NCBI RefSeq assembly: GCF_003003055.1
Contig: NZ_PVTV01000012.1
Location: 186,001-250,000, forward strand
DNA from: Jezberella montanilacus
GTDB taxonomy: Bacteria > Pseudomonadota > Gammaproteobacteria > Burkholderiales > Burkholderiaceae_B
Length of the DNA stretch: 64,000 nucleotides
Reading direction: 5' to 3'
The notes beneath the pieces were generated by a model. It did not search any database. It had not been told where the DNA came from and worked only from the letters and a program-made list of their open reading frames with translations. Made by a program: the position numbers and the translations under genes. Positions 1 to 64,000 of this stretch are shown here, piece by piece (position 1 is the stretch's first letter; every line of letters starts with the position of its first letter).

Positions 1-1155
1 GTGCGCGTGCCTACTGATACACCACCGGGCAACAATACCCCGCACGCCATGCGCACACGCGAGCTGTTGGCAGAGTTTGGTTTTGAAGCAGCTGCTTACG
101 AAGTGCCCGATGCCACGGTGAAGGTAAGTGGCTTGCAGTCTATTACTAATCTTGTTGTCCGTCGCCGCTATCAAGCACCTGGCAAAATCATTGCGCTCAA
201 CGCCCACGGGGATGTTGTACCGCCGGGTGCTGGGTGGTCTCATGAGCCATATGGTGGTGAGATCGTCGCTGGTAGGTTGTATGGTCGAGCAGCAGCCGTT
301 AGCAAATCTGATTTCTCAACCTTCGCGTTTGCTACCAGAGCCATCGAGGCCGCGGGCGTTCCCTTATCAGGCGGCATTGATTTGCTATTTACTTATGACG
401 AAGAGTTCGGCGGTGAACTTGGGCCCAAGTGGCTTCTTGAAAAAGGCTTGACCAAACCTGACCTAGAGATTGCGGCCGGCTTCAGTTATGAAGTGATCAC
501 CGCTCATAACGGCTGCCTGCAGCTCGAAGTAACCATTACGGGAAAAATGGGTCATGCTGCAGTGCCGGAGACCGGTGTCGACGCGCTACAAGCGGCCACC
601 CGAGTGCTTGTAGCGTTGTATGAAGAAAATACTCGTTTGCGGCAATTCAAAAGTGCTGTCAAGGGAATTAACTTTGGCTATATCAATGTTGGGCAAATTG
701 CTGGTGGCACAAACACTAACGTTGTACCCGGTCAGGTGATTTTAAAAATCGATCGCCGAATGATTCCTGAAGAAAATCCAGCTGAGGTTGAAGCCTACAT
801 CCGTGAGCTGATGACGATGGCGGCGACAACGCTGCCCGGGATCAAAGTAGAGATAAAACGGCTGCTTCTTGCAAATGCAATGAAACCCTTGCCCGGGTTT
901 GAACAGTTGGCGGATCCACTTTGCAAACACGCAACTGAGTTGTTTGGCGAGCCGATTAGTGCGTCCGGGACGCCGCTCTACACCGACGCTCGTTTGTTTA
1001 GCGAAAGAGGTATCCCTGCTGTTATTTACGGTGCGGGGCCAAGGACAGTAGCCGAGTCGAATGCCAAGGGTGCTGACGAACACCTCGTGCTCGAAGATCT
1101 GCGCCGTGCTACAAAAGTGCTTGCCCGCACATTGCTGGATATCCTCAAAGTATAA
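1..1155 (+). CDS. M20 family metallopeptidase, 5' end cut by window
   Basis: This is a zinc-dependent amidohydrolase or peptidase of the M20 (ArgE/DapE/CPG2) family, which cleaves amide bonds of N-acyl amino acids or small peptides in the cytoplasm. The readable 384 residues show the first metal histidine and its aspartate in NAHGD (H69, D71), an aspartate near residue 104, the catalytic and metal glutamates in DEE (134-135) and a late histidine in DEHL. Residues about 175-285 look like the dimerisation lid. The reading frame is open to the window edge and the protein starts abruptly at a conserved RVPTDTPPG segment, so the real start is upstream and the GTG at position 1 is not a reliable start. 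An MFS permease begins 6 bp downstream, which suggests joint uptake and hydrolysis of one substrate. The exact substrate cannot be told from sequence. Confidence 0.85.
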   Translation: MRVPTDTPPGNNTPHAMRTRELLAEFGFEAAAYEVPDATVKVSGLQSITNLVVRRRYQAPGKIIALNAHGDVVPPGAGWSHEPYGGEIVAGRLYGRAAAVSKSDFSTFAFATRAIEAAGVPLSGGIDLLFTYDEEFGGELGPKWLLEKGLTKPDLEIAAGFSYEVITAHNGCLQLEVTITGKMGHAAVPETGVDALQAATRVLVALYEENTRLRQFKSAVKGINFGYINVGQIAGGTNTNVVPGQVILKIDRRMIPEENPAEVEAYIRELMTMAATTLPGIKVEIKRLLLANAMKPLPGFEQLADPLCKHATELFGEPISASGTPLYTDARLFSERGIPAVIYGAGPRTVAESNAKGADEHLVLEDLRRATKVLARTLLDILKV

Positions 1156-1161
1156 AAATCT

Positions 1162-3973
<2,812 letters not shown>

Positions 3974-4005
3974 AATTAGCCAATAACAGGGGTCAACCCG
4001 TATTG

Positions 4006-4011
4006 TATAAT
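4006..4011 (+). promoter_or_regulatory. putative -10 box for the cytochrome c4 gene
   Basis: A perfect TATAAT hexamer stands 50 bp before the cytochrome c4 start in the 88 bp engB/c4 divergent region. No good TTGACA is found 16-18 bp upstream, so this is a candidate -10 element only. Confidence 0.4.
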
Positions 4012-4061
4012 CAGAGGCTTAATTCTACGTAATATCGAGATTACGGTCGTCGAGGTCTTCA

Positions 4062-4760
4062 ATGAAGCATTTGCTGTCCCGGCTCTTATTTTCCAGCGTT
4101 GCACTGCTAGGTGCGTGTTCAGTCAGTACTGTTGTACTGGCCAACGATGTCGCTGGCCCCGTCAAACCTGATGTTGCCAAGGGTGCCAAACTCTTCAACG
4201 AAGGCGATCCAGCCCGAGGCGTCATCGCCTGTCTAACGTGCCATGGCACAGGTGGCAATAGCGTTTTGCCAACCAATCCCAATCTGTCGGCACAGTCGCA
4301 TGAGTATCTCGCCAAGCAACTGAGTAACTTCAAGGTGCTGCCTGGCGCCGAGCTTGCGGTTCGTCGGGGCGCTGATGGTGCTCCTTCCGTCATGGCTGCG
4401 ATGGCTGGTCCACTGACTACTGAGGATATGGACAACCTCGCGGGCTATTTGTCACAACAGAAGCTGACAGCGCCTGCGACCGCAACAAATCCAAAGCTGG
4501 TTGAACAAGGTCAGAAGATCTGGCGCGCCGGCGTTCCTGAGCGCAACGTCCCGGCCTGTGCTGGCTGCCACTCGCCTAACGGTTCAGGTATCCCTGCTCA
4601 ATACCCACGGTTGAGCGGCCAGTATCCTGACTACATCGCCACACAATTGAACTATTTCCGTGCAGGTTATCGCAGCGCTCCAATGATGAACGCGGTAGCC
4701 GGTCGCATGAATGATGCTGATATCAAAGCGGTGTCAGATTACGCAGCGGGTTTGCGTTAA
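4062..4760 (+). CDS. diheme cytochrome c4
   Basis: A 232-residue periplasmic electron carrier with a Sec signal peptide (about residues 1-27, cleaved after VLA) and two c-type heme sites, CLTCH at 57-61 and CAGCH at 166-170. Each half is one cytochrome c domain with a candidate axial methionine after the heme site (APSVMAAM near 111-114 and APMMNAV near 207-210), the tandem plan of cytochrome c4. Such proteins deliver electrons from the bc1 complex to terminal oxidases. The next two genes encode the ResB and CcsB parts of the heme ligation machine, so the carrier and its maturation factors are adjacent. A terminator-like hairpin separates them. Confidence 0.93.
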   Translation: MKHLLSRLLFSSVALLGACSVSTVVLANDVAGPVKPDVAKGAKLFNEGDPARGVIACLTCHGTGGNSVLPTNPNLSAQSHEYLAKQLSNFKVLPGAELAVRRGADGAPSVMAAMAGPLTTEDMDNLAGYLSQQKLTAPATATNPKLVEQGQKIWRAGVPERNVPACAGCHSPNGSGIPAQYPRLSGQYPDYIATQLNYFRAGYRSAPMMNAVAGRMNDADIKAVSDYAAGLR

Positions 4761-4814
4761 ACAGAGATAAAAAGCGCGTCAGTTCGCCAAAGCGAAATGA
4801 TCAGGTCTATCTCG

Positions 4815-4850
4815 TAAAAAAAGGGGCGTCGTCAAGGCACCCCTTTTTTC
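4815..4850 (+). terminator. rho-independent terminator after cytochrome c4
   Basis: A run of seven A and GGGG (left arm, 4816-4826) pairs with CCCC and six T (right arm, 4840-4849). There is one C:A mismatch and an inner GTC/GGC stem around a five-base loop. The A-stem-T symmetry would also work on the opposite strand. It lies between the cytochrome c4 stop and the resB start, so resB may have its own promoter or rely on read-through. Confidence 0.8.
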
Positions 4851-4873
4851 TTCACTAAGCAACAGTCAATACC

Positions 4874-6973
4874 ATGAGCTCAGCTGAGACGGCACTAAAG
4901 TCAACGGTGGCAACATCGAGAGACGGTTTTTTTGTGCGATTCGTTGAATTGCTGAGTTCAATGCGTTTCGCCATTAGCTTGCTGGTTTTCATTTGCCTGG
5001 CCAGCGTTATCGGCACAGTGTTGCCCCAAAGTCGGCCCGCCTCAAACTACATCGATATGTTCGGCCCTTTCTGGTACGAAGTACTCGATAAATTTTCACT
5101 CTGGCATATCTATAACAGCGCCTGGTTTTTGATCACCATGGCATTTCTCGTGACGTCGACAAGCCTATGCTTGATCCGCAACACACCCAAGATGCTGAAA
5201 GATGCCCGGTCATTTCGCGAGAATATCCGCAGCTCAAGTCTCAGGTCCTTTCATCATAAAGTCGACGTTCAGACGGCCCGAGATATCAGTGACGCAGGCC
5301 GTGCCGTTCGAGGCTGGCTGGCCAAACAAGGTTATGCGGTCAAAGTGCGAGAAGACGGTGAGGCCCTGCTCGTTGCCGCGAAAAAAGGCAGCGGTAATCG
5401 TCTGGGATATATCTGTGCTCACGCAGCGATTGTGATCATCTGTGTGGGCGGCTTGCTCGACAGCGAGCTGCCGACACGCCTGCAAATCATGTTCCTCGGC
5501 AAGACTCCAATCGTCGAAAACATGTTGATTGCCAACGTACCGCAGCGGGGTCGTTTATCGGTCGATAATCCGAGCTTCAGAGCCAACGTCTTGATACCAG
5601 AGGGTTCAGAAAGAAGCAGTGCCATCGTGAGCGTGGATGATGGCGCCCTGGTTCAGCCGTTGCCCTTTACGTTGAAACTGAAAAAATTTGACGTTGAGTT
5701 TTATTCAACTGGTATGCCCAGCCGTTTTGCCAGCCAGGTAGAAGTCATTGACCCGCAGAATGATAAAAAATTCGAAACAACAATTGAAGTCAATGAACCT
5801 CTTCGTTACCGGGGCGTCACAGTCTATCAGTCCAGTTTTGATGACGGTGGCAGCACGGTTGAGTTGCTTGGATATCCGCTGGGTGGTAGCGCTAATCTGA
5901 CTTTTGATGTCAAAGGTAAAGTTGGCGACGCCTCAGATGTCGCACTGGGCGCGAGCGGTAAAAGTGTCAAAGTAGAAGTCACGAAATTGAGACCGTTCAA
6001 TGTCGAAGATTTTTCGGGTGGCGAGCCGGCTGAACAGAAGGCTTTTGCCGAGCACGTTGCGTCAGTGACCGGAAGCGCAGCGGGCAAAAAAAATAAAAAC
6101 CTGCATAACGTCGGGCCCAGTGTTGAATACAGAATAATTAATGAAAGCGGGCAAGCGACGCTGTTTCATAATTACATGGTGCCTGTTGAACTCGACGGCC
6201 TTCAAGTTATTTTGGCAGGGGTTAACGAAGGCGGCGGCTTTCGCTATATGAGAATCCCGGCTGATGCTGAAGGAACAGTCAAAGAATTTATGAGCCTGCG
6301 TGCGACCCTCGCCGATCCTCTGGCCAGACAAGAGGCTGTTGAGCGTTTTGCAAAAAACTACGGGGCGTCGAGCTCAGATCAGCAGGCCCTCAGACTGTCC
6401 GCACAGCGGGCGATCGATACGTTTGAAGCGGGCGGCTTACAGGCTATTTCAACGTTTCTTGAAGCTAATGTGCCGCAAGCCGAGCAAGCGCGTGCAGCCG
6501 ATGTGGTCATACGCCTATTGGGCTCTTCAGTGGCCGAGTTGCGCAATATTGCACGCCAACGAGCTGGGTTGCCAGCGCTAAGCAATGCGCCTGATGAGTT
6601 GGATCGCAATGTCGATTGGGCGCGCACAGCAGTCGCCGCCTTGTCAGATCTCAAACTTTATCCGTCCGCCATGCTGCTGACATTGAAAAGTTTTGAACAA
6701 GTTCAGGCCAGTGTCTTTCAAGTGTCCCGCACCCCCGGCAAAAACATTGTTTATTTAGGGTGTTTACTGCTTGTTGTGGGTGTCTTCACCATGTTTTTTG
6801 TCCATGATCGCCGTATCTGGATCTGGCTGAAATCCTCAGAGACCTCAAGCGGCACCCATGTATTAGCGGCAATGACTTCCCAGAAGCGTACACTTGATTT
6901 CAATCGCGAATTTGACCGATTCAAACAAGCATTGAGCCGTTTAAGCTTTGTCGAAGGTAAAGATCCATCATGA
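4874..6973 (+). CDS. resB: cytochrome c biogenesis protein ResB (Ccs1)
   Basis: ResB/Ccs1 is the large membrane partner of CcsA/CcsB in system II cytochrome c maturation. The complex carries heme across the inner membrane and attaches it to CXXCH sites of apocytochromes. The 699-residue protein has hydrophobic segments near 32-52, 78-100, 175-195 and 630-650, and a very large periplasmic domain between the last two, as in the family. A motif-like N-terminal stretch, FVELLSSMRFAISLLVF, is typical of ResB proteins. The stop codon overlaps the ccsB start as ATGA, so the two subunits are translationally coupled. The next helper genes (ResA or CcdA type thiol proteins) are not in this window. Confidence 0.95.
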   Translation: MSSAETALKSTVATSRDGFFVRFVELLSSMRFAISLLVFICLASVIGTVLPQSRPASNYIDMFGPFWYEVLDKFSLWHIYNSAWFLITMAFLVTSTSLCLIRNTPKMLKDARSFRENIRSSSLRSFHHKVDVQTARDISDAGRAVRGWLAKQGYAVKVREDGEALLVAAKKGSGNRLGYICAHAAIVIICVGGLLDSELPTRLQIMFLGKTPIVENMLIANVPQRGRLSVDNPSFRANVLIPEGSERSSAIVSVDDGALVQPLPFTLKLKKFDVEFYSTGMPSRFASQVEVIDPQNDKKFETTIEVNEPLRYRGVTVYQSSFDDGGSTVELLGYPLGGSANLTFDVKGKVGDASDVALGASGKSVKVEVTKLRPFNVEDFSGGEPAEQKAFAEHVASVTGSAAGKKNKNLHNVGPSVEYRIINESGQATLFHNYMVPVELDGLQVILAGVNEGGGFRYMRIPADAEGTVKEFMSLRATLADPLARQEAVERFAKNYGASSSDQQALRLSAQRAIDTFEAGGLQAISTFLEANVPQAEQARAADVVIRLLGSSVAELRNIARQRAGLPALSNAPDELDRNVDWARTAVAALSDLKLYPSAMLLTLKSFEQVQASVFQVSRTPGKNIVYLGCLLLVVGVFTMFFVHDRRIWIWLKSSETSSGTHVLAAMTSQKRTLDFNREFDRFKQALSRLSFVEGKDPS

Positions 6974-8319
6974 GTAATCTGTCCGCCGCAAACACTCAAG
7001 CACTGCCACTGACGAACGATTGGGACGATTTGTCTGATACGGGCGACACCCGTTTGCTGCGCAGCCGTCCCAACTGGTACGACTTGGTGTTTTTCGTCTT
7101 GCTGGCGCTCGGTGCAGGCGTCACTCTCGATCGTTTCAGTGGCGCTATGGATTACTACGAGCAAGTGATCCTGTGCTGCGCCGTGCCGGTATTGACCTGG
7201 ATGGGTTGGCTCTGGCGCCCGCTTCGTCTGTTGATGATTGCAGTGGGACTGGCGGCCGGTTTAGCGATTTGGCTGTATCAAGGCGATCTGGCCCGCGCCG
7301 AAACAGTATTTTTACTGAAATACCTCTTCTCTTCTCAGTCTGCCATCCTTTGGATGTGTGCCCTGTTTGTGCTGGCGACCGTGTGCTACTGGATAGGATT
7401 TATCAGCCCAACCGCGGCGTGGCTCGGCACTGTCCTGACTTGGTGTGCGGTGTTTTTAGGGACCACGGGGATGATGGTTCGCTGGCGCGAGGGCCACCTG
7501 ATGGGCTCCGATATTGGGCACATACCTGTCAGTAATTTGTACGAGGTATTTGTTCTTTTCGCCTTGATTACCGCCTTGTTTTATTTGTTTTATGAGCGTC
7601 GTTACAACACTCGTGCCTTGGGCGGTTTCGTGCTGCTTGTGATTACTTCGGCGGTGGTTTTCTTGCTGTGGTATTCGTTTAGCCGAGATGCTGCACAGAT
7701 ACAGCCTCTGGTTCCTGCCCTCAAAAGCTGGTGGATGAAAATCCATGTCCCGGCGAACTTTATCGGCTATGGCACGTTTTCATTAGCGGCCATGGTGGCC
7801 TTTGCCTATCTGATCAAAGAGCACGGGCGCACGCGTTCGTGGCTAAAGCTCGCCCCGCTTTTCGTGCTGGGGGTGTTGCTCTGTATTGAGCCCATGGTCT
7901 TTCGCACACAAGGCTTATCGGCGACCTGGATGCTTTATTTCGGCTTTGGTTCAATGATTGTCGCGGCGATTCTGTTCTTTCGCCGACCGATCGCGGATCG
8001 TTTGCCCTCGCTTGAAGTCCTCGACGACATTATGTATCGCTCGATTGCGATCGGCTTTGCTTTCTTTACCGTTGCCACGATTCTCGGGGCCCTATGGGCG
8101 GCTGACGCCTGGGGCGCCTACTGGCAGTGGGATCCCAAAGAGACCTGGGCCTTGATTGTCTGGCTGAATTACGCAGCCTGGTTGCATTTGCGCCTGATGA
8201 AAGGCCTCAGAGGCACAATGGCGGCTTACTGGGCCCTGGTGGGTCTTCTTGTCACCGGGTTTGCTTTCCTGGGCGTCAATATGTTTTTATCTGGGCTGCA
8301 TTCATACGGAGCAATCTGA
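6970..8319 (+). CDS. ccsB: c-type cytochrome biogenesis protein CcsB (CcsA/ResC family)
   Basis: A multispanning inner-membrane protein of 449 residues that presents heme to apocytochromes with ResB. The tryptophan-rich heme-handling signature WGAYWQWDPKETW is at about 378-390, followed by the usual W/H-containing helices (AAWLHLRL). About eight to ten hydrophobic segments are visible. An unusual charged N-terminal stretch of about 40 residues precedes the first helix, as in other betaproteobacterial CcsB proteins. It starts inside the resB stop (ATGA) and is followed without a gap by the next MFS gene. Together with the cytochrome c4 gene it forms a heme-protein production unit. Confidence 0.95.
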   Translation: MSNLSAANTQALPLTNDWDDLSDTGDTRLLRSRPNWYDLVFFVLLALGAGVTLDRFSGAMDYYEQVILCCAVPVLTWMGWLWRPLRLLMIAVGLAAGLAIWLYQGDLARAETVFLLKYLFSSQSAILWMCALFVLATVCYWIGFISPTAAWLGTVLTWCAVFLGTTGMMVRWREGHLMGSDIGHIPVSNLYEVFVLFALITALFYLFYERRYNTRALGGFVLLVITSAVVFLLWYSFSRDAAQIQPLVPALKSWWMKIHVPANFIGYGTFSLAAMVAFAYLIKEHGRTRSWLKLAPLFVLGVLLCIEPMVFRTQGLSATWMLYFGFGSMIVAAILFFRRPIADRLPSLEVLDDIMYRSIAIGFAFFTVATILGALWAADAWGAYWQWDPKETWALIVWLNYAAWLHLRLMKGLRGTMAAYWALVGLLVTGFAFLGVNMFLSGLHSYGAI

Positions 8320-9537
8320 TTGTCGACACCAGCTAAACCACCCGCTCAATCATGGGTGGTGCTGACCGCTACCACCTGTGTACAGGCCCTCGTGGCCATG
8401 GCTCTGATGACATTGCCGGTGGTTGCGCCAGAAGTTGCTAAAGACATAGGGGTGTCGACAGCATACTTGGGCGTTTACGTTGCCACCGTTTATCTGGGTG
8501 CGATGATCGCGAGCCTCTTGGGTAGCGCAGCTGTCAAGCGCTGGGGGGCGATACGCTTAAGTCAGGCAGGCTTGTGCATTGATGCGATAGGCTTGTGTTT
8601 GTGCGCCGTCCCGAACCCGGCGGTGATCCTGTTAGGTGCGGTGCTGATTGGCTTGGGTTACGGGCCGATTACCCCCGCCAGCTCGCACTTATTGATCAAA
8701 ACCACCCCAGCTAATCAACTATCTTTTGTCTTCTCGATCAAACAGACCGGCGTGCCGCTTGGTGGCATGGTGGCAGGTGCGGTGATCCCGTCTATGGCGT
8801 TAGGGATAGGCTGGCAATGGTCCTTTATCGCCTCGGGCATTGCTTGCGCGCTGTGCGCGTATTTTGTTCAACCCTTGCGCGAAGAACTCGATGACGATCG
8901 AGATTCAACCGTACAGTTTTCTCTCGTTGCTAGCCTGATCGATCCCTTGCGGCTGGTGCTCAAGCATCGGGTGCTTCGCTTGTTGGCGGCCTGTTCTTTC
9001 TTGTTTGCTATTTGTCAGATGTCGCTGATGGCCTATTTGGTGACTTTTTTGTATGAGGATCTGCATTGGGGCCTGGTCGCCGCGGGTGCCGCCTTGACGC
9101 TGGCCCAGGCCGCGGGCGTGGGCGGTCGAATTGTGTGGGGATATATTTCTGATAATTGGCGCGGCCCGGTTGTGATGCTCATCATTGTTGCTGCCCTCTT
9201 GATGCTGTCAGCTTTGGTTACACCCTTTGTGAACGAGCACACTTCACTTTGGTTGTTGTTCCCTTTGTTGATCGTATTCGGGTCTACCGCAATCGGATGG
9301 AACGGCGTTTTTCTTGCTGAAGTCGCACGCCAAGCGCCTAACGGCCAAACCAGCATGGCGACGGGCGGATCTTTATGTATTACCTTCCTAGGTGTCGTGA
9401 CAGGTCCGTCGATGTTCGGTGTGCTGGCAGGATCCTTGCATAGTTACGGGGTCAGCTACGGGTTTCTAGCAATCCCAGCCTTGATCATCTTGTCTATACT
9501 GATTTCGCTATATCGCCGTCCTGACTCAGCTAACTAA
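8320..9537 (+). CDS. MFS transporter (CynX/NNP-like), TTG start
   Basis: A 405-residue 12-TM permease of the major facilitator superfamily with a central loop near residues 190-205. Residues 120-150 (GLGYGPITPASSHLL) resemble the anion and cyanate transporter-like branch, which exports or imports small organic anions. The start used here is the TTG directly after the ccsB stop. A GGAG Shine-Dalgarno sequence lies 8 bases before it (8308-8311), and the next in-frame ATG (near 8398) would remove part of the first helix. It may be co-transcribed with resB-ccsB by position only, since no functional link to cytochrome maturation is evident. Confidence 0.82.
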   Translation: MSTPAKPPAQSWVVLTATTCVQALVAMALMTLPVVAPEVAKDIGVSTAYLGVYVATVYLGAMIASLLGSAAVKRWGAIRLSQAGLCIDAIGLCLCAVPNPAVILLGAVLIGLGYGPITPASSHLLIKTTPANQLSFVFSIKQTGVPLGGMVAGAVIPSMALGIGWQWSFIASGIACALCAYFVQPLREELDDDRDSTVQFSLVASLIDPLRLVLKHRVLRLLAACSFLFAICQMSLMAYLVTFLYEDLHWGLVAAGAALTLAQAAGVGGRIVWGYISDNWRGPVVMLIIVAALLMLSALVTPFVNEHTSLWLLFPLLIVFGSTAIGWNGVFLAEVARQAPNGQTSMATGGSLCITFLGVVTGPSMFGVLAGSLHSYGVSYGFLAIPALIILSILISLYRRPDSAN

Positions 9538-9585
9538 TCCCCAGTCTATCTTTTCGCCTATTTACTTCGTCCATTTACCGCGCCC

Positions 9586-10605
9586 ATGAAAACCTATTTT
9601 CATCCTGATCAAAATCTCCATCATCCACAGACCTATCTGTCTCGCGGCAAAATGCGTGTCCCGCAAGAAATCCCCTTGCGTAGCGAGAAAATACTGGAAG
9701 GCATTGCTCAGCTGGGACTGCCAGTCGAGCAACCCAAGGATTACGGCCTGGAGCCGCTGTTGGCAGTCCATGATGCTGGTTATCTGACGTTTCTTGAGAC
9801 CGCACACCCACGTTGGGTCGAGACCGGCCCTGACTGGGGTGATGAAGTGATCTCGAATGTCTTTATCCGCGAAGGCAACCCTTTGCGCGGCATCATGGCT
9901 GAGGCCGCAAAATACCTGGCCGATGGTAGCTGCCCGGTGGGCGCGCAAACCTGGGTGGCATCCTATTGGTCAGCACAAGCGGCGGTGGCGGGTGCGCAAG
10001 CCTTGCTCGACGGTGACAGCAAGGCCTATGCCTTGTGCCGTCCACCTGGCCATCATGCGCGTAAGGATGCTGCAGGTGGGTTCTGCTATGTCAACAACTC
10101 CGCTGTCGCAGCCCAATACCTCAAACAAAAATACTCACGCTTGGCGATCCTCGATACCGACGTCCATCACGGCCAAGGTATTCAGGATATTTTCTATGAT
10201 CGGGATGATGTGCTCTACATCTCTACACATGGTGATCCAACGAACTTTTATCCAGTTGTCGCAGGATTTGATGACGAGACAGGCACGGGGGCAGGTAAAG
10301 GCTTTAACCTCAATCTACCCATCCCGCACGGTTCAACCGAACAAGTTTTCTTCAACAAGGTAAACGCTGCATTCGCTGCAATCAAAGACTTCAAGCCCGA
10401 TGTGCTGGTCATGTCACTCGGCTTCGATGTGTATGAAGAAGATCCTCAAACCAAAGTGGCAGTGACAACCGAGGGCTTTAACCGACTGGGTAAACTGATT
10501 GCAGGGTTGAACCTACCTACCTTGGTGGTGCAAGAAGGCGGGTACCACTATGGCTCGTTGGCGGCTAATACGGTTAGTTTTTTCTCGGGTCTGCTTGGTC
10601 GATAA
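9586..10605 (+). CDS. histone deacetylase family / acetylpolyamine amidohydrolase-like enzyme
   Basis: A 339-residue zinc amidohydrolase of the arginase/deacetylase superfamily. Bacterial members remove acetyl groups from acetylpolyamines or related amides, and no histone role is implied. The active-site pair of histidines is in PPGHHA (about 154-158). The zinc ligands are the Asp and His of DTDVHHGQG (about 190-197) and the Asp of GFDVYEEDP (about 280). The catalytic tyrosine fits EGGYHYG near 316-322. The residue layout matches the acetylpolyamine amidohydrolase and class II-like bacterial branch. The ATG is 48 bp after the MFS stop, so both may share a transcript. The true substrate is not clear. 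Confidence 0.88.
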   Translation: MKTYFHPDQNLHHPQTYLSRGKMRVPQEIPLRSEKILEGIAQLGLPVEQPKDYGLEPLLAVHDAGYLTFLETAHPRWVETGPDWGDEVISNVFIREGNPLRGIMAEAAKYLADGSCPVGAQTWVASYWSAQAAVAGAQALLDGDSKAYALCRPPGHHARKDAAGGFCYVNNSAVAAQYLKQKYSRLAILDTDVHHGQGIQDIFYDRDDVLYISTHGDPTNFYPVVAGFDDETGTGAGKGFNLNLPIPHGSTEQVFFNKVNAAFAAIKDFKPDVLVMSLGFDVYEEDPQTKVAVTTEGFNRLGKLIAGLNLPTLVVQEGGYHYGSLAANTVSFFSGLLGR

Positions 10606-10628
10606 ACTGGCCGTCTGTTTTCTGCAGA

Positions 10629-11921
10629 TTAAGGTAAACAACTCTCACCCCTGATCAGATCTGCAAACGTCTCACGCTGTCTGATCACGTAGTATTTGTC
10701 ACCATCAACCATGACCTCGGCAGGTCTGGTTCGGCTGTTGTAATTGCCTGCCATCACGAAGCTATACGCACCTGCTGACTCAATAGCGATCACGTCGCCC
10801 TGCTCAAGCGCCAGATCTCTTTCTTTTGCCAGCCAGTCAGCGCTCTCGCAAACCGGGCCGACGACGTCATAGCGGGTTGTTGCCGTATTGCGTGCGACGA
10901 GCGGTAATACACCATGCCAGGCCTCATACAGCGCTGGCCGGATCAAGTCGTTCATACCCGCATCGATAATCGCAAAGTTACGGCTTTCGGTTAGCTTTAG
11001 ATACTCTACGGTCGTCAACAAAACACCTGCGTTACCGACCAAGGACCTGCCAGGCTCTAGTACCAACTGCAGATAATCAAACCCTTTTGCTTTGAGTTCG
11101 GCAAAGACCTGATCCAGCAGCACCTTGGGCGCCAAGGGGGTTTCGTCGTCGTAACGGATACCGAGCCCACCACCTAAATCGAGGTGATGCAGTTTGATCC
11201 CCGCCTGATCCAGCTGCGCAATTAATTTAAGCAACTTGTCGAGTGCGTCCAGGTAAGGACCTACCTCTGTGATTTGCGAGCCGATGTGGCAATCTACCCC
11301 CACTACGCTGATGCCGGGCAGGGAGGCTGCGTGCATATATGCCGTCACTGCTTCTTCAATCGCGATACCGAATTTATTTTCTTTTAGCCCAGTCGAGATA
11401 TAAGGATGCGTTTTGGCATCGACATCGGGGTTGACGCGCAAGGATACCGCCGCGATCTTGCCCATAGCCGTTGCTACTTCCGACAGTCGATCCAGCTCGG
11501 GCAGCGATTCTACGTTAAAGCATTTAACGCCGGCCTCTAAGGCAGCCTGCATCTCGCACACCTGTTTACCGACGCCCGAGAAGACGATTTTGGCGGGATC
11601 TGCACCGACGGCAAGCACTCGCGCTAACTCACCGCCAGAAACAATGTCAAAACCGCTACCCAGTCGCGCAAACTCTTTCAGCACTGCCAAATTAGAGTTG
11701 GCTTTCATACCGAAGCAAACTAACGCATGATGACCCTCTGTTGCCTGGGCGTAATGTTGCCAGGCGGTCTTGAGGGCGGCGCGCGAGTATACATACAGGG
11801 GCGTACCAAGGGCTTTGGCGAGCTCAGAGAGGGCAACCCCTTCTGCATAGAGCTGCGACCCCTCGTAATGAAAGTGAGGTGCACCCGCAGGGGTTGCGAG
11901 TGATGCTAAGTTTGTAGTCAT
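10629..11921 (-). CDS. lysA: diaminopimelate decarboxylase
   Basis: LysA is the PLP-dependent fold-III decarboxylase that turns meso-diaminopimelate into L-lysine, the last lysine step. The 430-residue protein has the PLP lysine K73 in GMKANS, the HIGSQI segment, the glycine loop GGGLGIRY, EPGRSLVGNAG and the catalytic cysteine region PVCESAD. It follows the small lipoprotein gene lptM by 15 bp on the same strand, and cyaY is divergent beyond that. This cyaY/lptM-lysA arrangement is widespread in beta- and gammaproteobacteria. dapF, which often follows lysA, is absent here. The gene ends 23 bp from the convergent deacetylase-like gene with no clear hairpin. Confidence 0.97.
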   Translation of the reverse strand: MTTNLASLATPAGAPHFHYEGSQLYAEGVALSELAKALGTPLYVYSRAALKTAWQHYAQATEGHHALVCFGMKANSNLAVLKEFARLGSGFDIVSGGELARVLAVGADPAKIVFSGVGKQVCEMQAALEAGVKCFNVESLPELDRLSEVATAMGKIAAVSLRVNPDVDAKTHPYISTGLKENKFGIAIEEAVTAYMHAASLPGISVVGVDCHIGSQITEVGPYLDALDKLLKLIAQLDQAGIKLHHLDLGGGLGIRYDDETPLAPKVLLDQVFAELKAKGFDYLQLVLEPGRSLVGNAGVLLTTVEYLKLTESRNFAIIDAGMNDLIRPALYEAWHGVLPLVARNTATTRYDVVGPVCESADWLAKERDLALEQGDVIAIESAGAYSFVMAGNYNSRTRPAEVMVDGDKYYVIRQRETFADLIRGESCLP

Positions 11922-11936
11922 ATAAAAATAAAACGC

Positions 11937-12212
11937 TTATTCAACAACAATCGGAGGCGGCGTGAGCGGGACGCGATCCATGAACAATGGCGCAGCGGGA
12001 TCCATCTCATCCAGCATATCGTCTTGCGCCTCAGCGGCAGGCGGAGCCTTGACGTAATCAGGCGGTGTCCAGGTACGATCGACCGGCGGCTTTCTGGGTG
12101 GATAAGGGGGCGCGATATAGATCGGCATTTTCAGGCCGCAACCCGAGAGGGCTACGACGAGCCCAAGCATCGCTACAATGCGACTAATCTTGCGGTGGTA
12201 AGTAAAAACCAT
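11937..12212 (-). CDS. lptM: LPS translocon maturation chaperone-like lipoprotein LptM (YifL/LppL)
   Basis: A 91-residue small lipoprotein with a signal peptide and the lipobox LSGC at about residues 22-25, followed by the family hallmark GLKMPIY. LptM (formerly YifL) helps mature the outer-membrane LptD-LptE lipopolysaccharide transporter in E. coli. The remainder is proline rich and poorly conserved, longer than in E. coli. It is directly upstream of lysA and divergent from cyaY, the classic location of this family. Only 33 bp separate the two divergent start codons, so each promoter must overlap the other's region or the lptM start may be somewhat downstream. Confidence 0.85.
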   Translation of the reverse strand: MVFTYHRKISRIVAMLGLVVALSGCGLKMPIYIAPPYPPRKPPVDRTWTPPDYVKAPPAAEAQDDMLDEMDPAAPLFMDRVPLTPPPIVVE

Positions 12213-12245
12213 CTAAACAAACTCCGTCATGCCCGAGGGTACATT

Positions 12246-12575
12246 ATGACCGAAACCGAATTTCTTGACCGAGTGACCGCTTTGCTCAATGCGATCGAAG
12301 CGCAAGCCGACCACTGGTTTGAAGCACTAGATCTTGACGTCGAGACACGCCGTCAAGGTAATGTACTCAATCTCATCTTTGATAACGGACATCAAATTGT
12401 CATCAACAGCCAAGCTCCCCTGATGGAAATGTGGCTCGCCGCACCCAGCGGGGGGTTCCATTACCGTTTCGATGGCACCTACTGGAAAGACACACGCGGT
12501 GGGCCAGACCTGCACCAAGCCTTATCGCTTGTTTGCAGCGAAGCGGCTGGGCAAGCCTTGACTGTGAGTCTCTAA
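12246..12575 (+). CDS. cyaY: iron donor protein CyaY (frataxin homologue)
   Basis: A 109-residue bacterial frataxin, which binds iron and tunes cysteine desulfurase activity during iron-sulfur cluster assembly. The acidic first helix (TETEFLDRVTALLNAIEAQAD) and the beta-sheet segment with NSQAP, MWLA, GGFHYRF and WKDTR match the family. I chose the ATG at 12246 because the protein then begins at the conserved MTETEF. The frame is open further upstream, but that part is antisense to lptM and has no frataxin similarity. Its position divergent from lptM-lysA is conserved. Confidence 0.95.
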   Translation: MTETEFLDRVTALLNAIEAQADHWFEALDLDVETRRQGNVLNLIFDNGHQIVINSQAPLMEMWLAAPSGGFHYRFDGTYWKDTRGGPDLHQALSLVCSEAAGQALTVSL

Positions 12576-12614
12576 TCCTCAGTTTCTTAACCAGTCTTCT
12601 CGATTACTTACCGC

Positions 12615-15059
12615 TTATTGCCCAGCACGGTAGGGCGAATTTGAAGACCCCAAATTATTCAAGAAATCACCCAGCGAGTCTTGTCCGGAGACAGGTGGCA
12701 TGGGCACACCAATCTGGCCTTGCGGCCCGTCCAGGCCGACGCGCGTCACCGTTTGACCCGGTGGGAACTCTCTTAGATATAAATTACCGCCCTCAGCAAT
12801 AACGCCATCGGGTGCCGGCGCTCTGGGCACTTCGGGATAGTTCTTCAAGGCCGACATCATGTAGCCCGCCCAGATTGGCAGGGCTGCCCCACCGCCGGTT
12901 TCACCAGAGCCAAGGGATTTGGGCTTGTCAAAACCCATCCAGGCGATCCCGACCAATTGCGGCATATAGCCAGCGAACCAGGCATCAAAGGATTCATTCG
13001 TTGTCCCGGTTTTACCCGAAATGTCGTTACGCTTGAGTATCTGACGCGCTTTCGCCGCGGTACCGACTGTCGCATTGTTACGCAACAAATCGTCAATGAT
13101 GTAGATGGTCCGACCATCAACCGTCCGGTTTGCTGAATCCCCTGCTATCACAGGCTTTGCTTGCATCAGGACTTGCCCATTCGCGTCGGTGACCCGGTCA
13201 ATCAGATAGGGCGTGATTCGATAACCGCCGTTGGCAAACACTGAGTAAGCGCTGGCCAGTTGTAACGGCGTTACTTCACCTGCACCGAGCGCCATGGGCA
13301 AGTAGGCTGGATGACGAGACTTATCAAAACCGAAACGTGTCACATACTCTTGCGCGTATTGCGGACCGATCAGCTGCAAGATGCGGATTGAAACCATGTT
13401 TTTCGATTTGGCCAGCGCATCGCGCATGGTCAGCATGTCTTCGTACTGATTGCCATAGTTTTTTGGTGACCAAGGCTTAGAACCGGTTTGTGCCGCCGAT
13501 AACTCGAAAGGCTGATCCGAAATCAAGGTCATGGGTGTCAGACCTTTTTCAATCGAAGCCGAGTAGATAAATGGCTTGAAGGATGAACCTGGCTGGCGCC
13601 AGGCTTGTGTCACCCGATTGAAGTTGCCATGATAGAAGTCAAAGCCGCCGACCATCGCTCTGATTGCACCGTCTTGCGGGGTCATCGCGATAAACGCAGC
13701 CTGTACCGTGGGCGGATTGAGAATCTCAAAACCATCTACGGTTTTGTGCAGATGAACCACCGAGCCTCGCTGAAGCCGTTGATCAGCCGCTGCTCTGGGG
13801 TTCAATGCACGCTGAATGATACCCAGTGCCTTCTTATCCTTAATCGAAACGATGTCTGACGAGCTGCGTGCCACGCGAACTTCTTCAGGCTTCGCAGACA
13901 AGACGACACCAGTCAGCATATCCGTGCGGTCAGGATGTTTTTCGAGAACGCCATCGAGAAACTCGTCAAACTTGGCAGGGTTGTTCTCGATGCCAGGGGG
14001 TACCTCTACGGTATCCTCTGGCCCGGGATAGGGTGCCCGTCTCGTGTAGTCGATTACGCCTTCGCGCAAGGATTCGTAGGCGGCTTCTTGATCCTTGGCA
14101 ACGATGGTCGTATAGACGTTCAAGCCCCGTGAATAAACGTTGTCCGGATAAGATGACACCATCAGCTGACGCGCAAGCTCTGCGATGTATTCGGCATGAA
14201 CCGCATAACCGCCAGCGGGCGTGCCTTCAGCGGATTTCACCACGATGGGTTGATCCAGCGCTGTTTTGTACTCTGTGTCAGTTAAATAGCCCAGGTTGTG
14301 CATGCGACCCAGGACATAACGCTGACGAATGACGGCCCGAGGTTTGTTGGCGATGGGGTTGAAGCGCGAAGGGGCCTTGGGGATACCAGCGAGCAAAGCG
14401 GCTTCAGCCGGCGTGACATCGGCAAGATTTTTGCCTAAGTAAGCCCGTGAGGCCGCAGCAAAACCGTAGGCACGATTACCCAGATAAATTTGATTCAAAT
14501 ACAGTTCAAGGATCTGGTCTTTGGTGAGGCTCGCTTCAATCTTGAAGGTCAACAGAAGCTCATAGAACTTGCGCGAATAGGTTTTTTCAGAAGACAAATA
14601 AAAATTACGCGCCACCTGCATAGTGATGGTGCTGGCGCCCTGAGTCTTTTGCATGGACATCAGGTTGGTCAGGCCAGCGCGAAGCACACCTGCCCAGTCG
14701 ATACCACCGTGCTGATAGAACCGGTCGTCTTCCGCCGACAAAACCGCGGCTTTCATCACGTCGGGGATTTCTGCAAAATGCAGCACATTGCGGCGTTCTT
14801 CACCGAATTCGCCGATCATCACCTTATCGGCGCTATAGATGCGCAGTGGCACGCGCGGCCGGTAGTCGGTCATTGCGGTCAGCTCAGGCAAGTTGGGCCA
14901 GGCGAGCGATAAGGCCATGGCAGCGAGCAGAACCCCACAAAGTGCCAGCCCTAGCCCTAAAATGCTTAACTTAAGCAGAAAATTGATAATGAAAGAACCG
15001 CCTGATTTCTTTTGAGGCTGGTCGTCTTCATCGTCGTAAGAGTCGGAGTATTTGTTCAT
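12615..15059 (-). CDS. mrcA: penicillin-binding protein 1A (bifunctional transglycosylase/transpeptidase)
   Basis: A class A penicillin-binding protein of 814 residues that polymerises and cross-links peptidoglycan in the periplasm. One N-terminal membrane anchor lies near 26-50. The GT51 glycosyltransferase domain carries the catalytic glutamate motif AEDDRFYQHGG and the GASTITMQVARN motif. An OB-type insert follows, as in PBP1A. The transpeptidase domain has the SXXK serine in SSFKPF (near 491), SKN (near 550) and KTG in SGKTGTTNE (near 680). It is convergent with cyaY, with 39 bp between them, and divergent from aroK. The PBP1A gene lies beside aroK-aroB in many proteobacteria. Confidence 0.97.
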   Translation of the reverse strand: MNKYSDSYDDEDDQPQKKSGGSFIINFLLKLSILGLGLALCGVLLAAMALSLAWPNLPELTAMTDYRPRVPLRIYSADKVMIGEFGEERRNVLHFAEIPDVMKAAVLSAEDDRFYQHGGIDWAGVLRAGLTNLMSMQKTQGASTITMQVARNFYLSSEKTYSRKFYELLLTFKIEASLTKDQILELYLNQIYLGNRAYGFAAASRAYLGKNLADVTPAEAALLAGIPKAPSRFNPIANKPRAVIRQRYVLGRMHNLGYLTDTEYKTALDQPIVVKSAEGTPAGGYAVHAEYIAELARQLMVSSYPDNVYSRGLNVYTTIVAKDQEAAYESLREGVIDYTRRAPYPGPEDTVEVPPGIENNPAKFDEFLDGVLEKHPDRTDMLTGVVLSAKPEEVRVARSSSDIVSIKDKKALGIIQRALNPRAAADQRLQRGSVVHLHKTVDGFEILNPPTVQAAFIAMTPQDGAIRAMVGGFDFYHGNFNRVTQAWRQPGSSFKPFIYSASIEKGLTPMTLISDQPFELSAAQTGSKPWSPKNYGNQYEDMLTMRDALAKSKNMVSIRILQLIGPQYAQEYVTRFGFDKSRHPAYLPMALGAGEVTPLQLASAYSVFANGGYRITPYLIDRVTDANGQVLMQAKPVIAGDSANRTVDGRTIYIIDDLLRNNATVGTAAKARQILKRNDISGKTGTTNESFDAWFAGYMPQLVGIAWMGFDKPKSLGSGETGGGAALPIWAGYMMSALKNYPEVPRAPAPDGVIAEGGNLYLREFPPGQTVTRVGLDGPQGQIGVPMPPVSGQDSLGDFLNNLGSSNSPYRAGQ

Positions 15060-15138
15060 TGCCGGCTATTTTAATGGTTTTGGGGTGATTGTCCCGACGT
15101 ATTGTCAGGTAATGGCGAGGTAATGGGATAATGTCGTG

Positions 15139-15795
15139 ATGAATGAAGCCGATCCGCAACTTGCTCCCGAGGGCCATGACAGCCCGGCGCATGCTACCCC
15201 GCAATTACCGTCGGGGGGTGTTGACCTGCTCGGCCACGACCATCCGGTTTTTTTGGTTGGGATGATGGGGGCCGGTAAGACAACGGTCGGTAAGAATTTG
15301 GCCAAAATGTTGAACAGAGAGTTTGTGGACCTGGATCATGAACTTGAGGCACGTTGCGGCGTTCGCATCCCAACCATCTTTGAGATCGAAGGCGAAGAAG
15401 GGTTCCGTAAAAGAGAGTGTCAAGTGCTTGAAGCGTGCACGCGAACCCCTCGGATTGTTTTGGCGACCGGTGGCGGTGCGGTGCTCGCCCCGATCAACCG
15501 GCAGTTGCTTAAGGCGAGAGGTATCGTGGTGTATCTGCGCGCGGGTGTTGACGAGCTTTACCGCCGCACCAGCCGCGACCGCAACCGTCCGCTGCTCTCC
15601 ACACCTGATCCGAAAGGGACGTTGCGTCATTTGCTGCAGCAGCGAGAACCCCTTTACCGCGAAGTCGCCGACCTGACTGTTGAAACGGGTACGACCAGTG
15701 TGACGAATCTGGTGACAGTCGTCGTCGATCAATTACGAACCAGCCCCAAGATTGTCTGGCTTCAAGAGAACGGAAATCCCCCATGCACGCCGTAG
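15139..15795 (+). CDS. aroK: shikimate kinase
   Basis: AroK phosphorylates shikimate at the 3-hydroxyl using ATP, a step of the common aromatic pathway. The P-loop GMMGAGKTT is at about 41-49, DLDHELE carries the shikimate and magnesium aspartate, FRKRE gives the substrate arginine, and TGGGAV and RDRNRPLL (lid) follow. The protein has an N-terminal extension of about 35 residues, rich in P and H, compared with the usual 170-175 residues. The start is the ATG at 15139. A GTG just before it (15136) is equally possible. The last 13 bases overlap aroB, so the two enzymes are coupled. Confidence 0.95.
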
Positions 15796-16862
15796 ACGTC
15801 ACCACCCCGGGTGGACATTACCCGATACACATTGCTCCCGGCCGCTTGGATCTGTTAGCGCAAACCATCCCGGCGGATGCGACCAGCATCGTCTTGGTGA
15901 CCAATCCCACCATCGACAGCCTGATGGGACAGCGTGTTCATTCGGTTTTGAGTCAAACCGGTAAAAAGATTATTCGCATAAGCTTGCCCGATGGTGAAGC
16001 CTTCAAAACGATCGAAACCCTGGATTTGATCTTTGACGCCATGCTTGAAGCGAAACTCGACCGACGCACCGTAATGGTCGCCTTAGGGGGTGGGGTGATT
16101 GGGGATGTGGTTGGCTTTGCCGCCGCAACCTATATGCGTGGCGTGCGCTTTGTGCAAGTGCCAACCACGCTGCTTGCCCAAGTCGATTCGTCGGTGGGCG
16201 GTAAAACAGCGGTCAATCACCCGCGCGGCAAAAATATGATCGGTGCGTTTTATCAGCCTGTCGCCGTCGAGATCGACACCGACGTATTGAATACTCTGCC
16301 AGAGCGAGAGCTATCTGCTGGCTTAGCCGAGGTCATTAAATACGGCCTCATCATGGATGCAGACTTCTTCGCCTGGTGTGAAAAAAATGTGAACGGTTTG
16401 CGTGCTCGTCATCCTGAGCTCTTAGCAACGGCTATTCGTCGTTCATGCGAATTCAAAGCCTATGTAGTGTCCGAAGACGAGCGCGAAACCGGCATGCGTG
16501 CCTACTTGAATTTAGGCCACACCTTTGGCCACGCCATTGAAGCTGGCTTGGGCTACGGTGAGTGGTTACATGGCGAGGCAGTCGGTTGCGGTTTGTTGAT
16601 GGCCGCCGATTTATCGGCAGAAGTCTTTGGCTTTGCCCGCGCTGATGTTGCTCGGGTGCGCGACCTCGTTCAAGCCATTGGTTGCCCAACGGTCGCGCCT
16701 CGATTGGGTGGGATTGAGCAATGGGTGTCCTTGATGCTGGGAGATAAAAAATCAGAAGCGGGCGAAATCCAGTTCATCTTGATGCCCCGCTTGGGCGAAG
16801 CCGTTCGCACCAAGGCTGATCCCGCCTTGGTCGCACAAGTGATTGCGCGCAACACGGTTTAA
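15783..16862 (+). CDS. aroB: 3-dehydroquinate synthase
   Basis: AroB converts DAHP to 3-dehydroquinate using NAD and a divalent metal. The 359 residues show the NAD-binding [11 protein letters not shown] segment, the lysine-containing [13 protein letters not shown], the metal-site region [10 protein letters not shown] and HGEAVGCG, and the conserved DKKSEAG near residue 320. It starts 13 bp inside aroK. dgt begins 21 bp after its stop, so aroK-aroB-dgt form one transcription unit, as in relatives. Confidence 0.97.
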
Positions 16863-16883
16863 CGCATTAAAAAAAGGTGCGCC

Positions 16884-18020
16884 ATGTCAGAACTCGCTGT
16901 TTATGCATGTCATCCCGAACTTACGAAAGGCCGTCGCTATCCTGAGCCAGCCCCAAATAATCGAAGCGAGTTTCAGCGAGATCGCGACCGTATCATCCAC
17001 GCGAATGCCTTCAGGCGGCTTGAATACAAAACACAGGTTTTTATTAATCACGAAGGCGATCTGTTTCGCACCCGTCTGACGCACTCGCTTGAAGTTGCAC
17101 AGATTGCCCGCGTGCTTGCACGCAGCCTCAAGCTTAATGAGGATCTGACTGAAGCCATCGCCCTGGCCCATGATCTGGGGCATACCCCTTTTGGGCATGC
17201 CGGCCAAGATGAACTAAACGCCTGTATGCGAGAGTTCGTGCCCCAGGGAGGTGGCTTTGAACACAACTTGCAAAGCTTACGCGTGGTGGATGAGCTCGAA
17301 GAGCGCTACGCCGCCTTTAATGGCTTGAATCTATGCTTCGAGACTCGCGAGGGTGTGTTGAAGCATTGCTCTCTGTCACACGCCCGCTTGCTGGGGGCTG
17401 TGGGCCAACGATTCATCGACAAGACCCAACCTTCGCTTGAGGCGCAAATTGCCAACCTGGCTGACGAAATTGCCTACAATAACCACGACATTGACGACGG
17501 ATTACGATCTGGCTTACTCGCGCTTGAACAGCTGTTGAATGTGCCTATTTTCGAGCGGCACTATACGAAGGTATTGAATACTTGGCCTGCAATTGCGCAG
17601 CGCCGCGCAATATCCGAAACGATTCGAAGCATGATCAATACGCTGATCTCGGATGTTGCTCAGACGACCGCCTGCAATTTACAAAAGGCTGCTCCCCAAG
17701 ATGTTGATCAAGCTCGTTGCTGTGGTGAGTTGGTTGCGTTTTCACCAGAGATTCGGGCGCAGGCCAATGTGCTCAAAAAGTTCTTGTTCGATAATCTCTA
17801 TCGGCACTACAAAGTGATTCGAATGACCAATAAGGCGCGAAAGATTGTCCGCGATCTGTTTAGCGCCTTCATTCACGAGCCAAGGCTCTTGCCACCCGAC
17901 TACCGGCGCGATGATGACACGATCCAGGGGCGCGCTGTAGCTGACTACATTGCGGGGATGACGGATCGCTATGCAATCCGTGAGCACGCAAGATTATTCA
18001 ACATGACTGAACATTTTTGA
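16884..18020 (+). CDS. dgt: deoxyguanosinetriphosphate triphosphohydrolase-like protein
   Basis: An HD-domain phosphohydrolase of 378 residues that releases inorganic triphosphate from dNTPs, especially dGTP. The metal-binding histidines and aspartate are seen in [10 protein letters not shown] and [15 protein letters not shown]. The substrate-side motif [13 protein letters not shown] is near 195. The length matches the short type 2 dGTPase family rather than E. coli Dgt (about 505 residues). It ends an aroK-aroB-dgt operon. Confidence 0.93.
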
Positions 18021-18081
18021 GAATTCGCTGTCAAACGCATTGATAGCCCGATTTTCAATGCTGTTGTTGAGGTAATCCGTC

Positions 18082-18720
18082 ATGAAACGCTCTTTTGCCA
18101 GATTCGTGCAGGTCCTTTCACTCGTCAGTCTGGGTGCAGTAGGATGTTTCACGGCGTTGCTTCTGCCTACTCAGGCCTTGGCGCAACCCCGTCAACCCGA
18201 CCAGCTATCTATTGTTGAATTTTGTAATGCACAAGGTTTTAAATGCCAGTTGCGCTTTGTCGATTCGTACCGGGGCGAGAATGTTGTCGAAAGCATTCAA
18301 AACTATCTCGCCAGAGCGGGTGACACGAGCCTGGGTAATCGAGTCTCTGTGCAGGCTGAGTGCTCGCCTGGCTGGGTTGCTTCTGTGCAAGCCCAAGACG
18401 GTACGGTGTCCTCGGGTGGATTGCTGAGGGGCAGCGCTACCGTCTGCGGCTACTCAGACCCCGTCGCGGCACTGACAGCAGCCTTGCGGGCTTGCGATTC
18501 CCAAAGCGCCAACCTCTGCCGAAACGCCAACCAAATGCGTGCTGTCTGGGGGCAGTGGGATGGTGTTACCGGCCGTAAGCGCTTAGTAGAGCCCGGTCGT
18601 CCGTATGATCCGCTAAGTTATCCAGACGGTCAGCAATGCACCTCGACTGTGCCCATTTTTTCAACGTCGAGTTGTTTAACCGAAGCTGTTCATCAGCTTA
18701 AAGCGGCAGGGGTTAGATAG
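18082..18720 (+). CDS. secreted cysteine-rich protein of unknown function
   Basis: I do not recognise this 212-residue protein. It has a clear Sec signal peptide (charged MKR start, hydrophobic 9-30, likely cleavage after QALA at about 34). The mature part contains eight cysteines (in EFCN, FKCQ, AECS, TVCGY, RACDS, NLCRN, QQCTS, SSCLT), an even number that suggests four disulfides in the periplasm or outside the cell. No catalytic motif or membrane segment is visible after the signal. A spaced C-x7-C pattern next to an alanine-rich segment (AALTAALRACDSQSANLC) is loosely reminiscent of DUF4189-type secreted proteins, but the match is weak. It lies alone between dgt (61 bp upstream) and the convergent uvrA gene. 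Confidence 0.75.
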   Translation: MKRSFARFVQVLSLVSLGAVGCFTALLLPTQALAQPRQPDQLSIVEFCNAQGFKCQLRFVDSYRGENVVESIQNYLARAGDTSLGNRVSVQAECSPGWVASVQAQDGTVSSGGLLRGSATVCGYSDPVAALTAALRACDSQSANLCRNANQMRAVWGQWDGVTGRKRLVEPGRPYDPLSYPDGQQCTSTVPIFSTSSCLTEAVHQLKAAGVR

Positions 18721-18752
18721 AGGTTGCTGAAGTTAGCTGCAGGTCGACCTTG

Positions 18753-21641
18753 TTAGCGCTGTTTCAAGACTCGCTTCAAGTACTGCCCAGTGTGGCTCGC
18801 TGGGTTGGAGGCCACTGCTTCAGGTGTGCCCTCGGCCACAATCATGCCACCCCCATCACCGCCTTCGGGTCCCATGTCAACGACCCAGTCAGCGGTCTTG
18901 ATCACATCAAGATTGTGCTCAATGACAACAACGGTATTGCCACTTTCGACGAGCTGATTCAAGACCCGCAATAACAAGGCAATGTCATGAAAATGCAGCC
19001 CAGTAGTGGGTTCGTCAAGGATGTATAACGTTCGACCTGTGCCGCGTTTTGAGAGTTCAAGCGAGAGCTTGACCCGTTGGGCCTCGCCACCTGAGAGCGT
19101 CGTTGCACTTTGTCCGAGGCGCAAATACGACAAACCAACATCGATCAACGTTTGCAGTTTGCGAGCAACGATAGGGACAGCCTCGAAATAAACCATGGCC
19201 TGCTCAACAGTTAACGCAAGCACTTCATGGATGTTGCGTCCGCGGTAACGGATTTCAAGCGTCTCGCGGTTGTAGCGCTTGCCCTGACAGACGTCGCAAG
19301 GGACATACATATCGGGTAAAAAATGCATCTCAACCCTGACCACGCCGTCGCCCTGACAGGCCTCGCAACGACCGCCCTTCACGTTAAAACTAAAGCGTCC
19401 CACGTCATAGCCGCGTGTGCGCGCCTCGGGCACGCCCGCGAACAATTCCCGAATCGGGGTGAAGAGGCCGGTATACGTTGCAGGATTACTTCGAGGAGTA
19501 CGACCAATCGCGCTCTGATCGACATTGATGATTTTGTCGATATGTTCGAGTCCTTTAATTGACTCGAAGGGGGCGTACTCGACTTGCGAGTGATGGAGAG
19601 CACGCGAGACAACCACCGCAAGCGTGTCGTTGATGAGCGTCGATTTGCCAGAACCCGATACGCCAGTGATGCATACCAGTTTGCCCAGGGGCAGTTTGAG
19701 ATCGACCGCTTTCAAGTTGTTGCCAGAGCAACCGGTTAATTCGATCCAGGCTTGCTCTTCTGTCAAGGCTCGTCGCACGGGCACTTCAATTCGTTGCGTA
19801 CCGCTCATGTACTGGCCCGTGAGCGATTGCGGATTTGCTTCGATCTGTTTCGGTGTGCCTTCAGCCACAATTTGGCCGCCATGCTCGCCAGCCCCCGGGC
19901 CCATATCGACCACCCAATCCGCCTGGCGAATCATGTCTTCATCGTGTTCAACCACGATCACACTATTGCCCAGATTGCGCAAGTGCTGCAGGGTGCCAAT
20001 CAATCTGTCGTTATCGCGCTGATGCAGGCCGATTGAGGGTTCGTCCAATACATACATCACACCGGTCAAGCCCGAACCAATTTGGCTGGCCAGCCTGATG
20101 CGCTGGGCCTCGCCGCCAGAGATGGTGTCCGCGCTGCGATCTAGCGAAAGGTAGTTAAGACCCACATTGTTCAAGAAGCTCAGGCGCGAGGCGATCTCTT
20201 GCACAATCCGGTCAGCGATCTCTTTGCGCGACCCTGTTAACTGCAGCGCTTGAAACCACTTCAAACATTTCGACAGAGGCAGGGCCTCGACTTCATAAAT
20301 CCCCAGACCACGCTCTTGCCAGCCCGCTTCTGCAGCGGTACCTTGAATCTTTTCAGGTGGTGCAATAACCTCGTCGCCAATGCGAACATGACGCGCCTCG
20401 GGCCTAAGCCTGGATCCGAGACAAGCCGGGCATGTCTGGGTCGCGCGGTATTTACCTAGTTCTTCGCGGACAACAGACGAGTCTGTCTCTAACCAGCGCC
20501 GTTGCAGGTTGGGGATAACACCTTCGAACGCATGACGCTTTACCGTGCTGTGCCCTTTTTCATTCAGATAAAAAAATGGGATCTCGACGTCGCCTGATCC
20601 AAAGAGAATAATTTGCCGAATGGTCTCAGGGATTTGATCCCAGGACAGGTCGATGTCGAATTCATAATGCGTGGCCAGACTCGAGAGCATCGAGAAGGTG
20701 AAGGCGTTGCGCTTATCCCAGCCCCGGATAGCACCAGACCCCAGACTGAGCTCGGGGAAGGCCACGACGCGATTCGGATCGAAGTAGCCGACATGGCCAA
20801 TCCCGTCACAACTTGGGCAGGCGCCGACCGGATTGTTGAAGCTAAACAGCCGCGGCTCGAGCTCGGGCAGACTATGGCTGCAGACTGGGCACGCATAACG
20901 ACTTGAAAACAGATGCTCGGTATTGGTCTCCATGTTCAAGGCGATGACACGACCTTGCGACAAGTTCAGTGCGGTCTCGAAACTTTCAGCCAGACGTTGC
21001 TTGCTTTCTGGCTTGATCCGGACACGATCAATCACCACATCGATGTCATGTTTTTCGTTCTTGGCCAGTGTGGGCAGGGAATCAAGATCAACCATCTCAC
21101 CATCTACTCTCACCCGCACAAAGCCTTGAGCCTGCAAGCTGGCGACTTCGTCTTCAAACCCGCCTTTCTTCGTGCGAGCCACGGGCGCAAGGATGGCAAG
21201 CCTTGTTTCGCCGGGCCACCCCATCACACTATCCACCATCTGGCTAATGTTTTGTGCCGCTAGGGGTAAGCCGTGCGAGGGGCAGTAAGGGATGCCGACA
21301 CGCGCATAAAGCAAGCGAAGGTAGTCGTGAATTTCGGTAATCGTGCCGACTGTTGATCTTGGGTTGTGCCCGGCCGCTTTTTGCTCAATCGCAATCGCGG
21401 GCGACAAGCCTTCGATCAGGTCAACATCAGGCTTATCCATCAATTGTAAAAATTGTCGCGCGTAGGCCGACAGGCTTTCAACATAGCGCCGCTGACCTTC
21501 TGCGTACAGCGTGTCAAACGCGAGCGATGATTTACCCGATCCGGACAAGCCCGTCACCACGACTAATTGGTGGCGAGGCAGGTTTAGCGAAATATTTTTG
21601 AGATTGTGGGTGCGGGCACCCCGAATGCGGATTTCTTCCAT
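18753..21641 (-). CDS. uvrA: excinuclease ABC subunit A
   Basis: UvrA is the damage-sensing ATPase of nucleotide excision repair and loads UvrB on lesions. The 962-residue protein has two ABC ATPase modules. The first Walker A is GLSGSGKSS near 31-39 with ISGGEAQR, and the second is GVSGSGKST near 655 with [11 protein letters not shown]. Zinc-binding CxxC pairs are in the first module (CPVC and CPSC) and in the second (CEAC and CDVC). Length is normal. It is divergent from an MFS gene, with 148 bp between starts. I see no LexA-type CTG-N10-CAG box in that region. Confidence 0.98.
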
Positions 21642-21789
21642 AGAGCCTGATTGATCGCATTTGTGACGGGCAACTTGGTACTATACCGTGCTTGGATGTC
21701 GCGGGCGTAACTGATGATGGTTTCGCTCAAAGAAACAGGGACGATCTGGTCGCCCGGTTGCGCTAACCTGAAATTTTCTAAATCTGACC

Positions 21790-23016
21790 ATGTCTAGCAA
21801 AGTTAAGCTGTCCCTTACGCCGATCGAACGCAAAGCCAGTTTCGCACTGGCAGGCCTGTTTGCTGCGCGCATGCTGGGCCTTTTTTTGTTGCTGCCGGTG
21901 TTCGCGGTGGCAGCGAAAGGCCTGCCCGGGGGAGACGATCCGGCCAAGGTCGGCTTAGCGCTGGGCATGTATGGCTTGACGCAAGCGTTCATGCAAATCC
22001 CGTTTGGTTTGGCGTCTGACCGCTGGGGACGCCGCCCTGTGGTGGTGACAGGTTTGTTGTTGTTCATTCTTGGTAGCGTCGTCTGTGCGTTGTCGAATGA
22101 TGTGTTCTGGATCACGATTGGTCGGGCGATTCAAGGATCGGGTGCGATTTCGGCTGCTGTGACCGCCTGGCTGGCCGATGCCACTCGACCCGAAGTGCGC
22201 ACCCGTGCCATGGCCATGGTCGGTGGATCAATTGGTATCTCGTTCGCGGTTTCTCTGGTTGCTGCCCCCTTGATTGTCGGTGCTTCGGGCTTGACCGGTT
22301 TGTTCTGGACGATTGCCTTGCTGGGTGTGATCTGTCTCGCGGTAGCGGGATGGGTAATCCCCAGCGCACCAGTCACGATCAAGATGGATGATAGCGCCCG
22401 ACCATTGCAAGTGCTTACTAACACAGCGTTGCTCAGACTAAATTTCGGGGTGTTCTGTCTGCACATGACGCAGGTGGCTTTGTTTGTTGTGGTGCCGCCT
22501 CTATTCATCAAGCTAGGTGATCTGCAGTCAGCCGAACTCTGGAAGGTCTATCTACCGGTTATTTTTGGATCCTTCTTACTCATGGTGCCAGCGATTTTCT
22601 GGGCCGAGACACGCAAAGCGCACGTAAAGTTGTTGCGTGTAGCCGTGGCCGGGCTAGTCCTCGTCTGTGCGCTCTTACCTGCTAGCAGCGGTGATTTTTA
22701 TTCGCTTGCCTTTGCACTGACGGGCTTCTTTGTCATGTTTAACGTGCTTGAGGCCTTGCAGCCCTCACTGGTTTCGCGCATGGCGCCACCAGAGCTTAAA
22801 GGGCTGGCCTTGGGTTTTTACAATACCTCGCAAGCGGCTGGCTTGTTTCTCGGTGGGGCACTTGGTGGCGAACTGCTGTCACGAGGCGGCAGCGATACAG
22901 TCTTTTGGGCGGTCTGTGGGTTATCTGCAGCTTGGTTATTGGTGACCTGGGGTTTGAAGCCCCTGGACCAGCAGACAGCTAACCCGTCCGCACCAAACCC
23001 GCAAACGCCCAACTAG
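21790..23016 (+). CDS. MFS transporter (YajR-like without YAM domain)
   Basis: A 408-residue inner-membrane MFS permease with 12 predicted helices and motif A as DRWGRRPVV in the loop after helix 2. The N-terminal half (FAARMLGLFLLLPVFAV and YGLTQAFMQIPFGLASD) resembles the YajR branch of drug:H+ antiporters, but the C-terminal ferredoxin-like YAM domain is absent. It is divergent from uvrA. In Bordetella-type genomes ssb normally follows this gene directly, while here about 4.8 kb of leftward genes intervene. A convergent Bug receptor gene ends 53 bp downstream. Confidence 0.86.
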   Translation: MSSKVKLSLTPIERKASFALAGLFAARMLGLFLLLPVFAVAAKGLPGGDDPAKVGLALGMYGLTQAFMQIPFGLASDRWGRRPVVVTGLLLFILGSVVCALSNDVFWITIGRAIQGSGAISAAVTAWLADATRPEVRTRAMAMVGGSIGISFAVSLVAAPLIVGASGLTGLFWTIALLGVICLAVAGWVIPSAPVTIKMDDSARPLQVLTNTALLRLNFGVFCLHMTQVALFVVVPPLFIKLGDLQSAELWKVYLPVIFGSFLLMVPAIFWAETRKAHVKLLRVAVAGLVLVCALLPASSGDFYSLAFALTGFFVMFNVLEALQPSLVSRMAPPELKGLALGFYNTSQAAGLFLGGALGGELLSRGGSDTVFWAVCGLSAAWLLVTWGLKPLDQQTANPSAPNPQTPN

Positions 23017-23069
23017 TAAGCATTCAACCATTAACCAGCAGGGTCACCCCACGATCCGAACGCAGGTGA

Positions 23070-24047
23070 CTAAGGTTCTGCTCTGAATCCAGATTGCCTG
23101 ATCACGGGCTCCCATTGCTTTTTGAAGCTCGCCAAAATCTCTTGCGATTGAGTTAAATCGGCCACCACCGGATCAAGCATCATCCCCTGAATCGTTTGTT
23201 GCACGGTCGCATCTTTCATCACTCTGGTAATCGCATTGCTCAGCAAGGTAACTTTATCCTGTGGCATGCTGGCGGGGGCAAAAAACGCATTCCACCCCGC
23301 CCCGGTCAGCGCCAGGTTTGATTGTTTAAAAGTCGGTACATCGGGCAAAGAAGCTTCAGGGGTCTCACCGGATACCGCGATAATTTTGACCTTGCCGGCC
23401 TGATGCATGGGTAGCAAAGAATTGAACGTATCCATCGCAACGTTCAAATGGCCGCCTGCGAGATCATTAATTAAGGGGGCGGATCCTTTGTAGCCGATCA
23501 CTTGCACGGGTGCGCCAATTTTTTCTTCCATCATCATGACAAAGAAATGGGGCAGACTCCCTGTGGCCGGCACGCCGATGTTGTATTTGGCGGGATAGTA
23601 GCCCAGCTGATAAACCAGATCCGCCATGCGTTTGACATTGGATTCGGTCGATACCGCTACTGCAAAGCGGTAGTTGCTAACCATGGATACGATCTTGAAA
23701 TCTTTGCCCGGGTCGTAACCGATATCATTCATGACCAGCGGTGCAATCACCATGATGGCTGGGTTGCCGATCAGTAAAACGTTGTCGGTTGCCGTGGCTT
23801 TTTTCGCAACCTGAGCCGATATTCGGCCCCCTGCACCCAGTTTGTTTTCAACGATAACCGGCACGCCCAGCTCGTCTTTCAGTTTGTCACCGATGATGCG
23901 GGCCACCCGATCTGAGTCCCCACCGGGGGGATAGCCAACAATGATTGTCAGGGGCTGAGTCAGCGGCGCACTGCCTTGCGCTTGTGCGGCAGGCATTTGA
24001 AACGACAAGCTGAGTGAGAGTAAAAAACCGGCAATAAGTTTGGGCAT
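23070..24047 (-). CDS. Bug family tripartite tricarboxylate transporter receptor
   Basis: A 325-residue periplasmic substrate-binding protein of the Bug (TctC-like) family, abundant in Alcaligenaceae. A Sec signal peptide ends near AAQAQ (about residue 24). The mature start PLTIIVGYPPGGDSDRVARII and the later IGYKGSAPLINDLAGG show the family ligand-binding loops, where the Asp of the first loop often contacts carboxylate ligands. I chose the ATG at 24047. A TTG four codons upstream is open but lacks a better ribosome site. No TctA/TctB membrane subunits are nearby, so the receptor is an orphan. It follows the HigA gene by 18 bp on the same strand. Confidence 0.88.
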   Translation of the reverse strand: MPKLIAGFLLSLSLSFQMPAAQAQGSAPLTQPLTIIVGYPPGGDSDRVARIIGDKLKDELGVPVIVENKLGAGGRISAQVAKKATATDNVLLIGNPAIMVIAPLVMNDIGYDPGKDFKIVSMVSNYRFAVAVSTESNVKRMADLVYQLGYYPAKYNIGVPATGSLPHFFVMMMEEKIGAPVQVIGYKGSAPLINDLAGGHLNVAMDTFNSLLPMHQAGKVKIIAVSGETPEASLPDVPTFKQSNLALTGAGWNAFFAPASMPQDKVTLLSNAITRVMKDATVQQTIQGMMLDPVVADLTQSQEILASFKKQWEPVIRQSGFRAEP

Positions 24048-24065
24048 TTTGATAACCAAAATGGA

Positions 24066-24371
24066 TTAAGCGGCGAGAGGTTGAAACACTCGGATACGAC
24101 TTAAAAGTTTTCGCTTCAATTCTCTTGTAGCAATTCGCATATCGTATTCGGTTTGCAGGTTTAGCCAGAACAGGGGCTCCATCTTAAAGTACAAACCAAG
24201 CCGTAGCGCGGTGTCAGCAGTAATAGGCCGTTGCCCATTCACGATTTCACTAATCCGGCTGGCTGGCACATCAATGTCGCTCGAAAGGCGTCGGGCCGTA
24301 ATACTCAGCGGTTTCATAAAGTCTTCAAGCAAAATCTCGCCTGGATGAATTTCTGCAAGTCTTTTAGCCAT
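24066..24371 (-). CDS. higA: HigA-family XRE antitoxin, no partner toxin
   Basis: A 101-residue DNA-binding protein of the HigA/VapI family. It begins with HPGEILLEDFMKPL and has a helix-turn-helix (ITARRLSSDIDVPASRISEIVNG split over helices 2 and 3, about residues 25-47), then the family stretch TADTALRLGLYF and FWLNLQTEYD. HigA normally neutralises the HigB ribonuclease encoded directly upstream and represses its own promoter. No higB frame lies upstream: only 82 bp separate it from the FMN oxidase gene, and this gap holds a palindromic operator-like repeat. It may therefore be a solitary regulator. The Bug receptor follows 18 bp downstream and may share its transcript. Confidence 0.88.
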   Translation of the reverse strand: MAKRLAEIHPGEILLEDFMKPLSITARRLSSDIDVPASRISEIVNGQRPITADTALRLGLYFKMEPLFWLNLQTEYDMRIATRELKRKLLSRIRVFQPLAA

Positions 24372-24408
24372 GTAATTTTCATGCGTTCAAAACAAAGGAA
24401 CTTTATAT

Positions 24409-24445
24409 TTTATTCTGTTTTGCAGAACCTTTATGACAGAATAAA
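24409..24445. promoter_or_regulatory. operator-like inverted repeat upstream of higA
   Basis: A perfect 10 bp inverted repeat, TTTATTCTGT at 24409-24418 and ACAGAATAAA at 24436-24445, with a 17 bp spacer. The spacer holds a third half-site (GCAGAA), giving a nested TTCTG-TTTTG-CAGAA repeat. It sits 38-74 bp before the higA ATG in AT-rich DNA that also carries a TATAAA -10-like hexamer on the minus strand. This fits autoregulation by HigA. It has no following T run that would favour a terminator. Confidence 0.6.
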
Positions 24446-24453
24446 TAGTGTAG

Positions 24454-25614
24454 CTATTTCAACAACAAATCCGCAGTGATTTCATTGATGGATTTAACGC
24501 CGCATAATTGCATGGATCTGATGAGTTCATCTTTCAGGATGTCGAGGGCGCGCTTGGCACCGGCATCGCCTGCGGCGTGTGCGCCGAACAAGGTCGCGCG
24601 ACCGATCAGCACGCCCTGGGCGCCTGAGGCAATCGCTTTGACCACATCCACCCCGCGTCTGACCCCGCCATCAACCAAGACAGGGAGACGACCAGCCGCC
24701 CCCTCAACTACCCCCGGCAACGCATCCATGGTTGCCGCTGCGCCGTCGAGCTGACGGCCGCCATGGTTCGACACAACGATGGCATCGATCCCCATTTGCG
24801 CTAATCGATCCGCATCGGCGCTACGCATAACGCCTTTGACAATCAACTTGCGTGACCACTTGTCGCGAATCTTTTGCAGGTCAGCCCAGCTAAATGCTGG
24901 ATCGTAGTTTTTACCGACACTGGATACCAGCGCTTTACCACCCGGATTATTTTCTTTAAGTTCTTTGATGTTCTCCAAGGCGGGTATGCCGCTCGCGAGC
25001 ATGGCAAGCGCCCACAGTGGCTTAGATGCAAAGCCCAGCACGTTTTTAGGCGTGAACTTCATGGGGAAGCTCAACTGATTTCTAAAATCCCGTTCGCGTT
25101 TACCTCCAACGGGTAAGTCAACAGTAATCATCAGCCCTTCGTATTCTGCGACTCGGGCGCGCTCGATCAGCGCAGCGAGTTTTTCTTTATTGCTCAGGAT
25201 ATAAGCCTGAAACCACAACCGACCCGAGGCCGTGTTCGCGATGTCTTCTATGGTGGTGGTGGCTGAGGTGGATAGTGTGTATGGGATGCCCATGGCGGTG
25301 GCTGCTTTGGCGATCGCAATATCACTGCCGGGCCGACCGAAATTTAAAGCACCCGTTGGCGCCACTGCGATGGGCAAACTAGACCGACCACCGACAAGAT
25401 TGCACGTCGTATCAACGACCGATACATCGTTCAGCGCTTTGGGTAATAAGCGAACACGCTGAAAGGCTGCGAGATTGTCGCGCAGCGTGAGCTCTTGTTC
25501 TGCGCCGCCATCAAAAAATTCAAAGATCGATCGAGGTAGACGCGCCTGAGACATCAGTCTCAAATCATCGATGCTAAAGGCGCGTTGTGCTTTCTTCACT
25601 AAGCTCATGCTCAT
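24454..25614 (-). CDS. FMN-dependent alpha-hydroxy acid dehydrogenase/oxidase
   Basis: A 386-residue flavoenzyme of the lactate/mandelate/glycolate oxidase family, which oxidises 2-hydroxy acids to 2-oxo acids. FMN and active-site features are the N-terminal FEFFDGGAEQE, APTGALNFGRPG, LSTSATTTIEDI, the QAYI tyrosine, TVDLPVGGKRERD, the catalytic lysine in LIVKGVM and the catalytic His-Arg loop SNHGGRQLD, then DGGVRRGVD and GRATL. A long loop with LGFASKPLWALAMLASG near 200 suggests a membrane-attached, mandelate-dehydrogenase-like type. It lies 13 bp after a Bug receptor gene, so uptake and oxidation of a hydroxy acid are plausibly linked. Confidence 0.92.
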   Translation of the reverse strand: MSMSLVKKAQRAFSIDDLRLMSQARLPRSIFEFFDGGAEQELTLRDNLAAFQRVRLLPKALNDVSVVDTTCNLVGGRSSLPIAVAPTGALNFGRPGSDIAIAKAATAMGIPYTLSTSATTTIEDIANTASGRLWFQAYILSNKEKLAALIERARVAEYEGLMITVDLPVGGKRERDFRNQLSFPMKFTPKNVLGFASKPLWALAMLASGIPALENIKELKENNPGGKALVSSVGKNYDPAFSWADLQKIRDKWSRKLIVKGVMRSADADRLAQMGIDAIVVSNHGGRQLDGAAATMDALPGVVEGAAGRLPVLVDGGVRRGVDVVKAIASGAQGVLIGRATLFGAHAAGDAGAKRALDILKDELIRSMQLCGVKSINEITADLLLK

Positions 25615-25627
25615 TCTCTACCCAAAA

Positions 25628-26617
25628 TTATTCAGCCGTGATCCCGGCTGCCTCAATCACCTTGGCCCAGCGGGCTTTGTCTTTCTCTAAAAACGCTTTG
25701 AACTCAGCAGGTGAGTCACCGACAGAGATGGCACCGAGATCTTTCAAGCGCTTTTGCACCTCGGGCTGATTGAGTGCCTGCAACAATTCTTTGTTCAAAC
25801 GGTCGACAATCGGCTTAGGTGTGCCGGCAGCGGCCAGTAAGCCAACCCAGGGCGCAGTTTGCTCAAAGTCTGGGAAGCCCGACGCATCCATGGTCGGTAC
25901 ACCCAGAAAATCCGCCAAGGGTTTGGCAGTACCGACAGCCAGTACCCGAATGCGCTTCTCAGCGACTTGATCCGCAATGCCGATCATGGGATAGAACATA
26001 AAAGACACGCGACCAGAAATCACTTCGGTTAGTGCGGGCGCATTGCCTCTGAAAGGCACATGCAGCATCTTGGTACCTGACACCGTCGCCATCAGTGCGC
26101 CAGCCAAGTGGGCTGAGCCGCCATTGCCTGCTGAGCCATAGCTGATTGACTCGGGCTCTTTCTTCGCTTGCGCAACCAAATCCGCGACGGTTTTGTAAGG
26201 TGAGTCGTAAGCCGTCACCAGAACCAGTGGCAAATTTGCAGCGAGAGAGATCGGCTCGAAGCTGCCTAAAGGATCGTATTCGGCTTTGCTTTTCAGCAGC
26301 AAAAAGTTGACATTATGGGATAGCGAGGCAAACAAGGTTGTGTAGCCGTCAGGCTTGGATTTAGCCACTTCTTTCGTGGCGATCAGCGAGTTCGCCCCTG
26401 TGCGGTTTTCTACCAGGACGGTTTGGCCCATGGATTGGGTCATGTGCTGCGCCAAAATCCGACCAATCACGTCTGTAGGGCCACCTGCGGCAAAGCCAAT
26501 CAAGACTCTCACCGGCTGCGAGGGGTAATTATTTTGAGCTTGCACAGCTTGCGTCTGAAGGCTCAGCCCAACTACAGCCGCCATTAAAAGCAAACCACCT
26601 AGGATCTTTCTCTGCAT
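25628..26617 (-). CDS. Bug family tripartite tricarboxylate transporter receptor
   Basis: A 329-residue periplasmic binding protein with a Sec signal (cleavage after AVQAQ, about 28). It has the Bug signature PVRVLIGFAAGGPTDVIGRI at the start of the mature protein, followed by VENRTGANSLIA, the PDGYT turn and VPFRGNAPALTEVISG. The Asp in GGPTD is the usual ligand-contact position. It sits between a TauD-type dioxygenase gene (25 bp upstream) and the FMN hydroxyacid oxidase gene (13 bp downstream) in one leftward unit. No TctAB genes are present in the window. Confidence 0.92.
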   Translation of the reverse strand: MQRKILGGLLLMAAVVGLSLQTQAVQAQNNYPSQPVRVLIGFAAGGPTDVIGRILAQHMTQSMGQTVLVENRTGANSLIATKEVAKSKPDGYTTLFASLSHNVNFLLLKSKAEYDPLGSFEPISLAANLPLVLVTAYDSPYKTVADLVAQAKKEPESISYGSAGNGGSAHLAGALMATVSGTKMLHVPFRGNAPALTEVISGRVSFMFYPMIGIADQVAEKRIRVLAVGTAKPLADFLGVPTMDASGFPDFEQTAPWVGLLAAAGTPKPIVDRLNKELLQALNQPEVQKRLKDLGAISVGDSPAEFKAFLEKDKARWAKVIEAAGITAE

Positions 26618-26642
26618 GATATTTGTCTTCTCGTTTTATGAA

Positions 26643-27539
26643 TCAAGCGGCTTGGGGCATATCACCGACGGGAAAATAACGATCGGCCATCACCTGGCAT
26701 CGTTTAATAAACCGATGCTCGTGAGGCAGGTAATCCGCCACAGCATTGTGAATAGTACCCATGTTGTCCCACATCAATACATCCCCTTCCGTCCAGCGAT
26801 GCCGGTAGCGAAACTGGGGTTGTAATTGGTGTTCGAACAAGAAAGCCAGCGTGCGCTCGCTCTCGACCGCATCCATCTCGTTGATCTGGATCGAGTAGCC
26901 GGGATTCGCGTAAAGCACTTTTTCACCGGTGATCGGGTGAGTCAGAAAAATGGGATGTGAGACCGGTGGCTTAGCCGCGCGCTGTTCGGGCGTGAGCGGG
27001 GGGCGAAGACTACCTGGCTGTTTGCGCATGTTTTCCCAGAACTTGTTGAAGTCGTGCAGAACGGTCATGCCATCAAGCTTGGTTTTTAGCTCATCTGGCA
27101 AGGCCAGATAAGCGGCACGCATGTTGCAAAACTCGGTACCACCCAGGGGCTGACCATCGCGATGCGGGATTTCTATCCCATAGAGTACGTTGGTGAAAGC
27201 AATCATCTTGCTGTAAGACATGTCGGTGTGCCAGTCCTGGCCGGCGTCACCTAAGCCAACCGGTTTGCCTTCGTCTGTTTTCTTGTTCGAGAGGATCATG
27301 ACCTCTGGGTGCCCCGGCTCTTGGTACATATTGGCTACGTTCACCTCGAGCGTGCCAAAGTTCTGGCTAAACGCTTTGAGCGCGGGCCCGGTGAGGGTCT
27401 GTGCGGGATACCAAAGCACACCATACTTGCCCAGCAAGGCTTCGAGTTCTTTATAAGTGGCGTGGGACAAAGGCTGGGCGAGGTCGATGTTCTCTACACA
27501 GGCACCAAGACCTTGACCGCTGGGGGTGACTTTCAGCAT
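26643..27539 (-). CDS. TauD/TfdA-family Fe(II)/2-oxoglutarate dioxygenase
   Basis: A 298-residue non-heme iron oxygenase that couples 2-oxoglutarate decarboxylation to substrate hydroxylation. The facial triad is visible as H and D in DWHTDMSYS (near 104-112) and H in DNMGTIHNAV (near 263). The 2-oxoglutarate arginine fits HRFIKRC close to the C-terminus. The ATG at 27539 is chosen because GGAG lies 7 bases ahead and the protein then begins at the conserved LKVTPSG. The frame stays open for another 46 codons with no family similarity. It is the first gene of a leftward unit with a Bug receptor and an FMN oxidase, and is divergent from ssb. The substrate could be a sulfonate, a chloroaryl ether or an organic acid. 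Confidence 0.88.
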   Translation of the reverse strand: MLKVTPSGQGLGACVENIDLAQPLSHATYKELEALLGKYGVLWYPAQTLTGPALKAFSQNFGTLEVNVANMYQEPGHPEVMILSNKKTDEGKPVGLGDAGQDWHTDMSYSKMIAFTNVLYGIEIPHRDGQPLGGTEFCNMRAAYLALPDELKTKLDGMTVLHDFNKFWENMRKQPGSLRPPLTPEQRAAKPPVSHPIFLTHPITGEKVLYANPGYSIQINEMDAVESERTLAFLFEHQLQPQFRYRHRWTEGDVLMWDNMGTIHNAVADYLPHEHRFIKRCQVMADRYFPVGDMPQAA

Positions 27540-27840
27540 GCGAGCTCCGTTCTGTTGACTAGCTTTCGTGAATGACTGTAGCCACAATATAAACAATGAT
27601 CGACCTAAGGGGTGGCTCAATCTGTGACCCAATATCTGCGACTCCGCCCACGCGAAGAACATTTTGGCTCGTTTCAAACTGTTGGATGTCGATTAAACTG
27701 TGCCAAGACAGTGACGAGCTAGGTAGTTTTGCGTCTAGCGCAAATGGACTCGTCGTCTGATCATATCGGTTTGTACAGGGTTGGGTGTTTATCCACCGAG
27801 CCCGTTTGATGAATAGTTTTTTGAATATACGGAGATCGGC
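27540..27840. promoter_or_regulatory. 301 bp divergent intergenic region, tauD-like / ssb
   Basis: The region must hold the promoters for the leftward dioxygenase operon and for ssb. A minus-strand -10-like TATATT lies near 27588. A perfect inverted repeat TTTGCG-N5-CGCAAA is at 27728-27744. An ssb ribosome site, CGGAGA, stands about 8 bases before its ATG. I found no gene, no LexA-type box and no convincing paired -35/-10 for ssb. Confidence 0.5.
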
Positions 27841-28332
27841 ATGGCATCGGTCAATAAAGTAATTTTGGTGGGTAATCTTGGCCGCGATCCAGAGGTGCGT
27901 TACAGCCCCGATGGCGGCGCAATCTGTAATGTGTCGATTGCAACGACCAGCAGCTGGAAGGACAAAACATCCGGCGATCGCCGTGAAGAAACCGAATGGC
28001 ATCGCGTCGTGTTCTACAACCGTCTGGCTGAGATCGCAGGCGAGTACTTGCGCAAAGGTCGTCCTGTTTACGTAGAAGGCCGCCTAAAGACGCGCAAATG
28101 GCAGAACAAAGAAGGCGTCGATCAGTACACGACTGAAGTCGTCGCTGATCAAATGCAGATGCTTGGTGGCCGTGACAGTGGCGGCGACAGTATGGGCGGT
28201 GGGGCACCGGATGGGATGAACGACAGTCAACCCGCGTCGCGTCCAGCGGCCAGACCGCAAGGCCAGCGGCCAGCAGCACCGGCGGCAAATGGTGCCAATT
28301 TGGCGGATATGGAAGACGACATTCCGTTTTAA
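27841..28332 (+). CDS. ssb: single-stranded DNA-binding protein
   Basis: A 163-residue SSB with an N-terminal OB fold ([20 protein letters not shown] start, [21 protein letters not shown] core), a glycine/proline/glutamine-rich linker from about 110, and the acidic tip MEDDIPF that recruits repair and replication proteins. It is essential for replication, recombination and repair. A perfect 9 bp hairpin with T-rich tail follows. Upstream order uvrA-MFS is kept, but with an inserted block. Confidence 0.98.
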
Positions 28333-28365
28333 AGTCCGTGTTGTTAGCAGTTTCGATTAAGCCAG

Positions 28366-28395
28366 CGGGGTCATGAAGATGACCCCGTTTTGTTT
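28366..28395 (+). terminator. rho-independent terminator after ssb
   Basis: CGGGGTCAT (28366-28374), loop GAAG, ATGACCCCG (28379-28387), then TTTTGTTT. A perfect 9 bp stem with a T tail closes the ssb transcript. Confidence 0.92.
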
Positions 28396-28470
28396 AAACA
28401 AGACAAAATCGGCGTCACGTCTGAAGGCAGCTAGCTAGATCTGCACGCTGACTAGCGCCACCACCTGAAG

Positions 28471-28487
28471 TTGGCACAAATATTGCT
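28471..28487 (+). promoter_or_regulatory. sigma-54 (RpoN) -24/-12 promoter of the atzF-ABC-atzGEH operon
   Basis: The sequence TTGGCAC-AAATA-TTGCT matches the sigma-54 consensus TGGCAC-N5-TTGCW. The GG (28473-28474) and GC (28485-28486) doublets are separated by exactly 10 bp. Transcription would start near 28498, 24 bp before the GTG start and just before its GGGAG ribosome site. Sigma-54 promoters need an enhancer-binding activator such as NtrC, and nitrogen limitation is the common signal for ureido-nitrogen genes. An NtrC-type GCAC-N-GTGC palindrome was not clearly seen upstream. Confidence 0.85.
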
Positions 28488-28521
28488 CATATCCCTGAAC
28501 AAAACAGGGAGACGCAATACC

Positions 28522-30258
28522 GTGCAGCCACCATTCGCTGGAATCACTCGCAGACCAGCTACCGCTGAGGCCACAGAGGCCGATTCGGCGTGGATCACGC
28601 GCGTGTCCGCTGAGCCCTCCAATCAGCAGCAATCGCAGGCTGGCTCTGGTCCCCTGGATGGTTTGCACTTTGCTGTCAAAGACAATATTGACGTAGCGGG
28701 TTTACCGACAACCGCCGGATGCTCGGCTTTTGCTTACACGCCGAGCGAGCACGCCCACGTAGTGGAACGCTTGCTTCGGGCAGGCGCGCGCCTGGCAGGC
28801 AAAACCAACCTCGATCAGTTTGCTTGCGGCCTCAACGGAACACGTTCTCCCTACGGCCCGGTTCCGAATGCGCTCAACCCGGCCTATGTTTCGGGCGGAT
28901 CCAGTTCCGGCTCGGCTTACGTCGTGGCCAAAGGCTTGGCCGACTTCTCGCTGGGCACGGATACGGCAGGCTCGGGCCGTGTGCCCGCCGGTTTGAACAA
29001 CATTGTGGGCCTGAAACCGACTCGTGGTTTGATTTCGGCCCGAGGGGTGGTGCCCGCAGCACAAAACGTCGATTGCGTCTCGATTTTTGCAATGACAGTC
29101 TCAACGGCAGCGAAGGTGTTGCAGGCTTGCATAGGCTATGACGAGGCGGATCCGTTTTCCCGAAGGGTTACGATGGCATCGAAACCCTTACCAGCAAAGT
29201 TTCGCTTTGGCGTACCCGATACCCTTGAATTCTTTGGCGACAAACTCGCTGAGGCGGCTTTTACCCAGTCCCTTGAGCAGCTGACGGGCCTCGGTGGTAC
29301 CGCGGTGACGATTAATTACGCACCGCTCGCGCAGGCCGCGGCCATGCTCTACGACAGTGCATTGGTCAGTCAGCGGTATACCGCCATCCAAGCATTTTTT
29401 GATGCCCATGAAGAAGAGGTGATCGAGCCGGTACGCAGCATCATCGCCAAAGGACGGCAATATAGCGCCGCCGACTACATTCGTGCTGAGATTGATATGC
29501 TGGCCCTCAGTCAAGTCGCCGGTCGGATGTGGCAAGAGATAGACGTACTGTTTGTGCCGACCGCACCGACGCACTACACCATCGATCAAATGCAAGCGGA
29601 TCCTGTCGCCCTTAACCGTAACCTTGGGCAATACACCAACTTCGTTAATCTGTTTGACTACGCTGCGCTGTCGGTGCCCAGTCTGATGAGGCCTGATGGA
29701 TTGCCCTTTGGCGTCACCCTGATTGGCCCTGCTGGCAGTGACTGGCAACTGGCCGATCTGGGCCAGCGCTATCACCATGCCACGGGTTTATCGCTTGGCG
29801 CAACCACACGGTCCTTGCCTGAGCCAGCACCCATCGCAGCCTTGCAAGCCCCAGCTACGGTAAGGGTCGCAGTGGTAGGGGCTCACCTTAGCGGTATGTC
29901 CTTGAACTGGCAACTGACTGAGCGGGATGCGACCTTGGTCGAGGCTACGCATACGGCACCAGACTATCGCTTTTTTGCGTTAGCAAATTCGCAACCGCCC
30001 AAACCTGGTTTGTTGCGTGTGGAGCCAGGCAAGGGGGCCGCAATCGCCCTCGAGATCTGGGAGATGCCGCTAACCCACTACGGTTCCTTCGTTGCGTTGA
30101 TCCCAGCCCCGCTGGGGATTGGCACCTTGACACTCGCCGATGGCTCTTCAGTACAAGGCTTCGTTTGTGAAGCACAAGCGCTAACAACCGCGACGGATAT
30201 TACTCACCTGGGCGGATGGCGCGCCTACGTAAACAGCTTGACCCACTCAACCAATTGA
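28522..30258 (+). CDS. atzF: allophanate hydrolase, AtzF type
   Basis: AtzF hydrolyses allophanate, the last step of s-triazine and biuret-type degradation, releasing ammonia and CO2. The N-terminal amidase-signature domain has the Ser-cisSer-Lys triad: K about 52 in FAVKDNID and serines in SGGSSSGS near 127-133. The C-terminal domain from about 450 (VAVVGAHLSGM, APDYRFFAL, PPKPGLLR, IPAPLGIGT, LGGWRAYV) is the one unique to allophanate hydrolases. I choose the GTG at 28522: GGGAG lies 11 bases ahead, and an upstream TTG at 28471 is itself part of the sigma-54 promoter. The resulting 578 residues are close to the family length of about 600. An ABC importer and atzG-E-H genes follow, with no urea carboxylase gene. 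Confidence 0.92.
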   Translation: MQPPFAGITRRPATAEATEADSAWITRVSAEPSNQQQSQAGSGPLDGLHFAVKDNIDVAGLPTTAGCSAFAYTPSEHAHVVERLLRAGARLAGKTNLDQFACGLNGTRSPYGPVPNALNPAYVSGGSSSGSAYVVAKGLADFSLGTDTAGSGRVPAGLNNIVGLKPTRGLISARGVVPAAQNVDCVSIFAMTVSTAAKVLQACIGYDEADPFSRRVTMASKPLPAKFRFGVPDTLEFFGDKLAEAAFTQSLEQLTGLGGTAVTINYAPLAQAAAMLYDSALVSQRYTAIQAFFDAHEEEVIEPVRSIIAKGRQYSAADYIRAEIDMLALSQVAGRMWQEIDVLFVPTAPTHYTIDQMQADPVALNRNLGQYTNFVNLFDYAALSVPSLMRPDGLPFGVTLIGPAGSDWQLADLGQRYHHATGLSLGATTRSLPEPAPIAALQAPATVRVAVVGAHLSGMSLNWQLTERDATLVEATHTAPDYRFFALANSQPPKPGLLRVEPGKGAAIALEIWEMPLTHYGSFVALIPAPLGIGTLTLADGSSVQGFVCEAQALTTATDITHLGGWRAYVNSLTHSTN

Positions 30259-30284
30259 CCTTTTACCCACCCGTGGAGTTCTTC

Positions 30285-31304
30285 ATGACCCATCGCACCT
30301 TGACAGCTAAGTCCCATGTCTCAACTTCGCGCCGCAAGCTCTTGCAAGCTGGCGTAGCCACCGGTGCATTGAGCGTCCTGGGAGCGCACCCTCTGGTTCA
30401 AGCGCAAACCACCCCAAAAATCCGCATCGGGTATTGGCCCATTGCGGCGGGTCTGCCCTTTTATGCGGCGCTTGAAAAAGGCTACTTCAAAGAGGCTGGT
30501 CTGGACGTTGAAGGCGTTAAATTCGCCAGCGCTGCACAGATCATGGAAGCAATGCTTGCCGGTCGTTGTGACGGTAGTGCCAACGGTACCGGTTCAGCCA
30601 ACTTAGGCATCGGTGAAGTTGCCTCCCCTGGTACTTTCAAAATCTTTGCGTCCAACCCAAGTAATGTCAAAGACGTGTTGGACGAATTTTTAGTCGCCTC
30701 CAGCAGCCCAGTAAAAACCATGGCTGAGCTCAAAGGTAAAAAAGTAGCCTCCGGACCGGGCATTCAAAACCTGACGCTGGCCAGAACAGTACTTGAGCGC
30801 GCAGGCGCTACCGGGGCGACCGTGATTGAACTGCCGATTGCACAACACGTGGCAGCACTTGCGGCAGGTCAGGTTGATGCTGTCTATACCCTGGAGCCGA
30901 CCGGTACGATTGGCCGTTTGAATGGCGCCACCCGCGTCCTGGAAGCTGGCGTCATCTCCAAGTACATCCTCGGTGATGCGATGGCTCCGTGGTTCGGTGG
31001 TTCGGCTTCACTGACCGCAGATTTTGTTAAAAAGTATCCGGCTGAGACCAAGAAATTTGTCACGGCCTATGGCAAAGGTATTGATTACGTGCGCAAGAGT
31101 ACCGTTGAGGCGCGTCAGTACTTGAAGGGCTACACCGCGATCGAAGGCGATCTCACGGCAGAAGTCCCGATGGCTGCCTATACGATGTACAACGAATTCA
31201 CGCCCAAAGATATCGAATACTTTCAGAAATTCTTCGATCTGTTCTTTGATAAAGGGATCTTCACGTCGCGCCCCATGGTCGAGTCCATGCTGTACAAGGG
31301 ATAG
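30285..31304 (+). CDS. ABC transporter substrate-binding protein (NMT1/SsuA-like), Tat signal
   Basis: A 339-residue periplasmic binding protein of the nitrate/sulfonate/taurine (NMT1/THI5-like) family. The N-terminus carries a twin-arginine signal, SRRKLLQAGVATGALSVLG (about 16-34), cleaved after VQAQ. The mature part starts KIRIGYWPIAAGLPFYAALEKG, the family ligand-cleft region. I chose the ATG at 30285 for the GGAG 8 bases ahead and for the signal peptide. The frame is open further upstream inside atzF. It is followed 2 bp later by the permease gene. The context predicts a ureido or carboxylated urea ligand, but the sequence does not identify it. Confidence 0.9.
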   Translation: MTHRTLTAKSHVSTSRRKLLQAGVATGALSVLGAHPLVQAQTTPKIRIGYWPIAAGLPFYAALEKGYFKEAGLDVEGVKFASAAQIMEAMLAGRCDGSANGTGSANLGIGEVASPGTFKIFASNPSNVKDVLDEFLVASSSPVKTMAELKGKKVASGPGIQNLTLARTVLERAGATGATVIELPIAQHVAALAAGQVDAVYTLEPTGTIGRLNGATRVLEAGVISKYILGDAMAPWFGGSASLTADFVKKYPAETKKFVTAYGKGIDYVRKSTVEARQYLKGYTAIEGDLTAEVPMAAYTMYNEFTPKDIEYFQKFFDLFFDKGIFTSRPMVESMLYKG

Positions 31305-31306
31305 TC

Positions 31307-32077
31307 ATGCAGGATACCAATCGCTGGAATCCAGCACGGCTCATGCCACTGATAGGCCCAGTGGCCCTGTTCTTGATCTGGGATCTGGTGGTGAGGTTCA
31401 AGCTAATACCCCCCATCCTTTTACCTTCGCCGTGGGCAACGTTGGGCGCACTCTTTACCGGAATGGGAGGGGGTAGCCTGTCTGGCGATTTCGCGTACAC
31501 CCTGCTGCGAACGTCAGAAGCCTTTCTGATTGCAGCGGTGATGGGCGTCCCGCTGGGCGTATTGCTGGGCAGTAACGAGCGTGCCTACCGGAGCGTCGAG
31601 TTTGTGATTGATTTCTTTCGCTCCACCCCCTCGTCAGCCCTCATCCCCTTGTTTCTGATGATTTTTGGCGTTTCTGATATCAACAAGGTCGCAATCGCCG
31701 CCTTTGGTGCGCTCTTGATCGTCCTGTTCAATAGCGCCTATGGGGTGATTAACGCCCGCAAGCAGCGAGTCATGGCGGCCAAGGTGATGGGCGCCAGTCG
31801 CTTTCAGATTTTCAAAGATGTGCTGATCTGGGAAAGTCTGCAGCCAACGTTTGTAGGCTTACGAAGCGCCGTATCCATGTCACTGGTGATTGTCATTGTG
31901 GCGGAGATGTTCATTGGTTCTGAGCGAGGTCTTGGCCATCGCATCATCGACTCGCAGCAAGTCATGAATGTCAAGGATATGTATGCATCCATCCTGGCCG
32001 CTGGTGCACTCGGGTACGTTTTAAATATTATATTTTTAGTGTTCGAAAAACGAATCGTGCACTGGAGTGGGAGATAA
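31307..32077 (+). CDS. ABC transporter permease (SsuC/TauC-like)
   Basis: A 256-residue inner-membrane permease with about six hydrophobic segments. The EAA-type coupling loop reads AAKVMGASRFQIFKDVLIWES near 145-165, with the conserved glycine that contacts the ATPase. The family (SsuC/TauC/NrtB) works with NMT1-type binding proteins, as here. It is 2 bp from the binding protein gene and 2 bp from the ATPase gene, so the three are surely co-translated. Confidence 0.93.
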   Translation: MQDTNRWNPARLMPLIGPVALFLIWDLVVRFKLIPPILLPSPWATLGALFTGMGGGSLSGDFAYTLLRTSEAFLIAAVMGVPLGVLLGSNERAYRSVEFVIDFFRSTPSSALIPLFLMIFGVSDINKVAIAAFGALLIVLFNSAYGVINARKQRVMAAKVMGASRFQIFKDVLIWESLQPTFVGLRSAVSMSLVIVIVAEMFIGSERGLGHRIIDSQQVMNVKDMYASILAAGALGYVLNIIFLVFEKRIVHWSGR

Positions 32078-32079
32078 AG

Positions 32080-32901
32080 TTGAGCGTCGTCCTGAACCCC
32101 CTGATCGCGCCCGATCCACCGCCGCCGGCGTTTGTTCCCGGCCCAGTTGGTACGCACATCACGATTCGCAATCTGACCAAATATTTTGCCGGTGCTCCGT
32201 TATACGAGGACTTCAATTTAAACATCCCGAAAAACAAAATCGTCTCGGTGTTTGGTCCCAATGGTTGCGGCAAGAGCACACTGATCAACATGATTGCGGG
32301 CCTGATCCCGATCGATCGTGGCGAGATTCTGTTTGATGGCAAATCTTTAAGCGAGACCAAGATTGGTTATGTGTTTCAGAACTACCGCGAAGCACTGTTC
32401 CCCTGGATGCGTACCATTGATAACATTGCCTATCCGCTCAAGCTTGAAGGGAAGTCAAAAGCGGAAGTCGCGCAGCGCATGGAAGAGCTGATCGTCTCCT
32501 TTGATGTGAATTTCGACCTTAAGCGCTACCCCTATGAATTGTCGGGTGGCCAGCAACAAACAGCCTCGATCATGCGTGCTCTGGCACCCAAGCCCGAAGT
32601 ATTATTTTTGGACGAACCATTCTCGGCGCTCGATTTTGAGATGACCTTGTTTATCCGTGAGAAATTGCAAGACGTATTCATGCAAACCGGCACCACCATG
32701 CTGCTGGTCTCACACGATTTAGAAGAGGCCGTCTACTTGGCCGATCAAATCTTGTTGCTCACCAAGAGACCAACTAGTGTCGCCGAAATCTTGAATTACG
32801 ACGATCCGCGTCCCCGCACCATCGAAACCTTGTCTCAACCGAGCTTTATTGAGGCCAAGAAACTAAGCCTTGAAATTTTCCAGCGTGAGGTACGTAAATG
32901 A
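32080..32901 (+). CDS. ABC transporter ATP-binding protein (SsuB/TauB-like)
   Basis: A 273-residue ATPase that powers the importer. Walker A is GPNGCGKST at about 59-67, the Q-loop is YVFQNYREALFPW, the signature LSGGQQQ is near 152 and Walker B is VLFLDEPFSALD near 173. A proline-rich stretch of about 25 residues precedes the ABC fold. The start is TTG at 32080, 2 bp after the permease stop. No nearby in-frame ATG exists before the conserved HITIRNLTKYF. The stop overlaps the atzG start as ATGA. Confidence 0.93.
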   Translation: MSVVLNPLIAPDPPPPAFVPGPVGTHITIRNLTKYFAGAPLYEDFNLNIPKNKIVSVFGPNGCGKSTLINMIAGLIPIDRGEILFDGKSLSETKIGYVFQNYREALFPWMRTIDNIAYPLKLEGKSKAEVAQRMEELIVSFDVNFDLKRYPYELSGGQQQTASIMRALAPKPEVLFLDEPFSALDFEMTLFIREKLQDVFMQTGTTMLLVSHDLEEAVYLADQILLLTKRPTSVAEILNYDDPRPRTIETLSQPSFIEAKKLSLEIFQREVRK

Positions 32902-33089
32902 ACCAAGCAGAGACCCTTGATTTTGTGTTGATCAGTGCCAAAGCACTGGGTATTCCCATGGACGCAGCCTGTGCAGAAAGAGTCGCCGCGCATTTGCAGC
33001 GCACGGCCGCAATGGCCAAGATGCTCGAGAGTGCAGCGTTGACACCGTTTGATGAGCCTGCTGAAATCTTCTGCCCAAAGCCACAGTGA
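32898..33089 (+). CDS. atzG: AtzG-like small subunit (DUF4089)
   Basis: A 63-residue protein that matches the DUF4089/AtzG pattern: an N-terminal amphipathic helix (LDFVLISAKALGIPMD), a second helix (CAERVAAHLQRTAAMAKMLES) and a PFDEPAEIF tail. AtzG is a GatC-like subunit that stabilises the amidase AtzE in an AtzE2-AtzG2 complex. The motif fits an N-terminal DxxDPAP-like strand running across the amidase. It overlaps the ATPase stop by 4 bp and ends 1 bp before atzE, the expected arrangement. Its small size makes it easy to miss in annotation. Confidence 0.85.
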   Translation: MNQAETLDFVLISAKALGIPMDAACAERVAAHLQRTAAMAKMLESAALTPFDEPAEIFCPKPQ

Positions 33090-33090
33090 C

Positions 33091-34488
33091 ATGAACACAC
33101 AAGCATTCAGCGCAGATCAACTGGCTAGTGGTATCGCCCGTGGTGATTTCACTGCTGGCGAGGTCGTGGCGGCTTACATCAAGCGTATCGAGGACACCGA
33201 GGCAAAAGTCAACGCCTTCACCACGCGCTGTTTTGACCGCGCGCTTCAAGAAGCCCAAGCCATTGACGGGCGTCGCGCTCAAGGCGAGCCGCTTCCGCCT
33301 CTGGCAGGCGTGCCTTATGCGGTGAAGAACCTGTTCGATATAAAGGGGGTGGTTACCTTCGCTGGCTCAAAAGTCAACCAAGCCAACCCACCAGCGCAAG
33401 CTGACGCGTTTTTGGTGCAACGGCTGCAGGCAGCCGGTGCTGTGCTCATGGGTGGACTCAATATGGATGAGTTCGCTTATGGCTTCACAACAGAGAACTC
33501 GCACTATGGGCCAAGCCACAACCCCCATAATCTGGCTTGCATTGCAGGGGGTTCTTCTGGTGGATCGGGTGCGGCCGTAGCTGCGCGCCAAGTGTCCCTC
33601 TCGCTGGGATCAGACACCAACGGGTCGATCAGAGTTCCCGCATCCTTGTGCGGTGTTTGGGGCTTGAAGCCAACCTTTGGTCGTCTTTCAAGAAGAGGCT
33701 CTTATCCCTTTGTGCACAGTATTGACCACTTAGGGCCATTTGCCGACTCACTGAGTGGCCTTGCGCTGGCTTACGACGCCTTGCAAAGTCCAGACCACCT
33801 GGATCCCGGGTGTCACGCCAGACGTATCGAGCCTGTATCGACGGCCCTGACGGCAGGCCTGCAAGGGTTGCGCATTGGCATACTCGACGGTTACTTCCAT
33901 GAAAACGCGAGTGCCTCCGCTCTCCAAGCGGTAGAGGCTGCTGCCCGCGCGCTCGGTGTGACCGCTCACGTCACGTGGCCTGACGCAGCATTAGCACGCG
34001 CAGCAGCTTTTATTGTCACCGCAAGCGAAGGGGGGCAATTGCATCTGGACCACCTGCGTACGCAAGCGCAAGACCTCGAGCCCCTGTCGGTTGATCGTTT
34101 TATGGCCGGAGCGTTGCAACCCGCAGCCTGGTATGTGCAGGCGCAGCGCTTTCGCCGCGTCTATCGGGATCGCGTGAATAAATTGTTCGAAAACTGGGAT
34201 GTCTTGTTAGCGCCCGCGACGCCGGTAACTGCCCCAGCGATTGGCACAGAGTGGCTGAGCTTAAATAATCAGCAACTGCCTAGCAGAGCAGCAATGGGGA
34301 TCTTGACCCAGCCGATTTCCTTTGCTGGCTGCCCGGTATTGGTCTCGCCGCTTTGGCCGGAGGCTGCGGGAAGCATGCCCTTGGGCGTGCAAGTCATTGC
34401 GGCGCCATGGCGCGAAGAACTTGCGTTTCGGGTCGCCCATGTTTTAGAAACGAGCGGCGTGGCGCATCTGAACCCAGTGGAGTTTTGA
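33091..34488 (+). CDS. atzE: AtzE-like amidase (1-carboxybiuret hydrolase family)
   Basis: A 465-residue amidase-signature enzyme. In Pseudomonas sp. ADP AtzE deaminates 1-carboxybiuret. The Ser-cisSer-Lys triad is visible as K about 79 in YAVKNLFD and serines in GGSSGGSG near 153-160, with the SLGSDTNGSIRVPASLCG loop that carries the nucleophile. The ATG at 33091 follows the atzG stop by one base. The frame is open further upstream but that part is the atzG gene in another frame. Its partners atzG and atzH lie on either side. The sister amidase AtzF is encoded at the head of the operon. Confidence 0.9.
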   Translation: MNTQAFSADQLASGIARGDFTAGEVVAAYIKRIEDTEAKVNAFTTRCFDRALQEAQAIDGRRAQGEPLPPLAGVPYAVKNLFDIKGVVTFAGSKVNQANPPAQADAFLVQRLQAAGAVLMGGLNMDEFAYGFTTENSHYGPSHNPHNLACIAGGSSGGSGAAVAARQVSLSLGSDTNGSIRVPASLCGVWGLKPTFGRLSRRGSYPFVHSIDHLGPFADSLSGLALAYDALQSPDHLDPGCHARRIEPVSTALTAGLQGLRIGILDGYFHENASASALQAVEAAARALGVTAHVTWPDAALARAAAFIVTASEGGQLHLDHLRTQAQDLEPLSVDRFMAGALQPAAWYVQAQRFRRVYRDRVNKLFENWDVLLAPATPVTAPAIGTEWLSLNNQQLPSRAAMGILTQPISFAGCPVLVSPLWPEAAGSMPLGVQVIAAPWREELAFRVAHVLETSGVAHLNPVEF

Positions 34489-34863
34489 ATGGACATTAAT
34501 TTGCCGGAGGTACTGGCTGAAGTCAGAGCAGTATTCGAACAATACGAAGAGGCGCTGGTCAACAACGATGTCGTGACGCTCGATGCATTGTTCTACAACA
34601 GCCCCCATACCTTGCGTTATGGTGCGACCGAAAATCTGTATGGTTATGAAGCCATTCAGGCTTTTCGCGCGAACCGACCTTCCCAAGGCTTGGCTCGGGA
34701 GAGAATGAACATTGTCATTACGACCTATGGCCGCGACTTTGCCACGGCTAATACCGAGTTTAAACGCGCAGGTAATGACCGTATCGGTCGTCAGAGCCAA
34801 ACCTGGCTGAGGACGCCCGAGGGCTGGCGTGTGGTGGCAGCACACGTTAGTTTGATGGGATGA
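34489..34863 (+). CDS. atzH: AtzH-like protein (DUF3225, NTF2 fold)
   Basis: A 124-residue protein of the DUF3225 (SnoaL/NTF2-like) family, beginning [20 protein letters not shown], then [25 protein letters not shown] and the C-terminal [21 protein letters not shown]. In the cyanuric-acid pathway AtzH is a decarboxylating amidohydrolase that converts 1,3-dicarboxyurea, the AtzE product, to allophanate, so it bridges AtzE and AtzF. It starts with the base after the atzE stop and ends the operon 6 bp before a hairpin. Confidence 0.88.
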
Positions 34864-34868
34864 AAGCT

Positions 34869-34892
34869 AAACGCCCTCTGAGGAGGGCGTTT
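34869..34892. terminator. hairpin terminator between atzH and the PRC-barrel gene
   Basis: AAACGCCCTC (34869-34878), loop TGAG, GAGGGCGTTT (34883-34892): a perfect 10 bp stem between two convergent genes. The flanking A and T runs let it work in both directions, although the T tail beyond the stem is short. Confidence 0.85.
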
Positions 34893-34922
34893 AAGGTGCG
34901 GCTTGGACGCGGCTGAGTACCG

Positions 34923-35351
34923 TTAATCCTCTATTGCACTCTCATAGACTTCATGCGGCTTGGTCCCATAGTACTTATGTACGCCATGAGACCAGGTTTG
35001 ATCTGACATATTAGGCCAGTCTTCGTTGTCGAAACCGGGTGCGTCAGCCAGCCGGTCTTTAGAAACATGCAAAATGAAGCGCTTGTTTTCGGTGTCAAGG
35101 GTCAGCGCTTCCCAAGGTACAGCAAATAACTTTTCGCCCAGGGTCAGTACACCACCGAAAGACAGCACGGCATAACAGATGCGACCGGCAGCCACGTTAA
35201 GCATGATCTCTTTGATATCACCAAGGTGCTCATTCTGGCGGTTGTACACGTCGTTGCCGATCAGCGTATGGGCACCCATCAGCCTCGGGCCCGGGCCGTG
35301 GTGATCAGGCACTGTGTACATACCGTAGGTATCTTGTTCTAGATAATTCAT
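34923..35351 (-). CDS. PRC-barrel domain protein
   Basis: A 142-residue cytoplasmic protein. Residues about 25-90 form a PRC-barrel: LMGAHTLIGNDVYNRQNEHLGDIKEIMLN, AVLSFGGVLTLGEKLFAVPWEAL and LDTENKRFIL. Such small beta-barrels occur in stress, photosynthetic and RNA-processing proteins and mediate binding, not catalysis. The tail (GFDNEDWPNMSDQTW to KPHEVYE) is shared with many betaproteobacterial PRC-barrel proteins often induced under stress. A good ribosome site, GAGGAAA, lies just ahead of the start. It has no operon partner. Confidence 0.88.
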   Translation of the reverse strand: MNYLEQDTYGMYTVPDHHGPGPRLMGAHTLIGNDVYNRQNEHLGDIKEIMLNVAAGRICYAVLSFGGVLTLGEKLFAVPWEALTLDTENKRFILHVSKDRLADAPGFDNEDWPNMSDQTWSHGVHKYYGTKPHEVYESAIED

Positions 35352-35613
35352 GGATGTTTCCTCTAAGCTGTGAGTGGACGGGCAATCAATTTCAACAATC
35401 GCCGTGGGTGCAAGGAATCGCCTCGATTGCGAATGTGGCTTGAACCCTGAGTCAGATTAGCGTTGGTCGTGTACCAGGTCGGTGCGCTCGCATACAAAGG
35501 AAAAGCAATCAGTTCTGGTATATTTTTTGTTTAATCTGCTCCGTGCGTTGCCGTACAGCCAAACCGGCAGGCGTATCGGATAATGAAACCCCCAAACAAC
35601 CGGACGAAGAACA

Positions 35614-36291
35614 ATGAAACTGGGCCGCTTTTTTCCCCAACATCTTCGAAATTATCAGCTGCTGGTTTTAGGTGCAGCGGTTATTTCCAGTGGTTTCCTC
35701 TTGCTCTCATACACCATGACTAGTCACGCAACCGAAGAACCTGACTATAAAGTTGTGCAGAAACTCACCGAGGATATCGAGATCCGTGAATACGGCACCT
35801 ACGCCGTTGCTGAAGTCCTTGTTCAAGGCTCCGCCAGCGAAGCGGGTAACACCGCCTTCCCCATCCTTGCAGGCTACATCTTTGGCAAAAACAAAGGCGA
35901 GCGCAAATTAGAGATGACCGCGCCGGTGACCCAGACCGCTGAGCCAGTGAAATTAGAGATGACGGCACCTGTCACTCAGACCGCGGCTGCAGACGGCTTT
36001 ATCGTTCAGTTTGTCTTGCCCAAAGGGGTCACGGTTGCGAACGCACCCGAGCCGACTGACGAAAGGGTCAAGCTGAGAGACATCGCCCCAAAAAAGATTG
36101 CTGTCATACAGTATTCGGGATTCTGGTCTGACGCTAACTACAACGAGCACTTAGATCAGTTGCAGGCCGCCTTGCGCCAGGCTAATTTAGTTACTGAAGG
36201 CGAGCCAGTCTATTCGCGTTACAACGCACCGTTCACGCTGTGGTTTTTACGCAGGAATGAAATCTGGTTGCACTTGGCGAAGACACAATAA
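35614..36291 (+). CDS. SOUL family heme-binding protein
   Basis: A 225-residue SOUL/HBP-family protein with an N-terminal membrane anchor or signal segment (about 16-35). The SOUL domain starts at PDYKVVQKLTEDIEIREYGTY, contains two copies of the MTAPVTQTA loop (near 100-125), and ends with NAPFTLWFLRRNEIW. Members bind heme or tetrapyrroles weakly, or act as membrane-associated proteins of unclear function in bacteria. It is a single gene with 262 bp upstream in which I see no clear promoter. The twin loop is normal for bacterial members. Confidence 0.88.
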   Translation: MKLGRFFPQHLRNYQLLVLGAAVISSGFLLLSYTMTSHATEEPDYKVVQKLTEDIEIREYGTYAVAEVLVQGSASEAGNTAFPILAGYIFGKNKGERKLEMTAPVTQTAEPVKLEMTAPVTQTAAADGFIVQFVLPKGVTVANAPEPTDERVKLRDIAPKKIAVIQYSGFWSDANYNEHLDQLQAALRQANLVTEGEPVYSRYNAPFTLWFLRRNEIWLHLAKTQ

Positions 36292-36393
36292 CTTCCAGGT
36301 GTGTATGAATCGCAAATAACCTATTCTTATTCTTTACCCAGATCCAGTTTATTCCTCAGCGCCTGAACTTTTATCCTTTTTGAACACATCGAC

Positions 36394-38157
36394 ATGTCAA
36401 ACCAAGACAAACCCAGTAACCACAACATCAATCCCTCGGCCAACCTGGATGGCATGTCTAAAGGCTTGACCAATTACGGCGATCGCGGCTTTTCGCTGTT
36501 TTTGCGTAAAGCCTTTATTAAAGGCGCGGGTTATACCGACAAGGCGCTTGACCGGCCTGTGATTGGCATCACCAATACTGGTAGTTCATACAACCCCTGC
36601 CACGGCAACGCGCCACAGCTGATTGAGGCAGTCAAGCGCGGTGTCTTGATGGCCGGTGGCTTGCCCATGGACTTTCCGACCATCTCTATTCACGAGAGTT
36701 TCTCGTCGCCCAACAGCATGTTCCTGCGCAACCTCATGTCTATGGATACTGAAGAGTTGCTGCGCGCACAGCCGATGGATGCCGTGGTATTGATCGGTGG
36801 TTGCGATAAAACCGTCCCTGCCCAATTGATGGGGGCGGCCTCAGCGGGCTTACCTGCAGTTCAGTTGATCACAGGATCAATGTTGACCGGATCCCATCGC
36901 GGTGAGCGTGTGGGCGCCTGTACGGATTGCCGCCGCTACTGGGGTAAGTTTCGCGCCGATGAAATCGACGCGGAAGAAATTGCGGATGTGAACAATCAAC
37001 TGGTGGCGAGCGTTGGCACTTGTTCGGTCATGGGCACGGCAAGTACCATGGCCTGCATCGCGGAAGCTCTGGGGATGACAGTGCCAGGCGGTGCTTCGCC
37101 ACCAGCGGTCACGGCTGATCGTATCCGCGTGGCAGAACGCAGTGGTGAATTGGCTGTGGAGATCGCGCGTAAACAATTGACCATTGACAAGATCCTGACG
37201 GCCAAGGCGTTTGAAAATGCCATGCGGGTGTTACTGGCGATTGGCGGGTCAACCAACGGCATCGTTCATTTGACTGCGATTGCGGGCCGCATGGGCTTTG
37301 AGATTGATCTTGACGCACTGGATCGTATGGGTCGCGACACACCTGTCCTGCTGGATCTCAAGCCATCTGGTGATCATTACATGGAAGACTTCCACCACGC
37401 AGGCGGGATGGCCACACTGTTGCGAGAACTCAAGCCTTTGTTACATCTTGATGCCTTAACCGTCACGGGTCGCACGCTGGGCGAAGAACTTGACGCGCAA
37501 GGCCCTGGCTTTGAGCAACACGTCGTGCGCACAAGCGCCAACCCTATTTATCCTCAAGGCGGTATTGCAGTCTTGCGCGGTAACCTTGCACCGGGTGGCG
37601 CCATCATCAAACAGTCGGCAGCCAATCCCAAGCTCATGGAGCACGAAGGTCGCGCGGTCGTGTTCGAGAACCTTGAAGACATGGCCAACCGGATTGATGC
37701 AGATGATCTGGATGTGACGGCCGACGATATTCTGGTGCTTAAAAACATCGGTCCCAAGGGTGCCGCCATGCCAGAAGCTGGCTATATGCCCATCCCCAGA
37801 AAGCTTGCGCGCGCAGGGGTCAAAGACATCATCCGGATTTCAGATGGCCGCATGAGCGGTACCGCCTTTGGCACCATCGTTTTACACGTGACCCCAGAAT
37901 CCGCCATCGGTGGTCCACTGGCCTATGTGCAAAGCGGTGACCGGATCAAGCTCAGTGTTGCTAACCGAGAATTGACCTTGCTGGTTAATGCAGAAGAGCT
38001 CGGTCGCCGGGCACAAGCCAAACCAGTGGTTGAACCCACTGCAACGCGCGGCTATCGCAAGCTGTTTTTGCAAAGCGTCACGCAAGCAGATAAGGGTGCA
38101 GATTTTGATTTTCTGATGCCACCCGCCACGGCAGGTAGTATTCCAAAAGACAAATAG
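36394..38157 (+). CDS. IlvD/Edd family dehydratase (sugar acid or dihydroxyacid)
   Basis: A 587-residue iron-sulfur dehydratase. Cluster cysteines are C69 (NPCHGN), C137 (GGCDKT) and C210 (GTCSVMG), the [2Fe-2S] pattern of the family. Motifs KGAGYTDKALDRPVIGI, FPTISIHESF and the C-terminal ISDGRMSGTAFG agree. The sequence around SYNPCHGNAPQLIEAVKRGV resembles the L-arabinonate/sugar-acid dehydratase branch more than the amino-acid pathway IlvD. A Bug receptor gene follows 97 bp downstream, which would supply an acid substrate. Dihydroxyacid dehydratase of valine/isoleucine synthesis remains possible. Confidence 0.88.
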   Translation: MSNQDKPSNHNINPSANLDGMSKGLTNYGDRGFSLFLRKAFIKGAGYTDKALDRPVIGITNTGSSYNPCHGNAPQLIEAVKRGVLMAGGLPMDFPTISIHESFSSPNSMFLRNLMSMDTEELLRAQPMDAVVLIGGCDKTVPAQLMGAASAGLPAVQLITGSMLTGSHRGERVGACTDCRRYWGKFRADEIDAEEIADVNNQLVASVGTCSVMGTASTMACIAEALGMTVPGGASPPAVTADRIRVAERSGELAVEIARKQLTIDKILTAKAFENAMRVLLAIGGSTNGIVHLTAIAGRMGFEIDLDALDRMGRDTPVLLDLKPSGDHYMEDFHHAGGMATLLRELKPLLHLDALTVTGRTLGEELDAQGPGFEQHVVRTSANPIYPQGGIAVLRGNLAPGGAIIKQSAANPKLMEHEGRAVVFENLEDMANRIDADDLDVTADDILVLKNIGPKGAAMPEAGYMPIPRKLARAGVKDIIRISDGRMSGTAFGTIVLHVTPESAIGGPLAYVQSGDRIKLSVANRELTLLVNAEELGRRAQAKPVVEPTATRGYRKLFLQSVTQADKGADFDFLMPPATAGSIPKDK

Positions 38158-38254
38158 CGGTATTGAAAAGTATCAAGCAAAAGCAAAAGCAAAAATAAAA
38201 GGCTGTCAGCAAGTTAAACCGAACAGCCAAGCCAAAGTAAGTGAGGAGCAAAGT

Positions 38255-39286
38255 ATGTCAGAAAATAAATGCGGGATCGTGCGCAGAAGCTTGAATCAAG
38301 CCTTGTTGAGCTTAGCAGCGCTCGCGCTGACTGGCTTAACCGAGGTAACCGGGCTAAGCGGGTTAACTGCGCAAGCACAACCTGCTTCACCTTATCCATC
38401 TAAGCCGATCAAGCTTGTGATCGGTTATTCGGCTGGCGGCCCCACCGATCTGATCGGACGCTACATGGCCCACGGGATGGAGCAGATTCTTGGGCAGCCC
38501 ATGATTGTCGAGAATAAGCCCGGTGGCGGTTCGAACATTGCCAGCGAGCAAGTTGCGCGCGCTGCGCCTGACGGTTACACCTTATTCGTCGGCACGATCT
38601 CTAACGCCACCAATATGTCGGTGTACGACAACATGCGTTACGACACGATGAAGGATTTCGTGCATGTGACGCACTTCATGTCATCGCCTAGTGTTCTCGT
38701 GGTGAATGCCGCGGTGCCCATCTACAACTTAAAAGAGCTGATCGCCTACGCGAAAGCAAACCCAGGAAAACTGACGTATGCAACGACGGGTACGGGCGGT
38801 TCAACCCATTTTGCAGGTGAACTCCTTAAACTGAGAACGGGCATCGATGTGCTGCATGTGCCTTACAAAGGGGCTTCACCAGCGATCACCGACATCATGG
38901 CAGGTAATGTGTCGATGGGCTTCATGACTGCTGCGGGTTTGGTGCCCTCAATACAAAGCGGCAAGCTTAGGGCGATTGCGGTAGCAGGGGTTAAGCGCTT
39001 GCCACAATTGCCGAACGTGCCAACGGTTGAAGAAGAGGGCATACCAGATTTTGAGGTGAGCTCATGGAACGGCCTCTTTGCGCCAGCCGGCACGCCTCCC
39101 GCTATTGTTCAGAAGTTGTCACAAGCCGCACTGACCGTGCTGGCAAGACCAGAGACACAGGCGCAGTTTGCCGAGGATTCCGCTTTTGTGGCGGGGGGCT
39201 CGCCAGAAGATTTCCGCAAATATGTTGCTGCCGAGATTGCTAAGTGGGCAGCCGTTGCAAAGGCAGCTAATATCAAACTGAATTAA
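38255..39286 (+). CDS. Bug family tripartite tricarboxylate transporter receptor
   Basis: A 343-residue periplasmic receptor with a long Sec signal (charged start, hydrophobic 15-44, cleavage after TAQAQ). The mature domain has [20 protein letters not shown], the [12 protein letters not shown] loop, APDGYTLF and [16 protein letters not shown]. The ATG follows GAGGAGC by 7 bases. Upstream lies a short A/GCAAAA-rich stretch. Its position after the IlvD/Edd gene and before the dienelactone hydrolase gene suggests uptake of a sugar acid or aromatic acid. No TctAB subunits lie nearby. Confidence 0.92.
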
Positions 39287-39335
39287 GCTTTTGACTTCCC
39301 GCTTCTTGCCCGCCCATCCTCTCAGGAGACTTGCC

Positions 39336-40211
39336 GTGAATAAACCTACCCCTGAATTTGATAGTTTGTTACCGCCTTTGGTGTTGAATCGTCGTGGTTT
39401 TTTGACGACCTCGGTGATGAGTGGCTTTGCCTTGGCCGCTGGTCCCGTGATGGCACAAACAGCCATCAAGACTGACGACAAAGGCTTGATCGCCGGTCAA
39501 GTGCAGATTCCTGTTGCAGGCGGCAGTGTGCCTGCCTACCGCGCAGCACCCGCTGGTAAGAAAAATCTACCTACCGTTCTGGTCGTGCAGGAGATCTTTG
39601 GCGTTCATGAATACATTCAGGATGTCTGTCGTCGTTTAGCCAAGCTCGGTTACCTGGCCATCGCGACCGATTTGTACTCGCGTCAGGGCGATCCGTCCAA
39701 ATACCCTGAAATGAGCAAGTTATTTACCGAAGTCGTTAACAAGGTGCCTGATGCACAAGTGATGGGTGATCTCGATGCGACGGCGGCCTGGGCTGCCGCG
39801 AATGGCGGCAATGCCGCGCGGCTGGGTATCACAGGATTCTGCTGGGGTGGACGCGTGGCGTGGCTTTACTCTGCACACAATCCCAAGCTCAAAGCTGCTG
39901 TGGCCTGGTATGGCCGTTTGGTGGGTGATAAAGATGCGTTGCATCCCGTCCAACCCGTTGAGCTGGCCGGCAAATTGCATGCGCCGGTTCTCGGCATGTA
40001 TGGCGGTGAAGATGCGGGCATCCCGGTTGCCAGCATCAACATGATGAAGACTGCGTTAGAAACGGGTGATGCGGCTGCCAAGGCTTCTGAGTTTGTTCTG
40101 TATCCTCACGTGGGTCATGCGTTTCACGCAGATTACCGTCCAAGCTACCGCGAAAAGGAAGCAAAAGACGGTTGGCTCAAGATGCAAGCGTGGTTTAAGC
40201 AGTACCTGTAG
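39336..40211 (+). CDS. dienelactone hydrolase family protein, Tat-exported
   Basis: A 291-residue alpha/beta hydrolase with a twin-arginine leader, [19 protein letters not shown] (about 17-35), so it probably acts in the periplasm. The catalytic triad is Cys 169 in GFCWGGR, Asp in YGGEDAG and His in GHAFH. This is the carboxymethylenebutenolidase pattern. I chose GTG at 39336 because GGAG lies 9 bases before it. The frame opens further upstream without similarity. The stop shares its last base with the start of the next gene (TAGTG). It may act on lactones or esters taken up with the Bug receptor next door. Confidence 0.88.
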
Positions 40212-41458
40212 TGACTACGATTGCCGTCATTGGCGCAGGACCTGCAGGCTTGATGGCGGCAGAGACCCTTGTCAAACAGGGTCTTACTGTTCAAGTTTAC
40301 GAAGCCAAACCCTCTGTCGGCAGAAAATTTCTGATGGCTGGGCGCGGCGGGTTGAACATCACCCACTCAGAGCTGCCAGAGAAGTTCGTGACCCGTTATC
40401 GCGGTCGGCACACAGAGATGCGTGACTTGTTAGCGGGCTTTGACGCACAAGCTTTACGCGCTTGGGTACAGGGCTTGGGGATAGAGACTTTCGTCGGTAG
40501 CTCAGGCCGTGTTTTCCCGCAAGAAATGAAAGCTGCTCCCTTGTTGCGTGCCTGGTTGCACAGGTTGCGCGGTCAGGGTGTCCAGTTTTATATGCGACAT
40601 CGTTGGCTGGGGTGGGATGCAGCGTTGGCTCACCCCCCTAGTCACGTGCTGCACTTTGAAACACCAGCTGGCGCCAAACACGTCAGCGCTGATGCAACAG
40701 TGCTAGCCCTGGGCGGTGGTAGCTGGGCATCGCTTGGCTCTGACGGTGCGTGGTGGCCCTGGCTGCAAGCACAAGGCGTCGAACTGAATCCTTTGCTGCC
40801 AAGCAATTGTGGCTTTGAGGCGAAATGGTCTCAACACTTCATTGACCAGTATGCCGGGCAACCGATCAAGACCGCGACCTTTAAGACCTCAGCTGCCAAA
40901 TCGGTGGCTATCCGTGGCGAATGCATGCTGACAGCTCAAGGGCTTGAAGGTGGGGTTATTTATTCTTTATCCGCAGAGTTGCGCGATCAGATCCTGAGCC
41001 GAGGCAAGGCGAGCCTCACCATCGATCTGCTGCCCGATCACGAAGCACAACGCGTGCTTGATGAACTCACACGTGAACGAGGATCCAAATCCATGTCCTC
41101 GCATTTGCGCACTCGCTTGGGCTTACATGGCCTCAAGGCTGGCTTGTTACGCGAATGTACGAGCGCAGAGACCTTCAAAGATCCCTTGAAACTGACCAGG
41201 GCGATCAAAGCATTGCCAATCACGCTGGTGGCCTGTCGTCCCATTGACGAGGCAATCAGCACTGCTGGGGGCGTCAAGTTTGAGGGCCTGACAAAAGGTT
41301 TGATGTCTAAACAGCTGCCCGGTGTGTTCGTGGCCGGTGAAATGCTCGATTGGGAAGCCCCGACCGGTGGCTATTTGCTCAATGGTTGTCTGGCCTCAGG
41401 TAAAGCAGCCGCCGAGGGCGCGATTGAGTGGTTAGCAGAAAGCAAGACAATGCCATGA
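40211..41458 (+). CDS. NAD(P)/FAD-dependent oxidoreductase (HI0933/BaiN family)
   Basis: A 415-residue flavoprotein of the HI0933-like (TIGR03862/BaiN) family. The Rossmann motif VIGAGPAGLMAAE is at about 5-17, and the FAD-side segment GRKFLMAGRGGLNITHSE near 43-60 is diagnostic. A second nucleotide contact, TVLALGGGSWASLG, and the C-terminal FVAGEMLDWEAPTGGYLLNGCLASG are also typical. The reaction of the subfamily is poorly known. It starts with GTG overlapping the hydrolase stop by one base and is probably co-translated. Confidence 0.9.
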   Translation: MTTIAVIGAGPAGLMAAETLVKQGLTVQVYEAKPSVGRKFLMAGRGGLNITHSELPEKFVTRYRGRHTEMRDLLAGFDAQALRAWVQGLGIETFVGSSGRVFPQEMKAAPLLRAWLHRLRGQGVQFYMRHRWLGWDAALAHPPSHVLHFETPAGAKHVSADATVLALGGGSWASLGSDGAWWPWLQAQGVELNPLLPSNCGFEAKWSQHFIDQYAGQPIKTATFKTSAAKSVAIRGECMLTAQGLEGGVIYSLSAELRDQILSRGKASLTIDLLPDHEAQRVLDELTRERGSKSMSSHLRTRLGLHGLKAGLLRECTSAETFKDPLKLTRAIKALPITLVACRPIDEAISTAGGVKFEGLTKGLMSKQLPGVFVAGEMLDWEAPTGGYLLNGCLASGKAAAEGAIEWLAESKTMP

Positions 41459-41508
41459 GAAAAACTCACGAACGACACATCAAATAGAATTGGGCTCGCT
41501 TAACTAGC

Positions 41509-42684
41509 TTAGTGCGTCAACGTAAAGCAGGCTTTATCAATCTGTGGCTTCATTAAGTCCCAGATTGTCGAGTTTTCGGCGGGTGTCCAGCTTTGTGCAA
41601 CATCCACGATTTGGTCGACTATTTCGCTGGCGTGCTGCAACCTGCAATGCGTCTGACCAAAGTCAATTAAATCTTGACGGGTGGGCCAGGACTTTGTCTT
41701 GTTGAGTTTTAGCGCCAAAGAGTCTGTCGGGATATAGCTTGTGGTGTTGACTACGTCGTATAGTGGCGATAAGCGACAGTCTTCAGTTTGTGGGTTGGTA
41801 TATAACAAACCGAAATTTTTTAAGTGCGCATCGCCGTTACGTAACGCAAGCGACAACGTGACGGATTTGAAGAACTCGAGCAATGACTCGGTGACATGAG
41901 CGGGTGAGGCAAATAGCCCAATCGCTTTGGCGACATCCTCATAGCTACTGTTGTATTTATCCTCGTTTTGCTTATTCATCAAAGAAGTCATATCTTCAAA
42001 ACCAAGATAGCCCTCTTCAGACAAATCAAATCTTTCAATGACGAAAAGTTTCTTATCGTCAGACAACCAGAAATCGGGCGTTTGTAATCCCGCTTTGCGT
42101 GCGATGGACATACAGTTGAATTCGTTTTCAGCGAGATCCGGATAATCAAAGCCGCTCGACTTAATGATCAAGCTTCGGTTTTTCATCGATACTTTGTCGA
42201 TTGAGTCGTTAGCTTCGTGAACTCTGCTGGCGACAAGCACTTTTGGCTGGATGCCTGAGATGCCAGACGCCAGCGCGTACTGGTTCGCAAGATGGTCAAA
42301 AAGATCCTCTGTACCCTTCCAGCTCAAAATGTCACTTAGGCTTTCACTTCTGAACTCAGTGGGATTTTCATTTTCAGTCATCAAGCTACGCACGCGACCG
42401 ATGACTTCCCGCCCAGATATTGCCAAAACAGTCATATCGTCCATTTTGGTGACCTTGGCAAAATGTTCGACGATCCAATCTTTGAGAAAGCCTTCAGGGA
42501 GATTTTGCCGAATCGCTCCGGGCAAAATATTGGCCGAGTAACTCTTAGATCGTAGCGGCATTGTCAGAGATATTTCTGTCTCGGGGCGATCCGATCGATA
42601 ATTGAAGACAAATTGGCTTTCGCGTGCCAATTCACCCGCGTAGCCTTGGGTAGTATGAATATAAAGTTTTTTAATTCGCTGCAT
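41509..42684 (-). CDS. hipA: HipA-family serine/threonine kinase toxin
   Basis: HipA is a type II toxin that phosphorylates glutamyl-tRNA synthetase or other targets and causes growth arrest and persistence. The 391-residue protein has the N-terminal couple domain, the loop SGISGIQPKVL (near 144-154), the nucleotide lysine region SLIIKSSGFD, the catalytic RNGDAHLKNFGLLY (near 286-299) and the metal aspartate in SPLYDVVNT. Full length, with no truncation. hipB ends 2 bp upstream. The pair is more AT rich than its neighbours, which suggests recent acquisition. Confidence 0.92.
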   Translation of the reverse strand: MQRIKKLYIHTTQGYAGELARESQFVFNYRSDRPETEISLTMPLRSKSYSANILPGAIRQNLPEGFLKDWIVEHFAKVTKMDDMTVLAISGREVIGRVRSLMTENENPTEFRSESLSDILSWKGTEDLFDHLANQYALASGISGIQPKVLVASRVHEANDSIDKVSMKNRSLIIKSSGFDYPDLAENEFNCMSIARKAGLQTPDFWLSDDKKLFVIERFDLSEEGYLGFEDMTSLMNKQNEDKYNSSYEDVAKAIGLFASPAHVTESLLEFFKSVTLSLALRNGDAHLKNFGLLYTNPQTEDCRLSPLYDVVNTTSYIPTDSLALKLNKTKSWPTRQDLIDFGQTHCRLQHASEIVDQIVDVAQSWTPAENSTIWDLMKPQIDKACFTLTH

Positions 42685-42686
42685 GT

Positions 42687-42941
42687 TTAATCCGAATCAT
42701 CTGGAAAAAGCGCATCTAAGTCGTCTACTGTCGGACGGCCACGGCCGGGCCGAACGAGAAGCTCAAGGCCGAGCGCCATGCATATCCGCTGCAGCTTGAC
42801 GATACCTATTTCGTGCAAACCATTCTCGAAGCGGGAGACCATTTCGCGAGTGACCCCGGCACGTCGTCCGAGCTCAGCTTGTGTGAGCCCTTTTTCTTTT
42901 CGGCTCTGGATGATGAAATCCTGTATCTGTACAATATCCAT
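42687..42941 (-). CDS. hipB: HipB-family XRE antitoxin
   Basis: An 84-residue helix-turn-helix antitoxin: IIQSRKEKGLTQAELGRRAGV and TREMVSRFENG give the HTH at about 11-40. The GRGRP-VDDLDALFP tail would reach the HipA partner. HipB neutralises HipA and represses the operon. It starts at 42941, and two TGTGAT-N6-ATCAC repeats lie on or directly upstream of the start codon. hipA begins 2 bp after its stop. Confidence 0.93.
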   Translation of the reverse strand: MDIVQIQDFIIQSRKEKGLTQAELGRRAGVTREMVSRFENGLHEIGIVKLQRICMALGLELLVRPGRGRPTVDDLDALFPDDSD

Positions 42942-42998
42942 GTGATTAATTTATCACAAACTATAACGAAATATAAATTTTGTGATGTTTATATCACT
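42941..42998. promoter_or_regulatory. paired HipB operator candidates
   Basis: Two inverted repeats with the same arms: TGTGAT-N6-ATCACA (42941-42958) and TGTGAT-N6-ATCACT (42981-42998). Their centres are exactly 40 bp apart, about four helical turns, so two HipB dimers could bind on the same face. The first overlaps the hipB start codon. Confidence 0.7.
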
Positions 42999-43110
42999 AA
43001 TTTTATATCAAGTTCTAGTGCTGTAGGGTCCGCTTGGCACGGGCCTCCTGCGGCGGCATATGATTAAAATGCCCAAGATCAGGCTATCCTTGTGACAAAT
43101 AACGATTCGT

Positions 43111-43126
43111 CGGGCTATGTAGCCCG
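43111..43126. repeat. 16 bp palindrome in the GMC oxidoreductase leader
   Basis: CGGGCTA-TG-TAGCCCG forms a 7 bp stem with a two-base centre, 17 bp before the next ATG. No T run follows, so it is more likely a regulator site or an mRNA hairpin than a terminator. Confidence 0.5.
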
Positions 43127-43143
43127 CTGCTCAAAAGACAACT

Positions 43144-44772
43144 ATGACGACTTCTCACGCTAGCGCTACTGCACTTGAATTTGATTACATTGTTGTCGGC
43201 GCTGGTTCAGCAGGCTGCGTGCTCGCCAACCGGCTATCCGCCGATCCGCAGAACCGGGTGTTATTGCTTGAAGCAGGTGGGCCCGATAACTATCACTGGA
43301 TTCACATTCCCGTGGGTTACCTGTATTGCATTGGCAACCCGCGCACCGACTGGTGTTTCAAGACGGCGGCTGATCCTGGCCTAAATGGCCGTCAGCTCGG
43401 TTACCCAAGGGGGCGGGTGCTTGGCGGTTGTTCCTCCATCAACGGCATGATTTACATGCGCGGCCAGCGTGCTGATTACGATGGCTGGGTCGCCGCCGGC
43501 AATCCGGGCTGGGGTTGGGATGACGTACTACCGGTCTACAAAGGCATGGAGCATCACCACGCCGGTAACAGCGAGTTTCACGGCGCTGATGGTGAGTGGC
43601 GCGTCGAACCCGCTCGCTTGTCTTGGGAGATCCTGGATCAGTTCCGTCTCGCCGCTGAGCAGGCCGGTATCAAACCCATTGATGACTTCAACACCGGCGA
43701 TAACGAAGGCAGCAACTATTTCGAAGTCAACCAAAAGGCCGGTTGGCGCTGGAACGCCTCGAAAGCTTATCTGCGGCCGATAAAACATCGCCGTAATCTG
43801 ACCGTTTTAACCCATGCCCGTACGACTCGGCTGGTGTTTGAGGGCAAGCGCGTGGTCGGCGTTGAGTTCATCAAAGACAGCACCAAACAGATCGCCCGGG
43901 CCGCTCAAGAAGTAGTGATGGCCGCTGGCTCAATTGGCTCGGCGCATATCTTGCAAGTGTCTGGTTTGGGTGCTTCGAGCGTCTTGAGTCCTTTGGGCAT
44001 ACCCGTTGTGCATGAACTCAAAGGCGTGGGGCAAAATCTGCAAGATCACCTACAGCTAAGAATGATCTACCGCGTGCAAGGCACCCGCACTTTGAACACG
44101 ATGGCGAATTCGCTGTGGGGCAAGGCGATGATCGGGCTTGAATACGCACTTACCCGTCGAGGCCCCATGAGCATGGCGCCCTCGCAACTGGGGGTGTTCG
44201 CTAAATCTGATCCCTCACAAACGCGAGCGAACGTGCAGTATCACGTGCAGCCCCTGTCGCTCGAAAAGTTTGGCGAACCGCTACACAGTTTCCCGGCTTT
44301 TACCGCGTCGATCTGCAATGTCCGCCCGACCAGCCGGGGTCACGTGAAGCCGCTGTCGTCTGATACGGCCGAGGCCCCAGAGATTCTTTGTAATTACTTG
44401 TCGACCCCAGAAGATCGTCGCGTCGCCGCTGATAGTATTCGTCTCACACGTCGCATCGTGGGCCAGTCTGCCCTGGCAAAATTCAAGCCGCAAGAGCACA
44501 AGCCGGGCGTGGACGTGGGTGATGACGAGGCGGCACTCGCGCAAGCGGCCGGCGATATCGGTACCACTATTTTCCATCCTGTCGGCACCTGCAAAATGGG
44601 TCAGGATGAACTGGCTGTGGTTGATGCGAGTCTGCGCGTTCATGGTATTCAGGGATTGCGCGTGGCTGATGCCTCGATCATGCCAACGATCACGTCTGGC
44701 AACACGAACTCGCCCACCATGATGATCGCAGAGAAAGCGGCTCAAATGATTTTGGCCGACCGCCGCGTTTAG
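43144..44772 (+). CDS. GMC family FAD-dependent oxidoreductase
   Basis: A 542-residue flavoprotein of the glucose-methanol-choline family. The N-terminal dinucleotide fold is YIVVGAGSAGCVLANRL (about 16-32), followed by LLEAGG. GMC signature 1 appears as PRGRVLGGCSSINGMIYMRG near 89-108, and signature 2 as GSIGSAHILQVSGLG near 263-277. The active-site His/Pro region is FHPVGTCKMG near 480. Members oxidise alcohols such as choline, long-chain or polyethylene glycol alcohols. The absence of a signal peptide argues for a cytoplasmic place. A palindrome is in the leader. The substrate cannot be inferred safely. Confidence 0.92.
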   Translation: MTTSHASATALEFDYIVVGAGSAGCVLANRLSADPQNRVLLLEAGGPDNYHWIHIPVGYLYCIGNPRTDWCFKTAADPGLNGRQLGYPRGRVLGGCSSINGMIYMRGQRADYDGWVAAGNPGWGWDDVLPVYKGMEHHHAGNSEFHGADGEWRVEPARLSWEILDQFRLAAEQAGIKPIDDFNTGDNEGSNYFEVNQKAGWRWNASKAYLRPIKHRRNLTVLTHARTTRLVFEGKRVVGVEFIKDSTKQIARAAQEVVMAAGSIGSAHILQVSGLGASSVLSPLGIPVVHELKGVGQNLQDHLQLRMIYRVQGTRTLNTMANSLWGKAMIGLEYALTRRGPMSMAPSQLGVFAKSDPSQTRANVQYHVQPLSLEKFGEPLHSFPAFTASICNVRPTSRGHVKPLSSDTAEAPEILCNYLSTPEDRRVAADSIRLTRRIVGQSALAKFKPQEHKPGVDVGDDEAALAQAAGDIGTTIFHPVGTCKMGQDELAVVDASLRVHGIQGLRVADASIMPTITSGNTNSPTMMIAEKAAQMILADRRV

Positions 44773-44909
44773 GGGCTGGGCGCAGTGCTTAGTCGGGCAA
44801 ACAGCTGTAAGCAAATGTATCTGCAGGGGCATTAAGTAAAAACCGTCGTCCGGTAACGCGTGGCGAGTTATAGTGCCCGGCATACCGTTTATGTTTGGGC
44901 GACACCGCG

Positions 44910-46181
44910 ATGGCGATTCCGTTTTCTGTTCAAGTCCTGGCAACCGTGCTGTTTGCGTGTGCGGTGTTGCACACCTTTTCTGTTGCGATTTTTGCCAAGC
45001 TATCCGATAAAAAAGGGCCTCACGCGGGCTTCTGGCATCTGTTGGCCGAGGTAGAGGTTGTCTTCGGTATCTGGGCCTTTATTCTCATCGTCGCCATGGC
45101 GGTGATGGCGGGGACGTCAACCGCGATTCACTTTGTTGACCACAGTAACTTCACCGAGCCTTTATTTGTGTTCGCGATTTTGGTGGTGGCAGCGAGTCGG
45201 CCAATTCTTGAACTCGTGGCGGCGCTGGTACGTCTGTTGGCGAGCGCGCTACCGGTCAATAAGCACCTTGCGACTTTTTTTATTGTGCTGAGCGTGGTTC
45301 CGCTGATGGGGTCTCTGATCACCGAGCCAGCGGCCATGACCCTGGCCGCACTGCTCTTGCGTGACGCCTACTTCAAACGCCCTGGTCACGAAACCTTTAA
45401 ATACCTGACGCTAGGTGTGTTGTTCGTCAATGTATCCATTGGTGGGGTGCTGACGGCTTACGCGGCGCCGCCCGTGCTGATGGTTGCTTCAAGTTTTGGT
45501 TGGGATAGCGCCTACATGCTGACTCAGTTCGGCTGGCGAGCACTGATTGCGGTCATGTTTAACGCTGTCTTACTCACCCTGGTTTTTAGAAAACAACTGC
45601 TTACCGGTGAAGTCGAGACACACCGCGGCATCACAGAGGATGTCCCAGTTCGAGTGCCCAAAATTGTCGTCCTGGTGCATCTGGCTTTTCTGGCGGGCGT
45701 AGTGCTTACCGCGCACCATCCCGCGATATTCATGGGCTTATTGGTCTTTTTCATCGGGTTTTGCACAGCTTATCCGCGGCATCAATCACGCCTGATGATC
45801 AAAGAGGGCCTGCTCGTGGGATTTTTTCTGGCGGGTTTGGTCGTTTTGGGTGCTTTGCAAAAATGGTGGCTTCAGGATTTGCTTGGTGGCCTTTCGCCAT
45901 TGGTCTTGTTTTTTGGTGGGATGGGCCTAACCGCCTTAACCGACAACGCCGCCTTGACCTTTTTGGGTTCACTGGTCGACGGGACTTCTGAGGCCTGGCG
46001 TTATATGCTGGTTGCAGGGGCGGTGGCCGGGGGCGGTTTGACCGTCATTGCGAACGCCCCGAATCCAGCGGGCTACTCGATTCTTAAGGGAAGCTTTGAG
46101 AATGAAGCGATTTCTGGCGGTCGATTGTTTATGGCTGCGCTCTTGCCGACGGCGGTCGCTGCGGTCATGTTTCTGATCTAA
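44910..46181 (+). CDS. putative Na+/H+ antiporter (PF07399-type)
   Basis: A 423-residue integral inner-membrane protein with about 11 hydrophobic segments. The segments MGSLITEPAAMTLAALLLRD and GGVLTAYAAPPVLMVAS, plus GGGLTVIANAPNPAG in the C-terminal half, are typical of the putative Na+/H+ antiporter family 3 and of the wider ion-transporter superfamily. It probably exchanges cations for protons. I chose the ATG at 44910. A TTG five codons earlier is also open. The 137 bp gap upstream holds no clear promoter, and the gene appears monocistronic. Confidence 0.82.
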   Translation: MAIPFSVQVLATVLFACAVLHTFSVAIFAKLSDKKGPHAGFWHLLAEVEVVFGIWAFILIVAMAVMAGTSTAIHFVDHSNFTEPLFVFAILVVAASRPILELVAALVRLLASALPVNKHLATFFIVLSVVPLMGSLITEPAAMTLAALLLRDAYFKRPGHETFKYLTLGVLFVNVSIGGVLTAYAAPPVLMVASSFGWDSAYMLTQFGWRALIAVMFNAVLLTLVFRKQLLTGEVETHRGITEDVPVRVPKIVVLVHLAFLAGVVLTAHHPAIFMGLLVFFIGFCTAYPRHQSRLMIKEGLLVGFFLAGLVVLGALQKWWLQDLLGGLSPLVLFFGGMGLTALTDNAALTFLGSLVDGTSEAWRYMLVAGAVAGGGLTVIANAPNPAGYSILKGSFENEAISGGRLFMAALLPTAVAAVMFLI

Positions 46182-46284
46182 AGCACCGAATCAGTAAAAA
46201 CCCGCTAAAATTCAAGGCTTTCCCCGATTTATCGGATGCCTGGGCCTGGCTTCGGCTATCTGTGTTTATCCAAAGAGTTTCATC

Positions 46285-46716
46285 GTGCCAATTTACGCCT
46301 ATAAATGCAGCGCGTGCGGTTACGCTCACGACACGCTGCAAAAGATGTCAGACGCCCCTTTGACCGTCTGCCCCGAGTGCAAGCAATCAACCTACGCCAA
46401 GCAGGTCACTGCAGCTGGTTTTCAGCTTAAAGGCTCAGGTTGGTACGTGACGGATTTCCGCGACAAGGGTACTGGCGCGGCCAAGACTGCTGAGCCTGCT
46501 GCGGTCCCAGCAGCTAAAGATGCTGCCCCCGCTTCGGGTGGTTCGAGCGCTGCACCGTCGGCACCAGCCAGTGGCTCGGCCGCTGGATCGACGCCCGCCG
46601 CAGCGTCCTCCACTGGTTCGGCGAGCGGTTCTAACAACACTTCTTCGGCCGCCTCTGCTGCCACGCCATCCTCCTCATCCGCCGGTTCCTCCGGTGGGTC
46701 GACCGCTAACAGTTAA
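46285..46716 (+). CDS. FmdB family zinc ribbon protein with Ala/Ser tail
   Basis: A 143-residue protein that begins with a zinc ribbon: CSACG and CPEC (Cys pairs at 8/11 and 34/37) in the FmdB regulatory-type pattern MPIYAYKCSACG. The fold probably binds nucleic acid or serves a structural role. From about residue 60 a low-complexity tail of Ala, Ser, Gly and Pro runs to the end, as seen in other Burkholderiales members. The start is GTG at 46285. It lies 24 bp before a DUF502 membrane-protein gene and upstream of aspS, a conserved order. Confidence 0.88.
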   Translation: MPIYAYKCSACGYAHDTLQKMSDAPLTVCPECKQSTYAKQVTAAGFQLKGSGWYVTDFRDKGTGAAKTAEPAAVPAAKDAAPASGGSSAAPSAPASGSAAGSTPAAASSTGSASGSNNTSSAASAATPSSSSAGSSGGSTANS

Positions 46717-46740
46717 GCCCACCAGGACAACACCCACATC

Positions 46741-47334
46741 ATGCGCTGGCTGAAAACCTACCTGCTTACCGGCCTCTTGATCTGGGTGCCCGTGGTGATT
46801 ACCATTTGGGTCTTAGGGATAGTCGTTAATACCCTTGAAGGCGTCGTGCCAGCCTTTCTGTCGCCGCAGGCGCTGTTTGGTTTTGACTTGCCAGGCTTCA
46901 GAGTGCTGCTGGTTTTGGTGGTGCTCCTGGTCACTGGTATGCTGGGTGCGAACTTTTTAGGTAAACGACTGTTTAGCCTGTCAGAAAAGATTCTTGGCAG
47001 GATCCCACTCGTGCGCTCGATTTATCACTCGGTCAAGCAAGTCAGTGATACGCTTCTGGCGCCTAACGGGCAGGCGTTTCGTCAAGCGGTGATGATCCGT
47101 TATCCGCATCAAAGCTCTTGGTCGATTGCATTTTTGACAGGCGCACCGACAGGTGAAATTGCGGCGCACCTCGCGGGTGACTTTGTCAGTGTTTACGTCC
47201 CCACAACGCCCAACCCGACCTCAGGTTTCTTTCTGTTAATGCCACGCGCCGAAGTGATCCCGCTGAACATGTCAGTGGATACGGCGCTGAAGTACATTGT
47301 TTCGATGGGCGTGGTTTCACCACCCGCGTCGTAA
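46741..47334 (+). CDS. DUF502 family membrane protein
   Basis: A 197-residue inner-membrane protein of DUF502. Two N-terminal hydrophobic segments (about 5-27 and 55-75) are followed by a soluble domain with the typical IPLVRSIYHSVKQVSDTLL and the PTTPNPTSGFFLLMPRAEVIPL motifs. No function is established, and a role at the cell envelope is likely. It sits between fmdB and aspS, 42 bp before aspS, the conserved proteobacterial order. Confidence 0.93.
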   Translation: MRWLKTYLLTGLLIWVPVVITIWVLGIVVNTLEGVVPAFLSPQALFGFDLPGFRVLLVLVVLLVTGMLGANFLGKRLFSLSEKILGRIPLVRSIYHSVKQVSDTLLAPNGQAFRQAVMIRYPHQSSWSIAFLTGAPTGEIAAHLAGDFVSVYVPTTPNPTSGFFLLMPRAEVIPLNMSVDTALKYIVSMGVVSPPAS

Positions 47335-47376
47335 TTGTTCGTTATGAATCGCTCGTTTTTTCTTGGAGTACTTTGA

Positions 47377-49173
47377 ATGCGTACCTGCTACACCGGTCAG
47401 GTTTGTCGTGATCACTTGGGTCAAACGGTCACTTTGTTTGGTTGGGTGCATCGTCGTCGCGACCATGGCGGCGTGATTTTTATCGACATGCGTGATCGCG
47501 CAGGTCTGGCGCAGATCGTGTTTGATCCAGATAATGAGCAAGGTTTTGCGATTGCCGAACGCCTTCGTAATGAATTCTGTATCCGCGTCACGGGCCTGGT
47601 GCGCGAGCGCCCAGCGGGCACTAGCAACAGCGATCTTGCTTCTGGTGAAATCGAGATTCTCTGCCGCGAAGTTGAGATTCTCAACCCGTCAGTGACCCCA
47701 CCTTTTCAGCTCGACGACGAGAACCTGTCTGAGACAACGCGTCTGACACACCGCGTCCTTGATCTGCGCCGTGGCCAAATGCAGCGCAACATGATGTTGC
47801 GCTACCGCGTCTCAATTGAAGTGCGTAAATTTCTGGATGGCTTGGGCTTTATCGATATCGAAACTCCGATGTTGACCAAGAGCACACCTGAAGGCGCGCG
47901 CGACTACCTCGTCCCATCACGCGTCAATGCAGGTGAGTTTTTTGCTTTGCCTCAATCGCCCCAGTTGTTCAAGCAGATGTTGATGGTGTCTGGTTTTGAT
48001 CGGTATTACCAGATCACTAAGTGCTTTCGCGATGAAGACCTACGCGCTGATCGCCAGCCCGAATTTACCCAGATCGACTGCGAAACTTCGTTTCTGTCAG
48101 AGATCGAAATTCGCGAAATTTTTGAAGAAATGATTCGCCACGTCTTCAAAGCCGTGCAGAACGTTGATTTGCCAGCGCCTTTCCCGACCATGCCCTGGTC
48201 AGAGGCCATGCGCTTGTATGGTTCAGACAAACCAGATCTTCGCGTCAAGCTCGAGTTCACCGATTTGACCGACGTCATGACAGACGTCGATTTCAAAGTG
48301 TTCGCGCAGGCTGCGACAACCGAAGGTAGCCGTGTAGTCGCGATGCGCGTGCCGGGCGGCTCAGCCATTACGCGCAGTGAGATCGACAGTTACACCAAGT
48401 TCGTGGCGATTTACGGTGCAAAAGGGCTGGCCTGGATCAAGGTCAACGACATCGCTCAAGGCCGTGAAGGCTTGCAGTCACCCATCGTCAAAAATCTGCA
48501 CGACGAAGCCCTGGCTGAAATGCTCAAGCGCACCGGTGCACAAAACGGCGATTTGATTTTCTTTGGTGCGGACAAGGCCAAGGTTGTGAACGACGCGATC
48601 GGCGCCCTGCGCGTCAAGATTGGTCACAGTGAGTTCGGTAAAGCTGGCGGCTTGTTTGATAACGTCTGGAAACCACTCTGGGTGGTTGACTTCCCGATGT
48701 TCGAATATGACGAAGAGGCGGATCGCTATGTGGCGGCTCACCATCCCTTCACCAGTCCGAAAGATGGCCACGAAGATCTGTTGACGACCGATCCATCACA
48801 AGCGATCGCCAAAGCCTACGACATGGTGCTGAATGGTTGGGAGATCGGTGGTGGCTCGGTTCGTATCCACCGCGAAGAAGTTCAGAGCAAAGTCTTCCGT
48901 GCCCTGAAGATTGATGCTGAAGAAGCTCAGCTCAAGTTTGGTTTCTTGCTCGACGCGTTGCAATACGGTGCGCCGCCACATGGCGGTATTGCTTTCGGCC
49001 TGGATCGTATTGTCACCATGATGACGGGTGCCGAGTCGATCCGCGACGTGATTGCCTTCCCCAAGACACAGCGTGCGCAGTGCTTGTTGACACAAGCCCC
49101 CTCGCCAGTTGACGAGAAGCAGTTGCGCGAACTGCATATCCGTTTGCGCCAGGCGGATATCAAGCCAGCGTGA
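47377..49173 (+). CDS. aspS: aspartyl-tRNA synthetase
   Basis: A 598-residue class II synthetase that charges tRNA-Asp. The N-terminal OB anticodon domain (about 1-110), motif 2 as [20 protein letters not shown] (about 216-235), the GAD insertion domain of bacterial AspRS (near 290-410) and motif 3 as [13 protein letters not shown] (near 528-540) are visible. Length is normal. Whether it also charges tRNA-Asn cannot be told here. It follows DUF502 and precedes an EEP phosphatase. Confidence 0.98.
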
Positions 49174-49219
49174 AGTATCTAACGTGATTCAGCGAAGCAC
49201 GGTCAGAGAGGGGTAAGCA

Positions 49220-49999
49220 ATGACCGTGCTTCGTATCGTTAGCTACAACATCCACAAGGGCAAGTCGGTCTCTGGTCGAGATTCGCTTGCAGCGTTGCGT
49301 GTGAATTTGCATACGCTTAATCCCGACATCATGTTCTTGCAAGAAGTGCAGGGGCGTAACGAAAAAAACTCAAACCTGCATGCCCAGCATGAGTCCCTCG
49401 CTGCGGCTTTGCAGATGCAAGTGGCCTACGAGCCCAACGCAGTTCGTGTTCAAACCCATCACGGCAATGCTCTATTAGCCAAGTATCCGATCATTGAGTT
49501 CGAGAATCAGGACATATCCGATCACGGGCTTGAACAACGCGGCTTGCTGCATGGCATTCTTGATATCAAAGGCGCGCGGGTTCATTGCGTTGTCGTTCAT
49601 CTGGGCTTATTTGCTGCGAGTCGGATCCGGCAGATAGAGCTGCTTTGTGAGCGTATCGATCGTCTTGTACCGAAGCAAGAGCCCCTGCTGATTGCCGGTG
49701 ATTTCAATGACTGGAAGGACGAATTGGCGCCGCTGTTTGTCGAGGCACTTGGCGTATCTGAAGTCTTTGCTCAATCTTCCCGTCAACTTAAAAGTGCGCT
49801 GAAGATGCCTGAGCTATCGTCTGAACTAGCGAAATTAAAGCCATCGCCGAGGACGTTTCCTGCGGCTTTCCCCTTGCTGCCTTTAGATCGTATTTATCAA
49901 CGAGGTTTTGCCGTTAAAAGCGCCAAAGTATTGAAGGGCAGGCCGTGGACCCAATTGTCGGATCATGCCCCCATCATTGCAGAGCTTGAGTTGCCGTGA
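49220..49999 (+). CDS. endonuclease/exonuclease/phosphatase family protein
   Basis: A 259-residue EEP-fold metal-dependent phosphodiesterase. Catalytic and metal residues are seen in SYNIHKG (Asn), LQEVQG (Glu), CVVVHLG (His), AGDFND (Asp, Asn) and LSDHAPI (Asp, His). The family includes nucleases and lipid phosphodiesterases. This gene regularly sits near a cardiolipin synthase gene in Burkholderiales, but that gene is absent here. It ends 22 bp before the convergent DUF1640-like gene. Confidence 0.9.
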   Translation: MTVLRIVSYNIHKGKSVSGRDSLAALRVNLHTLNPDIMFLQEVQGRNEKNSNLHAQHESLAAALQMQVAYEPNAVRVQTHHGNALLAKYPIIEFENQDISDHGLEQRGLLHGILDIKGARVHCVVVHLGLFAASRIRQIELLCERIDRLVPKQEPLLIAGDFNDWKDELAPLFVEALGVSEVFAQSSRQLKSALKMPELSSELAKLKPSPRTFPAAFPLLPLDRIYQRGFAVKSAKVLKGRPWTQLSDHAPIIAELELP

Positions 50000-50021
50000 G
50001 TTTTAAGTGCCGTGTGCGGGT

Positions 50022-50339
50022 CTATTTGATGGAATGAAAGACCACTGGGATGCCAATGCCCATCGTGCCGACGCACAGAGCTGCCAAGGTGCCACAAATC
50101 CAGATGATGAATTTTTGAGAGATCACCAGACTATTGATACTTGTTGTTAGTTTTCTGACAGCGACTTCGATGATTTGCAATTGCACTTTAAGATCATTGA
50201 AGTCATTGGTTGTTGCGTATTGCTGATGATTGTCATCGTAAACACGGTGAAGCACGTTAGCGTGAACGTCAGCCTGTGCACGACTGACGCCAGCGCTGAC
50301 CAGTTCGTTTGAATAAGCAAGAGAGTTAAATGCTGCCAT
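50022..50339 (-). CDS. DUF1640-like coiled-coil membrane protein
   Basis: A 105-residue protein with an N-terminal AFNSLAYSNELVSAGVSRAQADVHANVLHRV segment, a helical, probably coiled-coil middle (about 50-75) and one C-terminal transmembrane helix (about 78-100). This plan matches DUF1640/CCDC90-like proteins, which in bacteria are small, often phage- or accessory-linked. Function is unknown. The ATG at 50339 has a GGGGTGG ribosome site 5 bases ahead. Two codons upstream a GTG is also possible. I see no toxin or restriction partner. Confidence 0.75.
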   Translation of the reverse strand: MAAFNSLAYSNELVSAGVSRAQADVHANVLHRVYDDNHQQYATTNDFNDLKVQLQIIEVAVRKLTTSINSLVISQKFIIWICGTLAALCVGTMGIGIPVVFHSIK

Positions 50340-50441
50340 TACCACCCCATATCAATTAATCGAGACGTGAGGTCACGATGAATATAGTGTGAACTTTTAT
50401 GAAATGGTTTTCAATAGAGCGCGCCCAACTGTTGCACTCTT

Positions 50442-51722
50442 TTACACTTTGGCTCGCAAATCCTCGGCGTTAAACTCTGGGTCTGACAAGGCCATCAACC
50501 AACCAATCATCACAGCGTAAAAACCGACGGTTCGCATGCCGCGGAACATCAGCTCGGTTAAACCAAACACCGCAAAGCCGAGACAAATCGCCAGGCCCAT
50601 CGCCGCCGCAACTCTGGCATTGTTGTCACGCCCAAGCGAGAGCCGGCGTGCAAATAAAAACGCGGGTGCAAAGTACACTAATAACAAACCTAAGCCACCC
50701 AACACACCTTGCGTGGCCAAGACCATCATCATGTCGCTATGAGGTTCGGCCCAACCGTTAGCGACTCGTTGGGATACGAGACCTTTGCTGACCCGCAGTT
50801 GTAGTTCAGGCTGAAAATTCTTGCGCAGTCCCAAACCAAGGATCGGGTTCTCAACAAACATGTCCATTGACGAGCGCCACAACTGCACCCGAATGCAAGT
50901 CGAGGTAAAAGCGGTTGAATTGGTCGTGAGGCATTCACTGACTTCGTTGACACCCTCTGTGATGCGTTGATGCATCTTGGGTATGCACAAAATTAAAATC
51001 GTGCAGACCGCAATCAAGCCGATGGTGACATACAACATGGTTGCGAGGCGTTTCACCCAGCCATTCAGGTAAATCCAGATCACACCGAAAACAGGCAGGG
51101 CCAGCCAGCCGGTTCGGGTTTCAGTGAACACAAACGCGACGAAGGTGATGCCGACAGTGACCCACTTGATGGTTTTTTCTGTGCGCGACCAGGGGGTGAG
51201 CGTCCAGCGAGTCGAATACATCAGCAGGACTGCGATCAGCAGCATTAAATTGCCGTACGACACTGAGTTGAATTCTGGCGTTAATGGTCGCCCAAGCTCG
51301 CGCTCAGCTGGCCAGAACACATAGGCTGAACTTGCCAGCCCGGCAAAGACGAAGCCCCACGATGCTTGACGCAGCCACTGAGGTTTCATGCTGAGCACAG
51401 CGCCCAAGACAAACAGAGAGCCACACAACAAACGCGTCGCGCGCTCAAGCTCTGCCCCAGCCCCTGTTCGATGCAAGCTCATAAATAGCAGGGTTGGCAA
51501 CAGGCAGTAGGCTAGCGCGCTGGCTAAGGCCCGATAAGGTCTAAGCCCAGTCAAGGTGGCTTTTACGCCCCCTTCTCTGGTGAACCACATCACGAGAGAC
51601 GACAACACCAGCGCATACCAAGCATTGCTTGCATGGCCGATTTCTGTCAGAAGCAAAACAGGTATGGCTGTAAGCAGCGCGCTACCCAGCACGGAGTTAA
51701 TTTGCTGTATTGAAATTCGCAT
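50442..51722 (-). CDS. O-antigen ligase (WaaL/Wzy_C family)
   Basis: A 426-residue polytopic inner-membrane protein with about 10-12 hydrophobic segments and a periplasmic loop near residues 255-330. The loop ends in WAEPHSDMMMVLATQGVLGG, the conserved Wzy_C/WaaL histidine region. It would join undecaprenyl-linked polysaccharide to lipid A-core on the periplasmic face. Wzy polymerase is an alternative, but the Wzm/Wzt ABC export set 11 kb away uses no Wzy, so ligase fits better. It is 54 bp from the DHA2 transporter gene on the same strand and may share its transcript. Confidence 0.82.
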   Translation of the reverse strand: MRISIQQINSVLGSALLTAIPVLLLTEIGHASNAWYALVLSSLVMWFTREGGVKATLTGLRPYRALASALAYCLLPTLLFMSLHRTGAGAELERATRLLCGSLFVLGAVLSMKPQWLRQASWGFVFAGLASSAYVFWPAERELGRPLTPEFNSVSYGNLMLLIAVLLMYSTRWTLTPWSRTEKTIKWVTVGITFVAFVFTETRTGWLALPVFGVIWIYLNGWVKRLATMLYVTIGLIAVCTILILCIPKMHQRITEGVNEVSECLTTNSTAFTSTCIRVQLWRSSMDMFVENPILGLGLRKNFQPELQLRVSKGLVSQRVANGWAEPHSDMMMVLATQGVLGGLGLLLVYFAPAFLFARRLSLGRDNNARVAAAMGLAICLGFAVFGLTELMFRGMRTVGFYAVMIGWLMALSDPEFNAEDLRAKV

Positions 51723-51776
51723 ATGGCGTCATGATATACGAGCAGCCCAGGTTAAGACGGCTGGCTGCAACGCATC

Positions 51777-53204
51777 CTAGGGATTGTCCTCGTGTTGAAT
51801 CCGGATTCGCAGGCTTACCCATGCCACAAAGACGCAAACAAGCACGCAAATGATCAAACCAACCTTGACCCCCGTGCCGACAGAAATGCGCGCAATCAAA
51901 ATCCCCACCGTTGCGGTGCCGGCTGCGCTGCCGACTGCTCTGGTGGTTTGAACAAGGCCTGAGGCAACGCCAACATCAGCCCGTTCGGCTAGCATTTGCA
52001 TGAAGAGCGTGAAATTTTGCAGCAAAAAGCCCAAGCCAACACCGCAGAGCGCCAGGGTGAGCAGAATCCAGGTATCTGAGCTTTGAGCCGTGAAGGTGAC
52101 CGTTGAGACACAACCCAGGCTCAACAGGGCTGCGCCCAAAACCATTAGCCGCTGAGGATGAGAAATCCGTCTAAAAAAATAGCCATTACAAATGCTGCCA
52201 ATCGGGATGCCTGCCACGAGTGGGGTCATCAATAAGCCCGCCTTGGTTGGGCTGAAGCCAAACTGATCTTGCAGTAAGAGGGGGATATAGAAAATAAGCA
52301 CATACATGACAGCCCCGATTAAAAAGGCTGCAAGATTCAGCCAACGGGCTTTTGCCGTGCGCAAAATCCTCAAAGGAAAGATGGGCGTGACGGCGCGACG
52401 CTCGATGGGGATCAGTGCCCAGGCCGACAGACCGCCCGCCAACATTAAACTCAAGGCAAGCAGCAGATGGTTGGATTTCGAGGGGGCGATGGCTAGTTCT
52501 AAACCTGCCAGTGGCGCCCCAACCGCAACCGTCAGGACGGCGGCGCCTAACCAGTCAAAGCGATGATTATCCGCCTTACGCGGAGGCGTCACTTTAGGGA
52601 AATGCGTCCAGATCATATAAATGGCGACCCCCGCGGCGGCCGGGGTCAAAAAGAAAGCTGCTCGCCAGCTCAGCGCCTGGGTCAGCATGCCCCCCAAAAC
52701 GGGGCCTAGCCCGCTTGAGACAGCAAAGGCCACCGACACCAGTGCCATCCAGCGAACCCGCTCTTTGTGGTCGGGGAAGATATCTGCAGGCGCGGTGAAA
52801 GTGGTGGCAATCATCATGCCGCCGCCCAGCCCCTGAAAAATCCTGAAACCAATCAATTGCGCCATGCTCTGCGAAACGCCGCTCAGGATAGAGCCCAGGC
52901 CGACAATGGCCAACGAGATCAGCATCAAATGCTTGCGGCCATACAAATCGCCGATCCTGCCAAAAATCAGAATCGTGATTGCGCAAGCCAAGAAATATCC
53001 CGTCCCTACCCACGCATAGCTGTCCATCCCATCGAGTGCCTGGGCGACTTGAGGCATTGACGTACTGACGATGGTCGAATCAAAGGCCGCTACCACGACT
53101 GCCGCACAGATGCCGGCCATTGCCAACAACAGTTGATTGCGCTGATAAGGTGAGTCAGGCGAGCGAGAGGAGGAAGGCGATTCGGTTCGCATAAGCAAAA
53201 GCAT
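51777..53204 (-). CDS. MFS transporter, DHA2 (14-TM, EmrB/QacA-like)
   Basis: A 475-residue drug-efflux-type permease with about 14 hydrophobic segments. The motif near the N-terminus, FDSTIVSTSMPQVAQAL (about 41-57), and motif A as GRIGDLYGRKHLML near 82 mark DHA2 family proteins. The motif C region reads SSGLGPVLGGMLTQALSWRAAFF. It probably exports hydrophobic drugs or acids by proton exchange. No EmrA-type adaptor is adjacent. It is divergent from the acyl-CoA ligase gene, with 62 bp between starts. Confidence 0.86.
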   Translation of the reverse strand: MLLLMRTESPSSSRSPDSPYQRNQLLLAMAGICAAVVVAAFDSTIVSTSMPQVAQALDGMDSYAWVGTGYFLACAITILIFGRIGDLYGRKHLMLISLAIVGLGSILSGVSQSMAQLIGFRIFQGLGGGMMIATTFTAPADIFPDHKERVRWMALVSVAFAVSSGLGPVLGGMLTQALSWRAAFFLTPAAAGVAIYMIWTHFPKVTPPRKADNHRFDWLGAAVLTVAVGAPLAGLELAIAPSKSNHLLLALSLMLAGGLSAWALIPIERRAVTPIFPLRILRTAKARWLNLAAFLIGAVMYVLIFYIPLLLQDQFGFSPTKAGLLMTPLVAGIPIGSICNGYFFRRISHPQRLMVLGAALLSLGCVSTVTFTAQSSDTWILLTLALCGVGLGFLLQNFTLFMQMLAERADVGVASGLVQTTRAVGSAAGTATVGILIARISVGTGVKVGLIICVLVCVFVAWVSLRIRIQHEDNP

Positions 53205-53266
53205 AGCACTCGACGTAAGATACTAATTGTCTGTGCCGACCTGACCAACAATAAGAGACAAGCATC

Positions 53267-54943
53267 ATGAATATGTACGAGCAAGATCTGCCCAAGACCG
53301 CAGCCAATTTTGCGGCTTTATCCCCGGTTGACTTCATCAGGCGATCAGCTGAGGTGCATCCTGAGCGCACGGCCGTGATCCATGGCAGCATCAACCGGAC
53401 GTGGGCTGAGACCTACGCGCGGGCGATGAAGTTGGCTCATGCGTTAAAAAGCCTGGGGGTGGGCAAGGGCGACACGGTGACCGTGATGCTGCCCAATATC
53501 CCTGAAATGCTTGAATGCCATTTTGGTGTGCCAGCGATCGGCGCAGTCATCAACACCTTGAACACTCGTTTAGATGCGGCCAGCTTGACCTATATGCTCA
53601 ACCACGCGGCGTCTAAAGTCGTGATCGTGGATAGAGAATTCTCGGCCGTGATGCAGGCAGCCTTGATCGAAGCTCGGCGGGTCAATCCGGCTTGTTCACC
53701 CAGCGTGATCGATGTGGATGACAGTCAATACCAAGGTGCTGGCGATCTGATTGGTCAAAATACCTATGATGTTTTGCTTCAGGATGCCTCGGCTGAACCG
53801 CTTGATTTTCAGGGTGATGAATGGGACGCGATCGCGCTCAACTACACCTCGGGCACCACTGGCGAACCCAAAGGGGTGGTCTACCATCATCGTGGTGCTT
53901 ATCTCAATGCCGTGAGCAATATTCTTGAGTGGGATTTACCAGCGCATTGCACGTATTTGTGGACCTTGCCGATGTTTCACTGCAACGGCTGGTGCTTTCC
54001 CTGGACAATTGCCGCGCGGGCCGGTGTCAACGTCTGCTTGCGTAAAGTCACGCCAGAGGGTGTCTTCGAGGCGATTCGCGACCATGCGGTCACTCATTAT
54101 TGCGGGGCGCCGATTGTTCACAGCATGCTCGTGAATGCCCCCGAGCCCCTCAAGCAATATGGCATGGCTAACGTGGGGCCTGGCAAAGCGGTCGCAACGG
54201 TTAAGGCTATGGTGGCCGGCGCAGCGCCGTCTGCCACCTTGATAGAGAGTATGGCGTCGTTGAATATTTCACTGACACATGTTTACGGTTTGACTGAGGT
54301 TTATGGGCCGTGCACGCTGTGCGCACCGCAAGAGGCCTGGGATGAGTTGCCAGCGGCTGAGCGCGCAGTCTATAACGCCCGACAAGGGGTCAGATATCAC
54401 TTGCAGGCTGGTGCCGACGTGCTTGATCCCCTAACGCTTGAGCCTGTGCCACGAGACGGCGAAACCATCGGCGAGATCGTGGTGCGCGGCAATATCTGTA
54501 TGAAAGGCTATCTAAAGAACGCCCAAGCCACTCAGGATGCCTTTGAGGGAGGCTGGTTTCACACGGGTGATCTGGGCGTTCGCTTCCCCGATGGTTACAT
54601 CAAGATCAAAGACAGAAGTAAGGACGTGATTATCTCTGGTGGCGAAAACATCTCGAGCATCGAGATTGAAGACGTGCTTTACAAGCATCCAGCCATTATG
54701 GCGGTGGCCGTGGTGGCGAAGCCCCACCCCAAATGGGGAGAAACACCGTGCGCCTTTATCGAGCTAAAACCGGGCACCCAAGTCGAAGCGGCCGAGCTGG
54801 TGGCGCACTGTAAGCAACATCTCGCCGGGTTCAAGGTGCCTGGCGCCTTCGAGTTCGGTGACTTGCCCAAGACGTCGACCGGCAAGATCCAGAAATTCGA
54901 GTTACGTAAGCGCTCTGGTGCTGTCGCGGCGATTGATGTTTAA
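53267..54943 (+). CDS. acyl-CoA synthetase (AMP-forming)
   Basis: A 558-residue ANL superfamily ligase that activates a carboxylic acid with ATP and CoA. The P-loop-like motif YTSGTTGEPKGV is near 188-199, the A5 region HVYGLTEVYGP near 338-348, the hinge GYIKIKDRSKDVIISGGENIS near 441-461 (split here as GYIKIKDRSKD and VIISGGENIS), and the catalytic lysine in TSTGKIQKFELR near the C-terminus. The TLPMFHCNGWCFPW stretch is typical of medium-chain fatty acyl or methylmercaptopropionyl-type CoA ligases. A substrate cannot be chosen. It lies between the two polysaccharide segments without a functional link. Confidence 0.9.
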   Translation: MNMYEQDLPKTAANFAALSPVDFIRRSAEVHPERTAVIHGSINRTWAETYARAMKLAHALKSLGVGKGDTVTVMLPNIPEMLECHFGVPAIGAVINTLNTRLDAASLTYMLNHAASKVVIVDREFSAVMQAALIEARRVNPACSPSVIDVDDSQYQGAGDLIGQNTYDVLLQDASAEPLDFQGDEWDAIALNYTSGTTGEPKGVVYHHRGAYLNAVSNILEWDLPAHCTYLWTLPMFHCNGWCFPWTIAARAGVNVCLRKVTPEGVFEAIRDHAVTHYCGAPIVHSMLVNAPEPLKQYGMANVGPGKAVATVKAMVAGAAPSATLIESMASLNISLTHVYGLTEVYGPCTLCAPQEAWDELPAAERAVYNARQGVRYHLQAGADVLDPLTLEPVPRDGETIGEIVVRGNICMKGYLKNAQATQDAFEGGWFHTGDLGVRFPDGYIKIKDRSKDVIISGGENISSIEIEDVLYKHPAIMAVAVVAKPHPKWGETPCAFIELKPGTQVEAAELVAHCKQHLAGFKVPGAFEFGDLPKTSTGKIQKFELRKRSGAVAAIDV

Positions 54944-55004
54944 ACAAACGGGTTGTTTGGCTTCAGAGTAAAATCCCGCAAACATAATAAGGATTTCGCT
55001 GCGC

Positions 55005-56105
55005 ATGGCCTACGTTTTAGGCGCGTTTCTCGTTTCACTGGTGATGTCATTGCTTTTGGTACGGCATCGCCGGCTGCGGCTGGCTGGGGTCGATCACGAT
55101 CTCACCAGTGTTCAAAAATATCACGCCAGTCCCGTGCCGCGCACGGGCGGGGTAGCGATCTTCACGGCGATGATCCCGGTGTTTGCGTTGGCGGCCTTCC
55201 GCGACCCTGAGATTTATCCAGACCTGGTGATTTTGTTTGTTAGTGCGCTACCTGTGTTTTTAGGTGGCTTGGGCGAAGACGTTTTTAAAAATGTGCGTGT
55301 CTTGGCCAGGCTGGGCCTCGCCTTGGTTAGTGGCGCGCTGGTGTACTGGTGGCTCGGGTCAGCCGTCACGCGGGTCAACGTCTATGGCCTGGATGACATC
55401 CTCAAAATCAGCGCAGTCTCATTTGTGTTCACGATTTTTACGATTGCGGGGGCGGCAAACGCCATCAATATCATCGACGGTTACAACGGGCTGGCCACGG
55501 TTGTAGCGGCGATGATTTTGGCGGGCCTCGGTTACGTCGCGTTTTATCTTGGTGACCGGCTGATTCTGGTTGCTGCGGTGGGTATGCTCGGCGCGCTCGG
55601 CGGATTTCTGATCTGGAACTATCCCCGTGGTTTAATTTTTCTGGGTGATGGGGGTGCCTACTTCATCGGCTATATGATTGGCGCTCTTTCAGTGACCATG
55701 CTTGCCAGGCATCCGAACGTTTCGGCGTGGTTTCCCTTGTTGCTCTGTATTTACCCTGTCTTTGAGACCTTGTTTTCGATTTATCGAAAAAAATTCGTGC
55801 GAGGGACATCCCCCGGCGCGCCGGATGGGGTGCACTTGCATATGCTGGTTTATAAGCGTCTGGTCAGATGGGCCGTTGGTTCATCCGAGGCGCATCTCAT
55901 CACCGAGCGCAATGCGATGACCTCGCCCTATCTCTGGGTGTTGTCATCGATGGCAGTCATCCCCGCCGTGTTGTTCTGGCAATTTCAAACCCCGTTGATC
56001 GTCTGCACTGTGTTGTTCTCGGTGTCTTATGTGGTGCTTTATCGCACGTTGGTGCTGTTTCGCATGCCTAAATGGTTGGTGGTAAAAAAGAAGAATCGCC
56101 AGTAA
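55005..56105 (+). CDS. polyprenyl-phosphate sugar-1-P transferase, WecA/MraY-like GT4
   Basis: A 366-residue inner-membrane enzyme with about 10-11 hydrophobic segments that transfers a sugar-1-phosphate from a UDP-sugar to undecaprenyl phosphate, starting polysaccharide synthesis. The metal/catalytic segments are PRTGGVAIF (loop 1), GLGEDV near 88-93 in place of the usual DD pair, NIIDGYNGLA near 155-164, FLGDGGAYFIGY and the late HLHMLVYKR. It is followed 2 bp later by a GT4 gene, and the export pair wzm/wzt is nearby, so it probably primes the O-polysaccharide. The donor is likely UDP-GlcNAc or a relative, which is inference. Confidence 0.88.
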   Translation: MAYVLGAFLVSLVMSLLLVRHRRLRLAGVDHDLTSVQKYHASPVPRTGGVAIFTAMIPVFALAAFRDPEIYPDLVILFVSALPVFLGGLGEDVFKNVRVLARLGLALVSGALVYWWLGSAVTRVNVYGLDDILKISAVSFVFTIFTIAGAANAINIIDGYNGLATVVAAMILAGLGYVAFYLGDRLILVAAVGMLGALGGFLIWNYPRGLIFLGDGGAYFIGYMIGALSVTMLARHPNVSAWFPLLLCIYPVFETLFSIYRKKFVRGTSPGAPDGVHLHMLVYKRLVRWAVGSSEAHLITERNAMTSPYLWVLSSMAVIPAVLFWQFQTPLIVCTVLFSVSYVVLYRTLVLFRMPKWLVVKKKNRQ

Positions 56106-56107
56106 AC

Positions 56108-57232
56108 ATGCGAGTCTTGCACGTACTTAAAACCTTCTTCCCTGATACCTATGGCGGTATCGAGCAGGTGGCCCACACCTTAGCCAGCCATACCAGTCAG
56201 AGGGGGGTTGAAAACCGTGTGTTAGTGCTCACACCCGGCAAAACCCGCATCGATATTGACCCAAGTGGTTATGAGATCCGTCGTTACCACCAAGATCTGT
56301 ATGTCGCTTCAACCGGTTTATCCGCAAGCTTTCTGCTGAACTTTCGCAAAGAGGCTGCTTGGGCTGATGTGATGCATATGCACTTTCCCTGGCCCTTCGC
56401 TGACCTGTCATATCTGATGACGGGGATTAAAAAACCATCCATCCTCAGCTATCACTCAGATGTGGTGAGTCAGGTCCGGCTTAATCAGCTTTATGCCCCC
56501 CTTCGGGATAAATATTTTGGCAAGATGCAACAGATCGTGGCCGCATCGCCGGGGATCATGGCAAGTAGCCCCGTGTTGCAGCAGTGGCAAGATAAGACGC
56601 AGCTGATCACCTACGGGATTGAGCATTTTGAGCAGGGCTCACTGCAAGACCCTGCCGTGTCCAAATGGCGTGATCGTTTTGGCGAGCGATTTTTTCTGTT
56701 TTTAGGTGCGCTTCGGTATTACAAGGGCTTGCATATTCTGCTTGAGGCCTTAAAAGGCCGCGATTATCCAACCGTGATCGTGGGCAAAGGGGATCAGCAT
56801 GATGCCCTCAAAGCCCAGGCCCAGGTGCTTGGCCTTAAAAACCTGCACTTCATTGAGGATGTCACCAACGAGGAAAAGCGTTGCATCATGCGGGCGGCAT
56901 ATGGGTTTGTGTTTCCGTCCCACTTGCGATCTGAGGCGTTTGGCATTGTGCTGGCAGAAGCTGCCCAGCAGGGCACACCCATGATCACCTGCGAGATCGG
57001 TACTGGCACGAGTTATGTCAATCAAGATCAAGAGACGGGGTTGGTGGTGGGGCCAAACGATGCGCAGGGTTTCGGCTCAGCCCTGGATCGGTTTTGGCGG
57101 GAGCGCGAGCAGGTTAAGGTCTGGGGTGAGGGTGCGTTGGCGAGGTATCAGACCCACTTTATGGCGGATCAAATGGCGGCGCAGTATATGGCGTTGTATC
57201 AGCGACTTTACCGACCCAACACTTCGCGGTAA
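56108..57232 (+). CDS. GT4 glycosyltransferase (WbpZ/WbdB-like)
   Basis: A 374-residue GT-B fold cytoplasmic glycosyltransferase. The N-terminus MRVLHVLKTFFPDTYGGIEQ resembles rhamnosyl/mannosyltransferases of A-band type loci (WbpZ/WbdB), and the C-terminal donor-site segments are HLRSEAFGIVLAEA and TGLVVGPNDAQ. It probably adds the first or repeat residues to the lipid-linked primer. I chose the ATG at 56108, 2 bp after the previous stop. The frame opens earlier inside the upstream gene. The 3' end overlaps the convergent GT gene by 25 bp. Confidence 0.86.
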   Translation: MRVLHVLKTFFPDTYGGIEQVAHTLASHTSQRGVENRVLVLTPGKTRIDIDPSGYEIRRYHQDLYVASTGLSASFLLNFRKEAAWADVMHMHFPWPFADLSYLMTGIKKPSILSYHSDVVSQVRLNQLYAPLRDKYFGKMQQIVAASPGIMASSPVLQQWQDKTQLITYGIEHFEQGSLQDPAVSKWRDRFGERFFLFLGALRYYKGLHILLEALKGRDYPTVIVGKGDQHDALKAQAQVLGLKNLHFIEDVTNEEKRCIMRAAYGFVFPSHLRSEAFGIVLAEAAQQGTPMITCEIGTGTSYVNQDQETGLVVGPNDAQGFGSALDRFWREREQVKVWGEGALARYQTHFMADQMAAQYMALYQRLYRPNTSR

Positions 57233-58383
57233 ACGTCTAAGGTTCGATTGCTACACGCATCCCAGGTAAAAGTTTTAGCGCGCGCCAGTCCTTTTACTTT
57301 TAATTCGCTCACCAGCGCGTCATCGGCAATCAATCTCGTCATTGCTTGGCTGATGGCCTCAACATCGTGTGGATCGATCATCAGCGCAGCATCACCAGCG
57401 ACTTCAGGTAGAGAAGTGGTGTTGGATGTGATGACCGGAACCTGGGCGGCAAAGGCTTCAATGACAGGCAGACCAAAGCCTTCGGCCAGCGATGGGAAAA
57501 TCAAGCCGCGTGCTGGCTTGATGACAGGCAATAAATCGTCTGCTGGCACATGCTCTAACCAACGGACTAGACCTGACGGCGCTTCTTGAGCAATCAAGGC
57601 TAAAACGTCTTCACACTTCCAACCGGCGCGGCCAATGATAATAAGGGGATGACTTGCCCGCTCGGCAGCGGGCAGCGCCCGATGGGCTTGAATCGCAGCA
57701 ACGACATTTTTGCGAGGCTGCAAGGTTCCTACCGATACAAAATAAGAAGTCGGGAGTTTGTACTTGTCACGGATGCTTGTCAGGCGGGTTTCAGAAACCT
57801 CGTTGTACCAACGCTCGTCCACGCCCAGGGGGATCACGCGTATCGTCTCAAGCGGGATACCGCACCAAGTTGATAACTCGACCTTGGAGTATTCAGAAAT
57901 CGTGATGACCGAATCGGCCCAGTTTGCGGCTCGTTTCCATAGCGCATTTTTTAGGCCGCGTAGCTTGCCGCTCACCCATTGAGGATGAGAAAGGGGAATC
58001 GCATCCATCAAGGTTGCCACCACAGGCACGCGAGAACATTTTGGTACCCAGTGATCAGTGGCGTGGATCAGATCCACTGTCTTAGCAAAATCGCTTATGC
58101 CCGGACAACTGAGGCCAGTCGTGGCCGAGAATAAAGCGCTAAGCGAATAGTGACCCAGCGTCATCCCAGGCACTTCTGTCAGGCTAGCGGGCACTTCATC
58201 GCCAAAGGCGAAAGGCATCAATCTGATCGGCGCACTGTAGAGCTCAGCATTGCTGGTAACCGTGCCATTGGAAACTGCTTCCATGCGTCGAAGCATTTCG
58301 AGGGTGTAGTTGCCAATGCCGTCGATACCGCCACCGGCCATTCCTTTGACAAGCGCTGAGACGCCAAAGCCAACTTTGATCAT
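57208..58383 (-). CDS. GT4 glycosyltransferase (WbpY/WbdC-like)
   Basis: A 391-residue GT4 enzyme. The N-terminal loop KGMAGGGIDGIGNYTLEML recalls the WbpY/WbdC mannosyl- or rhamnosyltransferases, and the C-terminal PSLAEGFGLPVIEAFA and the TSNTTSLPEVAGDAALMIDP motif mark the nucleotide-sugar site. The start is the ATG at 58383, which overlaps the rmd stop as ATGA. The frame extends upstream but not in a conserved way. With rmd, gmd and the first GT gene it forms the sugar chain part of the locus, and it is expressed leftward from gmd. Confidence 0.86.
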   Translation of the reverse strand: MIKVGFGVSALVKGMAGGGIDGIGNYTLEMLRRMEAVSNGTVTSNAELYSAPIRLMPFAFGDEVPASLTEVPGMTLGHYSLSALFSATTGLSCPGISDFAKTVDLIHATDHWVPKCSRVPVVATLMDAIPLSHPQWVSGKLRGLKNALWKRAANWADSVITISEYSKVELSTWCGIPLETIRVIPLGVDERWYNEVSETRLTSIRDKYKLPTSYFVSVGTLQPRKNVVAAIQAHRALPAAERASHPLIIIGRAGWKCEDVLALIAQEAPSGLVRWLEHVPADDLLPVIKPARGLIFPSLAEGFGLPVIEAFAAQVPVITSNTTSLPEVAGDAALMIDPHDVEAISQAMTRLIADDALVSELKVKGLARAKTFTWDACSNRTLDVYREVLGR

Positions 58384-59276
58384 GATTTTAATGCTGCAGA
58401 GTGCAGCATCCAGGCAAGGGTTTCGTGCAAGCCGCGTGGTGCCCACTCAGAGACATATTGTTTTAACAAGCTGTTATCGCCACCGAGCTTGAGCACCTCG
58501 TTGGCGCGAACAAACTCTGGGTTGACACGTGCTTCAATCGTTTGACCTGTTAGTTCAGACGCCATTTGCAACGCCCCGCGCAGCGACACCAGGTTGCTCG
58601 AGCACACATTGATGATTTGCCCGACTGGCTTGGCCTCAAGCAGCGTTCTATAAGCATGCACAACATCGCGTACGTCATTGAACTCGCGCCAAACGTCCAT
58701 ATTGCCGAGTTCGATGGTGCTTTGCTTGCGCACAAAATGCGAGACAATCTTTGGGATCAAAAAGCTGTCTGATTGGCCGACGCCCGTGTAGTTAAAGGGG
58801 CGTGCAATCACAACCGGGATTTTAGGTATCCAAAGCTTGGCCATGTATTCCATTGCCAATTTACTGACAGCGTAATCATTCGCTGGCTCAACAGGTTTTG
58901 CTTCGCTAAGTAAGCCTTCTTGCAAATTACCGTAAACATTCGCACTACTTGCCAGCAACACACACGCTAAACCCGCTGCAACCGGTGCCAGGGCTTCGAG
59001 CAGATTGCGGCTGCCAACCAGGTTGACGTCGTAAAAAGCCTTGGGCTGGCCATGGCCAACAAAAGCGATCCCTGCCAGGTGCACGACATAGTTTGGTTGG
59101 GCTTTAGCGACTGCCTCTTTCAGACTAGGCAGATCCAACAGATTGGCGACTACGCTGCGAGGGTTATCCGACGGGACATCACCGAGTCCCCAGACCTCGT
59201 AGCCGTGTTGCTCGAGTTCGCGGGCCATATAGTGGCCAGTGAACCCCTGCAAACCCGTGATCAGTACTCGCTTCAA
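58380..59276 (-). CDS. rmd: GDP-6-deoxy-D-lyxo-4-hexulose reductase (GDP-D-rhamnose forming)
   Basis: A 298-residue short-chain dehydrogenase of the RMD/NAD-epimerase family. The cofactor loop GLQGFTG is at 8-14, and the catalytic YAVSK motif (near 136-140) is preceded by the serine in ASSANVYG. RMD reduces the 4-keto product of GMD to GDP-D-rhamnose. It shares homology with GDP-fucose and TDP-sugar enzymes, but its place next to gmd and in a wzm/wzt locus favours rhamnose. It overlaps the next GT gene by 4 bp and follows gmd by 48 bp. The alternative is GDP-4-keto-6-deoxymannose reductase for another 6-deoxyhexose. Confidence 0.88.
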   Translation of the reverse strand: MKRVLITGLQGFTGHYMARELEQHGYEVWGLGDVPSDNPRSVVANLLDLPSLKEAVAKAQPNYVVHLAGIAFVGHGQPKAFYDVNLVGSRNLLEALAPVAAGLACVLLASSANVYGNLQEGLLSEAKPVEPANDYAVSKLAMEYMAKLWIPKIPVVIARPFNYTGVGQSDSFLIPKIVSHFVRKQSTIELGNMDVWREFNDVRDVVHAYRTLLEAKPVGQIINVCSSNLVSLRGALQMASELTGQTIEARVNPEFVRANEVLKLGGDNSLLKQYVSEWAPRGLHETLAWMLHSAALKS

Positions 59277-59324
59277 TGCTTGTCTCGATACTTGAACACA
59301 CCAGTCACCAGCTCATTTGATTGC

Positions 59325-61903
<2,579 letters not shown>

Positions 61904-61929
61904 TGCTGACCACCCATCAAGGTTAAGCG

Positions 61930-62721
61930 ATGCGCATGTTTGCCGCCCTCTGGGGTTACCGGGGCTTTATCTTCGAGAGCGTTAAGCGTGAGTTTCAGAG
62001 CCAGTACACCAACGCACTGCTAGGCGCGGTCTGGACGATTATCAAGCCGCTCTCGATGATCGTTGTTTATACGGTCATTTTCTCGCAAATCATGCGCGCC
62101 AAGTTACCCGGCGTCGATACCAAGTTTGCATATAGTATTTACCTTTGTGCAGGTGTCCTCACGTGGGGTTTGTTCACTGAAACTGTGAGTCGCTTACAAA
62201 ACATTTTTCTTGAGCAAGCTAATCTGCTCAAGAAAATCAGTTTTCCCAGGCTCTGTTTGCCCGTCATCGTTGTGGTGAATGCTTTGGTCAATTTCTTGAT
62301 CATCTTTGGCTTATTCACGGTGTTCTTGATTTTTACAGGGTTATTTCCAGGGATGGCATTTTTATCGCTGATTCCTTTGCTTCTTATTCAGACACTGTTT
62401 ACGATCGGCTTAGGTGTGAGTCTGGGTGTCTTAAACGTTTTTTTTAGAGATGTCGGGCAATTCTTTTCAGTCGTCTTGCAGTTCTGGTTCTGGCTGACCC
62501 CTGTGGTTTATCCCCTGTCAATTTTGCCCGCGACCATGCAAAGCGCCGTTCAATACAATCCCATGACGCCGCTGATTGCCTCGTATCAGCGCGTTTTAGT
62601 CGAAGGCCTGTGGCCGAATTGGTTGTCGCTCTGGCCGGTGACGACGTTAGCCGTGTTGCTCTGTGCCTTCGGATTGCGGTTGTTTAGACAGCATTCCGGC
62701 GAAATGGTGGATGAGCTCTGA
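61930..62721 (+). CDS. wzm: ABC transporter permease for O-polysaccharide export (Wzm)
   Basis: A 263-residue ABC-2-type inner-membrane permease with about six helices. The N-terminal FIFESVKREFQSQYTNALLGAVWTIIKPL region (amphipathic gate helix then first helix) and the FRDVGQFFSVVLQFWFWLTPVVYP segment are typical for Wzm/KpsM-type exporters. It forms the channel through which lipid-linked polysaccharide crosses the membrane. Its stop shares its last base with the wzt start (TGATG), so the subunits are coupled. Confidence 0.94.
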   Translation: MRMFAALWGYRGFIFESVKREFQSQYTNALLGAVWTIIKPLSMIVVYTVIFSQIMRAKLPGVDTKFAYSIYLCAGVLTWGLFTETVSRLQNIFLEQANLLKKISFPRLCLPVIVVVNALVNFLIIFGLFTVFLIFTGLFPGMAFLSLIPLLLIQTLFTIGLGVSLGVLNVFFRDVGQFFSVVLQFWFWLTPVVYPLSILPATMQSAVQYNPMTPLIASYQRVLVEGLWPNWLSLWPVTTLAVLLCAFGLRLFRQHSGEMVDEL

Positions 62722-63941
62722 TGGGTGCGATTACAGTTACCAATCTTGGCAAGGCTTACAAGCAGTACGCGAATCGGTGGGCGCGGTTGGCCGAATGGAT
62801 ACTGCCCTGGGTGAAGGCTCAATCGACACTGAAATGGGTCTTGCAAGATATCAGTTTTGCCATCCAACCGGGCGAAGCAGTCGGCATTATTGGCATCAAT
62901 GGCGCCGGTAAAAGCACGCTTTTAAAAATGATCACCGGCACTACCCAACCAACCTCGGGCAGTGTGCATATCACGGGCCGCGTCGCCGCCTTGCTTGAAC
63001 TGGGCATGGGTTTTCACCCTGACTTCACCGGTCGTCAGAATGCGATGATGGCGGGTCAATTGCTGGGCTTGAGCGGGCAGGAAGTCGAACAACTGATGCC
63101 AGAGATCGAGGCCTTCGCTGAAATCGGCGATTACATTGATTTACCGGTTCGAGTCTATTCAAGCGGGATGCAAATGCGCTTGGCCTTCAGCGTGGCCACT
63201 GCCAAGCGGCCAGACGTTTTGATCGTCGATGAAGCCCTGTCAGTGGGGGACTCCTATTTTCAGCATAAAAGTTTCGACCGGATCAGAGCCTTTGGTCAGC
63301 AAGGGACGACGCTATTGATTGTGTCTCACGATAAGAATTCTATCCAGAGCATTTGCGATCGGGCCATTTTGCTCGATGCAGGGCAACTATCCATGGAGGG
63401 TGAGCCTGCCGCAGTCATGGATTATTACAACGCTTTGCTGGCAAAACGTGGCAATGTGACTGTCAAACAAACGACCAATGCCGACGGTAAAGTGCAGACC
63501 ATATCCGGGACTGGCGAGGTCACCATGGAAAAAGTTTCAATCTGTGACGAGGCCGGGCAAGCAATTGAAGTGGTCGGCGTTGGCCAGCCAATTAAGCTAA
63601 TCGTTGAGATATTGGCCCATCAGGATGTCCCAGAATTAGTGCTGGGTTATGTCATTAAAGATCGTCTTGGTCAGGCGGTTTTCGGCACGAATACCCACCA
63701 CCTGGACAATAAACTCGAACGAATTAGCGCGGGTAGCCGGATGACGTATAGCTTTAGCTTCCCTGCGAATTTAGGGGTAGGCAGCTATTCGATCTCAGCA
63801 GCCTTGCATACAGCAGATACACATATTTCTCAAAATTATGAGTGGCGCGATCTGGCGGCTGTCTTTGACGTCATTAATGTAGACAAGGGTTATTTTGTCG
63901 GTGTGAACTGGTTGCCGCCCATCATGGAGTGCAAGCGATGA
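62721..63941 (+). CDS. wzt: ABC transporter ATPase for O-polysaccharide export with carbohydrate-binding domain (Wzt)
   Basis: A 406-residue ATPase: Walker A GINGAGKST near 58-66, the signature in YSSGMQMRLAFSVATA near 152-167 and Walker B as VLIVDEALSVGD near 172-183. A linker leads to a C-terminal beta-sandwich of about 140 residues (from about 265: GEVTMEKVSICDEAG, VLGYVIKDRLGQAVFGTNT and a late FVGVNW). Such Wzt C-domains recognise the capped non-reducing end of the polymer before export. It overlaps wzm by one base and the next gene by 4 bp. Confidence 0.94.
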   Translation: MGAITVTNLGKAYKQYANRWARLAEWILPWVKAQSTLKWVLQDISFAIQPGEAVGIIGINGAGKSTLLKMITGTTQPTSGSVHITGRVAALLELGMGFHPDFTGRQNAMMAGQLLGLSGQEVEQLMPEIEAFAEIGDYIDLPVRVYSSGMQMRLAFSVATAKRPDVLIVDEALSVGDSYFQHKSFDRIRAFGQQGTTLLIVSHDKNSIQSICDRAILLDAGQLSMEGEPAAVMDYYNALLAKRGNVTVKQTTNADGKVQTISGTGEVTMEKVSICDEAGQAIEVVGVGQPIKLIVEILAHQDVPELVLGYVIKDRLGQAVFGTNTHHLDNKLERISAGSRMTYSFSFPANLGVGSYSISAALHTADTHISQNYEWRDLAAVFDVINVDKGYFVGVNWLPPIMECKR

Positions 63942-64000
63942 CAGATGGTTTTTACCGTGCGTTTGAAGACAAACACAGAGGTTCGCTTGAGGTGATCAAG
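63938..64000 (+). CDS. N-terminus of a probable methyltransferase or polymer-terminating enzyme, cut by window
   Basis: Only 21 codons are visible. They start with MTDGFYRAFEDKHRGSLEVI in the ATGA overlap with the wzt stop. From memory, this pattern (FYRAFEDKHRGS) is common at the N-terminus of class I SAM-dependent methyltransferases encoded next to wzt, some fused to glycosyltransferases. Such an enzyme would methylate or cap the chain end. The identification rests on a short segment and is tentative. Confidence 0.5.
   Translation, partial: MTDGFYRAFEDKHRGSLEVIK

Follow-up and report, generated by a model that had tools for sequence, protein, structure and literature searches.

A conserved sigma-54-type promoter and an atzF-importer-atzGEH operon in Jezberella montanilacus: a candidate system for scavenging ureide nitrogen

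The window analysed here is a 64,000-nt stretch of the Jezberella montanilacus genome (GCF_003003055.1, NZ_PVTV01000012.1:186,001-250,000, forward strand), to which all coordinates refer. Between 28522 and 34863 it carries seven intact genes, all on the plus strand, whose families were called from scores above curated cut-offs. The first, atzF (28522..30258; TIGR02713, 759 bits), encodes an allophanate hydrolase in which both the amidase domain (PF01425) and the allophanate-hydrolase C-terminal domain (PF21986) exceed their cut-offs. The next three encode an NMT1-type ABC importer, namely an NMT1/SsuA-like binding protein with the twin-arginine N-terminus SRRKLLQAG (30285..31304; PF09084), a permease (31307..32077; PF00528) and an ATPase with a TTG start (32080..32901; PF00005). 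They are followed by atzG, for the small partner subunit of AtzE (32898..33089; PF13318, 31 bits; best PDB match AtzG, 6c62_C), by atzE, for an AtzE-family amidohydrolase (33091..34488; TIGR02715, 688 bits for a cut-off of 426; best PDB match 6c62), and by atzH/hpxZ, for a decarboxylating partner of the NTF2 fold family (34489..34863; PF11533 and NF033625, the latter named HpxZ, 209 bits). These are the genes and the order proposed by an earlier, sequence-only reading of this DNA, and the gaps of at most 26 bp that it described are also there (26, 2, 2, -4, 1 and 0 bp along the operon). The span it gave, 28471..34892, takes in at its end a terminator-like hairpin that closes the operon (34868..34893, plus strand; an inverted repeat read by eye and absent from the scan list), and needs correction at its start, a TTG from a mechanically called open reading frame that overlaps the promoter; the likely start of atzF is the GTG at 28522, which is preceded by GGAGA and agrees with the N-termini of relatives. 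On the other side, a terminator-like hairpin behind ssb (28364..28389, plus strand; 11 pairs, then a T-rich tail) would keep the ssb transcript apart from the operon; it is a consensus match from a scan whose matches in this region are no commoner than in shuffles.

We compared the operon with relatives' loci, namely the 80 best among 514 confirmed ones; contig ends cut many of them short, so that counts over the 81 loci are lower bounds; genes were counted at an identity limit of 58%, which is our choice. A sigma-54 (RpoN) -24/-12 site, TGGCACAAATATTGCT (28472..28487, plus strand), lies ahead of atzF in the window, where it is the sole strict match of the form TGGCAC-N5-TTGCT in the 64 kb with both strands scanned. 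Such a site stands ahead of atzF in 39 of the 41 importer-type loci and in 9 of the 11 other atzF loci (L014 being scored among the latter though its importer abuts atzF), for a background of 0.0096 per locus. With this conservation, and with rpoN found in the J. montanilacus genome, the RpoN control proposed from the letters is supported. The operon may in turn be activated by a nitrogen regulator, a part of our reading against which it counts that a pattern search found NtrC-like patterns upstream of only 2 of 48 sigma-54 sites, the other 46 being negative. We had also considered the site as a divider between AtzD-free and AtzD-linked operons, and withdrew this because one locus (L053), with the order atzD-atzF-atzGEH, has a site of this type 58 bp ahead of atzD. 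The first scan covered only the DNA ahead of atzF, a gene that does not come first in AtzD-linked clusters; the later, whole-locus scan found no site within 260 bp before atzD in L055, L061, L081, L083 and L084. Three of these loci, L061, L083 and L084, are near-copies.

AtzE and AtzH of the window are both 66% identical to the Pseudomonas ADP enzymes, against 52% to Klebsiella HpxY and 60% to HpxZ. In a quick AtzE tree, the ADP enzyme falls with the window protein inside an 84-row Burkholderiales family, and two enterobacterial HpxY rows, which belong to oxalurate metabolism, lie outside it. AtzD-linked rows occur at more than one place in this tree, but it has 32 open forks, and we put no number on the recruitments. 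Of 174 near-invariant columns, defined on an 82-row core that leaves out both HpxY rows, five distant ones and the divergent L051 and L077, 27 differ in both HpxY sequences, and the window keeps the family residue in 26 of them. All nine AtzH pocket residues described in PMC6219798 (Tyr22, Arg46, 63, 66 and 73, Phe94, Arg96, Gln106 and Gln108) are kept in our alignment. Because of this and of the 66% identity of AtzE, the chemistry of the two enzymes is probably the same as in Pseudomonas ADP, and the source of their substrate different. The suggestion that AtzE, AtzG and AtzH have a role here other than herbicide metabolism is supported for a natural role in ureide nitrogen and not for a fully different enzymatic role.

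The window AtzF is ~50% identical to that of ADP. We rejected a function in urea amidolysis, which is unlikely because nothing in the genome scores above the cut-off for urea carboxylase, biotin-carboxylase-like matches reaching at most 557 of the 1304 bits required. The twin arginine of the binding protein, which we take to be a Tat signal, is shared by all 20 aligned rows, and the protein is 64-87% identical across 19 relatives, which suggests one conserved ligand; a ureide is our candidate. A PDB sequence search returned only weak matches (exported, sulfonate-, nitrate- and THI5-type proteins), and we dropped the attempt to read the ligand from structure, the AlphaFold model from 20 rows having a mean pLDDT of 58.5.

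We then consider what could feed the pathway. The J. montanilacus genome (3.16 Mb) is rated 100% complete, and it yields no AtzD match in a search of eight genomes or records, itself among them, of which six gave a match; the lack of a cyanuric acid hydrolase, noticed at first in the operon, thus extends to the whole genome. The same holds for biuH, since the best match to the BiuH model has 47 bits, against about 230-256 for TrtA-type proteins and 406-424 for BiuH; the reference proteins are our own assignments, as is the whole-genome limit of 200 bits. In the relatives, genes for putative TrtA proteins lie near atzE in at least 33 of the 81 loci and biuH in at least 30, the name TrtA being given because 6xix is the top PDB hit and because the two proteins inspected have TrtA-specific residues. 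As 1-carboxybiuret is both a known AtzEG substrate and the product of TrtA from triuret, triuret cut by TrtA is a likely source of carboxybiuret in these relatives. This candidate was not named in the sequence-only reading, and TrtA is missing from the window's own genome. A point against our reading below concerns biuret: we know of no action of ADP AtzE on it. Strain ADP itself is described as unable to degrade biuret (PMC6219798).

Among the 44 well-flanked loci, 37 of which have AtzF, the NMT1 importer is present in 16 of the 18 without TrtA, BiuH and AtzD, in 13 of the 20 with TrtA and BiuH, and in all 5 with TrtA alone. That it is commoner in the first group than in the second is as expected if the importer were a separate entry; the contrast is weak (Fisher p 0.026, computed on atzF-bearing loci only and ignoring kinship), and the five TrtA-only loci, all with the importer, point to no simple either-or rule.

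Our best explanation, to which we give a probability of about 0.6, is that the operon scavenges a small carboxylated or polymeric ureide under nitrogen limitation, through sigma-54, by means of carboxybiuret-type chemistry and allophanate. The exported binding protein and its ABC partners would import the ureide, which in the window organism would enter as the importer's own substrate, without TrtA. AtzEG would then deaminate the terminal ureido group (R-CO-NH-CO-NH2 to R-CO-NH-COO-), AtzH would remove CO2 to give allophanate and AtzF would hydrolyse allophanate to ammonia and CO2, an order that we infer by analogy with the Pseudomonas ADP enzymes. The proposal, made from the sequence, that the operon naturally serves ureide nitrogen and not herbicide metabolism is supported. 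The closeness of AtzE and AtzH to ADP rather than Hpx proteins, seen in the tree, the columns and the pocket residues, counts for this explanation, as do the conserved sigma-54 site and rpoN. Against it count the L053 site, by which sigma-54 control is not limited to AtzD-free clusters, and the absence of AtzH from 12 of the 68 loci whose downstream flank measures 3 kb or more, its step being either dispensable or supplied elsewhere. The genome also encodes a urease, so that AtzF is not strictly needed for nitrogen recovery, and we found in it no enzyme known to us to make carboxybiuret. Import of carboxybiuret itself is unlikely because its half-life is about 20 min (PMC7948467).

The main rival, which we regard as unlikely, is an oxalurate route, in which AtzEG and AtzH would act like HpxXY and HpxZ on imported oxalurate to give oxamate, and an HpxW-like enzyme would convert oxamate to oxalate and ammonia. 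The bond chemistry would be the same, AtzH scores above the HpxZ model cut-off, and the genome has an HpxW-like gene (G000:C1:492786-494381; matching the two pieces of Klebsiella HpxW at 54% and 65% identity). This gene is unlinked to the operon, however, whereas in the hpxWXYZ operons of Klebsiella (L082) and Serratia (L126), whose HpxX, HpxY and HpxZ are homologues of AtzG, AtzE and AtzH, HpxW of the gamma-glutamyltransferase family comes first and the stretch compared contains no AtzF. Moreover, AtzE sides with the carboxybiuret enzyme of ADP at the contrasting columns, the AtzF so common in the well-flanked loci has no evident place in the route, and an HpxW match at 50% identity or more is lacking in 12 of the 26 genomes searched. 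HpxW-like genes do occur within at least 4 of the 81 loci (L001, L002, L004 and L046), of which three belong to the nearest relatives, and in L046 HpxW stands where most of atzF would be. We do not press this arrangement as proof of oxalurate function, another atzF-like gene (52%) lying on a different contig. The L046 junction could be a plain rearrangement.

It is improbable that the operon completes a triuret or biuret pathway whose TrtA or BiuH is encoded elsewhere in the genome. The TrtA-TrtB-BiuH-AtzF pathway, as presented in PMC7948467, also ends in allophanate and AtzF and shares carboxybiuret, with isochorismatase-like hydrolases and a decarboxylase in place of AtzEG and AtzH, and the frequent TrtA and BiuH genes within reach of atzE in relatives favour such a link; for the window's genome, with its rating of 100% complete, the 47-bit best match already largely refutes it, unless triuret or biuret is cut by a non-homologous hydrolase. 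The wider TrtA/BiuH search covered 34 genomes, mostly chosen for having no BiuH-like gene beside the cluster.

We also doubt strongly that the operon is a remnant in decay whose entry enzyme is gone. True AtzE is patchy in the genus (above 700 bits in 3 of 32 genomes, all others at or below 242), and one copy (G027) retains a binding-protein stub with no adjacent atzF, permease or ATPase; against this, the seven window genes are intact, promoter and catalytic residues are conserved, and there are other cases of this core with neither AtzD nor TrtA/BiuH, e.g. Limnohabitans sp. B9-3 (L004). That the operon degrades cyanuric acid, with an AtzD encoded elsewhere, is very improbable indeed: its AtzE, AtzG, AtzH and AtzF make up the ADP set, 9 of 50 relatives' genomes (first 50 of 80 loci) have an AtzD-family gene, and L053 combines atzD with atzF-atzGEH behind a sigma-54 site, but the window's genome gave no AtzD-family match in searches whose positive controls matched, and the NMT1 importer is found in none of the six AtzD-linked loci within the stretches compared. 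The pADP-1 operon atzDGEHF (L081), with its orthologues of AtzG, AtzE, AtzH and AtzF, differs from the window in having AtzD first, a LysR regulator adjoining and atzF last, with neither an NMT1 importer nor a sigma-54 pattern in the 14.4 kb compared.

Neither the operon layout nor the idea that atzGEH may be older than the triazine operon is new: PMC6219798 (Esquirol 2018), in its text on Fig 6C/S3, describes Burkholderiales clusters of the form atzF-[ABC]-atzGEH and puts forward a possible origin of atzGEH before that of the cyanuric acid operon. These clusters have the same genes, strand and order as the window, with the allophanate hydrolase gene upstream and, in about half of the genomes, the ABC genes between atzF and atzGEH; they differ in having ABC and amidase genes downstream, where the window operon stops after atzH. 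In the text read we saw no promoter, TrtA link or tree; the conserved sigma-54 site, the placement of AtzE in a quick tree and TrtA near atzE in relatives are added here. For enzymes characterised via herbicide breakdown, this offers a natural function that can be tested, together with a conserved promoter of nitrogen type.

More tentatively, and with less than even odds in our view, AtzGEH may have arisen in Burkholderiales under nitrogen control for uric-acid oxidation products, with the importer as a second entry and herbicide plasmids borrowing atzGEH later. TrtA would turn triuret into 1-carboxybiuret, which AtzEG, AtzH and AtzF would finish without TrtB or BiuH (e.g. in L001 and L045); the importer would admit another stable acylurea and be the sole entry in the window organism, and L053, with atzD placed between the sigma-54 site and atzF-atzGEH, could be an intermediate. 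If the TrtA link is true, Burkholderiales have a second route for triuret nitrogen, and a natural pool is named that could have supplied atzGEH to triazine plasmids. As to the window itself, we do not press a recent plasmid capture, the GC content of the operon (55.4%) differing little from that of the window (53.6%) and equalling that of the highest 6.3-kb sliding window.

The plus strand of the window carries seven intact genes separated by gaps of at most 26 bp: atzF (28522-30258), the genes of an NMT1-type importer (binding protein, 30285-31304; permease, 31307-32077; ATPase, 32080-32901), atzG (32898-33089), atzE (33091-34488) and atzH (34489-34863). Family models above curated cut-offs agree with these identities, and the nearest solved structures are Pseudomonas ADP 6c62 for AtzE, 6c62 chain C for AtzG, Pseudomonas ADP 6bjt for AtzH and allophanate hydrolase 4gyr for AtzF. 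The tightly packed seven-gene operon proposed from the sequence alone thus stands, but its start at 28471, a mechanically assigned TTG overlapping the promoter, does not; atzF likely begins at the GTG at 28522. Further upstream, a terminator-like hairpin (28364-28389) follows ssb. The layout is already known from Burkholderiales clusters: according to the accessible text of PMC6219798, atzG-atzE-atzH are preceded there by a co-directional gene for allophanate hydrolase, ABC genes occupy the space between in about half of the clusters, and the atzG-atzE-atzH set may be older than the cyanuric acid operon.

The proposal that RpoN drives the operon is supported by conservation of the promoter and by the presence of rpoN in the genome. 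TGGCACAAATATTGCT (28472-28487) is the sole strict -24/-12 match within the 64-kb window. In all loci with an atzF match we scanned the stretch from 260 bp before atzF to 60 bp into the gene. A relaxed -24/-12 site occurs in 39 of the 41 readable loci in which the NMT1 importer follows atzF (window included) and in 9/11 other atzF loci, for a background expectation of 0.0096 per locus. One relative's locus, L050, lacks atzF, yet a -24/-12 site precedes its binding-protein gene. An NtrC-like pattern lies upstream of only 2/48 sigma-54 sites. No -24/-12 site was found before atzF in five AtzD-linked clusters, where atzF is not the first gene; whole-locus scans of six AtzD-linked loci gave a sigma-54-like site 58 bp upstream of atzD in one (L053) and none within 260 bp before atzD in the other five. 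Among the matches listed, no published report of the conserved sigma-54 site was found.

Cyanuric acid hydrolase, noted as missing from the operon, is absent genome-wide: AtzD has no match in the 3.16-Mb genome (completeness rated 100%), with 6/8 genomes or records positive in the same search. The sequence-only reading had proposed a genome search for atzD and biuH, and neither was found, the best BiuH/TrtA match reaching 47 bits. Urease is present, and urea carboxylase has no match up to the cut-off. True AtzE (>700 bits) occurs in 3/32 genomes of the genus; the best matches of the others score ≤242 bits, a level expected of other amidases. One genus-mate locus (L133:10496-12757, on a contig shared with L011) keeps atzG, atzE and atzH, with the binding protein reduced to a stub; atzF and the permease and ATPase genes are missing beside them.

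The accessible text of PMC6219798 gives 1-carboxybiuret as the compound that AtzEG deaminates, conversion of 1,3-dicarboxyurea to allophanate as the probable role of AtzH, and release of ammonia as that of AtzF. The window proteins are orthologues whose pockets are conserved, which suggests that they carry out these reactions too: AtzEG would deaminate a carboxybiuret-type acylurea, AtzH would form allophanate and AtzF would release ammonia. We give a probability of roughly 0.6 to the operon serving to scavenge carboxybiuret-type ureides. As carboxybiuret decays with a half-life of ~20 minutes (PMC7948467), a stable precursor should be what is imported. The accessible parts of PMC7948467 give 1-carboxybiuret, the AtzEG substrate, as the product of TrtA and AtzEG as an existing enzyme for it, hold no description of a joint TrtA-AtzEG cluster, and state that uric acid can be oxidised chemically to triuret, for which natural sources are hypothetical.

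Neighbourhoods were counted in the 80 best of 514 confirmed AtzE loci of relatives plus the window, contig ends making all counts lower bounds. Within reach, at least 55 of these 81 loci hold atzF, 58 the NMT1 importer, 67 AtzH, 36 a BMP-type binding protein, 33 TrtA, 30 BiuH and 3 AtzD. A recurrent arrangement has atzF-importer-atzGEH first, then a BMP-type transporter, in some cases a formamidase-like gene, and then BiuH, TrtA and a GntR regulator; no published report of the TrtA-AtzGEH neighbourhood was found among the matches listed. The TrtA-type proteins of loci L034 and L001 have 6xix, which is TrtA (PMC7948467, accessible parts), as top PDB match (304 and 315 bits; best BiuH 216 and 209 bits), and their alignments contain all of the TrtA residues D24, F29, F35, N41, K129, K132, A134, E160, C162, Y187, Q202 and I205 (same source). 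TrtA occurs without BiuH in five well-flanked loci (L001, L002, L045, L047, L069), and the whole genome of L001 has a single TrtA-level match and no BiuH above the cut-off. Considering the 44 well-flanked loci (≥8 kb each side), the importer is found in 16/18 without TrtA, BiuH or AtzD (the remaining two also lack atzF), in 13/20 with TrtA and BiuH, and in 5/5 with TrtA alone. This suggests, on a weak test, that importer and TrtA/BiuH are two entries into one pathway; the contrast between the first two groups, restricted to atzF-bearing loci, has a p of 0.026 among loci that are related. Neither AtzD nor BiuH/TrtA was found in 14/28 genomes tested for both, including our organism and L004, a proportion inflated by incomplete MAGs and by the choice of most genomes for absence of BiuH nearby. 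AtzH is absent near atzE in 12/68 loci with ≥3 kb of downstream sequence (L021, L022, L029, L038, L052, L056, L065, L069, L070, L072, L077, L078).

An oxalurate route, as in Hpx operons, is the main alternative, though a much less probable one. Oxaluric acid is formed from parabanic acid, a product of uric-acid oxidation (PMC5703782, accessible parts). The AtzE tree (quick maximum likelihood, 91 rows, with 32 inner branches open and the careful search incomplete) groups the window protein with L001-L004 (Limnohabitans-like; SH-aLRT 99) and places ADP AtzE within an 84-row family (support 99), both enterobacterial HpxY rows falling outside. Within the 82-row core, 174 columns are near-invariant; both HpxY rows differ at 27 of them, and the window AtzE has the core residue at 26 of these 27. 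Distant AtzE rows show no clean split by context there, so that single residues are leads, not proof. The genome holds a lone HpxW-like gene of the gamma-glutamyltransferase family (L132:8775-10388; G000:C1:492786-494381), possibly an oxamate amidohydrolase, and no further hpx-like genes were recognised in the 19 kb read around it. At L046:5020-7078, from a Hydrogenophaga MAG, roughly the final 50 codons are all that is left of atzF, immediately in front of the importer; an HpxW-like gene and the beginning of a symporter-like one run into this remnant, and the sigma-54 site of atzF is gone from the locus as well. At L082:10250-11787, in a Klebsiella record, the hpxW region matches in two pieces in different frames, with no listed gene.

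An AtzD-family gene occurs somewhere in 9/50 genomes searched. L053:3404-8236 has the order atzD-atzF-atzG-atzE-atzH; its AtzD shares 79% identity with that of ADP, and the cluster may be a transitional form linking the importer operons to the operon of the triazine plasmids. The AtzD-family gene, atzF, atzG, atzE and atzH are nearly identical among L061, L083 and L084, from Pseudomonas helleri and plasmids of P. aeruginosa and P. putida; the near-identity of the P. helleri and plasmid clusters (AtzD 99% identical) points to recent transfer. On the plasmids, the cluster leads into the gene of a nucleobase-type permease and that of an OprD porin.

In the window, ssb and ilvD flank the operon, and this interval (27841-36394) also holds PRC-barrel and SOUL genes. 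Near ssb, ilvD was seen in 9/27 other ssb loci (26 genomes; several loci short). Six ssb-ilvD gaps of genus-mates (loci L144-L164), read by eye, contain, in place of the operon, an SDR in five and a nitrilase-like gene in one; with such different contents, the interval is a variable slot.
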